DNA of 64,000 bases from Colletotrichum lupini. Taxonomy: Eukaryota; Ascomycota; Sordariomycetes; Glomerellales; Glomerellaceae. Where the stretch lies: contig NC_064673.1 of NCBI RefSeq assembly GCF_023278565.1, forward strand, positions 2,294,001 through 2,358,000, in the 5' to 3' direction. Shown here piece by piece: positions 1-64,000 of this stretch; the stretch's first letter is position 1; every line of letters begins with the position of its first letter. The notes below the pieces were generated by a model that was given only the letters and a program-made list of their open reading frames with translations, was not told the DNA's origin and ran no database searches. Position numbers and translations under genes: made by a program.

Positions 1-2255
1 TGATAATTGTAAAGACAGAAAGGTAAGAACTCAGTCCCCAATGTCATCACATTATGAAAACATCGCACAATGGGTTTTGACGAGAACGGATAGACGAAAT
101 GCGACCGCGAAACGCCGTGCTCAAGCTGTGTGGCCTCAAAGCTCATATGTCGCCTGACGCATCGCTCATCCGAGAGACGGCAGCGCGTCCTCATCTCGCC
201 CCGCTATGATGAGGCCATAGAAAGTGTTGACCGCTCGCTGAAAGAAGTGTCCCAGGCGGTGCAGCAGCTACTCGAAATCAACCAGCAAAAGTCGAACTCA
301 TCACCACTCGTCTCCCCAACATCCTTCATCGGCAATCACTCCCCCAACATTCCAGGCTTGTCTGAGGGATACAGAGGCGAATCTTCTTTCAAAGCGCATG
401 TTCACCGGGTCACCGATGCACTCAAGGATGCAGCTGCAGACCTTGAGTCTACTTTGGGCGACGATTCGGCGCTCTCTGCGACCGTGCAAATGATCAACCA
501 GGCTACGGGTAGTGAAGGGAGTAGTCCCGCTCACACCGGCAACTCTCCATTGACCGTGCAAGCCCAGCATCCCGAGTTGGAGGGCAGGAGCCTTCCGTCA
601 ACTGAGCGCGTTCTGAAGCTCCTTCGACTGTGTCAGACTGAAAAGCAGCGGTTTTTCATCGACGTCCCCGTGATTGACGAACAAGAGTTTGGTGGGTATT
701 GCCAAAAAGTTTGCTTTGCCATCACCGACTTCTCTTCTGTGGATTGGATCATTGTCAACGCCGGTCTGTTTTTCTTGCTTCAAGGACTCAAACCCCATCA
801 TTTTGCTCTCGTCGGCTTCAACGAGTTAGACATCGAGGCATACTCTCAACTCCTCAAGGCCAACCTTGAAGCTGCAATACAGTCTTTGAGACTTTGCAGC
901 GACCCTTCTATACAAGCATGCCAAGCCCTTGCAGTCCTGGTAAGTCTCGAGCGATTGCCGCTGAAACTCAATTCCCAGTACTGACGAAAAAGTACACGTT
1001 TTGCAACAAAACAGGCCAGAGTACACTTGCGTGGCAGCTCATATCGGCCGCGTCGAGAATGTGCATCGACCTCGGTTGGCATAGACTACCCAGCAATGAG
1101 CCAGAGTTCTCAAAAAGGCGACAAGTGTTTTGGCATGTTTATGTCCACGACAAAAGCATGGCTTTTACAATGGGCAGGACGCCGTCGATTCCTCCCTACG
1201 ATGTCTCCACCGAGCGGCCATCCATCCCCAAGGACTGCGTTCCGGGTGTGCCAGTACAGTAAAGCATCCCTTTTTGCCTTTTCCCCGCAACTATTATGCT
1301 GACAGCACCTTGAGCCTCTATTCTGGATTCGTCGAGTACGCGTTTATTGTTGGCGATATGCACGTTGAGCTATTTTCTGCTTCAGCGCTTCGACAGCCGC
1401 TAGAGACACGAAGCCAAAGGGCCAAGTCGGTAGTTTCCAAGTTGCTTGAAGTCAACACGCGTAACAAACAGGTGGGTTTCGGTGATCATGCTGTTCGAAA
1501 GGACTTTTCTGAATTCCGCAGTCTATCGGACATAACCCTCCCGACGACGATCTCTATAAGGCGCTTGCCGTGCTGCTCGACTTCATGATGTACGGTCTTG
1601 TTACGATAGCTTATCGTGTCATCCCATGCGATGAAGCAAGCGATAGTCCACTGAAATGCAGCAACGAATGCACGGAGGCTGCTCGAAGTGCCCTTCGTAC
1701 AATTGTGAGGGCATTCAAATCCTGGGGCCATCTCAGAATCACTGGATGGACAATGCTCCTCAACATGTATGCTCACACATGACGCTGCTGTGATTCTTGA
1801 TGCATATTTAATAACATTTCATTAGGATGTTCTCTCTAGTACCCTTTGCCAGCTTTGTAGTGCTCGCGGGACACACCGTGGCAACGGCGTCCGAAGAGGA
1901 CCTAACACTCCTCTGCAGCGCAGTCTCTGCCATTGAACCCACATCAATCAGCTCGCCTTCAGCCAAGAAGCTGTACGATGTGTGTAAGACGTTCTATGAG
2001 CTCGCTAGCTTTGCTGCCAAGCGAAGATCCTTGATAAGCAAGAGGCCACCGCATACAGAGCAGGTGTATGGACAACGGGAACTTGGGGATATTCCTTCTT
2101 TACCGGAGGTCAATTTCGCAGTACCTCCGTACGATCACATCATGGCTCCTCAAGACTGGGACGCCGTGATGAATGAGTTCGATCTGGGCACTGGAGCCAG
2201 CGCTATGGCTTCCTTTGTAGAACCTTACATACCTTATGATGGTAGATTGCCCTGA
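1..2255 (+). CDS. Zn2Cys6 fungal transcription factor, 5'-truncated by window edge
   Basis: Nuclear regulator of the Gal4-type binuclear zinc cluster class with a fungal-specific transcription factor middle domain. The window begins inside the zinc cluster. The visible bases encode D-N-C-K-D-R-K, then an intron at 23-93 (GTAAGA...ATAG), then T-K-C-D-R-E-T-P-C-S-S-C and a final Cys six residues later, which gives the spacing C-x2-C-x6-C-x5-C-x2-C-x6-C if the codon cut by the edge is Cys. Further introns inferred by phase are 940-1019, 1259-1305, 1472-1521 and 1767-1825. The 940-1019 acceptor is the least certain. The middle-domain signature is the stretch around SAASRMCIDLGWHR. About 649 codons are visible, ending in TGA at 2255. 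It converges on the amidase 80 bp away. Target genes cannot be told from sequence. Confidence 0.85.
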
Positions 2256-2335
2256 AGTATCATGCAACACGTATTAGACCAATTTGAAATTCGAACCAAG
2301 GCTGGTTGATCTGTTTACTACGAAAGCAATTCAAC

Positions 2336-4072
2336 TCAGAGCTTTGCGTTCACACCTGTGACCTTGCAAGCTGCATCTACGCTAGCCATGACCTGAACCA
2401 GTCGATCATCCCGCAACCTTGGTACAACGACCTGAACACTCAGCGGCGTCCCTAGGTAGATCTTTCGGTCAATCTTCTTCTCGTCCCACAGCTCTCTGTT
2501 CCTCTCGTCCCAGCTACTCAGGATCTTTCCACCTTGTGGCCGACCAAGCTGCAGATCACTCTCCCTCACGTCTCGCACTGGTACTGTTCCTGCAGGATAG
2601 TCAAGCATCACCCAACTGCTAGTCAAACCGACAGCATTGTATCCTTCGATGGGCGGCACAGGGTGCGGCGCAACCGGACATATCACAGCATCCAGCTTCT
2701 CTCGCCTGCGACCGTGTTCATCGTTCTCGACCCACATCTTGAGCATCTCCCGCTCCAACGTTGCTCGTTGTGCCTGAAGCTGAGCAACTTGCGTAAGTGG
2801 CAGCGGCTTCCCCTTCTTGAATCGTGCTGCTGTCCAAGGTACTAGGGGCTCGCCTGTTGCTTCAATCATCTCGGCCATGGTGACGGAGCCGTCGACGCCC
2901 ATGAGCTTGTTCATGACTGACTGTGCCTTGGTGAGTGCCGCGGGGCATGACAGCTCAACCACCTTCACACCGCGTGTGTGCGAAAGAGCTGAAGAGACCT
3001 CGTCCAGCATATGATCAAGAGGTGGATGAATGCTGCAATTTCCATCCGTGCGAAGAACGCCGATAACCAACTCCCCGTTCTTGCCGCAGCCCGAGATCGA
3101 CGACACTCTCAAGCTGGAGGGCCATGATGCGGGCATGCAATCCTCGCCCCATAAAGCTGCCCGAGGGACGATCTCACGCAGGAGAGCATCTATGTCCTCA
3201 ACACTACGGCCAATAGGGCCTGCAACAGCTTGCACGGAAGTGCGGCTCATACCGTCAATGCCAGTAAGAACTTGTCCGCCGTACGGAACGCGGCCATTGG
3301 AGGGCTTGAAGCCATAGACACCGTTACACATAGCAGGCACGCGGATGCTGCCACCAATATCGGTTCCGATTCCAATCATGGAACCCTTCATGGCCACGAG
3401 GACGCCCTCGCCGCCAGAGGATCCGCCAGCGGTGCACAGTCGGTTGATAGGATTCATGGTCCGGCCAAAAACGTTGTTGACGGAATCCAGACTTCCGAGA
3501 GTTTGCGGGATGTTGGTCTTGGCGATGATGACGCACCCCAAAGAGAGCAGGAGATCAACCAGCGGCGCATTGGAGGATGCGGGCTTGTGGCACAGATATG
3601 CCAGCCCCATTGAGGTGTCGACGCCTGCAACGTTGAATGTGTCTTTTACGGAGACGGGGAGGCCGTGGAGGGGGCCGAGGGGGGCGCCGTGTTCGCGGAG
3701 GTAGTCATCGAGAAATTGAGCCCGGTCCAAGGCGGTGTCGAACAAGGGTTCCGTCAAACAATTCGTGAGTTGCTGCGCTATGGCACTTCGGTGGCAGAAG
3801 GCCTCGGTGACTTGTCTAGCTGAGAGTTTGCGCGTCCCTATGGCCTTGAGCAGAGTTGGAATCGTATAAGTTTCGGTAATTGAGATTTCTGATTGAGACA
3901 AGAATTGGCGCGGCATGTCAAGAACTCTCTGTGGCCCGTCACCTGGTTGAGGCGGGTCATTCGGGATGGCCTTGATTGGGATGTGCCATTTTGATGAGAT
4001 GCGCGCTGCTCTCTCAGCCTGTTTACGTTGTGCAATGGCCTTCCACGGGGCTTCTCGAGATTGAGAAGACAT
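2336..4072 (-). CDS. Amidase (amidase signature family, acetamidase-like)
   Basis: Single-exon gene for 578 residues. It should hydrolyse carboxylic amides to acid and ammonia, as in fungal acetamidases used for nitrogen scavenging; the substrate is not predictable. The catalytic Lys-cisSer-Ser triad is visible: K143 in VSVKDTF, S218 in GGSSGG and S242 in DIGGSIR. The spacing of 99 residues between Lys and nucleophile Ser is the same as in fatty acid amide hydrolase. The ATG at 4072 gives the usual helical N-terminal region before the catalytic core. There is no signal peptide, so it is probably cytosolic. It is convergent with the upstream regulator. The length fits fungal amidases of about 540-580 residues. 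Confidence 0.93.
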   Translation of the reverse strand: MSSQSREAPWKAIAQRKQAERAARISSKWHIPIKAIPNDPPQPGDGPQRVLDMPRQFLSQSEISITETYTIPTLLKAIGTRKLSARQVTEAFCHRSAIAQQLTNCLTEPLFDTALDRAQFLDDYLREHGAPLGPLHGLPVSVKDTFNVAGVDTSMGLAYLCHKPASSNAPLVDLLLSLGCVIIAKTNIPQTLGSLDSVNNVFGRTMNPINRLCTAGGSSGGEGVLVAMKGSMIGIGTDIGGSIRVPAMCNGVYGFKPSNGRVPYGGQVLTGIDGMSRTSVQAVAGPIGRSVEDIDALLREIVPRAALWGEDCMPASWPSSLRVSSISGCGKNGELVIGVLRTDGNCSIHPPLDHMLDEVSSALSHTRGVKVVELSCPAALTKAQSVMNKLMGVDGSVTMAEMIEATGEPLVPWTAARFKKGKPLPLTQVAQLQAQRATLEREMLKMWVENDEHGRRREKLDAVICPVAPHPVPPIEGYNAVGLTSSWVMLDYPAGTVPVRDVRESDLQLGRPQGGKILSSWDERNRELWDEKKIDRKIYLGTPLSVQVVVPRLRDDRLVQVMASVDAACKVTGVNAKL

Positions 4073-6483
4073 GATTGTGCAAGCTACGGGCTAATTACCT
4101 GGGTTCTGGCTTTGATTGACTATTCACTTGGAGGCGGTCAACGATTGGGTTGTGTGTTGTTAGATTTACTATCTCAGCATGCCCAACAGTAGGCGGGGTC
4201 GATTGTATACTGTCATCAGGACCTCGGCACTCCATCGACGCACAGAGGATGTTTCCCGCCGGCACTGGGGTGAACCACCAAGCTTCTGTGTTGTGTTACG
4301 TATGAGTAGAGACAACGCGGGGAATGCCTAACAATTACCCCAACTACAAGATCTCTGTGCCAAGTACACTAACTATCCTGTCGGCGTTCACGGACCGCCC
4401 GGCCCTTGCGGAGTAATTTCCATTTATACTGACCATGGCCCGAGGAAACGGAAACCCGCGTTGCCCCGAGCTTGCGGCCCTCACGGTACGGAACGAATCT
4501 AACACGGCATCGAGATCCTGCAGGGCATGGATGTCGGTTTCAAGCAAACTGTGCAAACAGTGCGTCCATTAGCCCGGTCCAGGTTGGTTTCCGGGAATCT
4601 TGCGCAAGCAAACGATCTTGAAGTCCTCGGGGCATAATCCTAGAGGCTTCTACATGCTGTTCGTGTTATCGGGGATCAGATCCGCAGTCTTCGAAGGATA
4701 CGTTCAGGGAGAAAATTGATAGAATCTTGTCCAGAGTGTCAAGTTCACGCCGTCATCCGGTCCGACACTGGCGAGGACACAGATCGTCCTGCTTGGTGTT
4801 CAATGGCCGATGAGTTCCCTACCCAAGGTCTACCCGAGATACCTTTGTATCATCAACTCAATGAGCCTTGGAATATTGCAGAAAAAGATTGTCTTTCTGG
4901 GGGTTCCGAACTTTTCCCACATTGTTTCTATTGTTCTATCTCTTAGCTAGGCCAAGACTGTTCGTGGACGGGCGGGGCCCTGGAGTAGTTTGGGCACAAG
5001 TCCATACTGTGCGGAGAGGGAATAATTCCAATCCGCCAACATCAGACCGCTAGCCTTTAAACTAATTACTCCCTTGCGAGCTCTGTGAATGCCCATCCTC
5101 TTCAACAATACCCCCACAACGGTCCTGATCGCAACATGTTGTACAAGTGACCTGTGTTCGATCCAATAACCTGGGAATGTCCTACTACCTTATCTTACCT
5201 ACTAAGTTGACGAATCTGTGATGGATACCGCATACACAAAGGCAAACAGCAAGGTTGGCAACATGGCTGCAAAGTCCCAAATCGTCACATCAAGCCACCC
5301 GTCCAGAAGGAATTATGTGTAACCCTCCTGTCTGCTCGAAGATATCTGTCAAATATAAAGGGTGCCGCGGGAGTGGCGCCTGCTAATACCTATTGTCACC
5401 TGTGGACCGTGGCGGGCTGAATCCAGCCAAGTGACTGCCTGCATGAGAGTGTCACAGTGCATCCATCCCGTGGGAGCATGGATTCTTCCTCGCCTGCGGC
5501 GAAGCCAACCTGCTGGTCCAATCAAACCCATCGCACCCTGAACGACCATGTTGCCGCTTCCAACGACATTGAGCAAACAAAAGTTGAGCCCAATCCCATG
5601 CGGCATCACAACGGAGTCCCACATATTGCCCTACCATCCCTGGGGGCCATCTCCGAAGCTGTGTGCAGAATCCCGACCCCCAAAACTCGGAGGCTCAGCG
5701 TTGGGGTTGGTGCCGTAGTCGAAAGCTCGCCACGTCTCAAGTGGTAACTGTGTATGCTCTTTTCCGAGTACACATGCAAGTCAAGTCACCGTCCGTCTCC
5801 ATTGAATGCCGGCGGTAGACTCGGCGGTGCGGCGGCTCAGCGCTTGACGTTGCCTTCACCAAAGCTACCCAACCAAGCAAACATACCGGGCGTCCAATGG
5901 CGATCCATGATATCCTGGAAGACAAGTCAAGTTGAGGGATCTCCGGCTTGGATTGATATGATCATTCCCTCGAACAAACGAAATACACGGATCCACCGAG
6001 TACCGAGAAGCATGCAATCCGGGCCGCAAGCCACCTTGGAGTCGGAGAAGCGCCATGATAAGTGATATATGTCTTTCTGCGGCGGCCGCGCCGTAAAGAT
6101 GGACATTGTTTGCTGAAGAGTTGCCAAAAGAAGGTATCACCCGCGGCAAGGGTAATTATTCTGCCACAATCCTTTCAGCCAAGTCTTCATGTTCATAACC
6201 AACACGAGCTGCGTGACGAGGGGCCAAAATCAAGGCAGCGGGTAATACTAGCCCCCAATGACACTCTGAAACCTTCCGCGATCATGTAAATAGATGTCTA
6301 CTCGCGCGATTACCAGCTGTTATTTGATATGTCGAAACTTCCATGTGATAATGGGTCTCTAGCTCTTTGAGACATTGAATAATCTTATAAGAAAAACCAA
6401 AGATCCTCTGGATCATGGATGTTCTCTTTCCTCTTTCTGAATGACGTAGAAGTTTTGGTTTGACACTCATCAAGGCTCTGATC
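4073..6483. other. Intergenic, no supported gene
   Basis: About 2.4 kb between the divergent starts of the amidase and the P450. Overlapping open frames of 60-105 codons occur on both strands, densest at 5350-6150, but none carries a motif I recognise and none can be joined by plausible splice sites. The sequence holds the promoters of both neighbours. I see no repeat or RNA gene. Confidence 0.5.
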
Positions 6484-8388
6484 ATGTTTACCTTAGTGCT
6501 CGGAGAAGCTTGTTTGAGCGGCGCGGGACGAGATGCCCTCGCCAAGGCCGCATGCTCTGTATTGATCTTGAGCACTCCCTTCCTTCTCACTTATCTTCTC
6601 ACCTCTATCCGGTTTCTCTGGAAGAATCAACGTTACGAGAAGCTAGGAAATAGGCGGCTTGTCATACCTCCATACTTTGTTCCCGGACTTGGCCACGCCT
6701 ATGCGATTCTCTTCAACGCCGAGAAATTCCTTCGTCCTCTCCAGTATGTGACATGATGGAAATCCACCTCAGATTTATGCTTGCTGATACCAGCCTTAGG
6801 TCTCGCCTACATGATACCGTTATATCCCTCTCAGTACCTGCAAGTTCGCTTTGCTATGTCCTTCCCGGTGAAGGCGTGCGGTCACTCTTCAAGGGGCCTC
6901 GAGACCTCGTCCCAGTACCTGGGATCTTCGATGCCTTGACAATCTTCTTCGGCTTGGAAGCGGTGGACTATCATGTGTTCGACCACGATCACATCTCGGC
7001 ATTCGAGACGCGTGACGAAGCAGGACTCACAACTTCTCATCCGGACGCATCCCGAAGAATCATGGAACATCAACGAAAAGACTTCATCACCTTCTTGAAC
7101 GGGGAGAATCTGAGGCTTGTGATGGATAGATTCTCTTCCAACTTCAGTCAACGACTGTGCTCAAAGAACGCTTCTGTTCCTAACCAAGATCCCGTCGCCA
7201 TCCCTGATTTGTACAACTTCGTTCGCGACACCATTTTCAGTGCGGAAGTCGAGGCGCTGTATGGGAAGCACATCTTCAGGCTTTGCCCATCATTTTGTGA
7301 AGACTTTTGGGCTTTTTACGATGCATTCCCTGTTGTCTCACGTGGGAGCCCACGATGGATGTATCCGTCCCAGTACCGTCGGCGCGACCGCTTAATCAGG
7401 AGTCTGAGCAAGTGGAGAGACTGGTGCAACTCTAACAGTAACAACGATGATGCGGAACCGGGTGATGCTGAGTCTGATCCTATCTGGGGCACCCGCTACG
7501 TGAGGAACATGGTCCGGCGCTATGAGGATCTCGGGTTCTCGGATGCCGGAACTTCGAGCGTCATCCTAGGCTTCTTATTTGTGTAAGTCCACTTACTCCC
7601 AGTCTTTGCAAGTTGGAGGTGGACTTGGTCTAATATCATCATACAGAACAACTGCAAACACCATTCCAGCCGCCTGCTGGATGATGCTGCATACTCTCCT
7701 GGACGCAACTCTTACGTCCAGATTAAGACACGAGTTAGACATTAGAAACGACAGCAAGGCAGCATCACTAGACTGCACAGCATTGTCATCGGCTCCGCTA
7801 CTGAACTCAGTCTATCGAGAAACATTAAGACTTCATGTTGCCGGCGCTATCGGCCGCAAATCGGTCGGTGCCGGTCTCCGTCTCCACGGGGATTCCTTCT
7901 CCACTTTACCATCGGGGACCACCGCCTTATCAGCAAGCTGGCTCGGCGGCCTCGACGGAGCCATCTGGAACACGGGCCGGACCATCAACGGGGTCAAAGA
8001 GCACTCTCTTGATTCCTTCTGGCCAGAGCGGTTCCTCGAGTACCCCGATGATCCGACAAGCGGTCCGCTTCGGAAGTCTAACTTGGTGATGCACAACTAC
8101 ACTGTATCGGAGAAGTACGTGCGCGATGATTCCAAGGCTAAACTGTCAAATCCATCAGCGCTGCGAGGGCACTTTTTCCCCTTTGGAGGAGGCGCTTGGA
8201 GGTGTCCGGGCGAGACATTGGCAAAGAATACTATTCTTGTCTCCGTCTTTCTCATTCTAAGGGACTTTGACGTGGAGATTTTGGATCCGGCGGATGCGGC
8301 CAAGGCTCGGTCACATCATCGAGCTATGCCATTTGGATCGCATGCATTTGATAGAGAGGTACCAGTGAGGATTCGCCCGCGATGTTGA
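6484..8388 (+). CDS. Cytochrome P450, CYP7/CYP8-like I-helix
   Basis: Haem-thiolate monooxygenase of 594 residues in three exons (introns 6744-6799 and 7583-7646, both phase-checked). The first ATG in frame, at 6484, is chosen; the open frame upstream of it has no ATG. A hydrophobic N-terminal segment (about residues 25-45) would anchor it in the ER. The K-helix ExxR is E406-T-L-R409. The haem loop is FGGGAWRCPG with the Cys ligand at about 534. The I-helix reads ANTIPA near residue 351 instead of the usual A/G-G-x-D/E-T-T. An ANTxPA pattern is known from the CYP7/CYP8 families (sterol 7-alpha-hydroxylase, prostacyclin synthase), so the substrate may be a sterol or oxylipin. That is inference. 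It is a standalone gene, not visibly clustered. Confidence 0.9.
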
Positions 8389-8939
8389 GGAAAGCATACT
8401 TTAGAACATAAGTGGAGTTTAGCATTTTCTTGATCTAAGTCGGCTCTTACTCTTAGTAAATAATCCGCATGAGCTACATCATAAGATAGACGTACATATG
8501 ATACAAATGAAGTAGAAAGAGCTTAGTCTCTCTCGTGTTTGATACAGCATGGAGTTTTTTCACAGTTCGTTGCATGTCAGTTGCCGATCTGCTGCAAATA
8601 CGAGTTCTCAAAGAGCTTGGTAAACGCAGCAATTTCGAGAGATTTCCTTATCGGCTCACCCCCTTCATCGAAGTTGACTCTTCAACGTTGAACCTTGACA
8701 ATGAGGACATTTCCCGTGGAAAATCCCCTTCAAATTGAACTAAAAGCTCCACTCATCTCCTAAAATCGGAGTCAGCCCCTGGCAAGAGGAGTTCTATTTC
8801 CCCTCATATTACCGAGTCAAGATAAGGATTCTCCCCTGAAAGGTTCAATACAAACACCAGTTCATCCGAAGTTTTCCAACCCGCCGTTCACTCATGAACC
8901 TGGCTCAAGACAGTTTCTGAGTGGCAAGCCTCATCAGCC
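8389..8939. other. Intergenic
   Basis: Spacer of 551 bp between two plus-strand genes. It contains the 3' end of the P450 transcript and the promoter of the nucleoside hydrolase. No motif, repeat or additional gene seen. Confidence 0.5.
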
Positions 8940-10011
8940 ATGGTCTCAGCGTCCATCGCGAGAGTCGCAGCCGCCGCGCTGGCCATACTGCCGGCGTTGG
9001 CAGCGCGCAAAAACATTATCATCGATACTGACATCTTCAGTGACTGCGAGTCAGTGCCACCCATGTCCCCCCAATCCTCACCAAACACCCAGGCTCTAAC
9101 ATCACAACAGTGATACCGGCGCCCTTCTCCTCGCGGCAACCTCACCAGACGTGAATCTCCTCGGTGTCAACGTCAACTACCCTTCAACATACTCCGTAAC
9201 GGCAACCTCGGCAATCCTCGCTCACTATGGCCTTGGAGATGTCCCCATCGGCGCACGCAGGCCAATGACAGATGAGCCTTTCTTCGACATCTTCGCCTAC
9301 GACCTAGGCGAGTACGCGAGCAAGATCTCATATCACTACTCGGGCGGCTCGCTCCCCTTTGGCCAGGCCGAAAACGCCTCGGACGCGGTGACGCTCTACC
9401 GCAAGATCCTCGCCGGGGCCGACGAGCCCGTGACCATTGTCTCCATCGGCTTCTTCGAGAACCTCTCCGCGCTCCTAAACTCCACCGCCGACGCTGTCTC
9501 TAACCTCACGGGCCCCGCGTTGATTGCAAGCAAGGTCTCGGAGCTGGTTGTCATGGGCGGCGAGTACCCGTCCGGTCGTGAGTTCAACTTCTTTGGCGAT
9601 AACCCTTCACACACGGCGCACGTCGTGAACAGCTGGAAGGGGCGTGTGGTTTTCTGCGGCACTGAGGTTGGCTCAATCGTGCTGTCCGGAGCGAAGCTGC
9701 TCGCCGAGGGCCCGGTATCGGACCCGGTCCGGCAAGCTTACATTTACTACAACTTTTATCGGCCCCGGCAGTCGTGGGATCCACTGACGGTATTGTATGC
9801 TATGCAAGGTCTCGGGGACATCTTTGAATACGGTAACAAGTATGGGCGCAACTTTGTCCATGCCAATGGGTCGAATGAGTGGGTCTATGATCGGAATGTC
9901 ACTAATCAGCACTGGTTGAACCTCAAGGTGGACAATACCACGGCGGCGGCGGCGCTGGACAAGTTGTACTTGGAGGGAGCGTGGTCGGTGGTGAACGGGA
10001 CATCGGCATGA
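8940..10011 (+). CDS. Secreted inosine-uridine-type nucleoside hydrolase
   Basis: Hydrolyses the N-glycosidic bond of ribonucleosides to free base and ribose. The protein has 336 residues in two exons. The intron at 9050-9110 interrupts the signature motif. After splicing the N-terminus reads DTDIFSDCDDTGALLLA, which holds the Ca-binding DxD-x3-D-x-DD cluster of the family. The start at 8940 gives a clear signal peptide (MVSASIARVAAAALAILPALAA) ending at Ala-Arg, so the enzyme is probably extracellular or vacuolar. Several N-x-S/T sequons support passage through the secretory route. Secreted nucleoside hydrolases occur in fungi and could serve salvage of external purines. The start would be missed if the first exon were overlooked. 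Confidence 0.9.
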
Positions 10012-10864
10012 AGGACCTCTACCGTTGCTCTCACTTTGGAGGGCCAACTATTCGAGTGAATCTAAGCTTAATATTTGGCGTCGATAACGCTGCATGCCGG
10101 CTCTTTCACGTGTGCTTCGTGCGCTGAGACTCGACGGACTCCATTAGTCAACCCCTCGACCGAATGCGAGCCTTGGTAATCCTCCCGATATCTCACCACA
10201 CTCTGATCGCCGTGAAATCTCCTTCTTGAGCACTCTCGGTATCGGCCATCATTCCGGTCACGCCAACTGAAGCAACTCTGTACACAATACGCGCCAAGAT
10301 CACGTTGCATTCGCGCCGGCGATGGTAACAAGGGGGTTATGCAGGATACCACCTTCCTCATGCCCCTCGTTCCCCGTTGATGGATTTCCAGATTTCCCTG
10401 CTTGTGCCATCTGAACCGCTGCAACAAGGCCGTTGAGATGCTGCGGCACAGAAAAAACTTCTTACTAGAATCGACAGGTTCCGAGCTCGTGACGAAGGGA
10501 TCCCTCCACTGCAACAGTGAGAAGACCACAGTATGGACCTCTATCTTTCGCTCTTATCTTGCTCAATTGCTCTCAGTAAACTCGTGTTGCCCCGCATTCC
10601 CAGGTCGCTTCATCTATCCGAATGTCAGTTTTGGGCGATTTTTGGTGGAGAACGTGCCCCCTCAACACCACACGGCGATAATGTCAAATGCGACGTAGAT
10701 GACCAAGGGCAAGGGGTTCCAAAGCGCGCCCATCATCTTATTCGAATATTAGAAGTATAAATAAGCATATCATGTAGGAACAATATCCCTGGCTTCCTCG
10801 TAACTCTGAGCTATAGGACTACGAGGTTCTTTGAGGTTCTTTGTAACACAGAAACTAGCTCATC
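10012..10864. other. Intergenic
   Basis: Spacer of 853 bp. The last 110 bp form the promoter and leader of the subtilase, with a TATA box at 10755-10763 and a short direct repeat of GAGGTTCTTT near 10823-10842. Nothing else recognised. Confidence 0.5.
10755..10763 (+). promoter_or_regulatory. TATA box of subtilase gene
   Basis: GTATAAATA lies 102 bp upstream of the subtilase ATG, a distance typical of fungal TATA promoters with a short leader. Assigned by sequence and position only. Confidence 0.5.
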
Positions 10865-13250
10865 ATGGTGGCTTTGAGAACATCGCTTGCGGCATTGGTC
10901 GGCATCGCGGTCTTATCCTCTGCATCGGCGGTGAAGAGAGATATGACGCCAGTTTTTGAGAAGACAAACGTTCCTGGCGCATTCATCGTTGAGTTCGCCG
11001 ACGATCAAGTCAGTCCACCAGCTTCACCTGCCCCCATTGGCGATGCTCTAACACACTACAGGATGGCTCTGGATTTCTCAGTCAGCTCAAGACAGAAACC
11101 GGCGTGACCAAGATCTCCCAGCGCCTCAACCTCCAGTCCAAGATCTTCAAGGGCGTTTCCATTCACGTCGAGGGCTCCAACAACGAGACAGCTTCGAAGA
11201 TCGCCGGCCTCCCGCAGGTCAAGAAACTCTGGCCCGTCCCCCTGATCAGCGTCCCAAAGCTCGACATCACCTGGACCGGCAAAGACAAGACTCCATCCAA
11301 GTACAAACGCCAAATAAACTCCACAGATACTTGGCCACCCCACGTCATGACGCAAGTCGACAAGCTCCGTGCAAACGGCTTCATCGGAACAGGTCTCAAG
11401 ATCGGCATCGTGGACACAGGCATCGACTACACCCACTCCGCCCTAGGCGGCTGCTTTGGTCCAGGATGTCTCGTCGAGTTCGGATCCGATATCGTGGGTG
11501 ACGCTTATGACGGCACGAACGCGCCCGTCCCCGATGCGGATCCCTTCGAGAACTGTCTCGGCCACGGCACCCACGTCGCAGGTATCATTGCTGCGATGGA
11601 GAACCCCATGGGCTTCACCGGTGCGGCGCCTGGGGTGAAGCTGGGCATGTACCGGACCTTTGCGTGTAACGGCCAGACGACTGGCGATGTTCTGCTTGCA
11701 GGCGTTATCAAGGCCTTCGAGGATGGCAGCGATATCATCACTGGATCCATCGGAGGTCCTAATGGTTGGGCTGGAGAGGCGTTTGCCGTGACTGTCTCGA
11801 GGATCGTGGATGCCGGCGTTCCTTGCACTTTCGCCGCTGGCAACGAGGTTGGCGGTACAGAAGGCCTGTTCGGAATCAGCACGCCGAGCACTGGCGACGG
11901 GGTGATGTCCATATCATCCTACCAGAGTCAAGGAGCGGATAGTGAGGGAAAGGTGTCAGCTTTTACGAGCTGGGGTCCGACCTTCGAGCTCAAGCTTGCG
12001 CCGAGTTTTGGGGCTCCCGGTGCCGGTATCTTGAGCACCTGGCCTATTGCTCTTGGTGATTATGCTGAGGCATCTGGTACTTCCATGGCAACTCCTCTAG
12101 TTGCCAGTATCGTAGCTCTTGTATCTCAGGTAGGTTCTTGCGGCGGGAGCGACGTCTTCATAGCCAGACTAATCAGACTGACATCGAATAGGCACGGGGA
12201 ACTAGGGATCCTGACTTGATCAAGAGGCTGCTTGCCTCAACCGCAAAGCCAAACCTCTCACAGAATTACGGAGTCGACAACATCGAAGCCGGCCTCGGCC
12301 CTGTGCCACAACAAGGAGCCGGCATGGTACAGGCCTACGACGCAGCCTACACGACATCAGTTCTCAGCGTAGCCAGTCTCTCGTTCAATGACACCGACAA
12401 CTTCATCTCCGACACCACGTTCACTATAAGCAACGTCGGAGACACAGCGGCAACGTACAACGTATCCCACATTCCTGCCTTAACCGCCACCACTCTCACG
12501 GACATTTATCGTCAGAGCTCTCCCGAGCTCTTCACGACGTACGCGACTCTGACCTTTGAGCCATCCAGCTTTAGCTTGGAACCCAACGCTACCGGTGAAG
12601 TTCGCATCAGCGTGGTTCCTCCCAAGGGTTTGGACGCCGCGACCCTCCCACTGTACTCTGGATGGGTCGCTCTCAACGGGACCAACGGTGACGGCGAGAT
12701 CGCGCTATCGGTCCCCTACATCGGCGCAGCTACATCTATGAAGAACATCACAGTCTTGGCTGCAAATCGCCTCATTTTCAGTCGCAGCGACGACCCAAGG
12801 AGCCCAGATGTACCCGCAAACACCACATTCCAGCTTCCCGCTCCGGCTGCGCATCCCGACTGGGCCTTACCCTTGGCAAACACTTCGGACCTTATTCTCC
12901 CCCTTGGAGCGTTCCCTAACCAGTTCTTGTGGCTGGTCATGGGAAGCTCCGAGGTTCGTCTCGAGGCCGTGCCAGTCGCGTCTCCAGCGTCTGAGACCAG
13001 TTCAGATGCCAGAGATAACGGCCTCGGTGTGGTGACCCTTGGAAACGTAGCTGGATATCCCATGACCTATGTAAGGCCCATTGGTTGGATGAGCCCTTGG
13101 GATGGTAGCTTGGCGGATGGTTCTTGGGCGCCAGCTGGCAGGTATCAGCTCAGCATCTTTGCGCTGAAGATCATGGCGGATAGAAGCTTGCCGGAGAGCT
13201 GGGATCGGTATGATTCCCCAGAGTTCATCATCCGTTACGTAGATGCATGA
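10865..13250 (+). CDS. Secreted subtilisin-like serine protease (S8)
   Basis: Extracellular endoprotease of 756 residues in three exons (introns 11009-11061 and 12130-12191). A signal peptide (MVALRTSLAALVGIAVLSSASA) is followed by KR and an inhibitor-I9-like propeptide beginning around GAFIVEF. The catalytic triad is visible: Asp166 (IVDTGID), His216 (GHGTHVAG) and Ser389 (SGTSMATP). The oxyanion Asn is N309 (AAGN). A long C-terminal extension of about 360 residues with beta-rich sequence resembles the Fn3-like region of the large minor-protease/C5a-peptidase-type subtilases of fungi. Many N-glycosylation sequons are present. It is convergent with the DJ-1-like gene, the two stop codons lying about 100 bp apart. 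Confidence 0.92.
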
Positions 13251-13353
13251 TAGATAGCCTCTCAGTGCCCATGAGCAAGGTAAGTAGAACAGCTCTATGC
13301 GATGGTGAAAATTTGGAGACTATTGTAACTATTCAACCATTTCATTTGATCGC

Positions 13354-14115
13354 TTATGCTGTCGGCCTTGAGGTCTTGTAAAACTGGTTTAGCGCCAACT
13401 CTTCAAATGCAATGGCCTCGAGTGCCATCTTTTGTACAAATCCAGGATCGAAGTTCTTGTTCAAGTATGTGATGATCATCGAAAGGCCTAGAGTCATGTA
13501 ACCATTAACAATGAGCAGGGTGTGAGCGAAACAAGTCTTACCAGCGCCGGCTCCACCTCCAGTCCACAGCTCGCCCTTCTCCTCGCCCTCATACTCCTTC
13601 TCCTCGACGACCCATCTCTGGTCAAGCCACTCAGTCTCAGGGTGGACCTGCCTCACAAACGGCAAGAATTCGCGGTTCGTGGTGCACTTCTTCCCCTTCA
13701 GCACCCCAGCGCTGGCCAACCAAGGGCTACCGATGCACGTTGTCAACCAGACCTTGGTCTTCGGGTAGGCTTCCTTCATGAAGCGGTCGGCAGCGGGAGG
13801 GCGATGGCTGGGGAGTGGGCCACCGATGAGGACGAGATCCAGATCTCGAGGGCAGTCGTCGTAGGTTATGTTCGGGACGAACTTGAGACCGGGTGTCATC
13901 TCGGCGGGCTCTAGCGTGGACGAGATGAAGTAGAACTTGGTATCTACTGGGTGGTCGGCCCATTGTGCGAATTCGGGATCAAAGTCTTTGACTTTGTTGT
14001 AGTATTCACGAGACAGGTTGCCGAAGAGATCGATGCCCATGATGTCGCTCAGCTGCACGGCCTCCAACATTACGCCGATGCGAATTGACTTTTTAGATCC
14101 CAGCGTTGTCGCCAT
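13354..14115 (-). CDS. DJ-1/PfpI-like family protein with in-frame intron
   Basis: Member of the class I glutamine amidotransferase-like DJ-1/PfpI superfamily; fungal members include isonitrile-hydratase-like and glyoxalase III-like proteins, so the precise reaction is open. The candidate nucleophile is Cys127 in TTCIGSPWLAS, at the expected elbow. The frame is open for 253 codons, but 13488-13541 (54 bp, GTAAGA...CTAG) is a likely intron. Removing its 18 codons joins WTGGGAGA to GLSMIITYL, the usual family sequence, and leaves 235 residues. No signal peptide. A TATA box lies upstream at 14248-14254. Confidence 0.85.
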   Translation of the reverse strand: MATTLGSKKSIRIGVMLEAVQLSDIMGIDLFGNLSREYYNKVKDFDPEFAQWADHPVDTKFYFISSTLEPAEMTPGLKFVPNITYDDCPRDLDLVLIGGPLPSHRPPAADRFMKEAYPKTKVWLTTCIGSPWLASAGVLKGKKCTTNREFLPFVRQVHPETEWLDQRWVVEEKEYEGEEKGELWTGGGAGAGKTCFAHTLLIVNGYMTLGLSMIITYLNKNFDPGFVQKMALEAIAFEELALNQFYKTSRPTA

Positions 14116-15324
14116 CTTGCCTGGTTGAAGACTGCGTTCTTGGGACGGAATCGGTGAATCAAGGTAGTGTAAAGTGAGTTAAACCACGATGGGGAGCTAG
14201 AATCAAGATAAACAGAACAGCGATGCATCAGCCGTAAGAGGTAATAGTTTTATACTTTCCCACAAGAAACAGAAACCAGCCGTCTCCGCACTGATGCAGT
14301 GTGCATCCACCTCCCTCCGGCTTTCCCCATCAACGCCTTACTCAGCCGCCCTTGCACATCTTCAAACGTGGTACTCAAATCATTGTAGGGTTACGTTGGT
14401 CTCCATTTCCCCCCCCTTCCGCTAGGCTCCAAGCCCATCTATCTATCGTCCGATCGTTGAACCCAATCCCCGTCCCCCGAGCCGAGTGGCTTCGGGGCAG
14501 TCCTCACCCTAAAGCAAGCACTCAGCTTGCGTGATTATTAGCGGCCGCCCCGTGCGCTAAGAGAGGGATAAACGGGTCCAGTGACCAACTCCGCCGGCCC
14601 CGATCCGTGATTAGCTCCGAAGGGCATCGGAACTTAACAGGCATTCATCCATTCAAGCTGTGGGAGAGGTCGTGTCCCGCAATTCGATGACCAGGCATCG
14701 ATCGGACGCCAAGATGATGGTCTCGCAGGTTGCATCACCGAATGCTGCCGGATTTGGCATGCTCGTACCCAGATCACTTCTTCTGCCTTGAGTTAGGAGT
14801 TAACATCCTTCTTTCGAGGCAGCACGATTGCTAACTTACTGCTATGATCTGAGACTGATCGGACGTGACGTGGCCCCACACCGACCCAGCAATGCAGGCA
14901 TGTCTTCTCTTCCCCCGGATTTTGCCCTGCCTGTTCCGTTGGCTGCCTGACAGGGTACGTATCTCGGAGCTGCCTCTTCGACGGGCAGGCACGGCGGTGG
15001 AAGTGGGGTCTCCGGGAGCCCGGAGGAACGTTGGAACGACACCCGAAGCCCGACTTCCGTCCTGAGGCAGGCGGGACGACAATGAAAGTCCTTCCTTGCG
15101 ACTGATACGTGTGGGATTGGCACAAAGAATATCTCCAAGTCTTTCAGCGAGTATCTTGAGTGTCAAATGACCAAAAGCCCACATCGTCAGGGTAACACCA
15201 CCGATGTAGCGTTGACGCCGGGCTTCATCTGTTTCGTTGATGTTCGCATTTTCTCATCTAGGATCGCTGCCCCGAGAGACCGAGTTGGAACTTCTTGCCA
15301 AAGACACAGACATCATAGTGCAAC
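14116..15324. other. Intergenic
   Basis: About 1.2 kb between divergent genes. Short open frames on both strands overlap each other and show no family motif. I see no repeat or RNA gene apart from the TATA box noted. Confidence 0.5.
14248..14254 (-). promoter_or_regulatory. TATA box of DJ-1-like gene
   Basis: TATAAAA on the minus strand, 133 bp upstream of the ATG at 14115. Assigned by motif and position. Confidence 0.45.
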
Positions 15325-18141
15325 ATGTCCACCGAAGGAGTTGGGCCAGCCGAGTACGCGTTGATACAAGAGTTGTTCATCAATCCCAGGGTCTACATCC
15401 CTTCGCACCCGAAACATATCGCTAAGAGCTTGCAAGAACCAGCATTTGTTGAATGTACGAATTATCTGGAAGACACGCCTGATGTCCAGTCCTTTGCAGT
15501 TCCAGAAACCACCTTCACTCCCGAGATCGATGTGCAAGATGACGGAGCCGACGATATCCTCGCAAAGTCCATCCAAATATTTCCTCCAGGAGACATTCTC
15601 AAGCTTTCCATAGAGGCCACCATACCCCACATACGATTCTCGCACGCAGTCTCGAAGCTGGAGCTGCCGTCCCTAAGAAGTGACCCGAGGCACGACCTCA
15701 AAGCTCTCGGTCGAGCAGTCGGCGATGCCCAGTGTCTGGGCTTCTTCCGCAAGCCTACCCCGTTGCCTCGCGAGCCTGTCGATGATACGAAGGATGAAGG
15801 TCTCGGTCTTCCGCTCTCTGCGGTGCACTTTCACGATCAGCTTGCGAGAGGAGCCGAGCTCGACGAGCTTGACTACACCGAGGAAGACCTAGCATACGTT
15901 GCAGAGTCAACATTCGTTGATTGGTCCAAGAGGGACTTTGACCAATTGATCGATCTTGAGATGGTTCCAGCCATGGTGGGAATATTTGGTTTGGCGTCGT
16001 GTAAAGAATCTCGCTAATAATCCGTCCAGGATAGAGTCGAAACCATGACTCCACCACTGATCACCATGCCCTTCGAAGATGTAGAAGATGCAGAGTTGTT
16101 TATACCGGATGCCGATGTCTGCGAGATACCTCAGTTTTCAGATCCGGAGAGCCTTCTCGAAGAGGATCTCGAGGAATCCCGACACAACCTAGCCGTGGCC
16201 TATGATGATATCAAGTTCCTAGATACCTCAACGTCAGACATTCTTGGCATACCTTCAGACACCCCTAGCTTCGACATCCCCACTCCTCAACGAAAGGGCT
16301 CAGCACCAGCCATGGAGGTCCCTATCCTGCCCATGTCGGACGACTCTACGTCCAGAAGCGAAGAGAAAGACGCCTTTCGGGCAATCTTACGCGATACTGC
16401 TGGATTTAATTCCATTAGCCTTCCAGGACCGTTAAGATCCAGCCCATGCTCGGAGGAAGAGTCAAGATTCAACGAACAATTCAACCTCCTCTTAACAGAG
16501 AAAGCAGACACCCTGGCACGGAAGCTCGAACAAGAGCAGGTCGAGGTAATTGACGCCATTGCCAGAATGCAGCCTCCAGTCCTCGATTTCAGAGCACCTA
16601 CACTAGATTGGGAGGGAGCTACCCGAGGCCCCGAAGAGATGTTTCTTTGGGTCCGCTGCCAGAACTCCGAGCAGTTCGCATCGCCACCGTGGCCACAGAA
16701 TCGGCAAGAACAAAAGGAGCTGCGATGGATCCCTTTCCCATCTTCCCTAGGTCTGGTGGAAGTCGAGGAGTCCGTTGGAGATGACAAAGTGTTGCAAAGC
16801 CTCCTTGAAGGGCGACGATCTACGAGACTACCGACGAGTGACGATCACATACGGCAAATACATACACTCAAGGCGATACTTCCAGACGATGATGACGAGG
16901 AGATCCCGATGCCCGATGACGAGGACCAAGCCCAAAGTAGCTCACCTTCCACAAGAGAAGACCTCATGCAACTTATTCGAAAACGCAAACAGGAACAAGC
17001 TGCCAAAGATGATCACATAGATCAGGTGTCGCCGACTGTGGGCGTTAAGCACCGTCGGACAACTACAACTACACAGTCAAAGTCGACGAGGTCCTTAGGG
17101 CAAAGCTTGCTCCTCGGAGTAGATGAGACCAATGCCGCGGGAAACCTACTCGCCAACTACATGGACCTACGAGGTGCGAAACGAGTCACAAGCACATTCG
17201 AGCCATTATTCCCAATTACGAAGCGCAAGGATGCTCAAGCTCCAGTGTCTGTAGTCGGACAAGTATCATCGAAGCCGAAAGCACAAAAGGCCCCCGTCGA
17301 TGCTCCTGTCCCGTCCATAGAGCACACAAACAGCCCCTCCCGCATCATCATTTCTACCGCCCTCCCGCGAGGGATCATATCGGCCCTCCAAGCTAACCTA
17401 TCGGGCATCGATCTCGTAGACCGCGACTTCTCACGACACAACAAACGCGTCTGGTCCCCCGGAAGCGTAAAGACCGTAGTAAAGCCATCCCCGCTATCCT
17501 ACGAGGCCGACATCATCCCTTCCCCAACAACAGGAATAATCATCACAACTATCCTCAAGGTCCGACAGAAGCCCCTTCCAGGATCCCAAGCACAGCTCTC
17601 TCAACTCCGCGGCCGCGTAGCAAGAGTCGCACCGCTCTACGGACAACTGACTATCCTCGTCTCGGAAGACAACCCCCTCGCAGAACACATCGGACCGCTC
17701 AGCGCAGCCGACGCCGCATCGTACGCCTCCTTCGTCGCTTTCGCATGCTCCCTCAGCAATAGCAGCGTCTGCACCATCGACGTGGTCTACGTGGCCGGCG
17801 GCCAAAAGACACTAGCCCACTGGACGTGCGCCCTCGTCTCGACGCACCTCAAAAAAGCATCCCACGACGTGCAGCAAGTCATCATGTCGGAAGAGACGGA
17901 ATGGGAAGTCTTTCTCCGACGCACCGGCTTCAACATGTACGCGGCCCAGGTCGCTCTCGCAGTCGTCAAGGGGGGTTATCCAGTCGTAAATGTCGACAGC
18001 GACGGCGGCGACGGCAACAATGACCAAGACTGGACGCTCGTGCGGTTCCTGAGAATGAGCCCCTCGGAGAGGGCGAATGTGCTCAAGGGCTTTCTTGGTG
18101 GTGGGAGTCTGGTGGACAGAGTCAGTGCGCGTCTGGGCTGA
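15325..18141 (+). CDS. Large protein with XPF-like C-terminal region (possible Zip2/SHOC1-type)
   Basis: Protein of 920 residues in two exons; the intron is 15976-16029 and joins VPAM to DRVETM in frame. The N-terminal two thirds are acidic and low-complexity (for example DDDDEE near residue 500). The C-terminal 270 residues look folded. One block is centred on EADIIPSPTTGIIITT, followed by LKVRQKPLPG, a beta-strand LTILVSED, a strand VVYVAGG, and a final helix-hairpin-helix-like segment (RMSPSERANVLKGFLGG). That order recalls XPF/ERCC1-type nuclease-fold domains followed by HhH, as in the meiotic ZMM protein Zip2/SHOC1. The ERKxxxD nuclease motif is absent, as expected for a non-catalytic member. 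The assignment is inference from pattern memory; the gene itself is well supported. Confidence 0.8.
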
Positions 18142-18867
18142 AAAGCTGGAAGGGCTGGCTGCGAGTGGAAGGTGTTCGGAAGCTGGCGAACCCATCTGCA
18201 CATAGTTCGGATGGACTTGATGAGTGTTGTGGAATAAGGTATAGGTGTATGCAGGAGGAATCATACGTACCTTGCGTCGAACCCGCGCGTGATGCGTGTT
18301 ATTAAGCTTCGCTGCAGACGAGGATCGGTTGGCTCGGGCGAAGGTTTTGCGCGCGGGTTGGGACCACCAGGCGATCTGAATAGGACAAAAACGTCTCATC
18401 ATCGGTCTGCCGAGACGGCGCTGTCCACTTGCCCAGTGAAAGAACCGTGTCAGGCACACACCTACTATACCTCTTCATTGCAGGCGGCCTTGCAGATTCT
18501 TGTGATGCCGAGGAGACCAAGGGCCAAGACATGTCGTGAGCAACTCTGCTGCAATTCTAGCGCTTTCTATTCAGAGATATGATGAGACAAATTCGAAGAG
18601 AACGTTGATATTATAAGTAAGAATAAAATAGAAAATGCTTCCTGAAGCTCGCCTCCTGTTCCAACAATCTTGGTCCACGCCATGTTGAGGCCAGCTTCGG
18701 CCCATGTAAGTCGTGACTCTTTTTTGGTGGTCTATGCATGTAACACCGAAAACGCCTTGGCCCTATTTTACATGTAATGATATGGTACAAATAGGTGGTA
18801 CAAAGAAAGAAAACGGATGAAGACAGTATGTACGCTGCAAGGAAAAGTCGCACCTATCCCTCGCATT
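18142..18867. other. Intergenic between convergent genes
   Basis: Spacer of 726 bp holding the 3' regions of two convergent transcripts. No gene or repeat recognised; the middle, around 18590-18800, is AT-rich. Confidence 0.5.
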
Positions 18868-20164
18868 CTATATGGCATTGGGAGGAATCTTGTCACCCTT
18901 TTCGAGCGCCTGCTTGATGGCTTCAGAGTTGATGACGCTCCTCATGACCTTTGTCAACAGGTCTTCATCAGGCTGCTGGAAGCCCGGGCGGAAAGGCGGC
19001 AGGGCCTTGGTGCATTCGGTCAAGTCGTTGATGTTATTGACACCAAGCAGAGACATGCGGACGTACTCTGTCGCATAAGCCTAAAGTTTAGGTTGTTAGT
19101 CTCGGGAAGTCTATCCAGATGGGACGAACGTGTGACGCCGTCAGGAAAAGTCTTACCTCGTTCCACATGAACTGACCGCGCGGCCCCGCTGCGAATGCCT
19201 TCCAGACCCCATTGGTGCGCGGGTCCTGGGAAACGTTGATGTCGCTTTGGAACTTGAAGACGGCAGGAGGGGCATTGGGGTTGAGCGTCTGCTGGTAGTA
19301 GGCGATATCCCAAGTTCCGGGTGTACTGTCTTGGGGCGAGTCGGCGCGCGAGGGATCAACGAAGCGTTGCTGGCTGGTGCTGTGCGCGCCCATCAGGGCG
19401 ACGAGGCCCGCTGGAGTGAAGGATTTGTCTGCGAAGAGCTTGAACAGCTTGGCTGAGCTGTCGGATGGATCCGGCAAGAGCTTCTTCACCGCGGGCGTTG
19501 TAGAGTCTTTGCGACCAACAAAGGTGCGGACTCGGGGTCCCAAGGGGCAGGAGACAGTGGCAACGTTGGACGCAGTCTGGATCAAATCGGCCATGGAGAT
19601 CTTGTACCTCTTGTACTTGGCAAACCAGCCCTCCATGATATCACAGATCTCCTCAAGGCCTTTATTGTCGGAACGCGTCTTGCACTCGTTGGCAAGAATG
19701 ATGGAGCCATCGGCGCCAGTGCCGCCGGTAGATTTGGACCAAGACGCCGCGTCATGGAAACCAAGGCGAATAGCACCACGTGCGACATTGTTGCAACGCC
19801 CGGCATTGCCCACCATTTGTGCCGCCATGTCGTCGGCAATGTACTTCCAGATGCAGCATTCGTCTTCTCTGCACTCCGCCGAGTTCTTGGGCGGAAGATC
19901 GGAGTCATCGTAAAAGCTCTTCAGGTCCTGGCCTGGAGCCTCGGCAGTCAAAATGTCCTTGATTGCCTGGCCGGTCGCAGTGAGTTCGCGGCCCCGAAGC
20001 GTGGCAAGATCGCCAATGAGCTCTGTCGAAGGACCGCCACCGTCCGCTTGGCGAGCCTCGAGCTTGGCATCGGCCATCATCTTATTGATGTCCATACCGG
20101 GGCGAGCAATCACAACACCGGCCAGAGCGGCAGTGATGAGAGACGTAGTCTTCATGATTGTCAC
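18868..20164 (-). CDS. Class II (ligninase-type) secreted haem peroxidase
   Basis: Extracellular peroxidase of 406 residues in two exons (intron 19081-19156, phase 0). Signal peptide MKTTSLITAALAGVVIA is followed by a pro-region. Distal Arg133 and His137 (RLGFHDA) and proximal His261 (GAHSTSQQ) are present, as are the family STPGTWD motif and eight or more Cys that match the disulfide-rich fold. The two Glu residues that bind Mn just before the distal helix in manganese peroxidases are not there (the stretch is NNVARGAIRL), so it is more like the generic or lignin-peroxidase-related ascomycete group. The start could be the Met at 20164 or the Met three codons later, which fits the signal peptide better. 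Confidence 0.92.
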
Positions 20165-22144
20165 GGTCCAACACTAGCGACAACAAACGAAGAATAAGCG
20201 ATATAAACGATTGGAACGAATCGAACACCGCCCGAAGGTCAGGATGGCTGCAAGTCGAAGCGAAAGGTGGTAGAGCTGAAAGCGAGAGATGCAGTGCTGG
20301 CTCGAGATACCGTAACGAGAGCGATTGCCATCGTCAATTATATCTTAGTCGGAGTGCGTTACGGAATGTTCTAAAAAGCTTCTTTGACTTCCGGCTCATG
20401 GACAGCCGGCCGCTAGGACAGCGAAATCCCAAGTCTGATTCCTGACATGAGAAGATGCAGATGCAGCAGCTGCACACTTGGTCGTTCAAGTCCGTCCATG
20501 TTACATGTCTCTGAGACAGGCCCCGCGGCAGCGGCGATCCAAGCAATCTTCTCGCTCAACGTTTTGCTTTCGGCCGGTACCGTCGGTCAGCTCTAGGCAT
20601 CAAAGTTGGATGGCGGTTCCGAACAATCGCCCAGAGTATCCCTGTCGATGCCATGAAGAGCATACACGCTTCAGATGCCATCGATGCTGGTTGTGTCCAG
20701 TCAATCAGCGGGGTCGTTTCGCTCAATGCCCTGCCACGAGTAGATAGACCACGACCTTATTTTGTGGGATCTGATGTCGATCGGAATGCGACCGTTGCTT
20801 CTCATTGTGGACAATGTAAGCCAAGGGAGGGACGTCTGCACGGCCACTGATAGGCGGTCGATGCGAAAAGTCAGCGGGGAGCCTCGCGATTCCAACCAAA
20901 GAGGACATGAACAGCGGGAGCCAGTTGCTCGTCTGAAGGTTATGGTCTTTGTCGGGCTAAGGCTGCAACGTGGGGCATGCTAGTCAGAAACGACAGTGTC
21001 TGTCCAGAACGGGGAATAGTCTAATGGCGAGAACGCTTGGTCGTGGCGCCGTTCAGGTCGGACAGAGAAAGTTGTGTTTGAAGGCCTCGCCGGCGGTCCG
21101 TGTGACGGAACCAGCGAGGAACTGACGAGGCTTTCCAATATGGAGAGAATGGCGACATGGTGATGGTGGCTTGCAGAACTCAGCTGAAATGTTGTTTGCA
21201 CAGTCTCCGAATCGGCCGGCCAGGTCGGCGATGACGAAACTGCTGAGTTGAATGCGCTGATATCACCCGTTCGGCCGAAGAGACTTTGCATGGATAAGAA
21301 TACGATGGCATGTGAAGCCTATAGTTCGGTCTCTCCATCCGTATGGTCTTGATATCCGCTGACATGAGCTCGGGTATGCGAGGCACAAGCTGGTCTCTCA
21401 GCCTCTGGAGTCGACATTTCCTTCAAGCACCTGCGGCTGACCTCTTGGTCCCTCCCACAAGACGGCCTGAGCCAGTTTCCACGTCCTCACTCCACTTGTC
21501 GAGTTCCATCTGATTCGCCGGGCAATTCTTGATCCGTGTGGCTGAACAGTCTGGAGGGACAGAATAGCTCGGATGACTCTGGGACTCGACGCTCCTGTTG
21601 ATCGGCGGCGGAACCGAATCTGCACAGAACGACGTGAATATGGATAAGCGATGGGTGTCTTGCTTTCTTTTCAGTAATTTTAGGCCGCATCAACATCTGC
21701 GGCATGCCATGCAAAGGGATGCGTTTTTTGGCTATTCGTAGATCTTGGCTTCAGTCATCCGAAGTCATGTTGTCGTTACGCTTGCATGCTGAGATCTCGG
21801 CCAGATTCAGATACACGCCAGGCCATCGACCTCGCCATTACAACGGAGGAATTAGGGCCGTATCACGGTAGCCGGAGTCGTCGCATGATCGTCACCTCCA
21901 AACTAGTGTTGTCAGACCAGAACCGCCATCATGTTTTCAAGACAGCAAAATCCTTCTGGTGATATGTCTAGGGCGACTGACTTGCATGTATCGTTCCAAA
22001 CCCTGCAGTAGGATGATGCCCTTGGTCTGCGGAGTCATCAGAGGATCTCGGGATTCGAAATGCCGTTAGGGCATCGATGATACCAGGCGTGCCAACGAGG
22101 CGTCTCGCCTGTTACAGACCAAAGAGCATTCGAAATCAGGTTGC
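20165..22144. other. Intergenic, no supported gene
   Basis: Nearly 2 kb between two minus-strand genes. It contains the peroxidase promoter and the 3' end of the WD40 gene. Open frames up to 105 codons occur on both strands, but none shows a motif, signal peptide or clear splice context. Base composition is ordinary and I see no repeats. Confidence 0.5.
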
Positions 22145-23521
22145 TCACGATGCCTCGAAGCCATCGGCTGGATGTTCCATTGGACCTTGAGCCAAGGTCC
22201 AGACTTTGAGTGATGATTCGGAGCTGATGCATGTCGATGCCAGGCGGGGCTGGCCGTCGTTACCCGCGACACCCAGGCCATTGTCCAATTCCTCATCCCC
22301 ATGGCTGGACCATCCGCCAGAGCAAGTGGCGATTACCGATCCTGTGGGGTGGACCCCTGAGCTCCCGACGGGTGATTGATGGGCAGCCCAGTCCCATGAC
22401 TTGTCATGAACGCCCTCTGTGCAGCCAACGGCTTCATAGACGAGGACTTGGCCAGTCTCTGTTCCCGCCCATAGCTCGAAACCACCGGACGATCCACCAG
22501 TACCAGGGAAGACGTCGCAGGCCAGCCTTTGTTGGCTGTTGGTGGTTCGGCCCACTAGGACGCTCAGAGGCTGGCCTGTCCCACGCACATCGTAGACGAG
22601 AATGCCGTTTGCCTGTCGCTCATTGATGGCTAGATAGCGTCCACATGGGCTCCATATGGTTTGAACAATGCCGTTTCCCCCGATGTCTCGCCCGAAGTGA
22701 GACCTGTCAACGCCTTGGATGCTCCAGTTCGCAACGGCCTTGTTTGTCCGAGTCACGTCGTAGAGACCCATCCAACGGGACCAGGTGCCGGCGGCGACGA
22801 TACAAGCGCCAGACTCGTCCGGGTGTTGGCTTGACAGCGCAGAGACCATTCCCTTCATGCCAACGCCGCCACCTTTGAGGAGATGCCGCTTAGAAGGGAT
22901 GGTAGGGATGGTCAAGATGGGACCATCAGAGCCAGTCCGTGATACGTCAAAGTGGTCGAGGCGATTTGTCGAGCCGGCTAGGAAATGGGTCCCAGGCCAG
23001 GACCACAAGAGGGACTCAGGGCAGATGTACTCTTCTGTCTCCCGTCGGATAAGCTTGTAGGAGCATAGCGGAGGCGAAGACTGAGAGTCTGCAAAGACGT
23101 GGTAGAGCTGGATAGGGTGGTCTTTGCAGCCGAGAAGTGCAAGCTGGGTTTGCGGGTCGGCCAAGGAGAAGTAGGGTGAGACAGCTGCCGAGTAGAAGGG
23201 TTCCGGTAGACGCAGTTGCCCCTGCGGCGTCAACGTCCGGGGCCGGCCGTTGGGGTCGAGGAGATCTGCCGGCAGTACGTAGGCCGACAGCCGGTTGTCG
23301 GACGTTGAAGCGATGAGTGTTGTGCCGTCAGGAGTCCATTGGACTCCGCGAAAGAAGCTCTTGTGCTTTCCCGGTGGATCAGAATCTCTAGCGGCTATCT
23401 CGGAGGAAGCTACGAGGTCCATGGAGGGGGCGGAAAGATCGGAGGGGTCCTTGGCCGAGTTTGCTGGGTCGTAGTGTTGCTGCATGGGGTCTGCATCCTT
23501 GTTTTCCGCCGCGGGATGCAT
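22145..23521 (-). CDS. WD40 protein, WRAP53/TCAB1/Swt21-like
   Basis: Single-exon beta-propeller protein of 458 residues. Early blocks FFRGVQWTPDGTTL, CPESLLWSWPGTHFLAGS and IVQTIWSPCGRYLAI are the characteristic blades of the WRAP53/TCAB1 family, whose yeast relative is Swt21; animal members bind Cajal-body RNAs and telomerase RNA, and Swt21 associates with spliceosome components. The role here is probably in small nuclear RNP or RNA metabolism (inference). The start at 23521 is the first ATG and is followed by a polar tail before the first blade. No intron needed. Confidence 0.82.
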   Translation of the reverse strand: MHPAAENKDADPMQQHYDPANSAKDPSDLSAPSMDLVASSEIAARDSDPPGKHKSFFRGVQWTPDGTTLIASTSDNRLSAYVLPADLLDPNGRPRTLTPQGQLRLPEPFYSAAVSPYFSLADPQTQLALLGCKDHPIQLYHVFADSQSSPPLCSYKLIRRETEEYICPESLLWSWPGTHFLAGSTNRLDHFDVSRTGSDGPILTIPTIPSKRHLLKGGGVGMKGMVSALSSQHPDESGACIVAAGTWSRWMGLYDVTRTNKAVANWSIQGVDRSHFGRDIGGNGIVQTIWSPCGRYLAINERQANGILVYDVRGTGQPLSVLVGRTTNSQQRLACDVFPGTGGSSGGFELWAGTETGQVLVYEAVGCTEGVHDKSWDWAAHQSPVGSSGVHPTGSVIATCSGGWSSHGDEELDNGLGVAGNDGQPRLASTCISSESSLKVWTLAQGPMEHPADGFEAS

Positions 23522-25402
23522 CGTTGATTAGGGTTGGAGGGCAGGTGGGCGATATTGAAGATACACTAGCATTACTCAGTGGTGGGTGTGATTGGCGATG
23601 GAAAGTGAGGCTGGATCGCGCAGGGCGTTGAAGAATCAAGATTCTGCAGGCGTGAAGATCGCAGTGATATCGTCCAGGAAGCTAAACGGGGGTAGAATGT
23701 GCAGGTATTTGCCATTGAGAAGGAGTCAAGGGCATGTGGAGGGATGGATGGGATGCTCCCCGAATCGTGTTGGCGCGGTGTGCAAGTGTCAGTGGTGATG
23801 TGATTGATGCATCGTCTTCGCCTTGAATTTGAGGTCAAGTCCGAGTCGAGCAATTGGCAAGAGGAAGATTGCAGCGCTGTGTCTGCATTACTGCATTTTC
23901 AGTTGTGACCCTGGCAAGAGTGGAGACAGCTTCGGTGAGAGGCCCTGATTGTTGCCTTCACCACTAGCCTAAACTGGCTCACCACCTTCTTCACCGACCA
24001 AGTGGGTGTGCAGGTGAAGGTCGGGTCATCATGTGGTCCGTTTCCGCTGTTGGCGAGGAAGGCAGTACCTAGCTAGGTATCTTACCGGGCAAGTTGGGGA
24101 GGGCAGGCACGTTGATCGGCAGTAGAGCCCCAGACCTCAAGCGGCTTCCTTCCTCAAGCACCAAAGTAAGGCAAGGTGAGGTGAGGCGCCTCACATACTA
24201 ACCTAGGCAGTTACAACTTACGGCACGGGTTCTTGGGAGGTTTTTTGTTGTAAAGCCCCAAAGATACCGCGACTCGTGAGTGCCTTCCTTCTATGGTGTT
24301 AGGTAAGCAATGGAGCGCTCCTGCGTTTCAGCCAGGGCAGATTCAGGTACGTAAGGTAGATACGGACACGACACTACTGCGGGCAGGTGCACTGCGAAAG
24401 GAGTGGAGGTCACTAAGACAGCGACGTCATGGGGGGAGCTAGCGATGCATGTTCCTGGTCCTAGCGCTGATTGGGGAGGGACTTGCCGCCTGCAACGCCG
24501 CACCGCGCTGACACTCCGGTGACCCTACCAGCGGAAGGTACCTACTCCATTGCTCTGGCCTGCCCGCTGCGAGCCTGTGACACGAATTTCGCAGGTTGCA
24601 CTGCGCCGTCCATTGTTTCCCCGTGCTCCATGCCTCTCCCGTCCTCACCTCAAACCGTACCTAAGGTACCTAGGTCACCCGTATGGCTTTCCTTCCACTC
24701 TGACACCCAATCTCCAACCCCGCTGGTGCCGGACTTAATTCCTCCAAAGCACCACAACCAGTAGACGGACTCGACAGCTCGATTGACCTTCAACACTCAA
24801 GTGTCCTTCTGCCTTGCCTTTGGTGCCCAGGTACTGTGGATCTCAGCAGGTGAGACCTTGGAGACATTCTCTCGACCCGTGGCTGGTCGACTCATCATCT
24901 CTGCAGTTTCCTGCGTATTACCTACACATCAATCTGAGCCAGGCAGGCCATCTCCTGTCCTCCATCCACTACCACCGCAACTTGCAGCCAAGTCGCCGTG
25001 GGCCGGACTCTCTCGCGCCCATCTTCGCTGTTGCCGACTCCATCGTCCCGTCTCTCTCTCTTCTCCGTCTCTCGACGACTGCATCCCCACCCAAATCACC
25101 GAACCACCGACAGGAGCGAAGCCAAGGCGAATCCAAAGTCCCGCGACTACTTATTCCTGACCTTCCGACGATTACGCAATGCTCGCCTAGCTGCTACTTC
25201 CTCTTCCATCTTGCCGCTCTGCTTTGGGTTTCCGGGACCCCGTCATCCTTCCTCTGCGACGCGACGGACAACCCGCCTGTGGTTATACTCGAGAAAGAGC
25301 TGGTGTCACTGCCCACCAAAACAGCCGAGGCTGTTCATTGCAACCCACTTCCGAGACCAACGCCTGCACATTGCCATACTCCGGACGGTCCTGCTACCAA
25401 GT
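23522..25402. other. Intergenic / divergent promoter region and C-rich leader
   Basis: About 1.9 kb between divergent genes. The right half (about 24,600-25,400) is pyrimidine-rich on the plus strand and is probably the long leader of the PQ-loop gene. AGGTA/TACCT motifs occur at about 24,066-24,082 and 24,656-24,676. Open frames of up to 202 codons in the leader (24,814-25,422) reflect lack of purines rather than coding and overlap the PQ-loop start. Confidence 0.5.
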
Positions 25403-26570
25403 ATGGTTGTGACAATCTTTGACGACCGCTGCGCCGAGCTTCGCGCTCCTGGCTTCCTCAATCTGACGATTTCCATGTGAGTCCAGCTCTACGAAGGGTT
25501 TCTGTATTATGCCAAGCAACAGCTAATTTGTTCCACACAGTATCATCCTCATCGGTCTCATCGTCTCCTACCTGCCGCAGCACTACCGAATTATCGCCAG
25601 AGGCACCTCGGAAGGCATCTCGCCATGGTTCGTCTTGCTGGGAGTCACGTCCGCCACTGCCGGCTTCGCCAACATTCTGACCGTCCCGCCCTCGAGACGC
25701 GACATTGCCTGCTGTAGCGAATTGGGTACTTTCGAATGTGCTGCTGGCTTACTCGGAATTGCCCAGCTGGGCATGCAATGGATCTCCTTCGCGCTGATGT
25801 GAGTTTCCCCTCCCATGTTTGTTCGCCAATGGCACATACACGCACTAACTCGTGCCTCTGGCAGCCTTGTCCTGTTCCTCATCTTCTTCCGGTACGACAA
25901 TGCGACTGTTCCCGATGAGGAGCTGGTCGATAAGCCACCCTCGTGGCACACTGCTATAATGGTCGGCTCCGTGAGCTTGATCCACGGCCTGCTCGTCATC
26001 ATCCTGACTGTGGTCTTCACCACCGCGCTCAGAGACCACCTCGACTTGTGGGCAAATTTCCTCGGCGTCATGGCCGCCGCTCTTGCCGCGGTCCAGTACA
26101 TTCCGCAAATCTGGACAACCTACCACATCAAGCACGTCGGCAGCTTGAGCATCCCCATGATGTGCATCCAGACCCCCGGCGGCTTCCTCTTCGCCGGAAG
26201 CCTATTTGCCCGCCTTGGCTGGGAAGGATGGAGCACGTGGGGCGTTTTCGTCCTAACTGCCTCAATACAGGGCGTTCTTCTCGCCATGGCCATTTACTAC
26301 GAATTTCAGGAGCACCACGGAGAGCCGCAATCTCCAACCCTCGTCGACGAGCCAAGACGCCCTAACCCGACCAGAACATACTCGGAAGGTTGGGAGCAGG
26401 GCCTTCCTGGCCCTTACACGGCCCATCCCGAACGGTACGCCGACACAGAGGAGGAGCTGGAGCGGTTACAAGACAGAGAGGAGCGGCAGGTTGAGCGAGA
26501 GACGAGACCTCTGCTGCGTCCAGGCGGCATTGGTGACCCGCACAAGAATTACAATGCCACGGACGATTGA
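25403..26570 (+). CDS. PQ-loop repeat membrane protein
   Basis: Seven-helix membrane protein of 345 residues in three exons (introns 25477-25540 and 25799-25864, both phase-checked). It has the two hallmark PQ motifs: YLPQHYRI at residues 35-42 and YIPQIWTTY around 189-197, each followed by a Ser-containing loop (TSEGIS, VGSLSI). PQ-loop proteins are organellar transporters, with lysosomal or vacuolar amino acid exporters and SWEET/MPC relatives in the same fold. The C-terminal 80 residues form a charged cytosolic tail rich in Glu and Arg. The first exon codes only 24 residues, MVVTIFDDRCAELRAPG..., just before helix 1. Confidence 0.88.
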
Positions 26571-27765
26571 GTGCTCCCAATTAGAGCGCTCTTAAATTTG
26601 TTTTAGCCTGGCAACGTAGAATGTAGCAGTACTTATTTTAATAACGGGGAGACCTTGCAAATACTATTCTTCTTTTCCCCTTTTCTAGGCTGAAATACAT
26701 CCCATTCGCGAAACCTTTCCACAGTGACCTAATCATCGGCGTGTTTTTTGACGGTGATGCTATACTTACCTTTGACCTCGAGATACTCGCCCACTAAGGT
26801 AGGTACCGAGCACGTGGAGCAGAAGCAGAACGACACATCCGCCGTGGAATAACCGCCAAAACACGAAAAAGTGATCGCGAAAACGACCAAAACGAAAGCG
26901 AGCAATACGACCGAACCTTAATCCTGCAAGCTGTTCTACCCATCTTGTCTCTCGTGCATGTTGCACCGCGGGGTTCCTCGGCGTTCCCGTGATCGTCGAA
27001 TATTCATCGACATGGAAGCTAGCTCCCGCAGACTAAAGTTGGGTTGGATATCGCAATGTATGTATAGTGGCCCAGTGGGCTACCAATGATACAAAACAAG
27101 CCAAGCTGGCTCCGATGGAGTAGAGTAAGCACATGAACATCGTGTTTGAAGCCAAGGCCACGGCGTTATCCTCCATCCTCAATTCCAGCATTTGCCACCG
27201 CTCTGTATTTGACATCCCTGGCCTTGTCATATTCGCGACTGAATACTCTGCAGCCGGATGGAGGCCTATGAAGCTGGACCGTTTGAATGGCCTTTTCGTG
27301 TTGTAGTCCCTCGCACATTGGAGATCACCTCGTGCAGGTTTAGACCTCACTGCCTTGGGCAATATTCGTACCGAATACTCCATTTGGCTACGGTATTCTC
27401 CGACGAGGGTACATTGTCCGTCGAAAGATGTTCGATTACGATTCAGCTCACATTTAAATATCGGCATCATACCGCCAGCTCGTTAGTCGCCCTCGCCGAC
27501 CAAAGCTATGTAACTGGCATTCTAGGTTTGAAAACCCGGCGAGTCTCCGTCCGAGATCTCGCTCCAGAGATCACCGCAGTTTGACTGCTCCCAATGCCAC
27601 ATGCGTGGGCATGCTCTATGAAATAAGCGTCTCAAACGTATCTAACCAACAGATCCCTTCTTCCTCCAAGCTTCGTAGGCATCTACTCACAAAAGCAGTC
27701 TATTAGAGTGCGGTGGAAAGGCCCGGTTTGCAACAAGAGCGATGCTGCGACAGGCAGCAAAATTC
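26571..27765. other. Intergenic between convergent genes
   Basis: About 1.2 kb. It contains a TAAGGTAGGTACC motif at about 26,796-26,808 and otherwise unremarkable sequence. An open frame of 145 codons on the minus strand (27,033-27,470) and an antisense one have no recognisable features. Confidence 0.45.
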
Positions 27766-28988
27766 TTAGCACATCTCCCACAGAGGACGAGGCAAGACTG
27801 TATGCTTCTTCGGACTCGACCGCTTGCCTTGCTCCCGTACCGTCACGTACACCACCCGGCGGGCAGGCTCGCCTGTAGTGACAGAGTGGGATTGTAGACC
27901 GTAGTAATCCGAGATGGAATGCGTCAACCATCGCCTGTAGAACACCAAGGTCAATAAACATCGCAAAGAGAGAGGGAGCAGGGCCATACTTGAAAGAAGC
28001 ACTCTCGTCATCCCCCAGCGAGTCAAACACCATCCCGTCATCAACCTTCTCACTCCCCACCTCCCGCCTAGCCTTCTTCCACCCCTTGCCAGCAGAAGCC
28101 ATCCCCTTCCTGCCGACAAACACAATCTCCTCGTCCTCGCTATCTCCCTCCGCATCGCTCGCCTCGCTCCGCTCCTTCAAGAAACTCCGCACGGGTTCTT
28201 CGAGCACACGCACCCAGCCGCGAACGGCGGGCGTCCGCTTTGCAGTATCGCGCAGGTCGCGCGGCACCTCGCCGACAGACAAGCCCGTCGCGGACCCGTC
28301 CTTCCGTTGCTGCTTCTTGCGCTGAGCCTGGAGCTTGGCGGTCTTCTCTTCGATGCGTTGGCGGAGGCCGGTATCCCAGTACTGGGCGACTTGGTAGGGG
28401 ACGACTTGGACCGGGTAGGTTGGATGGACTTCCCAGTCGCTTGGGAGGGGCGGTTGAGCGTTTGGTACGCCAATGAGGCGATCTATGAGACGGGAACAAC
28501 GTGGTTAGCTATTGGAAGACAAAGAAAGACCAGGGTGATGTGTTCATCATTGCAAGTCCTCCTGTATCCAAGAGAAGGGAAGGCTCACCATTCTCCCATC
28601 GCCGACGCGCCCGACTCCCCTCATTCCCCTTCAAAAGCTGCTCTCTTTTTTTCTGACTATCCCGCCTGCTCAATGGTCGACGGATAGGCGTCTGTTGTAC
28701 AGTCGTTGTCTTCTCGGCGGCAATCGTGACAGCAGCAGAGGCCTTCTTGACCTGCTCATCGAGGTCGATAGTCAGCGGCGTTCCCGTGCCGCGGGCAATG
28801 GGGCTAACGCTCAGGGACTCGAGGGCGGATACAGTCCAGGCCTCGATATCAACGGAGCCGGCGGTCGCGCTCTGGGCTGCGACGTGGGCGGCGACCGGAG
28901 TCTGGGACTGGGGTGGCGGCGAGGAGACGGTGTTTGGGATCTGGTGGTCGATGGCCTCAGGGGGAGGGACGGCGCTGAAGATTGCCAT
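27766..28988 (-). CDS. R3H domain protein with R3H-associated N-terminal domain
   Basis: Nucleic-acid-binding protein of 353 residues in three exons (introns 28483-28588 and 27935-27989). The N-terminal half has the R3H-associated block: DSQKKREQLLKGNEG and RARRRWEN, then after the intron D-RLIGVPNAQPPLPSDW and YQVAQYWDTGLRQRIEE. After an acidic linker the last exon encodes SISDYYGLQSHSVTTGEPAR, the R3H helix and GxxARR-like end, where single-stranded nucleic acid is bound. The architecture matches animal R3HDM4. The 55-bp second intron has no stop in the upstream frame, so retention would swap the R3H end for an unrelated 77-residue tail. Confidence 0.82.
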
Positions 28989-30003
28989 GTTGGGTGGTCG
29001 GGGTGATGATCGCGTGAAGGGATGGCTTTCGGCGGCAGCAGTGGGATCGGGAATTGGATAAGGTAGATGGATGGATGCTGAGAGCGGAACGCGGAGAGGA
29101 AGAGCCAGAGGAGAGGTGACGGGAGGTAGGGTTCAGGGCTGCCGATAAGGGGGCGATAACGGCGGCGATCGCGGGGTGGGTGCTGCAGATAACAGAGAGT
29201 TTAGGTGGTTGGGGAGAAGACGGGGGCTTGGTGCTGTGAGGCGTCTATCGCAGGTCTAGGGGCTGTTCTCGAGGGTAAGGATTCTAATAATGCGTAGAGG
29301 TCTAAGGTAGGTAGATCATACATGTACGACAATGGTAGTTGAAATGAGGATGAAGTGGGAATGGCATTACTGGGGGAGATCGATGATGGCGACCGGGGTT
29401 GGATTAGCTCCGGGGGGAAGTAGTGTGCAGTGGATGACACACTTGATTTGGGAGCTTCGGCCAATCACGATGCGAGCGCAAACCACGTCTTCTCATTCGG
29501 CGTGATTCACAAGAGCCAATTATGGCGGCTCTTGAATCACGTCGACTCATCTTTGCTCATTCAAATGCCTCACACAGCTGAATGATAATAAACAGTTCGA
29601 AGGCGACTTCTATCACTGGAAATTGTACTACTCCGGGCTTTAGTGGTACTCTCAGGCATTTGCGTGGGGCATAGTGAGATTGTTTGTACCTTGTTTCACT
29701 AGGTAGGTACTTGTAGTAAGTGAGTAACTACCAAAACGGCGCGAAGCATCGTTCTCAGGACGCAACCCTACTTCTCTCATCACTTCACATCAGTCTTATC
29801 TGCTCTTATGCTCCCCACCGACTTCTGTATTCCCAAAATCCTTTTCATCCTGCTGCAGGTTGCATGGTACCATCGCCGGGGTATTTGCGAATGAGTTGAA
29901 GTCCGCGAGTGTGTTTCGATCTTAGGGAGAACTCTCCCTCCATAACTGCTCATCTCCATGGTATATCATGAGTAGTTTGACTGGCTTCTTCTGAACTTGA
30001 AGC
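28989..30003. other. Intergenic, with one doubtful small frame
   Basis: About 1 kb upstream of the R3H gene. It holds the R3H promoter and a doubtful small frame listed separately. AGGTAGGTA motifs occur at about 29,305-29,314 and 29,701-29,710. Confidence 0.45.
29201..29464 (-). CDS. Small Pro/Ser-rich hypothetical protein, doubtful
   Basis: Open frame of 87 codons beginning MAEAPKSSVSSTAHYFPPEL. It has an ordinary-looking composition but is rich in Ser and Pro and has no motif, signal peptide or membrane segment. It lies 212 bp upstream of the R3H gene on the same strand and could be an upstream ORF in its leader or chance. I do not recognise it. Confidence 0.2.
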   Translation of the reverse strand: MAEAPKSSVSSTAHYFPPELIQPRSPSSISPSNAIPTSSSFQLPLSYMYDLPTLDLYALLESLPSRTAPRPAIDASQHQAPVFSPTT

Positions 30004-30339
30004 CTAGTTCATATGGCAGATATCCAAGTACCAGTCTTGCGCTACCCAGGCCTCAGCTTTGCTACAAGCGCCATACGTGCATGAAGCGAGGGCATGGTGG
30101 GACCAGAAGCGCATGTGGAACATCTTGTCCATACAAAAGTCGTAGACGCTGACTTTGTTGATGTTGGGGGGGTACAGGTGATTCTCGCTTTGGAGACAAC
30201 CCTGCCAGCATTCGGGGAGCTGGTGAATTGGAAGTGGCCCCCTTGAGAGCGTTTCTTCGTCCTTGGGTCCTCCAAGTTCTCCTGCAACTGCAAGGGAGAC
30301 GCTGGAGAGGACGGCGAAGATTGTCGTCGTTGGCTTCAT
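30004..30339 (-). CDS. Small secreted 6-Cys protein, paralogue A (effector candidate)
   Basis: Single-exon gene for 111 residues. Signal peptide MKPTTTIFAVLSSVSLAVAG is followed by an 88-residue mature region with six Cys spaced C-x3-C-x20-C-x17-C-x4-C-x15-C. The first pair sits in LPECWQGCL, reminiscent of the start of CFEM domains (LPxCAxxC), and SCTYGACS recalls their later Cys pair, but two of the eight CFEM Cys are missing. A paralogue lies at 41887-42207: I count about 50 identities in 88 ungapped positions. Size, secretion and Cys content fit apoplastic effectors of plant-associated fungi (inference). A TATA box lies 134 bp upstream. Confidence 0.85.
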   Translation of the reverse strand: MKPTTTIFAVLSSVSLAVAGELGGPKDEETLSRGPLPIHQLPECWQGCLQSENHLYPPNINKVSVYDFCMDKMFHMRFWSHHALASCTYGACSKAEAWVAQDWYLDICHMN

Positions 30340-30472
30340 TTTGGTGGTTGGTTGATGTGTTGTGAAGTGGAGTCTCTTGTGATGTTCGTTGCGTCTCCTG
30401 AGTGTGCCAACAAGCTTGTGTGGATCGCGAAGCTTGACTGATAAGTGATGCCGGATGAAGATGGATGCTTTG

Positions 30473-30478
30473 TTTATA
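30473..30478 (-). promoter_or_regulatory. TATA box of secreted 6-Cys gene A
   Basis: TATAAA on the minus strand, 134 bp before the ATG at 30339. Motif and position only. Confidence 0.4.
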
Positions 30479-32397
30479 GAAGAGCAGCCAATGAGTGATG
30501 AAGCTTGTGAATGACAGATGCTTACTGACGAGGAATGAAACTTGAGGAGGCCTAATTCCTAAGAATCAGAGACGTTGTAAATGGAAGAGTGCCTTCGGTC
30601 TGAGCGTCCTATCGTGCTTTTCTGGGAGGTATCGTGCTCTTTATGTATCTGTCCATACCATCTATATCCGTCCTGCCGCTCAAGACCTAGAACCTTAACC
30701 GAAAATTACTCGTGACCTCAAAGGTCAACATCCACGAACCTTGAGAACTACGCTTATACATGGAGTGTCAAATTGAGGCTAACAGTTCGGTATCAAGGTT
30801 CTCACGCAACCTAAGGCTGGCCTGTTGGCCAAGAGGCGCCCCGGCCACATAAGGTTTCCCAAGGCCATGGTATGCCGCGAAGCCTCCACCCTGCGTAAAT
30901 TTCAAGATGGAAAGTCTCCTTTGTCAGTCACGAGTATTGGAATACCATACCTCAGTTAAGATACGAGCAAACGGGAAGGTGGTCTTGAACGAATCGTGAG
31001 CCATGTCCGATCTACTGACGTTGTCACTTTGAGATTACTGCCGACAGATAGGCTTGGACCTTGCGAAGCTTCGATTTCTCGTCTGCTAGTGTCACTTTCG
31101 CCAAAGCTTGTGGGATGGCCACCAAAAGTCCTCGGCGGCAAACGCTGGGCAGTAGGTGATTGGTAACCTGCGAAAGAGACTAGAGCTGCTGAGAGAAATT
31201 GTCGTAGCGGACGAGGAAGCACCTTCTACGCCCTTCCTCCTAAAATGGACGCTTAGACAAGCCGTTAGACTACCGTATAGCTGGCCGTTGAAAGAGAGCA
31301 GTTCGACATCAAGACCTCGTGTCTTTCGCGCAAGCTGGAGCTCATACCGCTTGACTAGGTACTTGGAGTTCAACAGGTACCTTCTTCTACGTGTCGAATA
31401 GAATCCCAAAGAGCTCTTACCTTAGTAACTTGGCTACCTTCCAGGCTGCTGGCTGCTGAGGAGATGGGTCGAGACGTTCCGATACTTGATTCTGTCTACC
31501 AGAGCTCACCGTAGTGGATTCCAATCCCTGACACCTCCTTCTGCCATGTAAGGTAAGGGAAGATACCTCGACCTACCTACCTTCCTTAATATTGACGTGG
31601 AAAGAGCTCCGACAGTAGTTTCATACTCTGCCATAACGGCCAGACCGCTCGCCGCCGCCGAAATACCTCAACTATGCTACGGATGACTGCCCACAAGCAC
31701 TCAGTCAACAAGGAAATGAGGCGATCTAAGACGGAACTAGGATGATCTAATCATACATCTAGCACTGCATATTGGGGGTCTGGTAAGAGGGGAAGTGGGT
31801 GTGAGGTCGCCACGCCGACATTTTCTCCCAACTACCTTACAAGAGGCTTTTGCAGGCAGAAAGGTCGTTTGCCCGGTCAGCACCTCTTTCCTAATCCACG
31901 ATAAAGGGACTCAAACATCAGAAACGGCAAGTCCAATTTAATTGCTTATCATTTGGTGCAGGCACCTTATCTTCACTATTACCTGGGTATTTCAATTAAT
32001 TTGTTGTACACTTTCCTTTCTCAGTGGCGTCTTGAACACTACGAACCCATAACTATGCCATTTCCATTTTGAGGTGTGGAAGGAGCTCGCTCGGACTTTC
32101 GATAAGGTAGATGTTCTCATCGTCCTTTTCCTTCTCTCTTGATTGATCTCAAAATAAGCAAGATGACCCTGGAGACTGCCTCCATAAGGTACGCTTAGAA
32201 GTGACCTGACCAGGGCAGAAGCGAGCAAGTGAGGCGGATGAGGTCCTGTCATTGACCAGAAGTCCTACAGATTGATGGCCTGTGTCCGACTTCAGGTTTT
32301 CCCGGCACCCTTCGGAAATTTCAAACGTAATACTGCTGTAGGAGTCAGGAAAGCACTGCGCTCTGCCGCCCATCAGTTGGTGACCCACCTATTCCAA

Positions 32398-32415
32398 CCT
32401 AGGTACCTACCTAGG
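32398..32415. repeat. AGGTA/TACCT motif cluster
   Basis: CCTAGGTACCTACCTAGG is the densest example of a short, near-palindromic motif that recurs through the intergenic DNA of this window. Function unknown. Confidence 0.5.
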
Positions 32416-33810
32416 TGGAAGGTGGGACGGCGTGGACAGGAGCGGGTCAAACTCTCCGGGCCAATCACAGCAGCTCATTTTGACCACCAACGTAACTGCC
32501 TTCCTCGAGCTACCTACCTACCTTAGTGAGGCGACGGGTACCTCGCGTCCAGTCGCCATGCAATGGGAAAGACCGCAGAATTGTAGCTCCTTACACTTTA
32601 AATCGTCGACTGATCGATTCAATCAAGCCGACCACGTCATTGTTGCGTGACTGCTCTTCGAAAGGGAGGTGAAGATCGGATTCTCGAGGAAAGTGTGAGT
32701 CCGCTGACATGAGGAAGGGCATCCCGTCGGAATGACTGTCGGGCGATGGTAAGTTTCTGTCCTTGATGCTTGTTGCAAAACTTCGACTTCTTGCCTCTGC
32801 AGTCCCCGGCCTTCCATGCCCGTCAGTTCGGATGCTTGCCCAAGGTAGTCTGGTGGGAAAGCCAACAGATACATTCAGATTCCTAGTCACGCATCGTATT
32901 TGCTGTTATTGCGGATCTTCCATGCGAGATTGCTGCGTCAGGTTAGATGGGAGAATCCCGTACGTCTTGTCTAGGTAAGTAAGGTAGGTTAGGTATTCTG
33001 CTTCCACGGGTCTTCCTCTGTTCTTGTAAGCTCTCGTCACATACATCTTGCCGCCTCTTGCTCTTCCGAGTCCAACCACCTTAGTCGTTCTTTCCTGTCA
33101 TCGAGACCCCTGGGAGCCTGCTAGAGACAGGAAGGTACCTTATTACATGAATAGAGACGCGGTACGCGGGCATGCTGAAGCTTGTGTGGTGGTGGAAAGA
33201 ACGAAAAATGAATGGACTTTGATCACCGTCATCTCAGACCTTAATGCGTCTTTCCTCAAGGCGGGCAAGGTATGTGAAGGGAGTCTGGAAACATGGGTAA
33301 AAGACACGGTTCGCCAGTGATTGCTATTTGTTGCTCATGACGATTCAAGTGTGTTGATAGCTGCTGCAATTCCTGCCATGCAGGGAGCACTTCCTTCCTA
33401 CCTTGAAAGTTAGTATTCTTTGGGGTGCCTTCCGCTCCTCGACATGGCGTTCCTTCCCTCGTTGTCTCTCAAAGCCCTTGTCGTCATTGTGGTGCCTCCA
33501 TGCCTGACGAACCTGCTGGTTCTTGAGAAGGAGGAAGGTACGGGGACTCATGATCAGGCCAGAGAAGGAAGGAAGCCCGCAAAAACTCTCTCGTGGGCGT
33601 TCTACTTAATCCCCTTCTCGCCCCTTTCCCCTCTTCTGAACTTCTTCTCTTCTTCGGACCACGAGTAACGTACGTTGACCACCCCCAAAGGACGAGTTTT
33701 CGATCAAACTTTGCTGACTTGACTACAGACGAATCTCAAGTGAACTGCCTTCTCGTCTTTTTTTTCGTCTACTCTTTGTCCTTTCATCAGAACCTGCCGC
33801 AATCTGCTCT

Positions 33811-33852
33811 CCGCCGCCGCCATCTGCTCTCTGCCGCCGCCGCCGCCGCCGC
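33811..33852 (+). repeat. GCC trinucleotide tract in 5' leader
   Basis: Two copies of ATCTGCTCT followed by (CCG)n runs end just before the ATG at 33857. It could form a GC-rich structure in the leader of the DHYC gene. Confidence 0.6.
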
Positions 33853-33856
33853 AGCC

Positions 33857-35187
33857 ATGGAATCCGTTGTTGAGACGGTTTCCTCCTCCGCCGCCTGGGT
33901 GATTGGCGTGACCCTGGCCATCGCCAACGCCTCGTTCGCATGGGTCTCTGCCTGGATCCCGGTTTTGTTGGTCTTCGACATGGCCGCGACCTCTTGGTGG
34001 GTCTGTCATTCTTTGGGTTCGTCCAATGTCCATCCCATCATCCCATCAAATCATCCCTTCTTTACTAACCGGTTCAAGCGACCATGTTCTTCATCCCTGC
34101 CCTCCAAGATCAACCTGCCTGGGCCGCTTTCGTCCCGATCTCTCGTGACCTCGCCACTGCCTACGCCCTCTTGGTTGTTTACGTCTTCGTCCTCTTTCAC
34201 ACAGCTGGCTGCCTGGTGTCCCTCTGGTGGTATTCGTACTGCATTATACGACGAGGGTACCGGATCCCGAGAGGAGCTGTCACCCGCCGAAAGGTGGTTA
34301 TGCAGACCCTGGCCGACGCCGACGATTCCCGGTACTGGTTCGACCTGGGGTTCCGACCCAACCTCTGCCTTCGCTGCTCCCGTAACGCCGACTTGGAAGG
34401 TGGGGAGGGCCCTGGGTCGATACTGGACCGGATGTACCACGGCACGACGAACAAGGGGGTGGACTTGGGGTGCATCGCGCTCTTTGACCACTATGTAAGT
34501 TATCCTCCTTCTCCCTCGTGTTGGCAGAGCTCGGCTAATGATTCTGGTCATCTGATCTAGTGTTGGTGGTTGTGGTGCCCGGTCTCCTTGGAGACTCAGA
34601 AGCCATACCTGCTCTTTATGGGTTGGGTTGTGGTCTTCCACCTTTACTCTTTGGGGGTTCTCTGCTGGCCTCTGGCGTCCTTTGGAACCAGGTGGTCGCT
34701 GCCCCCTGCTGTCGTGGCTGCCGGAGCCCTTCCCTTCGTATTCCTGTGGGTGAAGAAGGCGCCATTCCGGGGTCAATGGGTTAACCAGGGACTTCGGAAC
34801 CAGACGCACAAAGAGACGACGGCGTATATCCGGAACCTCCCCCAGCAGGCATGGCCGATGGGGATTGCCGGGCCTAACGGCTTGGAGCATGTGACGGTTG
34901 GATTTAACCCGTGGGATCTCGGCGCAATGGGAAACCTGCGCGCGGTGCTAGGCGACAGCATCTGGGAGTGGCCTTTCTTCTGGCGTACCCCTCGCAGGGT
35001 GCGTGAATTCGGTGCTCACCCCGATTGGGATCTCCCTTTCGGACCTCGGTGGGGCCAGTTCATGGAAGATCGTGCTCTGGTTGTACCAGTTGGGGGTCTA
35101 CCGGATGGCATTAGCCTCGCTCCTCTCCCTCCCGCCCTCCGCAACGACATTTCGCGGCGCCGACGCATTTGGAGTTCGGAGGATTAG
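33857..35187 (+). CDS. DHHC palmitoyltransferase-like membrane protein with degenerate DHYC motif
   Basis: Polytopic membrane protein of about 400 residues in three exons. The ATG at 33857 has a good context (GCAGCCATGG) and starts a hydrophobic segment. Intron 2 (34495-34560) is clear. Intron 1 ends at 34078, but its donor near 34017 is non-consensus, so that junction is tentative. The second and third exons join as FDHY-CWWLWC, matching the catalytic DHHC centre of protein S-acyltransferases (DHYC also occurs in Akr1-type enzymes). The rest of the Cys-rich domain is eroded: CLRC is present, but most zinc ligands are missing and the DHHC-to-Cys distance is one residue short. Activity is therefore doubtful. 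Lies next to the pyrimidine-rich repeat region. Confidence 0.72.
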
Positions 35188-35207
35188 GCTGGCCGGGGGC
35201 CAGCGAC

Positions 35208-35305
35208 TTGAGGTCGGTTACTCGCCTCGTCGCGCCCTGGCACACGGTTGGCGGTCGGTTACGCGCCCCTCCGTGACGGCTTGAGGTCGGATTTACTCGC
35301 CTCGC
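35208..35305 (+). repeat. Imperfect direct repeat downstream of DHYC gene
   Basis: CTTGAGGTCGG-TTACTCGCCTCG at about 35,208-35,231 recurs as CTTGAGGTCGGATTTACTCGCCTCG at about 35,281-35,305, with a further partial copy (GGCGGTCGGTTACGCG) between. The period is about 72 bp. Confidence 0.55.
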
Positions 35306-35611
35306 CCAGTCTACTCTCGACAATACATGCAGCCTGCCGTGCAAACAGGCACCAATATGTATTACGCCTTCTCAGGACTGATGATCCTGGCAGGCCTCGC
35401 CCATCCATTCGAAATTTCGTTTGGACTTGGAGGATGACAACCTCTTTAAAAAATACGGCCGACAATGTCGCACCTTCACGCTGGTGTCGGCTGTCAGTAG
35501 TCGGAATTGCGATCGGGCGATCGAAGACGACGAAGCCAACGCGACGGCGGGTCACTGTTCTGTCATTGGAACACAACCTGCCACCCCTGGGTCTCTCAAA
35601 CTCTCGACAAG

Positions 35612-35636
35612 TCACACACTCACACTCACATTCACA

Positions 35637-35670
<34 letters not shown>
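35612..35670 (+). repeat. CACACT/CACTCT microsatellite
   Basis: About 59 bp of near-perfect hexamer repeats: first CACACT-type, then at least five CTCACT units. The plus strand carries no G. Confidence 0.85.
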
Positions 35671-36044
35671 ACTTCAACAAACACACATTGTGACTTCGAA
35701 CTCTTGCCTACCATCAAACACACGCCAGGCATTGTTCACCCCAGGGTTCCTTGCAGTCTCAACACTCTACACTCATCTCATCACTCCGGACCCATTGCAC
35801 ATCTATCATACCATCTGCAATGTGGCTTTGGCACAGGAAGTTTGCACAGCTACCTGCGAGACTGCAATCAACAGAGGCTCATCACCTCGGTAACCAACCT
35901 CGGCAATCATCCACACCTTGCCTTGAGGTTCGACCACCACTCTTCACTCAACAACATTCTCTTTCAACACTGTCTCCACAGACTCTTGACACAACTTATT
36001 TCCGACACAATCACGAACATCGGATGATTCATCAGTCGATCGAG

Positions 36045-36124
36045 ACATCAGTTGAGCGACACATCGCTTGAACAACACATCAGTTCAACGGCACATCAGC
36101 TGACTGACACATCAGTCAATCAAC
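36045..36124 (+). repeat. 16-bp minisatellite, five units
   Basis: Five consecutive 16-bp units, each starting ACATC and mostly continuing AG(T/C)T or GCTT: at 36045, 36061, 36077, 36093 and 36109, with a diverged unit just before. Adjacent units contain mutually complementary tails, for example GTTGAGCGA and TCGCTTGAAC, so inter-unit pairing is possible. Confidence 0.8.
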
Positions 36125-36417
36125 ATGGATAGCACCTTCGCTTCTCCATCATCAACATCTCTGGACTCCGCTTCAGATCGGCACATGGATGGTTTCTTCC
36201 TCATCCACGACTCACTTTGATCCATCTCTGGTCAAATTTGGTTCTCCATGCACTCGAACCATCTCTCCACATGCTTTCCAAGCAGCAGCAACTCGACCAT
36301 TTGTCCTCATCCCATTCTTACCAATCGATGACCTTTGGTTGACCCTCCAACATCCTTAAGACGTAACAATCTTGAGACGTAACACTCACACATCACGTCT
36401 CTTACCCGAACATTCTC

Positions 36418-37829
36418 GTTTCTGGGGCAGCAGAAACTCGGCAAACTATTTCGGCAGTTCTCACACTTTTGACTTCAAGCTCTTGGCTCTCTGTTCTCTT
36501 CATGATTCTTGGGCCACAGATACTCGGCATTTCACTTTCAGCCAACTATTTCATCTTCTTTGACTCTGGTCTTGGCACAGTGTTCCTGAAGCAGCAGGAA
36601 TACGACACACTTCTCTCATCCACACTCTCGGCTTGCGACTTAGCACTCGCGAACTCAGCCTTCTTCTTTCATCTCGTTTCTGGGGCAGCAGAAACGCGTC
36701 ACTCCATTTTGACGCAGCACTCCATTTCGGGTCATCACTTCATTCCCTTCACTTCGGTTTCCTTTTTTCTCACCCGCACTCTCAGCTCGCGACTTGGCAC
36801 TCGTGAACTCAACCTTCTTCTCTCATCTCGTTTCTGGGGCAGCAGAAACGCGTCACTCCACTTTGATGCAACACTCCATTCTGGGTCATCACTTCATTTC
36901 ACTCAGTTCAGTTTCCTTTGGCAGAGGAATTTGACAACTCATTACCTTTCTTCAACTCTTTCGGCAAATCTTTTCTTCACTTCGCGTTTCTGGGGCAGCA
37001 GAAACCCGACAACTCACCTCATTCAACATCTCTGAATTTCATTTCACTTTCCTCTGGCGGGAGGAATCAACGCTTCACACTTCTTTTTCTCTGGCCATTC
37101 CTGGCTACTCTTCACGTTTATGGGGCAGCAGAAACTGGGCACTTCACTCCGATTCGGCAATTTGGACCGGTTCGGCCTTCACTTCATGTTCCTGGTCATC
37201 GGAAGCCTGGCACAAACATATCCTTCAACTTCTTTGGCACCTTCTTGCCTTCACCTCACGTTTCTGGGGCAGCAGAAACTTGGCATCTCGCCTTATTCAA
37301 CAACTTTAAACTTCACTTCACTTTCCTCTGGCGCGAGGAAACCAGTGCTTCACACTTTCACTCGGCATTTCTGGGGCAGCAGAAATGTTCTCTCCTCACT
37401 TCGCTCTCTTGGCAACTTGAGCTCGACACCCAACGCATCAATCATCTTGTTTGGACTTCTCTCTTTTCCTTGCTTCCCATTCTTCTTCTGAGATAGCAGA
37501 AGCAGACATATGGCTCAACACATCTCATTTTTCACTCCCCGTTCCTCCGGCGACAGGAACCCAACAGATCACACTTTCTCTTCTTTTGCACTCTCCCCAT
37601 GTGTCTGGGGCAGCAGAAGCTCCTCAAATCACATGACAACGGCCCCTCTGATTCATCTCACTTCCAATGTCACAGGAGCTTGGCACTCCTCGCATATTCA
37701 AACCCTTCAAGCAATCTTCTATCTTTCAGCTTGCTTTTGAGGCAGCAGAAGCACCACACTTGACCACCCGCCGATCTCTATTCAAAACAGCCAGGCATCT
37801 CTCTCATTTCATTCTTGGATCAGCAAGGG
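36418..37829 (+). repeat. Array of about 19 covarying hairpins, unit about 70 bp
   Basis: Each unit has a 4-8 bp stem and a loop usually of six bases, then often (C/T)nGGCA..TTCAC. Five identical copies (stem GTTTCTG/CAGAAAC, loop GGGCAG) start at 36418, 36676, 36830, 36986 and 37260. Variants that keep pairing include TTCCTG/CAGGAA at 36583, TTCCT/AGGAA at 36913, TTCCTC/GAGGAA at 37049, TTTCCTC/GAGGAAA at 37322, CATTTCTG/CAGAAATG at 37366, CTTCTG/CAGAAG at 37485, GTTCCT/AGGAAC at 37541, GCTTTTG/CAGAAGC at 37733 and TTCTTG/CAAGGG (with G-U pairs) at 37812. Weaker members are at 36504, 37116, 37189, 37604 and 37662. Spacing is 44-154 bp, mostly 56-93 bp, not in multiples of three, so no protein frame is conserved. 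Either strand could be transcribed. Confidence 0.85.
36621..36928 (+). repeat. 154-bp tandem duplication inside the hairpin array
   Basis: Segments 36621-36774 and 36775-36928 align over their length with few substitutions, mostly transitions. Each holds one canonical hairpin. 154 is not a multiple of three. Confidence 0.85.
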
Positions 37830-39719
37830 TGATACACAACTCGCTCATCCAGCTGTTTGGCACTCTTCTCTCGGCTTTGCATCGGCACTTTTGGAGTCGG
37901 CTTCATTTGCTGACTCTTGGCGGCTGTCTTCGGGGCCTGCGGCGGACATCCCCCGGCCACCAGGCGGCAAATCGTCAGTCATTCATTATTGTCCACCTTT
38001 CTTCTTGATGCGACCTCGTCACTTGGAACCTTCACATCGGAGACGCCTTTCGACAAACGGGAAGGGGTCCGGTTGGCGCCGAGCTGAGAAGCGTTCTTCA
38101 CAGAACATTCCTTCAATGGGCACTTGAATGCTCAACCATTCTTCTCAGTAGATGGATCAATCGCACGCAACTGGGCGATCTGTTTGTCTTTTTCACATAC
38201 CCGGGGCGTGAATGCTAGGGCGGTGGAAAGATATGGCCTACCCGTGCTCACCCAAAGGCTTGTACTCTCGTCACGATCTAACGTTGCAGCTGCTGATCAG
38301 CACAGGTACCAGAACAACAGATCACGCAGCGCTAGCGTCTTGCTAATTCAGTCACTTGGAGCTTGCAGGCTGCGAGCTCAGAGTTGCAGTCGAGCGTTGT
38401 AACGGGACGTTGCAAGCCACCACCAATCAACGCCATAGACACCGGTACTTGAACCAGGATCAAGTACGTCACATCTTGATCGACATTCCATGATGGAAAT
38501 GTACTGATGTTCCGGCACAGGTGACGACGGTCTCATCGCTTTGCGAGCCAACCAGTATTTGGAGGTCTGCTCATGGTATGGTTTGGAATTACTGACCTGT
38601 GCTTCAGCTTCTTGAGTCGAAGTCTGGCCGCGCTTGTGGCTGTGTCGAAGCTCCTACTCGGACGACGCGTAAGGGTTCAACAGAGGCACGAAGATACGTT
38701 GCCGTGTCGCATATTGAATGGTCACCGAAACGGTATGTCTCGATTCAATTACTCTGTGCCCCTGCTTGACCACTGACCACAAGTCTCCGTCCAGTTCCCA
38801 GACAACTGCCAAGTCCAGACAGAATGCCGACTTTGAGAGACAAAATAGGGTATTGGTGGAAAGGGACATCTTGATCGGGTTGGAAAAGCTAGAGGATCGT
38901 TTTGGGATCCGCTACATGGAGGATTATCTAGAGGGCAAGGGGAGATGGCCAAGGGATGGAGTGCGGAACACCAGGGCATACTTGAGGCGAAAGTCATTCA
39001 GGACACGTGCATTTGGAGGCGATGAGCGATGCCATACATGGTAGAAGCAACGCGTTCAGATCTGTCGTTTGACAAGCAACCTCCGATAGGCAATTGTCAG
39101 CGATCTCTTGAGCTCCTGCCTATGATGACTTCGGTGTTTTCGCAGGATCAACGCAGGAATTTAGGTTTTGTTTCCACGCGCACATGTTTGCAAGTGCTGT
39201 AGTTCCTCTTTGTTGGAAGTCGATGCCAGGAGCATCTCGCCTACGAATCGCCGAGGTAAAACACGTTTAACAAAGAAGATGAACGTTGCAGAATTCTACT
39301 CGGCTGGGATCAAAGTCATACCAAGCTTGCAAATTGATCGACAGCATCAGGATGAACGGCCTCGCCACGTACGTCGTGGTGTCTCCTGGTCGTTGAGGCA
39401 AAGGAAGCGGCCCCGCTTTGGGGGGGGGGAAACGGCAACGCACCGTTGCCCGTCGGGGCCCGGGCGGACAAAGAAGCTATTCAGGTTGTGGTGAGCTTCG
39501 CCGTGAATAGCTTCTTTGTTTGTTGTGAACACAGTCAAAATCAAAGGCTTGATCATTCCTGGGTATCGCGTCTAGTTTAAACATCTCAAATCTGTAGATA
39601 AAGCTGCCCACCTCTGATTCTAAGATGATGGCCGCTCATGAGGGCGAAAAGCTTGTTCCGTGCCAAGTTAATTGTTCGTTTCTCTGCATAACACACTGGA
39701 CAGATTTTCTCGAGTCAGG
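37830..39719. other. Gene-poor DNA right of the hairpin array
   Basis: About 1.9 kb. It contains one doubtful open frame (38718-39044), a run of nine or more G near 39,420 followed by a GC-rich stretch, and the promoter of the F-box gene. Otherwise nothing recognised. Confidence 0.45.
38718..39044 (+). CDS. Hypothetical protein or exon, doubtful
   Basis: Open frame of 108 codons. The last two thirds (KSRQNADFERQNRVLVERD through YMEDYLEGKGRWPRDGV) are charged, amphipathic and look coding, with an ordinary amino acid mix. The first third is less convincing, so the true start or an upstream exon may differ. I do not recognise a family. It might be a remnant of a larger gene. Confidence 0.25.
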   Translation: MVTETVCLDSITLCPCLTTDHKSPSSSQTTAKSRQNADFERQNRVLVERDILIGLEKLEDRFGIRYMEDYLEGKGRWPRDGVRNTRAYLRRKSFRTRAFGGDERCHTW

Positions 39720-41174
39720 ATGACCTGCCTTCAATCTCTACCCCCCGAGACTATCTTGCAAATCGCAGCTTGTTCAGACCTCAGTTTCTCATGCCTTCGC
39801 CATCTCCGACTCACCTGTCGCGGCCTTGCCGTATATATCGCACCGCTCTTGTACCGCAAAGCTGTTCGGGACCACGCTGTTCTTCTGCGACTGGTGCGGA
39901 ACGACCAAAGCGATATCATTCTGCGGGTTTTGAAAAGCCAGATCAGGCCAGATTGTGTTGCACCTCAACACTACCTAGATAGCTGCCTCCACGACGCCCT
40001 TCTGGGAGGTCACCTCAAGGCTGCCGACGTCCTTTTCGGTAATGGAGCTGAACCTGTCTTTAGTATCGACGTTGCAAATCGCTCAGAGCATCGTGAGACC
40101 AGGGACTGGCTTCAAGTCCATGATGCAACGGGACTCGGGTCTCTCGCACTTGCAGCGAGAAGCCGCTATCACATGACGTTCTGGTATAAAGATTTTGAGC
40201 CTTACACATCCGAGGAAGAGTTCTGGACCTATAAGAAGAAGGCGATGAAGACTATCTTAGAGAAACTCAGATCCCATTTTGGTCGGGATTCAGATCAGTA
40301 TGGATTGAAGATATCGGAGGCCCATTATTTGAGAGATGAACACGAGGATGGGAAGAAGGAACCGATGCTTCGACATCCGAAATACGCCAGAGAGCTTGAC
40401 ATGGCCCTCGCCGAGGCTGCAACTGCAGACGGGCACTCTATCGAACTGATGGACTTCCTATTCGGGTGTGGAGCAACTGTCACCTGCGAACTCACACCGC
40501 AGCTTGCTGGGCATGCCTGGCACAATGCCCTGAACGAGGAAATTCCGGCTCTTTTCGAGGCCAAAGTGGATCTGCTCCTGCGTCATGACATCGACCCGAC
40601 GAGTGTTTGGACCTGGGAGGGTATGCGGACACCGATACAGTTTTTCCTCCGCAAGTTATACCGAAATTTTCAATACTTTGAGGAACCCGGCGCCTTCACA
40701 AATAAGGTCTTTGGTTATATGGAATACCTAGAGTCGCGTGGCTGCCTACGCTGGCCAAGATCCACTCTCAGATCCTTTGTGCTCAGCGTCGGAACTGTTC
40801 AGATCAACTGCATCATCGACTATCCTCGTGCGGAGGAGCACGATGATATGAGTACCACTAGTCTTATTGAAGACGCCACAGATGGTAGGCGTGAGCTTGA
40901 GCTCATATTTAAAGAGCCGGACCCATCCCTGCTACCACTCCGAGTAGCTCTATCGAACCAAATTGCACTGAAGCACTTCCGGGATCTGGTGATCCTACCG
41001 TCGCCCACATTCAGAGAGTGGGTTGATAAGGAGTCAATGTCCAACGCTATTCAAGATCTCGATAGAATGTTCAGGACTTTTTCTGTCTCGTCACCTAGTG
41101 TGGAAAGCACCCGTGCTGCAGAGGACCAGCTCAGCGAGAATCATCCTGGACCCGAGGATGAGAGTAGCAGTTAG
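39720..41174 (+). CDS. F-box protein with ankyrin-like region
   Basis: Single-exon protein of 484 residues from the ATG at 39720. The N-terminal F-box is visible as LQSLPPETILQIAACSDLS and LRLTCRGLAVYIAPLLYRKAV (residues about 3-45), the site that binds Skp1 in SCF ubiquitin ligases. The next 300 residues contain helical ankyrin-like stretches such as CLHDALLGGHLKAADVLFGNGA and SIELMDFLFGCGATV. Such F-box/ankyrin proteins are numerous and lineage-specific in filamentous fungi; the substrate is unknown. The C-terminus is Ser/Glu-rich and probably disordered. Confidence 0.78.
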   Translation: MTCLQSLPPETILQIAACSDLSFSCLRHLRLTCRGLAVYIAPLLYRKAVRDHAVLLRLVRNDQSDIILRVLKSQIRPDCVAPQHYLDSCLHDALLGGHLKAADVLFGNGAEPVFSIDVANRSEHRETRDWLQVHDATGLGSLALAARSRYHMTFWYKDFEPYTSEEEFWTYKKKAMKTILEKLRSHFGRDSDQYGLKISEAHYLRDEHEDGKKEPMLRHPKYARELDMALAEAATADGHSIELMDFLFGCGATVTCELTPQLAGHAWHNALNEEIPALFEAKVDLLLRHDIDPTSVWTWEGMRTPIQFFLRKLYRNFQYFEEPGAFTNKVFGYMEYLESRGCLRWPRSTLRSFVLSVGTVQINCIIDYPRAEEHDDMSTTSLIEDATDGRRELELIFKEPDPSLLPLRVALSNQIALKHFRDLVILPSPTFREWVDKESMSNAIQDLDRMFRTFSVSSPSVESTRAAEDQLSENHPGPEDESSS

Positions 41175-41886
41175 TCTATGCCCAGTAGTTTATCGATGGA
41201 GAATTGGACATTGCGTACTTACCTTTTGAACATACTGATATGGAAGAGCCACTAGGTATTCAACTGCTAGGGCTTGATCACATCCATTTGGTTCTCCTCC
41301 TTCCCGAAGATGTGTCAAAAGGGAAATACTAGGCTGGAGATACCCGAAAGTCTACTTCATCATCACATATGATCTAGGTATCCTTAATCATAGAATATGC
41401 CGCACTGAATCCAACGCCTCTCGAGTTGTTGCCTTCATGACTAGCCCTGCAGCCACTTGAAGTGCTAGAGTGAAAAGAGCAACCCTCCTCGCCTACCACT
41501 CCGCCCCTCGTTTCATTGCAGTTACTCAATCAATCTGAGTCGTGAATCTTCATCCGTGTTGACCTCCAAGGTCTTACCTCTCAGGGTTGGAGGTGATCAA
41601 GGTTCAATTACAACTCGGTACGCCAAGCAAACTCGGAGATGCAGGCATGTCTTCAGGGCTCGAGCAAGTTCAGAGAGGTTCTCGAGAGGTATGAATCGCC
41701 AACCTCTTTCCATAATGCTGGCTTGGAAACCTGCCAGTCTACCACACACATACACACACACACGTACATACATACACAAAACACCTTCGTCTGTGAGACA
41801 ACAGCAACCCATCAAGCACGCATCTCAACACCACATCAGCCATCATACTTCACTCTATCAAAACTACCATTGGGGAAACAGCCAAA
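41175..41886. other. Intergenic, promoter of secreted gene B
   Basis: Spacer of 712 bp. The last 150 bp hold a CA/TACA microsatellite and an A/C-rich leader before the ATG at 41887. No TATA box that I can defend. Confidence 0.45.
41741..41780 (+). repeat. CA/TACA microsatellite
   Basis: Runs of ACACAC interrupted by TACA units, about 105-145 bp before the ATG of secreted gene B. Confidence 0.8.
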
Positions 41887-42207
41887 ATGAAGTTCACCAC
41901 TATTCTTCTTGCCGTATTGCCTCTCGTTGCCGCCGGCGGAGGCCCAAAGGACCCAAATAGTCTTCCGAGGATACGACTTCCGCTTCACGAACTGCCCGAG
42001 TGCTGGCAGGAGTGTTTGCAGCTAGAAAACAACCACTACCCTCCCAATATCAACAATGTTAACGTACACGACTTTTGTGTCGACAACGGCTACCACCTCC
42101 GATGGTGGTCTTTCCACACCCTCGCTACATGCACAGCGGGCAAATGCAATAGGGAAGAAGGCTTACAGTCACAGGAGTGGCTGTTCGATCTCTGCAAAAT
42201 GAACTAG
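41887..42207 (+). CDS. Small secreted 6-Cys protein, paralogue B (effector candidate)
   Basis: Single-exon gene for 106 residues: signal peptide MKFTTILLAVLPLVAAG, then an 88-residue mature chain starting GPKD. The six Cys keep exactly the spacing of paralogue A. Conserved blocks are LPECWQ-CLQ-EN, YPPNIN-V, DFC-D, and the last residues D-x-C-x-MN. The surface between the Cys varies, with charge changes near the C-terminal half, a pattern often seen in effector families (inference). It lies 11.5 kb from its paralogue on the opposite strand. Confidence 0.85.
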   Translation: MKFTTILLAVLPLVAAGGGPKDPNSLPRIRLPLHELPECWQECLQLENNHYPPNINNVNVHDFCVDNGYHLRWWSFHTLATCTAGKCNREEGLQSQEWLFDLCKMN

Positions 42208-44373
42208 TTTCAAACAGAGACACAATTGCGTGACGCACACAGGCTGTTCGAACAATTCGCCTTCAAATGACATCGGATAAATACGACAGTATTTCCATGG
42301 CCGAGGTTCCAAACACCGATGACCTACAGGAAGCTAGGCTCAATTGGTGTTGAAGGGCCACAAATTACAACATGAGCATCAAGATATGTAATAGAGCTCG
42401 GCTATCATTGGAAGTTAGAGACAGGAACGACGCTCGCAGTGAAATAAAGGGTGCGAGCTGGTAATGGCCTCAGTGATTATCTAACCGAGGACCGGGTGAA
42501 GGGTGATGAGGCTATGGATGATTAAGGTCATCGCGACAGATGGGCATTTGAGGAAGCCCCAGCCTTAGTGCTGGAAGTTATCAATACGTCAACACGCAAT
42601 ATGCAGCTGGCAAGATGGACAAAGATGAGAGGGTAGAATGGAGGCGTTCGAGACTGATTGATATGAGCTTCACTTGTCGAAGGCCTAAACTTAGAAACGT
42701 AGCTGCTCCTAGTACAGGCAGCTGGCAGCTGTTGAGAATGCTTTAAGGGCGACTACATCATCACTATAAAATGAAAGTTAATTAATGACTATCAAGAAGA
42801 TGCTCCATGAATCATCGCCTGGACCTCCTGTAATAACAAGACGGCAGGCTCTTGACTCAACTCACGATGGCATATAGCGCTACCCATCGGGTTCATGTCG
42901 CCATGAATACAGCGGCCCACTGCACTGTAATCATGCATGAGCTCGTATAGGTATTCCAGAATGGGACTGGGGAGATCCAGAGACCGTGATGACAGGACAG
43001 TGGTTCATTGGCTCGCTGTACACATACCCATTTTATGAAGGTGAAGTCCCGAGGATTATTTGCTTCTGGCTGTCACCATTGGCACCCATCTGCCATAAGG
43101 ACGGCAGACAGAATGGTACTGGAGCTATTGAACGAGCATCGAGAGAAGAAGAATTGATACAATAAGAGCAGGGGAACATGAAGCCGTGTTCTCTCGGAAA
43201 GGGTCGAGACACAACACACAGCTAGCTGCCTGCAAGACGCTCGAAAAACTATCCGCGTATCCTCGGGAAGCCGCTGAGTCAACCCGAGACTTCATCTCAG
43301 GAGGTTGCCAGATTAGGCGAAGTGGATTCATCACTGACTTATCTAATTGGTTGAATGGAGACATTGGCAATTTGAATCGCAAGTTTGAACCTCCAGGCGC
43401 ATGAACATGACCCAGAAGTCACACCTGAGGCGCTATCGACCTAGAATACCCAGAAGGTAATGTATTTGTGCAGCTGACGAGGAGTGAACAAAGGACAACC
43501 TTGTGTTCACCGGTAACACGAAAACATGGGGTTTGCTACCTTGCCTTGGTCAATGGTGACCGCAACGGATGTTTGGTTCCTTCAAAGCCGTCATTTGTTT
43601 GAAGTTCCGTCTCCACCATGACTCGCAGGCCTTGGCCTGTCACTTTCGTCTGATTGGCTGGCGACACGCCAAAGGATGCGGTGCAGCAACGCGATGAGCA
43701 CTAAGGACCTAGGCTGGCGGCCCGATGGGGCGCCTGCATGATGCAAGGCAGCGAGAGAGAAATTGTTGAGTGACCTTTGCAGTACTTTCATATTGATGTA
43801 GGTAGACGACGGCGGAATCAAGGCCTGTTGTTCAGTCCCGTTGTCCAGTTGATGGTATTCTGAAGGGTCAGAAAATGCAAAAAGTACGAGGTGGAACGCT
43901 TTTACCGTATGACGTAAGGCATCCTGTACGTACAGGTAAGAAAGTCCGTCCGGCGTCCGGGATCGTCGGATTGACGGAGCCGGAGGCGGCGGATGATAAG
44001 GTAAGCTGACAGGTGACAAGGATTGGTCACAGGGGTTGGTTGAGAGCGCTGCAATGCACCAGGCACGCCGCACACCAGATTCTCCCGCTCACTCCCAGGT
44101 CGATTACCACATCAAAGAGAAATGGATTGGCACCCTGGATCCAGATGGATTGTGGATGGGTCCCGCGTGCCCGCCCCATGCCGCTGTCCGCCCGTCATGC
44201 CGGGCTGACGCTTTAGACCCTTCCTCCGAGCGACCTCGCACCGTTACGCTGACGAGTAGAAGTTCCTCAAAAAAAAAAAAGTGCGAATGCAACGAGGACT
44301 ACGTTCTTTGTAGTACATCAATTTTTCCTGTCTGCGAAACGGACACCCGATCACACAGTACTATACACAGACA
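42208..44373. other. Large gene-free interval
   Basis: About 2.2 kb. Open frames up to 160 codons exist on the minus strand (43,591-44,073), but their translation is low-quality and lacks motifs. A run of twelve A near 44,269 lies about 100 bp before the Sec14 ATG. No repeats recognised. Confidence 0.45.
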
Positions 44374-45869
44374 ATGACGACCGATACCGCAGCTTCTGAC
44401 CCCGCGGCCAGGGTCAAGTCCCACGCCTCGACGGTGTCTGATGTTGGGTATCCTCATGGCCACTTGGGTCACCTCAACGAGCACGAGGAGACGCAGCTCG
44501 CCGCCTTCAGAACGTTGCTCGAGGAGAAAGGGCTGTACAAGCCAGGCCCGCCAGCTTCCCACGACGACCCTACACTGCTGTGAGTTATTCAGCAAGATCC
44601 TCTTTTTCTGACGCAGTCGCCTACTGCGCCGGAACATCCGGAAGCAGACAGGAATGGCATTTTTTGCTGACTTTTTTCCGCCTTATCTTGCAGCCGATAC
44701 CTTCGCGCACGAAGATGGGTCCCCGAAGACGCTCTCACGCAGTTCAAGGACACGGAAGCCTGGCGCGCCGCCAACGACATTGACGTTCTCTACCAGACCA
44801 TCGAGCTCGACGCCTTTGAGCAGTCTCGTCGCCTTTACCCGCAATGGCTTGGCCGCCGTGACCGTCGCGGCATTCCCATCTACCTCTTTGAGGTCCAGAA
44901 ACTTGATAGCAAGACGGTCGCCACTTATGAGAAGCTGGGCAAGGAATCGACCTTTAGCAAGGCCAAATTCGACGGCAAGACGCCCGCGGGCATGATGCGC
45001 CTATTTGCGCTGTACGAGAACCTCACCCGCTTCACGCAGCCGCTGTCGACGCAGCTGAGGGACCGCGAGCACCGCGATGCTCCCATCACCCTGAGCACCA
45101 ACATCGTTGATATCTCTGGGGTCAGTTTGAAGCAGTTTTGGAATCTGAAGGGACACATGCAGGCTGCTAGTCAGCTCGCAACGGCGCATTACCCAGAGAC
45201 TCTCGATCGTAAGCAGACATCCATCGCCGTCATATTCACTGTACTGACAGACCATTACCAGGTATCTTCATCATCGGTGCCCCTGCATTCTTCTCCACAG
45301 TCTGGGCCTGGATCAAGCGTTGGTTCGACCCGATCACAGTCTCTAAGATCTTCATCCTCAGCCCCCACGAGGTCCGCCCGACACTGGAGCAGTTCATCGA
45401 ACCCCGCAACATCCCGAAGCAGTACGGAGGCGAGCTCGAGTTCAAGTTTGGCGATCAGCCAACCGTCGACTCCGCATGGGAGGGAATTGTGGAGTGGGCG
45501 CCCGGTCACGACCGCTTCACGTCACGCCCTGCCATCTGGCGCGAGACCGAAGATGGTGCCCGTGTTGAGTGCATTGGTATCGGCAGCGTCAAGGGCGTCG
45601 AGCAAAACGAGGTGATTTGCTCTGTACCCAAGACGTGGCCGCCCAAGGCTGAGGTACCTGCTGCTGAGCCGACACCGATTGCCACACCTGCGACTATGGA
45701 AGGGAGCGTGACGGAAGAGGCTGCCGCCAAGACGGAGACCGAAGCGCCTGTCAACGCCGCCGATGCGCCAGAGGCTGGCATACAGAAGCTTTCCATTGCA
45801 GACGATAAGCAGGTCGCGGAGAAACACGTCGAGGGCAGCACGTCGACGCCCCCGTCGGGACTGGCATAG
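44374..45869 (+). CDS. Sec14-like phosphatidylinositol transfer protein
   Basis: CRAL-TRIO lipid-binding protein of 442 residues in three exons (introns 44580-44693 and 45209-45261). The CRAL-TRIO N-domain spans about residues 35-100, with the intron-spanning motif LLRYLRARRWVPEDA. The lipid-binding domain includes RRDRRGIPIYLFEV, IVDISGVSLKQFW and, after the last intron, IFIIGAPAFFSTVWAWIKRWFD, ending with the typical IPKQYGGELEF. A 150-residue C-terminal tail is rich in Ala, Glu and Pro and probably disordered. Sec14 proteins coordinate phosphoinositide metabolism with Golgi traffic; members with long tails are common in filamentous ascomycetes. Confidence 0.92.
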
Positions 45870-46280
45870 ACTAGTGGTAAACGGGCATGACTTCGAGACT
45901 GGGGTTTGCATATTTGGTGTGGCAGGGTTGATCTGCTTGGTGACCTGGATATGGTTTGATCTAATACCCCAATGGTGATGGAGTAGGTCTGGCAGGGCAA
46001 GGCAACATTGGCTGGAGTTACATCTTTATCGATTCATTTCGGGCATCTATTTAATAATAAAGCATTTGGTATCACGACGTTGTACCGTCCCATCTACCCA
46101 ACGACCCTTAGGAAAACGCAACGAAGGTAGATCTAGGTTTGGGTCATCCCGTCTCCCCATCCAATCTATCGGATCTATCCTGTCCGTGTGCAAGTGCAAC
46201 AGGAACAAAAGTTTATCACACAACCCACCAAACGCCTTTTTGTGCAAACCCGGCCCGCCATCCAGTCGTACAAGGAACAT
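45870..46280. other. 3' spacer between convergent genes
   Basis: Spacer of 411 bp between the Sec14-like and phosphatase stop codons. Nothing recognised beyond untranslated 3' sequence. Confidence 0.5.
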
Positions 46281-47081
46281 CTATCCCGAGTGACCCCTCC
46301 TCTTGCGCCACTCAGCCACGCCCTTCTCGATCTCGTTCCATGTCACACCATCCCTCACGAGCTGCATGGTGACTCCCAAGCTCTCCGTCTCCCGATTTCG
46401 ACTCTCGTCGTCAAAGAACAGCATATCCGTAAACGGAATGCCCGTCTTCTTGAATATGGTCTCGAAATGTTTAATCTTACTACTAGGGTATATCTCCAAC
46501 GGTGCGTCAAAGTACTCAAGCGCCCGCTTTGTCTTCTCCTTCTTGCCACTCCCTCCTTCCTCGGCACTCGGCGGCGGAACGTGTAGAAGCTTCAGCATAT
46601 CCCGTGCAAGATCGGGTGCCGACGTCCGTGACGCGACTGCGATTTTGATGCCTGCTAGAGGCAGAGTGTAGAGTATTCGTGGCACGTCCTGGTAGAAGGC
46701 AAAGGACTCGCCGTGACGGTCTGTGACTGCCGAATGTGTGGCATTGGCTTTAAGCGGGCCGGAGACGTGTGTATCGACCCAAAAGGGCCAGAGGGTGTAA
46801 TCGAGATCGAAGACAATGAGCTTCGGAAGGGGGAGCTCGTCGGTCAGGATTCGAGGAAGGGAGAGGGAGGTGGAATTCGTTGTCGAGGTCGAGGGCGTCC
46901 CGAGGTTTGTGGTGCTCCCTCCTTGGGGATTCTTCGAGAGTTTCTTCGGCATCAGGACTGTGGGAAAGAAGCGATTGGTGAACCCTGTAGCAGGTATAGA
47001 GCATTCAAAAAGACTAAGAACAGAAGGCGTAGGAAGTTGTTGCGGGTTCAAAAGAAGCGGCGGACAAGCTTCAAAGTGCAA
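46281..47081 (-). CDS. Magnesium-dependent phosphatase-1-like HAD protein
   Basis: HAD-superfamily phosphatase of the MDP-1/acid phosphatase group. Motif I is IVFDLDYTLWPFWVD with nucleophile D92 and acid D94 (numbering from the first ATG). Motif II is VASRTSAPD, and motif IV is FFDDESRN. Animal MDP-1 acts on protein tyrosine phosphate and on fructosamine-6-phosphates. Two starts are possible: the frame opens at 47081 (266 residues), but the Met at residue 44 (46952) starts MPKKLSKNPQGG and leaves 223 residues, closer to the family. The upstream 43 residues may be a leader or not translated. Confidence 0.85.
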   Translation of the reverse strand: MHFEACPPLLLNPQQLPTPSVLSLFECSIPATGFTNRFFPTVLMPKKLSKNPQGGSTTNLGTPSTSTTNSTSLSLPRILTDELPLPKLIVFDLDYTLWPFWVDTHVSGPLKANATHSAVTDRHGESFAFYQDVPRILYTLPLAGIKIAVASRTSAPDLARDMLKLLHVPPPSAEEGGSGKKEKTKRALEYFDAPLEIYPSSKIKHFETIFKKTGIPFTDMLFFDDESRNRETESLGVTMQLVRDGVTWNEIEKGVAEWRKRRGHSG

Positions 47082-47553
47082 TGAGGGGCAAAGTGCCTTC
47101 GCTTGCGACTGCTCGCGATAGGTTTCGTCAGAACGTCCTGGCCGTCCATGGGGAGCGAAGAAGGAGTACGTACCTACCTGGCTCGTGCTTTTGTGGCGGA
47201 TGCCTGCTCATCCACACAGGACCCGCTCACTCAATGTACGTACTTGAGGCGGCATTATGGCATTTCCTTTGGGAAGGTGCGAAAAAATTGGAATGGTGAA
47301 CTGGGAGGAAAGAATCATGGAGATTCCAAATCCCATCCATCAACAACTCGTTCTCGCCTGTCTTCCTCCTTCTTATTGCCCGCAACAATGGTTAGCAATA
47401 GATCGTTTAGAAGCATCCCGAAATTACATTCTATCGCGACATCTGCTATCGACGTCCGTCGTGCCCACGGTATCTATCTACCTCTCTCAGTAAGCAAAAC
47501 ACGAGCGTTCGGTGAGAACACGTCCTCCGTCTTAGCGGGCAAAAAGCATGTCT
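47082..47553. other. Intergenic
   Basis: Spacer of 472 bp between the phosphatase start and the 3' side of the tRNA gene. Contains TACGTACCTACC at about 47,166-47,177. Overlapping open frames here have no motif. Confidence 0.4.
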
Positions 47554-47635
47554 CGACGTTGGCCTGATTCGAACAGACGCTCCCGAAGGAACAAGATTTC
47601 TAGTCTTGCGCATTAGACCACTCTGCCACAACGCC
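47554..47635 (-). tRNA. tRNA-Ser (AGA)
   Basis: An 82-nt class II tRNA without intron. The acceptor stem GGCGTTG pairs with CAACGTC (one G-U), discriminator G. The D-arm contains GGCAGAGTGGTCTAATGC. The anticodon stem CAAGA/TCTTG carries the loop CTAGAAA with anticodon AGA. The long variable arm TTCCTTCGGGAGC identifies serine. The T-loop is TTCGAAT on stem GTCTG/CAGGC. Reads UCU and, with inosine, UCC and UCA. Confidence 0.95.
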
Positions 47636-48884
47636 AGATGAGGAATCCGCTTTCAAGCGGGGATGCTGGAGAGGACGCTTCCATGAGCCCAAGGATGGGA
47701 CTTGCGTTGTGTGGTGGATTGGGGCTTCGTTTGGAGAGGGTTGTGATACACTCAATAGGGCGGTGAAGAGGTAACGCTCCAAAGGGACCCATGTCTCCTC
47801 TCCTATGCTAACTGGCGTCGGAGCTTAGTATCCTCTTTCGGAAGAGGGCCGTCTTGACCTTCGGCTCCGACAGCTTCGAATAATGGCGATTCGTCCGGCC
47901 GGCTGGCCCACTCCCAAATGTCTTGAACCGATCTTGACGGGGCCGGCCGGGCATCATCCTGCAACATTGGCGGCCGGCGACGCAGGTTCGGTCAACACAA
48001 CTCCCGGCAGCCGCCCCTGTTTGGTCCAACGAAACTTGACGCAGCATCCCGCGGATTTACGGACTTTCGGGTTTCTGTACCCCGCCGGCAACATGCCGAC
48101 GATGCACGCCGCGATGGCAGTACCCCACGTCCTCATGATAGGAAGAGAACGATCAGATCGAGCCAGCAAACATTAGCTTGTTTAGTGAGTGGCTAAGTCC
48201 CGGCAAAGTATAGGAACCTTATTATGTGTCGATTGTATCCGTTCGGGACTACTTTTTGGCCCCGAGAGCTATGGCCATCCGTCAGAAAGTGTGTTTCGCC
48301 CATCCTTCACCGTGTGCCGAGGGAGCTCTGATACGTGACGACTCATCCGGTAGGCTCATTCGGCACTTGAATTGAAGGAAAAGGATGTTTTGTTTTATTT
48401 CTAAGTCGATGTATGGTGATACTAAGAAGATGATAGGCAGCTCCAGCCTTGGCACGCCGGGCTTGTCGGGATTATCTTGAGAAACATCCTAGTGCAAGCC
48501 AGGACTTTCTCCAAACGCCACGACCCCCGAACCGCCGTCTGAGTTTCGGCACCGCGCCATCTAATTACACCATAACAGCGCCCAAGAATAGGGGACTTGC
48601 AGCCACCACAACTCGTTTTACGCCGGACTCTGACGCCTCCAGCGCAAGTACCGAGTGTGCGTGACGTCCGATGGACTGTAGTGGGGTAGTGCGGGGGAAC
48701 AAACATGGCTAAATCACCCATCCAACGGCATTTCCGCCGGTGAGATGTCAGCTCCAAGTCTAAATATAAGGCGGCTTTGTCCCTGCTTGCTTTACAAGCG
48801 ACACCCGACGCCAAAGCTTCGTGCCAACAGCAAACCTTTCTTTACAGGTCTTCGCAGTCACAGCACCGACGAGCTACGCCCACC
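47636..48884. other. Intergenic
   Basis: About 1.25 kb. The left part is GC-rich with CCGGCCGG-like motifs near 47,895-47,975. The right end is the promoter of the dioxygenase with a TATA-like box. No gene supported. Confidence 0.45.
48761..48770 (+). promoter_or_regulatory. TATA-like box of VOC dioxygenase gene
   Basis: TAAATATAAG lies 115 bp upstream of the chosen ATG at 48885. Assigned by motif and distance. Confidence 0.4.
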
Positions 48885-50082
48885 ATGCCCGACCGGAAGA
48901 TCCAGCTCGTCCGCCTGGCGCACGTCTTCTACAAGCACAAGAACATTGAAGAAGCTCGTAAATTTTACGACGACTTTGGCTTTTACGAACTCGAGCGCAA
49001 AGGGAACAAGACATTCTATCGAGGCTATGGTACCGAGCCCTTCGTGTTATGCGCCGAAGAGGCGGAGGAGGACGAGTTCGGAGGTCCGGCCTTCGTTGTG
49101 GAGTCTCTGGAAGACCTCGAGTACGCGTCCAAGACATTGCCAAGCGCAACAGAAATCCATGATCTCAAAGACGTGCCGGGCGGCGGTAAATGTGTGACGT
49201 TCAAAGACCCCGTCGACGGCTGGCCACTGCATCTGGTGTACAACCAGACGCCAATTGAGAAGAGGGATCCAGGATTTCCGAATCTCAAGTTCAACTTCGT
49301 GAGCATAACATATGAAGACATTTAGGGAGCTCATGCTGATCAGAAAACAGCCGGAAGAGAAGCATCGCGATGTCAACAAGAAGCAGCGTTTCACCAAGCG
49401 CCCGGCACCGGTTCACAAGCTGGGCCACTTTGGCGTGTGTCTGACGAACTTTGACAAGGCATACGAGTTTTACACTAGCAACTTTAACCTTTACCCAAGT
49501 GAGGTGAGTATTTCAGCCGTGCGAAGCCAGATTGCAGCCATCCTGACATATACGATGTGCAGCTCGTCCACGCCCCTGACAATAAGGACAAGAGCGTTAC
49601 CGTGTTTTTCCGCTTGGCACGTGGCAAGGAATTTGTCGACCACCACTGCTTCTTCTTCCTTGAAGGCCCCAAGTTCCACGTCCACCATTCATCGTTCGAA
49701 ACGCACGACTTCGACACCCAGGTGCTGGGCCACGACTGGCTGAGAGAGCAGGGTCACAAGCTTTGTTGGGGCGTAGGCCGCCATATAATGGGAAGTCAAA
49801 TCTTTGATTATTGGTGAGTTAGCGATGGGAACCCCGGTGGCTATCCGATAGGTGGAAAACGGCATGGAAAGCTGACAGGAGAACAGGTTCGACCCCTCCG
49901 GTTTCATCATGGAGCACTACGTTGATGGGGACCTGCTCGACGACACGGAGAAGACGCACCACACTCCCGCAGCGCCGGATAATCTACACATCTGGGGTGA
50001 GTTAGAACCGTACCCGAGAGATATAACCTATGCTAACAGATGTGGTACAGGTCCAGAGGTGCCTGCGACTTTCCTGGCGTGA
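48885..50082 (+). CDS. Two-domain VOC/type I extradiol dioxygenase-like protein
   Basis: Protein of 319 residues in five exons, introns 49299-49350, 49504-49562, 49814-49886 and 49997-50050, all phase-consistent. Two vicinal-oxygen-chelate modules follow each other: LVRLAHVFYKHKN...GFYELER, and after KRPAPVHK the second, KLGHFGVCLTNFDKAYEFY. Metal-ligand candidates in the catalytic C-terminal domain are His164 (LGHFG), His230 or 231 (VHHSSFE) and Glu282 (IMEHYVDGD), the His-His-Glu set of type I extradiol catechol dioxygenases. It likely opens a catecholic ring; the substrate is unknown. The ATG at 48885 follows a CCACC context. Confidence 0.87.
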
Positions 50083-51669
50083 TAGCAGACAGAGTCTCAG
50101 TGTCCTTCTTGTAGCAAGAACATGTATTGTAGTGCATATAATTGCGGCACAAACTTCTAGCAATCCATGGGATATTTTGACCGCCTTGCACCACTTCGAA
50201 ATATGATGGCATACATTGGCCCACCCTCGATTCGGGGAATCTGCCGCATCGTTGCGAACATTGAACATTGTTGGAGTGCAAAACTCAGATTCCTACACTT
50301 TCTGCCTGCGTCTTACTTGATCTTGGAGTTTACAAGCTCTGGCTCACCACACGCAGATACCAATACAGGAAACAGCCTCGCTCTGGCCGCGCATCTCTTC
50401 GGTGAGGTACTAGCTTTACGTCACTCCAAGGAAGATGAGACGAGACGGGGAGTGGCTTCGCTGTGGCTTCGCCCCGATCGACCAGCTGACGAGCGCAGGC
50501 CGATTGTCGAGCTGAGAGCTGGCTATTTGGGGGTGCCGCGGTTTCTAAAAGTTGCCAATCTTTTTTTGCGACTGCGCCCTAGTACTACTCTTCTGAGGAA
50601 ACCTGAGGTCCCGAAGGAAAGAGATTCCTGGTCCATGACGCATTGTCAAACATCCACAAAATAGAAGCATGTCGAAGACCTATGGCAATATCATCTCGGA
50701 AGTATTGGTCGATATCCGACCCTCGGACGAAATCAATTTCCAAGCAACTGTCACATACCCATTTGACGTACGAAACTCGCAACCAAATCTGGGAATAATT
50801 AGACTTTCCGCACCTCCCCACGAACATCAAATATAAGGGCTCCGTATTGAAGTAATCGACGACCGAGGTGCCTCAACGGCAGGGTTCATTCGACTGCACG
50901 TTGCAGCGACGAACACATGCCCCTGCACGACGATGCAAGCGTCTTTGGAGGAAGATTGACTAACGAACCCTTGTCCTAGTCTTCCCGTTTAGCGTCGCAT
51001 TCTCCATCGGCACTGCCTCCCTTTTGCGGTACCGGTCGCCGGCGCAATGTCAAGATTCAACGGCCAAGAGGCCCACGTGTTCGAGCTTAAGCACTTCGAC
51101 AGGTCTCCTCGCTTCCTGGCTGGCTGAATGGGCCTACAACAAGGAGGGGCGATTGACGAGCTGCTGCTATACTGGGGCGATGGTAAACAAGCTTCGGCTG
51201 TCTCGGTTGGCCCTTTGCCTCTTTGGGGCAGGTTTCACTGATTCAGGGGCGCATCGGCGCATTTGACAGCCATTGGTGTGCGGGGGTTAGGGTGATATTG
51301 CGGTCGATGATCATCTCGCCGCCTGCAGCTCCCATCGGCCAGCTTCACATCGCAACCGGGGTAGACGGAAAGCTGAAGCCTGAAAGGCCTCCCGCCCCCT
51401 CTTTGTCTGCGATCCAGTGGCACGTGTCAGACGTGGTTCGTACAAGATGTTCCTGAGCGACCCAGGGGTGAGCCTTGGGCAACGAAGTCTTGATTTGCCT
51501 CTTTACTTAAGGTTGACGACTGCCACACCCATCATTAGAAACATGGTCTTTTGATTCCGCATCCTCACGCATCCCGCCGCAAGCCGTTCGCTCTCCAATC
51601 CACTCCGCACCTCCCTCTCACCCCCGGACAAGGACTACGAGCTACTCCGTGTACCCATTTCACATCACG
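50083..51669. other. Intergenic
   Basis: About 1.6 kb. Open frames up to 165 codons without motif. The right end is C-rich and is the leader of the SurE-like gene. No repeat found. Confidence 0.45.
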
Positions 51670-52691
51670 ATGCGCGCTGACACCGCATTTGTGTTGCTTG
51701 CACAGGCTCTCGCCGTCCAGGGCGTGCGGATCGTCCAGTCCAACGACGACGGGTGGGCAGAGCTCTACGTTGGCTCTTTCAACGATGCGCTGAAAGCCTC
51801 CGGCCATGACGTCCTTCTCTCGGCACCTGCCGAGAACAAGTCCGGCTCCAGTATGTATAATCAAACTCATCCGAAGGTTCATTCACAAACGCGACGTCCA
51901 CTAACACTCAATCCATCGCAGGTTCCCTCGACGTTGAGCCGAGCCCGCGCACCAGCGCTTGCCAGTACAACAGCTGCGCAGCCAACAGCGGACCGGTCGG
52001 CTTCAATGAGACCCGTAAGGATCTCCGCTGGGTCAACTCGTACCCGGTAACATCCATGCGATACGGTATCGAGCAGTTTGCTCCAGAGCAATTCAATGGT
52101 GCCGCCGTAGAACTCGCCGTCTCTGGCCCTAACGTCGGCTCCAACCTCTGGCTCCAGGTTCCTTTCTCGGGCACTGTCGGTACCGCTGTCTATACTTCAG
52201 GCACGAAGGGCATTCCCGCCATCGCCTTCTCCGGCTCTTCGGATGGCACTCTCGCGTGGAACACGCAGCCTGTGCCTGGGCGGAGCACGGTATATGCCAA
52301 GCTCGCGACGCGGCTGGTGGATAAAATTGTGAGCGGGGGTGCTCCGTACCTGCCGGAGAAGACATGGTTAAATGTCAATTTCCCGAAGGTCAGCGACACG
52401 GAGTGCAACGACCCGGACCAGTTCAAGTGGGTCTTGAGCCGGATCAACCCGGGACTGCTGTCCGGTCCGGATGTGAGCACGTGCGGTGACGACGCGAGGT
52501 TGCCCGAGGAGAACACGGTTGTCGGTACGGCGGGATGCTACATATCCGTAAGCGTGGGTGATTCCAACGACAAGACGACGGCGTCCAAGAGAAGCAGCAG
52601 CCTGTGCTGGATCGGTTGTCTGGCTTTTTGTCTTGCCTGCCTTGAATCGATTGAGAAGTTCCGTCTCTTGAACAAGCAGGCCGTGTATTAG
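51670..52691 (+). CDS. Secreted SurE-like acid phosphatase/nucleotidase with shifted C-terminus
   Basis: SurE-family phosphatase of 316 residues as read, in two exons (intron 51851-51921). Signal peptide MRADTAFVLLAQALAVQG is followed by the family metal motif QSNDDGW (D26, D27) and later VSGPNVGSN. SurE enzymes dephosphorylate nucleoside monophosphates or act as acid phosphatases; fungal members are often secreted. Near residue 285 the sequence SVSVGDSNDKTTAS is normal, but the frame then runs into a Cys-rich tail. The expected ending, PVLDRLSGFLSCLP and stop, is present in another frame and ends at 52645. This implies loss of one base around 52,585-52,590, or a sequence error. Confidence 0.87.
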
Positions 52692-55683
52692 TGTGATCCT
52701 TAATGAGCACATGAATGATACAGATCCATGAGTGTTTTGGGCTGCGGGTCGTCGACCGATCGCTGGGAGGGTTCAGTTGCTTGCTCTCTGAGAGAAGAGT
52801 TTCAACAAGACTCGGTAGGCGTCACCTCTGCGTGAACATACTTTGGCAGGGGAAGTCGCCACATACTATATAACTCCGGTAATGGCTAGTCGATACGGAA
52901 GCTTTATCCCACACACCCGTGATTACACTAACGATCCAGAACGGGATATGCTCACATCGGGCACGGAGGTACGACTGAATATTGATGCGATTTCTGGGTA
53001 AGCAATCTCCATGAAACCCATAGACGATGTCTAGTACAACCGCTCAGTCTACTATTTATCATCGTCCTCCATTCCGATAGTATTACGTGCGGAATAATGC
53101 TGGGTAACCGCCTGATACAACATAACATTGTTTAGAGAGTAGTTCGGATATCAATAGGAACCTGAGACTTGTTTGCCTTCATAGCTATCGCCGCAGTCGC
53201 CCTTGAGCATGAGCTACCTCCTTTTTACGGTGTGGATCACCGTCCTCCTGGATCTCTTCCTGGATTCATGCCCTGCTGCTCTCTGACTTTGTTGTAACTA
53301 TTGGCTTATTTAAATAGTCTTCTCCCCGGTCACTGTGACCACTGCAGCAAGCTTCAAATCAGCGGAACATTCCTACCTGTATGGAATGAGCCCGCAAGAG
53401 ATGGGCTTGGTGGATATCGCCTCTGCGCCTTTACTAGTCAGAGGGACATGGCCGTGGCTGGCCGCTACATTTACTACAAATTTGATTTCAAGTTAGTGAG
53501 AAGTGAGTTTCCTTCTTCCTACTTATAGTTTCGGGAATTAGAGACTTTAGGGACGAAAAGAGGGATATGCTGGAGTAGTCGTTTACTAAAGTTATTTATA
53601 AATCGTACTTTTAATCATATAATCTACCGCTTGATCTTGCTTCCTGTCGTGATGTTATTTTAGACAGAATACTGCGTGAGAAACGCCTGATATAGTATGA
53701 TATAATGTTTGTTATTGACAGGTCTTGATAGTACTCGCCGCACTGTACCTTGGGCATATGCTATCTTCTCTTTATAACATAGATAGCTACTGCTGGTGGC
53801 TGTGGTGTCCATTGCTGTTTAGCCCTTTTTCATATTAAGGGGGCGATGTGTACTAATTTATACTGACTTCGCGATCATATTTACTGCCCTAGGCAATCGA
53901 CGCAGAGGCACACGCTTTATATGATGCATCCTGCCCCATTTCTTTAAGATCTCTATTTCAATGATTAAGATATGTGAGCTGCATCTCGCTTGTGACTTTG
54001 GCATTTAGTAGAGTGGATGCCCAAGCCACAGTAGCATGCCCTCAGCATTTGTAAACTTAGGATTCACTTTTCTAGGTCCATGGCCATGGCCATAATCTAC
54101 TACTTACTCATATTCTCTGTTCTGGTAATGTTCGTGCCTGAATATACCTTGGAGGCTGATTGATCTGGGTTGACAAGGTAGAGAAGCCGGTTGAATGAGG
54201 TCGAGAACTGGAATCCCAGCTCACACACCCATGCCCTAGGTGTTGACTGCCTTCCGACCGCTATTGTTGGTGGTTATGATTCCTGCTTGTCCTTCTTCAC
54301 AAGTCTGGGCGGCGGTACGCATCCTTTTATACTGAATCTGAGGCCCACTTTGGCTACTATGATCACAACCCGGGGGCTAGTGCCACTCATTGAGACCCGT
54401 GCCCTTACGAACGCTGTGTGATCTCAGGGCAGGGAGTAAATAAGACGACTCGCCCAAACTTTCTCGACACGCCTCTTAGCTTTTTGCGATTCAATGGCCA
54501 ATTCTCTTAATCCATCGTCTCAGCAAAGCCTCGGAAGTGGCGGGGTCCCAGCGTGGGTGCACTCGGTGGCGGATCGCATTGCTTCTTTTGAGTCCACAGG
54601 GAGGCGGCGATTGCGTGGCTTGATCGACTTCAGGCCCTTTTGTGTATGATACCGTGGTGTGTGTAATGTTGTTGGAATCCATTGTTGAAGGACTGTATTG
54701 CTGGTAAGTCAAGTGAAGTTTTACGAGCGTACCTGAGGCTGTACTTACTTGGAGCACAGGTTTGTTCTTGCAACTGGATTGGGAGCGGTTGTAGATGTGA
54801 ACAAGTGTAATGACTGAAAGTATCAATCTCTTCCAGTCACTCAATATGAGCGGTGATGTATTGTTACTCCCATCTATCTCCTATACCATCGAGGTCGGCA
54901 TCTGTGGTCCAATTCCTTACTCAAGGTTGCCCACTTCCCTCTTTGGATGCCAAGCCATCTCCGAAAGGCGGGAACAGACCGACTGCAAACCATGGGCGAC
55001 GTAAAGCTTGAGACAAGCCATCGCTCTCATACTAGAAGATTTCGTGTGATCATGGCCTGTTCCCAGCACTTGCCCTCTTGCTCGTCCTCTGGTCGTAGGT
55101 TTTGGAGACCGCTTTGTCCACTGGAGGGATGCTTATGTAGCCAGATCGTAAAAGTGCTACCCCATGAGGACAGCGAACTACTGTACATGTGGGGTAAGTA
55201 AAATAATTTGCCCATGGTCGTCAGTCAGCAGCAAGTCGTGGTGGAATTCGGGGCTCCTCCATAACACAACCATGTCAGAATCATCATCTCGGAATGTAAG
55301 CCAATCCTTTACACCGACATGTCTGATCATTTTGCAGTCTGTGGAAGAGGCCTCAATCCTAGCTCATACCGTTCCCGAGCTGACTTCCTACTTCACGATA
55401 GGTTCGGAAATTGTTTTGGGATCGCTATGCATGTCTTAGTGCTGACGATGAACACCGCCTTTGCTGACGCTCTTGGCGTCAGCGGCACCTGGAATCCGCA
55501 GACTAAGGTGAGTGGTAGCCCGGATAAAACCTCCTTCAGGACTTCAAGATTGCCTTCGCTTTGTGTCCTAACTCTGATAGCTCCCAGGCAAAGAATTGTA
55601 AGGAACGACCTCAGGGTAGTTGACGTTGCAAGATCATGTCACGATACATCGACCGTAAGCCGGTGCACCCAAACCCTCGACCG
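52692..55683. other. AT-rich gene-free interval
   Basis: About 3 kb without supportable genes. The part from about 53,050 to 54,150 is AT-rich and holds two diverged copies of a sequence (next entry), which suggests an old repeat decayed by RIP. From 54,200 to 55,680 only short unconvincing frames are seen. Confidence 0.5.
53060..53800 (+). repeat. Two diverged copies of an AT-rich element
   Basis: Copy 1 (about 53,060-53,240) and copy 2 (about 53,640-53,790) share order and blocks: CGCCTGATA, then ATAG..CGCCGCA, CCTTG.GCAT, GCTA.CT.CT..TTA. Many differences are C/T or G/A transitions, copy 2 being the more AT-rich. No transposase or LTR is recognisable. Confidence 0.5.
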
Positions 55684-56598
55684 ATGAAGGTCATCTTATT
55701 GAGCTTTGGTCGGTGAGTGCCTTCTTTGAATGCAAGAAACTCCATGTTCAACGAAATCCATTGCTATTGAATGACGAGGCTAAATGGGGTATTGATAGAA
55801 ACGCCACATTGGGATTCTACTACGCACTCAAGATCCTCGGCTACAAGCCCTATCATCAGCTTGAAGTCTTCAAGAATGGCGTACCCCACGTGCGCATGAT
55901 GAACGACGCAGTCCGGGCGAGCTCCCAAGGGATCGGCAAACCTTTTACCCGTGAGGACTTTGACAAGTTCTTGGGCGATTTCGATGCCATCACCGACATC
56001 CCCGCATGGTTCCTTGAGGATCTTGTAGCAGCCTACCCAGACGCCAAGTTTGTCCTCACGGAGCGTGATCCTGAGGCGTGGAGGAAGTCCGTGGCCAAGA
56101 CTTTCCAGCCACTGGGCGAATTTTGGCTGTCGCCTATGATTCGCCTGGTCGGATTGTTTGACTCGTATACGTACTACATTAGCAAATTGACCCACAGCTT
56201 CGTCTACGTTCTCTATGGTGGGTATCTAGGGCCTGACAAACAGAAGGCTCAGCGCGAGGCCGTCAAGGTCTATGAGAGACAGTGAGTACGAGAATAGATG
56301 GGGTTATTTCCGGATAACTTGCTGACCTACCCCCAGCAACAGGATGGTCAAGGAGCTGATTCCAGCGGATAAGCTACTCGTGATCAAGCTTGAGGAGGGA
56401 CTTGGATGGGACAAAATATGCCCTTTCCTTGGTCACGACATTCCAGATGTTCCTTATCCCAGGGTCAACGAAGCAGCAGAGTTCCAGGTCATGGTAATGA
56501 AGGACATGATAGCATCGTGGAAGAAGACTGCTCTCAAGGTTGGAAGCTTTCTTGTTCCCTTGGTTGGGGCATCGATTTGGCTCTCGAGGCGATCTTAG
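55684..56598 (+). CDS. Sulfotransferase-family (Sulfotransfer_4-like) P-loop protein
   Basis: Protein of 257 residues in three exons (introns 55713-55798 and 56282-56336). The tiny first exon codes MKVILLSFG plus two bases of the next Arg. After splicing the N-terminus reads SFGRNATLGFYYALKILGY, the place where the family has R-T-G-T and the PAPS 5'-phosphosulfate loop; here the Gly is replaced (RNAT). Downstream blocks ITDIPAWFLEDLVAAYPDAKFVLTERDPEAW are well kept. A hydrophobic C-terminus (VGSFLVPLVGASIWLSRRS) could be a tail anchor. These proteins are common near fungal metabolic genes; sulfotransferase activity is unproven. Confidence 0.82.
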
Positions 56599-56756
56599 TT
56601 GGGCTCATGCCGCCACCAACTTAAGCTAGACGTCTCCACGCAATGATTGTAATGGACACCGCTGTATCGGATTGATGCAATCAATATCCTGCTCGCGAAC
56701 GTTTCTTAACCTAACCCTGAAGTTTGACTGCCTGACAAAGAGCGAGTTCCAGGTTT

Positions 56757-57240
56757 TCAAGGTCCTGGCATTGCTGTCCAACTAAAACTAAGTCCACTGA
56801 GTATCGACGGCAATTGTACGCAGTGATGGGGCAGCCAAGTATCGAGTCCTAAAGAATGTATCTCATGCATGAATAGAAGTGTGGGGATAGTCTTGTAGAT
56901 CTCAAGGAAACTGATGTTTTCACCGATACAGGTCCGCGGCCCAGCACCGAAAGTAAGAGACGCACTGATCATACGAGACCTTCTGATACTGAAGTCATCC
57001 TCGGACTCGTCGAATCTCTAGAGCCACCTTTCGAGGTCGAACGATTCCAAATCCTCGTCAAATACTAGATTGCGGTGTACAACTCATGCGTTGGCGCCAA
57101 CTATTACCGGATGGAAGAAAAGGCCCGTCTGGTAACTGAAGCCCTCTGTCTGGGACGACCTGCTCCAGGAGAAACCCCAGAGGCTGGTGGAAACGGAAAG
57201 TCTCCTTGACTACCGCACTGAGATATGGCATCTGCTGGCT
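56757..57240 (-). pseudogene. Cytochrome P450 pseudogene, C-terminal fragment
   Basis: Reading the minus strand from about 57,240 shows a K-helix (VVKETFRF), then a frame change near FLPSG, then V-G-A-N-A, a TGA stop where Trp would be expected, VVHRN...FDLERWL, a TAG stop, and an intact haem loop FGAGPRTCIGENISFLEIY. So there are two in-frame stops and at least one frameshift. The N-terminal two thirds are missing or unrecognisable. The order and motifs are those of fungal biosynthetic P450s. It lies between the sulfotransferase-like gene and the secreted hydrolase. Confidence 0.85.
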
Positions 57241-57434
57241 TTCTTTTCATTAGACAGGGAGAGATAAAGCGCCTGTTTTCTTTTGGCGATAAATGGTATA
57301 TTTCAATCATCTTATCCAAGGTTACAGAATGAAATACAAAACTTATTTTCTAATAAATAACAATAGTAATATGAAACCTTCAAACTTAGGAATAACCTCC
57401 AGGCCAGTTCATACTATATCAAAGCTAATCCTGC

Positions 57435-58763
57435 TTACCCTAGTGTCTTATTTAGCCATGCAAACTGGTATCTATTCCACTCTTGTCCAGCTCCGACTTG
57501 GACGTGATATCCAGCTGTTCTATTAAAGAACTTATAAGTTGCCTTATCGCCGAGTGCGTCCTTAACAACCTCCGGCTGGCCAGCGAAGAACCCCTCGAAC
57601 TCGGAATCGACGACAAGGACGGGTACGTTGATCTTCTCAACCACGTCATGAAGAGTGTACTGCTTGAGCGATTCGAGCCACAGATACGGGGAATGCTGTT
57701 TGAAGCACCACAATCCGTGTCCTAGACCCCAGCGCATCGTTGTAGGCACTTGTGGGCTATCCAAGAGCGACAGGGCAGCCTCGTCAAATTCCTCTTGCTT
57801 GCCCGCAGTGAGAAGTTCCTTTATGCCCGGGGTCAGCTGACTGGTGTATCCCTCGTAGACATCCCACACGCCGCCATTGAGAATAAGAGCCTTGATCCGA
57901 GGCTCAAACGCAGCGGCACGAGCGGCTAGATATCCACCCATTGAAATGCCAACAAGAACCAGCCGGTCTTCATCGACGAAGCAGCCTCTGTGATTCATCA
58001 ACTCATCTATCACTGGCGTGAGAACCTTTTCCCAATCAGGGATGAAACCAATATCATCATTGCGGCGAACAGTGGGCTGCCCTGGCCCTTCGTAGGTCAT
58101 AACATTCCAGCCACGGGCCAAGGCTGGTACGACGAACGAGTGGTAGGAATCTTCCTGGCTAGCATCGTATCCGTTGCCGATAACCAAGGTCGGCCGTTTG
58201 GCCCCGTTGGCTGCAGGTGTGTACCAGATCGCTTCAATAGTAAAGTTGTCGGTCGGGATCTGGATACGTACGCCAGGAACGGGCAGTGTAGCAAGCGCCT
58301 TATCGAACGCAGCGCGTTGCTCGAGCCAGTAGCTATTGATACGTGGGTCCGTCCAGTTCGCATGGTTGTAAAAGTCGGCCTGACGGTAGTAGCTCGACGC
58401 AGCAAACCAGGCTTCCCGGACGTTCAATGGATCGTACGCATTGTCCGCATCCTCGGCTTGCTTTTTGGTGTATTCAGCCAACGCATGGAAGGCCTCAAGC
58501 CAGCTGGTGAAGTTCGCGGCCTTGATGTCTTTCGCTGCGGCCAAGACGTCGTTAACGTCGCCAGCCCCGAAAATGGTGTTTCCGAGGGTGAAGAGCAGCT
58601 CGAAGTGGAAGCTCTCATCCTCGCTCAAGAGGATGATGGGATCTTCTAGTTCCTTTGGCGAGAATGATGGCCCAGAGTCGCGGGAAAGAATGGTGCTTGA
58701 AGCTACTGTTGACCCCAGGAGAACAGCACTGAATAGTGAAGTTGACTTCATTTTGAAAGGCAC
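57435..58763 (-). CDS. Secreted alpha/beta hydrolase (FrsA/DUF1100-like)
   Basis: Single-exon protein of 442 residues. Signal peptide begins MPFKMKSTSLFSAVLLGSTVASS; the second Met (residue 5) is an equally good start. The hydrolase core includes an oxyanion region LVIGNGYDAS, nucleophile elbow GISMGGY with Ser274, candidate acid Asp386 (VLVVDSEFEGFF) and His420 (GYHVQVGA). The long N-terminal helical cap before the core is typical of FrsA-like and pseudooxynicotine-hydrolase-like C-C or ester hydrolases, which recur in fungal biosynthetic clusters. Substrate unknown. Divergent from the regulator at 59316. Confidence 0.87.
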   Translation of the reverse strand: MPFKMKSTSLFSAVLLGSTVASSTILSRDSGPSFSPKELEDPIILLSEDESFHFELLFTLGNTIFGAGDVNDVLAAAKDIKAANFTSWLEAFHALAEYTKKQAEDADNAYDPLNVREAWFAASSYYRQADFYNHANWTDPRINSYWLEQRAAFDKALATLPVPGVRIQIPTDNFTIEAIWYTPAANGAKRPTLVIGNGYDASQEDSYHSFVVPALARGWNVMTYEGPGQPTVRRNDDIGFIPDWEKVLTPVIDELMNHRGCFVDEDRLVLVGISMGGYLAARAAAFEPRIKALILNGGVWDVYEGYTSQLTPGIKELLTAGKQEEFDEAALSLLDSPQVPTTMRWGLGHGLWCFKQHSPYLWLESLKQYTLHDVVEKINVPVLVVDSEFEGFFAGQPEVVKDALGDKATYKFFNRTAGYHVQVGAGQEWNRYQFAWLNKTLG

Positions 58764-59315
58764 TCAGAAGTAAGTGTAGAGTAGAGGAAAATGGGTAGAG
58801 TTGCTGGTGATGGTATTGATCATGCTATAATATTCTGGGCGATGCACTGCCTTTTATCTTCATTCGCTTGTTCTCGCAATCTATTCCAGCGACAGCAACG
58901 CACAACCAGTTTACACCTACACTTTGCACCAGCCATGCACCGAGCCTCTTTGCGATTGGTATTTTCCTAGTTGCGCACTTCCGGGAACCATGAGGCTATT
59001 GTGAATGACGCAGCGACTAGGACGGATAAGGCAATTTCTTTGCGATTGGTCGCCTTCTAATGCTGTGCCACTCTCTAGTGCTAGTCACCCCACGGCTTTC
59101 GCATCTCCCATTGCCAACACTGCACACAAGCCTGGCCGGTGAGGATACCTGGACTCAAACTCAACGATCTATAATTCGTTCGCAACGCTATCTAATTTCC
59201 GCATGACGGTATTTATAACTCAGTCTCTGGATGCGACGAATCGCAAAGAGAACCGGTCGCGTGGCAACTCTCAACTAGAAGCGACATCAGTCCTTTCGAT
59301 CATCGCGCAGCAGAC
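58764..59315. other. Divergent promoter region
   Basis: A 552-bp spacer shared by the hydrolase and the Zn2Cys6 regulator. TTTGCGATTGGT occurs twice (about 58,950 and 59,040), a short direct repeat that includes an inverted CCAAT box and could bind a common factor. No gene. Confidence 0.5.
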
Positions 59316-60917
59316 ATGGTCAATCATGGCGCCTCAAAGGGCTGCTCGACATGTCGCAAACGACGTGTTAAATGCGACGAGGGCAGACCAAGCTGTCGTG
59401 AATGCCTCCGGCTGCGACGGGTGTGTGGAGGTTACGAATCACAGAAAAAGACAGGCGTATTTCGGTTCAAGGACCAGAGTACTAGTGCAAGGCTCCTTAC
59501 GCCGACATTACGGTTCAGGAGCCCTCGCACATCGACAGCGCCAGAATGGACAATGCAGGCTGTCATACCAGCAACAATTTCCACCGGCGACGAATCATTC
59601 GCTATCTGCTTCTTTCTCACCTCGATCGCGGGCTTAGGACGCAGCTTTCACTCGACCCAGGGTTTCCTGGAGCCTCTTCTTCCTGTCGTATCCAAGGAGC
59701 AGCCGGATTCTGTCCTCTCGACCGTCCTGACTGCCGTGTCAACGAAGCTCTGGAGCATGTGGAAAATCCCAACAAACACTTATCGAACGCCTCATCCTCC
59801 ATTTGCTAGGGCGTTGAGTCGCCTACGAGCAGCTCTCAACGATCCCCTCGAGCGGTCAAAGGACAGTACCGTACTCAGCGCTATCTTGATGCATTTCTAC
59901 GAGAGCCTCGCTGCTCGGTCGACGCACCAGCATACCATGCGCACCCACCAGGAAGGCGCTCGTGCATTGCTCGAACATGGCGCGGAGAGCCTCTCAGACT
60001 CGGATTGCCGCGCATACTTGAGGAGCTACCTGCGGCACTGTGATGTGTCGACATATATGGAAACGCAAACAGACGACACCTTGGGCCTGGATGCTTGGTT
60101 CGATGCAGGGTGGGACCATTCTTTGCCAGCCAACCCGAATGCAGTCTTGGACCTGATCGGGCTCTCAATTGCCGATTTGCAAAAGAGACTATCCACCTTT
60201 ATGTGCGAGCTGGCCAAGAATAACCTAGATGGTCTGACTCTCGCGACTTGGTGGCAGGACGCTTCGTCCGTTGACGCACAGCTCTTGGATTGGGTTCAGC
60301 TAGTGCCGGCTTCATGGCAGCCTTCAACTTATAAAAGATCAGAAGAAGACACATTTACATACTTCGGGTTCTGCGATATATACCCGACCGTCCAGATTGC
60401 TACAATCTGGAATGTATGGCGCGTTTGCCGGCTCATGGTCCTGCGGATGAAGTTTTATCTGCTTGCGAAAGCGCCCCCCGAGGCGCTGCAGCAAACTATC
60501 TTGGTTGCCACCGAGGATTCCAGTTTCCCAGATCCCAATCGCGGCAGGAAGTTGGTGGACTCCATCTGCCGGTCCATGCCGTTTTACCTGGGTAATCGCC
60601 AAAATCACAGAGGCTTGCACGACTTGGCGGACCCAGCGATCAGAATCCCCAGCTACCACGACCAAGACTTCGACAAAGCTACACGTATGCAGTATATCCG
60701 AGGGGATCAGGCAATGAGTCTCGATGATTATAAGCGACATGTACTGATTCAAGGCCCTTCGCACGCACTGCTTCACTTGAACAGCCTGGTTAAAGTGCTG
60801 TCGAAGGAAGGTGGAGAGCTTATCTGTCGTGGGCTGCATAGGGACAAAGTCGTCTGGATACAGGAACAGTTCCTCCGGGTCTGTAAACTAAATGACCCAG
60901 TCAGCCGGTTAGGATAG
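59316..60917 (+). CDS. Zn2Cys6 transcription factor
   Basis: Single-exon regulator of 533 residues. The N-terminal zinc cluster is complete: C10-x2-C13-x6-C20-x6-C27-x2-C30-x6-C37, with the basic stretch RKRRVKC between. The remainder matches the fungal-specific regulator fold of the C6 family with DUF3468-like helical content (for example ALSRLRAALNDP and MRTHQEGARALLEHG). The ATG at 59316 is chosen because it starts MVNHGASKGCSTC directly before the cluster. Position between the hydrolase and monooxygenase genes suggests a local pathway regulator (inference). Confidence 0.9.
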   Translation: MVNHGASKGCSTCRKRRVKCDEGRPSCRECLRLRRVCGGYESQKKTGVFRFKDQSTSARLLTPTLRFRSPRTSTAPEWTMQAVIPATISTGDESFAICFFLTSIAGLGRSFHSTQGFLEPLLPVVSKEQPDSVLSTVLTAVSTKLWSMWKIPTNTYRTPHPPFARALSRLRAALNDPLERSKDSTVLSAILMHFYESLAARSTHQHTMRTHQEGARALLEHGAESLSDSDCRAYLRSYLRHCDVSTYMETQTDDTLGLDAWFDAGWDHSLPANPNAVLDLIGLSIADLQKRLSTFMCELAKNNLDGLTLATWWQDASSVDAQLLDWVQLVPASWQPSTYKRSEEDTFTYFGFCDIYPTVQIATIWNVWRVCRLMVLRMKFYLLAKAPPEALQQTILVATEDSSFPDPNRGRKLVDSICRSMPFYLGNRQNHRGLHDLADPAIRIPSYHDQDFDKATRMQYIRGDQAMSLDDYKRHVLIQGPSHALLHLNSLVKVLSKEGGELICRGLHRDKVVWIQEQFLRVCKLNDPVSRLG

Positions 60918-62010
60918 TGGTAAATTATACAACCCTTATAATAAGCCACGCTTTGGTATGGGTGCATGTTTCTTGTTAGCTCCAGGTTCTTTGAAACTTT
61001 AAGACTCAACGTGTGACGACCCAGCGGTTACTGATTAGTAATAGCCTCACTTATCAGCCATTAATATACTAACATCGACACTGGGCCCAAGGCGCACGTA
61101 TTGCCCATATCTTTCGTGCAATGCCAAGTGCGTCTCGCGGGCTCGTCCTCTGGCCACACCAATCAACTTCCACATGTCGGTATGCTTGGCAAAGAAGTGA
61201 TTTAATGCAAGCGACAAGTCACTTGGAAAGTAGACTCAAAGGGATAGAATACATAATGCAGTGGATAGGCAAAGAAACCCCTAACAGGCGAGGCCAGCCT
61301 CAACGATCAAGCATAGACGATCCATACCCGAGGTGCAACACTTAGCTACGAGTCAGCAGATTTAATGGGGTATAAGCCGAGGGCAAGTTCAGGGCAAAAA
61401 ACTATGCTATAACAAGTATACAAAGAATAAATATCCCCTGAATGGGAGTCTCGAATCTGTTGCAGATGGCCGCTGTCCACCTAAAAGCTATATTTATTCT
61501 CTTGAATATTCGCCCTATAGAGTCGGAATTCGAGGAAGACTGTGGGAACGGCCAAGCCCGGGAGAAGATGCGGCTCATTCCCCGCGCGACACCCGATCTC
61601 ATGGTCAAATCTGGTCATGGCAGGAATCAGCTCCCCGTCATAGGCCGAGACGGCACTTCTGCTTTGACCGCGCATGCCGAGTTGTCTTCACATGGATGGT
61701 AATTTGCAACCTTTGGGCCCCAGATGGGACAGTGTATTGAAATGCGTGTATCTTCAGTGCTTCTAACCTTCAGAACTATATCGTGTCGAATCCCCCCCGC
61801 TCCTTGTTGGAGGGGGGTGGGGGGCACAATTGGGCGTGTCGGCCATAGCTCCCGTGTCTACGCTGCCTTTAATGTATTTACAATAATATTGAATTTTCTC
61901 CACGGGGCACTTAATGTTCACTCGATCATAGGATGCCTCTACTCCTGTACTGTTGAAGGCTGAAAGAACGAAATCTTAAGATACATGCTTCAGCTCGTCT
62001 TTACAAATCA
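60918..62010. other. Intergenic between convergent genes
   Basis: About 1.1 kb between convergent genes. A C-run and G-run pair near 61,790-61,820 (CCCCCC...GGGGGG) could fold. No gene or repeat recognised. Confidence 0.45.
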
Positions 62011-63641
62011 CTACAAATTGTATCTCGGCAAAGTTTGTGACTGGCCAGCTTTCCAATGCTCGAAAGCATCGACACTTTCCTCCAAGGCATCAAATCCCAG
62101 AATAACTTCGAGGTAGGCCGTGTCAGCGAGAGTGAAACCATCGGGTGAAGCTCCTCTAGGTTCAGACCTTAGCCAAGCATCCCTTGACTCCTGAATGGGG
62201 CCATCTGGCAAATGATATGCACGCTGATTTGACCTTGCTCCCTGAACGTTGATGGTGGTCCTGGACTTTCGTAAGTTCTCGTAGATCTCCAACATGCCCA
62301 GTACAGTGTCTCTGGTCCGATCATGATATAGACCTGAGCTCTCCAACTGCCCAAGCAGCTTTCCCAGAACAGCGCCATCTTCTACCGCCATTGCTGCGCC
62401 CTGCGCTTGATATGGCAGTGTTGGATGGCATGCATCGCCAAGCAAGGCTATGGGGCCCTGTTGAAATCAGTGATCACTCGCAGATACTAGGTCCGTAGAA
62501 TGATTACCTTCCTCCACGATTGCAATTCTTCGTGGTGACACAGCTTCCATTTTAAAACGGACGGGACACATGACAGCATTTTTATCAGTCTACGTCGATC
62601 AGGTCAGTAACAATACTCCAGTGTGAGAGAATTCTTTTACCGGACCTTTCATCCCAGCTGACAAACAAAGCTCGCATCTCCTCCACATCCCCAGGCGCCT
62701 GTCTCATATCTTTGGGTATGTCATCTGGGCATATAATGACAAGGTTGAATACTTGTCCACCGCCGATGGGATAAAGAACACAATGCTTATTCGGGCCCAT
62801 CCAGCATTTGACTGTCTTATGCTCGATCAAGTCGTCTATCCGAGGGTCTTTCAAATCCTTCATCTGCTGCAAGGTCAAGGTGGCTCGATATGCAAGGTCT
62901 CCCGTCTCAGACGGTGGAGAGGGTCGGCCAAGAATCTGATCCCTCGATCTTGACCAGAGACCTCCGCGGTATTAGTAAGGACATGTTTTGCCAGTCTCGG
63001 ATCAACGTCAAGAAATAGTAACTTGAAATGTGGGCAGACTGACCATCGGCACCAACGACAACATCACCCCTTACGATTTCGCCAGTCCCAAGGCGCACAC
63101 TTGAGTCTTTGAAATCGATCGCCACTGCCTCCGTGCCAAGTCGTAACTCTGCGCCAGCCTCCTTGGCCGCGCTCCATAATACACCGTGGTAGTGTGGTCG
63201 AGCAATAACCCTAAGAGAGGGTCAGACTCAGCTTCATCAGCAACGCACCTCGCCACCTCGGGCAATAACTGACATCCAAAGATCGCCATAGGATTGCTTC
63301 ATCTTCTCGCCGCCTTCCATCTGATACAAGACCTTGCCATCTTTGTATCGAAGGTAATCAATTGTATCGACCAAAGTGGCCTTGTCTAGCAGTTGGGGTA
63401 CGAGGCCGAGCTTGCGAAGGATCCGGGCAGCGTTAGGTGGTATCTGTATCCCTGCGCCGACCTATTGAACTCACACTGTCAGTAGCCCCCTCAAGTCTTC
63501 AGCTTCAAGGTGCATCAGAATGGCACTTACAGGCTGTAAAGCAGCAGCTTGTTCGAGAACTACAACTTCGAGGCCTTCCCGACGACAGGATATGGCGCAA
63601 ACCAGACCACCGATTCCGGCACCAATAATGACCACCTTCAT
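62011..63641 (-). CDS. FAD-dependent monooxygenase, salicylate hydroxylase-like
   Basis: Flavoprotein hydroxylase of 436 residues in six exons (introns 63462-63530, 63211-63273, 62962-63043, 62590-62645, 62458-62507). The N-terminal Rossmann motif is VVIIGAGIGGLVCA with GxGxxG at 7-12, then GAGIQIPPNAARIL typical of salicylate-hydroxylase-like enzymes. The middle motif is VVVGADG, and the flavin-binding GD motif is LLGDACHPTLPYQAQGAAMA. The intron 62590-62645 must use a GTCCGG donor to keep phase, joining WDER to LIKML; the more obvious GTAAAA donor five bases on breaks the frame. Enzymes of this type hydroxylate aromatic acids or polyketides with NAD(P)H and O2. Confidence 0.9.
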
Positions 63642-64000
63642 TTCGATTCCAGCAAACTTACATGTATTTCAGGTATGGGTGTTCATTGATGAGGTGCGAT
63701 CGAAGATGTCTGAAATAAAAGGAGCTGTGCTGTGTTCCCGAGCACGCATATATAGGACGGTTCCAGCAAAACCAATTCCTCGTCACAGTGACGCGTAAAA
63801 CTGATGGAAACGACTTGCCAAAGGGGGTAATGCTGACCGATGTCAGAATGAGCTCGGAACGATGGGTTGACCGCCATTGACCGAGCTTTGCCGATGCGAT
63901 AGCTAACCGTAACACGACTGACCCCATGACCATCACCCGCATTCTTCAAAGCTTCATCCCTGCAGTTTTCGAGGGAAGGCGTTGAATGATCCTGCAAATC
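63642..64000. other. Upstream region at window end
   Basis: The last 359 bp hold the promoter of the monooxygenase. Overlapping minus-strand frames have no motif; no gene supported. Confidence 0.4.

What the first reader, a model, noticed from the sequence alone, without database searches (positions are those of the whole stretch)
36418..37829. Array of about 19 stem-loops with compensatory changes, unknown class
Seen directly: a 1.4-kb stretch carries a hairpin about every 70 bp. Five copies are identical (stem GTTTCTG/CAGAAAC, loop GGGCAG). At least eight others differ in the stem on both arms so pairing is kept: T-A to C-G at the third pair (36583, 37049, 37322), G-C to C-G at the stem base next to the loop (37049, 37322), extension to 8 bp (37366), and others at 37485, 37541 and 37733. 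Spacing is not a multiple of three, so a protein repeat does not explain it. Paired changes suggest selection on an RNA or DNA structure. A known caveat is that template switching inside quasi-palindromes can also create paired changes without selection. The surrounding DNA is pyrimidine-rich on the plus strand, as in some long non-coding transcripts.
Basis: partly seen in the sequence, partly recalled or inferred. Interest (0 to 1): 0.88.

Follow-up and report, generated by a model that had tools for sequence, protein, structure and literature searches.

The report
Ribozyme-headed fungal hairpin-array RNA
In a Colletotrichum fungus, a 1.4-kb stretch between two genes carries 19 copies of a small hairpin (16 still well paired) whose two arms have changed together, about 0.9 kb downstream of a predicted self-cutting ribozyme, so it likely makes a non-coding RNA that would gather many copies of a protein.

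Summary
Nineteen hairpin units (16 with at least 6 of 7 pairs; mean spacing 77 bp; all on the + strand) lie at 36,418-37,830; DNA search found no second copy in the 63-Mb genome, a Colletotrichum of the acutatum group. Five of seven stem pairs show changes on both arms. Pairing, doubly changed cells and covariation exceed all of 1,000 tree-aware simulations. In two internal duplications hairpin cores changed at 1 of 61 sites, flanks at 34 of 191. The loop core GGC is conserved. TYGGCA occurs 18 times on the + strand of the surrounding G-poor domain and never on the other, ten times background. Two ORFs searched have no relative.

New here: a fungal-type HDV-like ribozyme is predicted at 35,457-35,545, at the 5' edge of the pyrimidine-rich domain (35,590-37,950), with P1, P2, P3, P4, L3, C-N-A-A and loop E, though under Rfam's cut-off.

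Most likely this is a long non-coding RNA whose 5' end is trimmed by the ribozyme and whose array presents GGC(A) motifs to a protein many times over. Transcription, cleavage, conservation in sister species and the partner are untested.

The parts
35457..35545 (+). predicted fungal-type HDV-like self-cleaving ribozyme; cleavage predicted 5' of G35457, candidate catalytic C at 35536
   Evidence: Rfam RF00094 full length but sub-gathering, 24.8 bits; double-pseudoknot descriptor; loop E feature as in PMC5640933 section 7
35590..37950 (+). G-poor, pyrimidine-rich domain without credible ORF; likely body of the RNA (ends inferred from composition)
   Evidence: composition, hexamer coding score, motif strand bias
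36030..36117 (+). 5.5 copies of a 16-bp repeat; neighbours can pair into small hairpins
   Evidence: folds z -1.56 on +, -0.83 on -: weak
36418..36437 (+). hairpin unit, type A, 7/7 pairs
36503..36522 (+). degenerate unit (5/7 pairs, no stable fold)
   Evidence: (31.9 bits)
36582..36601 (+). hairpin unit, 7/7 pairs incl. one G.U
36676..36695 (+). hairpin unit, type A
36830..36849 (+). hairpin unit, type A, in the second copy of a 154-bp duplication (36611-36764 / 36765-36918)
36911..36930 (+). hairpin unit, type B-like, 6/7 pairs
36986..37005 (+). hairpin unit, type A
37048..37067 (+). hairpin unit, type B, G-C to C-G next to the loop
37116..37135 (+). hairpin unit, type A with one mismatch
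37188..37206 (+). degenerate unit, not in the training set
   Evidence: 18.3 bits
37260..37279 (+). hairpin unit, type A
37322..37341 (+). hairpin unit, type B
37366..37387 (+). hairpin unit, type A, 8 pairs
37484..37503 (+). hairpin unit, 6/7 pairs
37541..37560 (+). hairpin unit, type B-like, 6/7 pairs
37601..37620 (+). hairpin unit, type A-like, 6/7 pairs; a different fold is more stable in isolation
37658..37677 (+). degenerate unit
   Evidence: 20.2 bits
37733..37752 (+). hairpin unit, 7/7 pairs incl. one U.G
37811..37830 (+). last hairpin unit, 7/7 pairs incl. two G.U, very diverged stem
37880..37919 (+). strong hairpin at the 3' edge of the domain
   Evidence: z -4.52

Best explanation
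The stretch holds 19 hairpin units with paired arm changes in a G-poor domain headed by a predicted HDV-like ribozyme, and it is likely a long non-coding RNA that would hold many copies of one RNA-binding protein. Steps: (1) transcription runs + through 35,457, from its own start or by read-through from the gene that ends at 35,187 (inferred); (2) the ribozyme cuts 5' of G35457 and leaves a 5'-hydroxyl, uncapped RNA of about 2.5 kb (predicted from structure); (3) the G-poor linkers let each 20-nt hairpin fold on its own and show its NGGCAG or UGGCGS loop (folding and conservation computed, not probed); (4) the loops and the TYGGCA motifs in the linkers are bound by one GGC(A)-reading protein, which the RNA titrates or gathers (inferred; partner unknown).
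For: Covariation: 5 of 7 pairs changed on both sides, 90.4% of 125 cells paired; 0 of 500 column shuffles reach the observed paired cells, doubly changed cells or covariation score, 15 of 500 the number of pairs, 5 of 500 the pair types; tree-aware null: 0 of 1000 for the first three, 39 of 1000 for number of pairs. Core against flank in two internal duplications: 1/61 against 34/191 sites changed, Fisher p 0.0005. Loop columns G2 15/18, G3 16/18, C4 16/18. TYGGCA 18 on +, 0 on -, 7.6 per kb against 0.65-0.76 elsewhere; 1000 dinucleotide shuffles reach at most 9. Ribozyme: full-length RF00094 match without non-standard pairs in the part shown; the P2 pseudoknot, whose pairing that model does not score, is present; descriptor with P4 and loop E 0 times in 5.95 billion random strand-bases, without them 54 times; a loop E in P4 is what Li and Breaker report for fungal variants. 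Not protein: one array ORF and one ORF downstream of it have no relative, coding scores are at or below 0.14 against 0.30 and 0.32 for two genes that were in the training set; both duplications (154 and 274 bp apart) shift the frame while the hairpins stay.
Against: No transcript, cleavage or orthologue could be examined. The ribozyme is below Rfam's gathering score (24.8 of 50); the whole-genome search with RF00094 listed nothing, this site included, and its sub-cut-off matches in 4 of 14 control genomes show that weak matches can be chance. Its P4 is no more stable than shuffles (z -0.30); its cleavage-site pair is G.U, not the C-G typical of fungal variants. The link between ribozyme and array is adjacency and strand only. 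With the 3' arm slid by +2 columns, 5 doubly changed pairs and 13 pair types also arise, so those two measures do not discriminate. Long-range pairing between units competes in the fold of 1 kb, and whole-region folding is only modestly better than shuffles (z -2.57 on +, -1.40 on -); local folding differs little between strands (13.0% against 8.8% of windows at z < -2). Seven consecutive spacings are multiples of three. G.U against A.C in the stems is 6 to 3, not decisive.
Confidence: 0.5

Rival explanations
1. A long, pyrimidine-rich 5' leader of a protein-coding gene, with the hairpins controlling its translation or decay.
For: Two other C/T-rich 2.3-kb stretches in the background sample (L034, L035) read by eye like 5' leaders of coding exons on the same strand. 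The F-box-like gene on the same strand starts near 39,720.
Against: The C/T-rich composition ends near 37,950, about 1.8 kb before that gene; none of six tested splice-donor hexamers occurs on + in 35,550-37,950; the ORF in between that I judged most plausible (38,718-39,041) has no relative, and no ORF of at least 60 aa in 35.2-39.7 kb has a coding score like the two known genes (the test has limited power).
Confidence: 0.2
2. Neutral tandem repeat whose paired changes come from template switching inside quasi-palindromes.
For: The array grew by duplication (154-bp pair 88% alike, 98-nt pair 84% alike), and template switching makes paired changes without selection.
Against: Flanks diverge while cores do not (1/61 against 34/191); the non-palindromic loop is conserved; single pairs changed apart from each other, with G.U steps; nine A-type cores are 90% alike and their flanks 37%, aligned without gaps.
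Confidence: 0.14
3. 5' remnant of a ribozyme-bearing non-LTR retrotransposon, kept or decaying.
For: HDV-like ribozymes mark the 5' ends of R2 and L1Tc-type elements (PMC3774820 passages; PMC4035085 listing and start of abstract).
Against: No other copy of the ribozyme stretch or of the array found in the genome; no Pfam match at E <= 0.1 in the ten ORFs tested in 34.5-39.5 kb.
Confidence: 0.1
4. Cluster of double-stranded DNA binding palindromes for a transcription factor.
For: Inverted half-sites, clustered between genes (sequence itself).
Against: Different stems (TTTCTG, TTTCCTC, ATTCTTG) keep pairing rather than one sequence; the asymmetric loop always has the same orientation; TYGGCA is on one strand only.
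Confidence: 0.05

Closest known systems
Xist A-repeat (mammalian long non-coding RNA)
   Same: Tandem short hairpins with unstructured pyrimidine-rich linkers, proposed as a platform for many proteins; inter-repeat pairing proposed there and possible here (PMC5742192 passages).
   Different: 7.5-8.5 copies of 26-mers with AUCG loops against 19 copies with NGGCAG/UGGCGS loops; no relation in sequence known to me; no SPEN test.
HDV-like self-cleaving ribozymes, fungal loop-E variants
   Same: P1, P2, P3, P4, L3 with U and CG, C-N-A-A before P2', loop E in P4.
   Different: G.U instead of the usual C-G at the cleavage site; score under Rfam's cut-off; here it heads a hairpin-array domain. The main text of PMC5640933 has no occurrence of Colletotrichum or tandem; its figures and supplements were not seen.
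CsrB/RsmZ bacterial sponge RNAs (recalled; the paper search, listed nothing)
   Same: About 20 hairpins that show one short G-rich loop motif and titrate a protein (recalled).
   Different: GGA loops for CsrA, bacterial, about 0.4 kb; no CsrA in fungi (all recalled).
R2 retrotransposon 5' end
   Same: HDV-like ribozyme frees an RNA from a co-transcript (PMC3774820 passages).
   Different: R2 encodes a reverse transcriptase (recalled) and lies in many 28S genes; no such ORF and no second copy found here.

Membership tests
HDV-like ribozyme (RF00094) | 7-bp P1, 3-bp P3, P2 pseudoknot of 5 bp | tested here: met
HDV-like ribozyme (RF00094) | L3 with U...CG and C-N-A-A joining strand with the catalytic C (roles recalled) | tested here: met
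   UUCACGCU and CCAAC
HDV-like ribozyme (RF00094) | two-pair P1.1 | tested here: inconclusive
   read by eye: one G-C pair possible, second position U-U
HDV-like ribozyme (RF00094) | Rfam gathering score of 50 bits | tested here: not met
   24.8 bits; nothing listed genome-wide
HDV-like ribozyme, fungal variant | loop E motif in P4 | tested here: met
   AGUA-GUCG...CGAC-GAA against PMC5640933 section 7; that the motif is AGUA/GAA is recalled
HDV-like ribozyme, fungal variant | C-G pair at the cleavage site (typical, not universal) | tested here: not met
   G35457.U35492; PMC5640933 section 7
HDV-like ribozyme, fungal variant | extra nucleotide between P2 and P3 | tested here: inconclusive
   C35471 can be that nucleotide or the last pair of P2
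HDV-like ribozyme (RF00094) | self-cleavage at the base of P1 | not testable with these tools
   needs an in vitro transcript
Xist A-repeat | tandem hairpins with unstructured pyrimidine-rich linkers | tested here: met
   computed only; definition from passages
Xist A-repeat | 26-mer with AUCG tetraloop | tested here: not met
   loops NGGCAG/UGGCGS
non-LTR retrotransposon | reverse transcriptase or further copies | tested here: not met
any Rfam family, for the array itself | gathering score or E <= 5 | tested here: not met
protein-coding gene | open frame with relatives and coding score | tested here: not met
   (one array ORF and one ORF downstream were searched for relatives; the score has limited power)

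The most novel reading that the evidence does not exclude
A new class of fungal regulatory RNA: an HDV-like ribozyme cuts its own 5' leader off and frees an uncapped long RNA whose roughly twenty hairpins and interspersed YGGCA motifs titrate or assemble one RNA-binding protein, a eukaryotic counterpart of CsrB sponges with Xist-like repeat architecture.
Probability: 0.3. Interest if true: 0.88.

Novelty: new variant of a known kind. Interest (0 to 1): 0.7.

Why it matters
Fungal HDV-like ribozymes are reported as 230 examples from 26 species with widely variable gene associations (PMC5640933, section 7 read); what they do in the cell is, as far as I know, open. Here one stands at the edge of a domain with its own strong evidence of selection on structure, which gives a testable job: making the 5' end of a multi-hairpin RNA. 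If right, it adds a repeat-hairpin RNA to a kingdom where structure-tested long non-coding RNAs are few (recalled), with a defined bait (a 20-nt hairpin and YGGCA) for finding the partner protein.

Tried and rejected
Protein repeat: three + frames stay open for long because the strand is pyrimidine-rich; stops occur in every frame of the array, the one array ORF searched has no relative at E <= 10, the duplications shift the frame. Rejected, although 11 of 18 spacings are multiples of three.

Satellite or dispersed repeat: the array DNA matches only this locus in the genome, itself and a second internal match. Core pattern with up to 3 mismatches: 36 + and 29 - places, control 64 and 55; all 7 places with 0-1 mismatch are in the array. 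A wider pattern for both hairpin types with up to 1 mismatch: 68 + 65 places against 202 + 199 for the control; 9 of the 12 exact places are in the array, three outside (the list of one-mismatch places was cut off). The three outside lie in L033, L034 and L036; the model finds there 1, 2 and 0 matches of 12.6-16.3 bits, no array. Exact core in IMG/VR and GTDB contigs: none.

A second ribozyme flanking the array: none on either strand in 35.2-42.0 kb. The descriptor with a free L3 is unspecific (2 sites in 20 kb of control). Other loop-E-like cores in the genome: 4 other matches to one pattern and 16 to another, at control level; I saw no P4 helix in those strings by eye. Rfam at gathering threshold shows only a tRNA.

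The 16-bp repeat at 36030-36117 folds little better than shuffles (z -1.56).

Paper searches on fungal tandem-hairpin RNAs and on HDV-like ribozymes with fungi or lncRNA listed nothing like this; except for the passages named in the report, I saw listings and abstract starts only. That is not proof of novelty.

Full report
Where it is. The flanking gene at 39.7-41.2 kb is 99% identical to a Colletotrichum abscissum protein and 88% to C. fioriniae, so the window is from a fungus of the C. acutatum group (lineage); the genome has 63.44 Mb in 12 contigs. The array lies between a + gene whose last exon ends at 35,187 (reads like a DHHC-type membrane protein by eye; no Pfam match) and the + F-box-like gene (name from relatives' records; no Pfam match of its own).

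The array. Twenty candidate units were found by eye and alignment. Eighteen went into the alignment A2; 36756 was left out because a 154-bp tandem duplication ends inside it, and 37188 because it is gapped. In the first half two kinds alternate (by eye): A, GTTTCTG-GGGCAG-CAGAAAC, and B, TTTCCTC-TGGCGS-GAGGAAA. The covariance model finds 19 units, 18.3 to 47.7 bits, all +, 36406-37838. The next best places in the window have 13.1 bits or less and include the reverse strand of the same palindromes. Background: 6 matches of 10.0 to 16.3 bits in 199,604 bases, both strands. Of the 19 units 16 keep at least 6 of 7 pairs, G.U counted; three are degenerate, and 37601 has a more stable other fold on its own.

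Covariation. Of 7 pairs, 5 have changes on both sides, 1 varies on one side only, 1 departs only by unpaired cells; 107 of 125 cells are Watson-Crick, 6 G.U, 3 A.C, 9 other. Sliding the 3' arm by 1-3 columns drops pairing from 90.4% to 36.5-65.6% and the covariation score from 0.409 to 0.100-0.247; but the slide by +2 also has 5 doubly changed pairs and more pair types, 13 against 11. Because the units are related by duplication I repeated the test with substitutions re-placed on a FastTree tree of the 18 units: simulated pairing 76.6% (sd 5.0), doubly changed cells 4.8 (sd 2.4), covariation 0.213 (sd 0.049), against 90.4%, 15 and 0.409 observed; none of 1000 simulations reaches these three; 39 of 1000 reach five doubly changed pairs. 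The tree rests on 42 columns and is rough.

Constraint. The 154-bp duplication differs at 19 sites, none in its 22-nt A hairpin; the 98-nt pair differs at 16, none in the A core, 1 in the B core, 15 of 59 in the flanks. Pooled: 1/61 core against 34/191 flank sites (p 0.0005). Nine A-type units are on average 90% identical in the core and 37% in 60 flanking bases, aligned without gaps. This speaks against neutral turnover and against conversion tracts that would spare exactly 20 nt. Template switching could still have supplied some paired changes.

Strand. All units share one orientation. Linkers are 35% C, 34% T, 20% A, 12% G; hairpins 32% G. TYGGCA: 18 on +, 0 on - in 35590-37950; the rest of the window and 200 kb of background have 0.65-0.76 per kb; two other C/T-rich stretches have 1 each; 1000 dinucleotide shuffles average 2.6, maximum 9. 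Thirteen of the 18 lie in 36400-37850, 3 before and 2 after; four lie 20-22 bases after a unit start and one in a loop. GGC is also the conserved loop core. A dsDNA site would not be expected on one strand only, so a single-stranded nucleic acid, most simply an RNA, is the likely target of selection. Folding energy separates the strands less clearly: 1 kb of array z -2.57 on +, -1.40 on -; 40-nt windows at z < -2: 13.0% on +, 8.8% on -, against 3.3% and 4.1% downstream of the array (37,850-39,700).

The ribozyme. A permissive Rfam scan of 3 kb gave one match in 4227 families: RF00094, full length, 24.8 bits, E 1.1 (E 0.11 in a 301-base stretch). The alignment, of which the middle is not printed, shows no non-standard pair. 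The P2 pseudoknot (GUCGC/GCGAC) is present. A descriptor with P1, P2, P3, L3 and C-N-A-A finds this site alone in the window and none in 200 kb of background, and 54 sites in 5.95 billion random strand-bases; with P4 and loop E, none. That descriptor was written after seeing the site, but loop E is an independent feature: Li and Breaker (PMC5640933; abstract, passages and section 7 read; figures and supplements not seen) report 230 fungal HDV variants in 26 species whose P4 is partly replaced by a loop E motif, and show cleavage for two. Against: score under the cut-off; a whole-genome search with the family listed nothing, this site included, and gave weak matches in 4 of 14 control genomes; P4 not more stable than shuffles; G.U at the cleavage site; P1.1 doubtful. 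The C/T-rich composition begins directly after the ribozyme, which suggests that it forms the 5' end of the same RNA. This is inference from position.

Not protein-coding, not a known RNA. Only two ORFs were searched for relatives. The hexamer test has limited power: a short exon judged real (34,561-35,184) scores only 0.044, close to the best array frames (0.04-0.06), and the two genes scoring 0.30 and 0.32 were in the training set. None of six splice-donor hexamers tested lies in the domain, and none of five poly(A)-type hexamers to 39,650, so the 3' end is not marked; the strong hairpin at 37,880-37,919 (z -4.52) and the end of the composition bias near 37,950 are the only hints.

Mechanism. 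Shown by computation: the repeated hairpin, its covariation, constraint on cores, conserved GGC loop, one-stranded TYGGCA. Predicted: ribozyme. Inferred: transcription, 5'-hydroxyl RNA, protein partner, titration or scaffold. I commit to a ribozyme-trimmed non-coding RNA that multiplies binding sites for one GGC(A)-reading protein; the architecture is that of the Xist A-repeat (PMC5742192 passages) or bacterial CsrB (recalled), membership in neither. The long 5' leader of a gene is the main rival, since two other C/T-rich stretches in this genome look like leaders.

Limits. No DNA of sister species, no RNA data, and the genome could be searched only by pattern, DNA, protein and family. Whether other loci carry the same motif cluster is unanswered.

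Noticed in passing
35457-35545: Predicted HDV-like ribozyme of the fungal loop-E type at the edge of the domain; became part of the finding.
   Followed up: yes
36030-36117: 5.5 copies of a 16-bp repeat in which the end of one copy can pair with the start of the next (TTGAGCGA-CACA-TCGCTTGA, TGACTGA-CACA-TCAGTCA), a second, smaller hairpin series; not significant as a whole.
   Followed up: partly
35545-35584: Strong hairpin (z -3.96) directly after the ribozyme.
   Followed up: no
41887-42207 (+) and 30007-30339 (-): Two related small secreted-looking proteins of 106 and 111 aa with several cysteines (LPLHELPECWQ.. / LPIHQLPECWQ..), on opposite strands about 12 kb apart; read by eye.
   Followed up: no
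39470-39517: Inverted repeat AAAGAAGCTATTCA...TGAATAGCTTCTTT upstream of the F-box-like gene.
   Followed up: no
L037, L043, L044, L045: Stretches of 23-27% GC in a genome whose window is near 52% GC, rich in perfect hairpins; probably mutated repeats, and a trap for hairpin-density scans.
   Followed up: partly
L033:4850-4872: An exact copy of the B hairpin TTCCTCTGGCGGGAGGAA alone on contig C8, without an array in the 9.9 kb fetched.
   Followed up: partly
37322-37811: Seven consecutive unit spacings are multiples of three although no frame stays open throughout; unexplained, possibly chance.
   Followed up: partly
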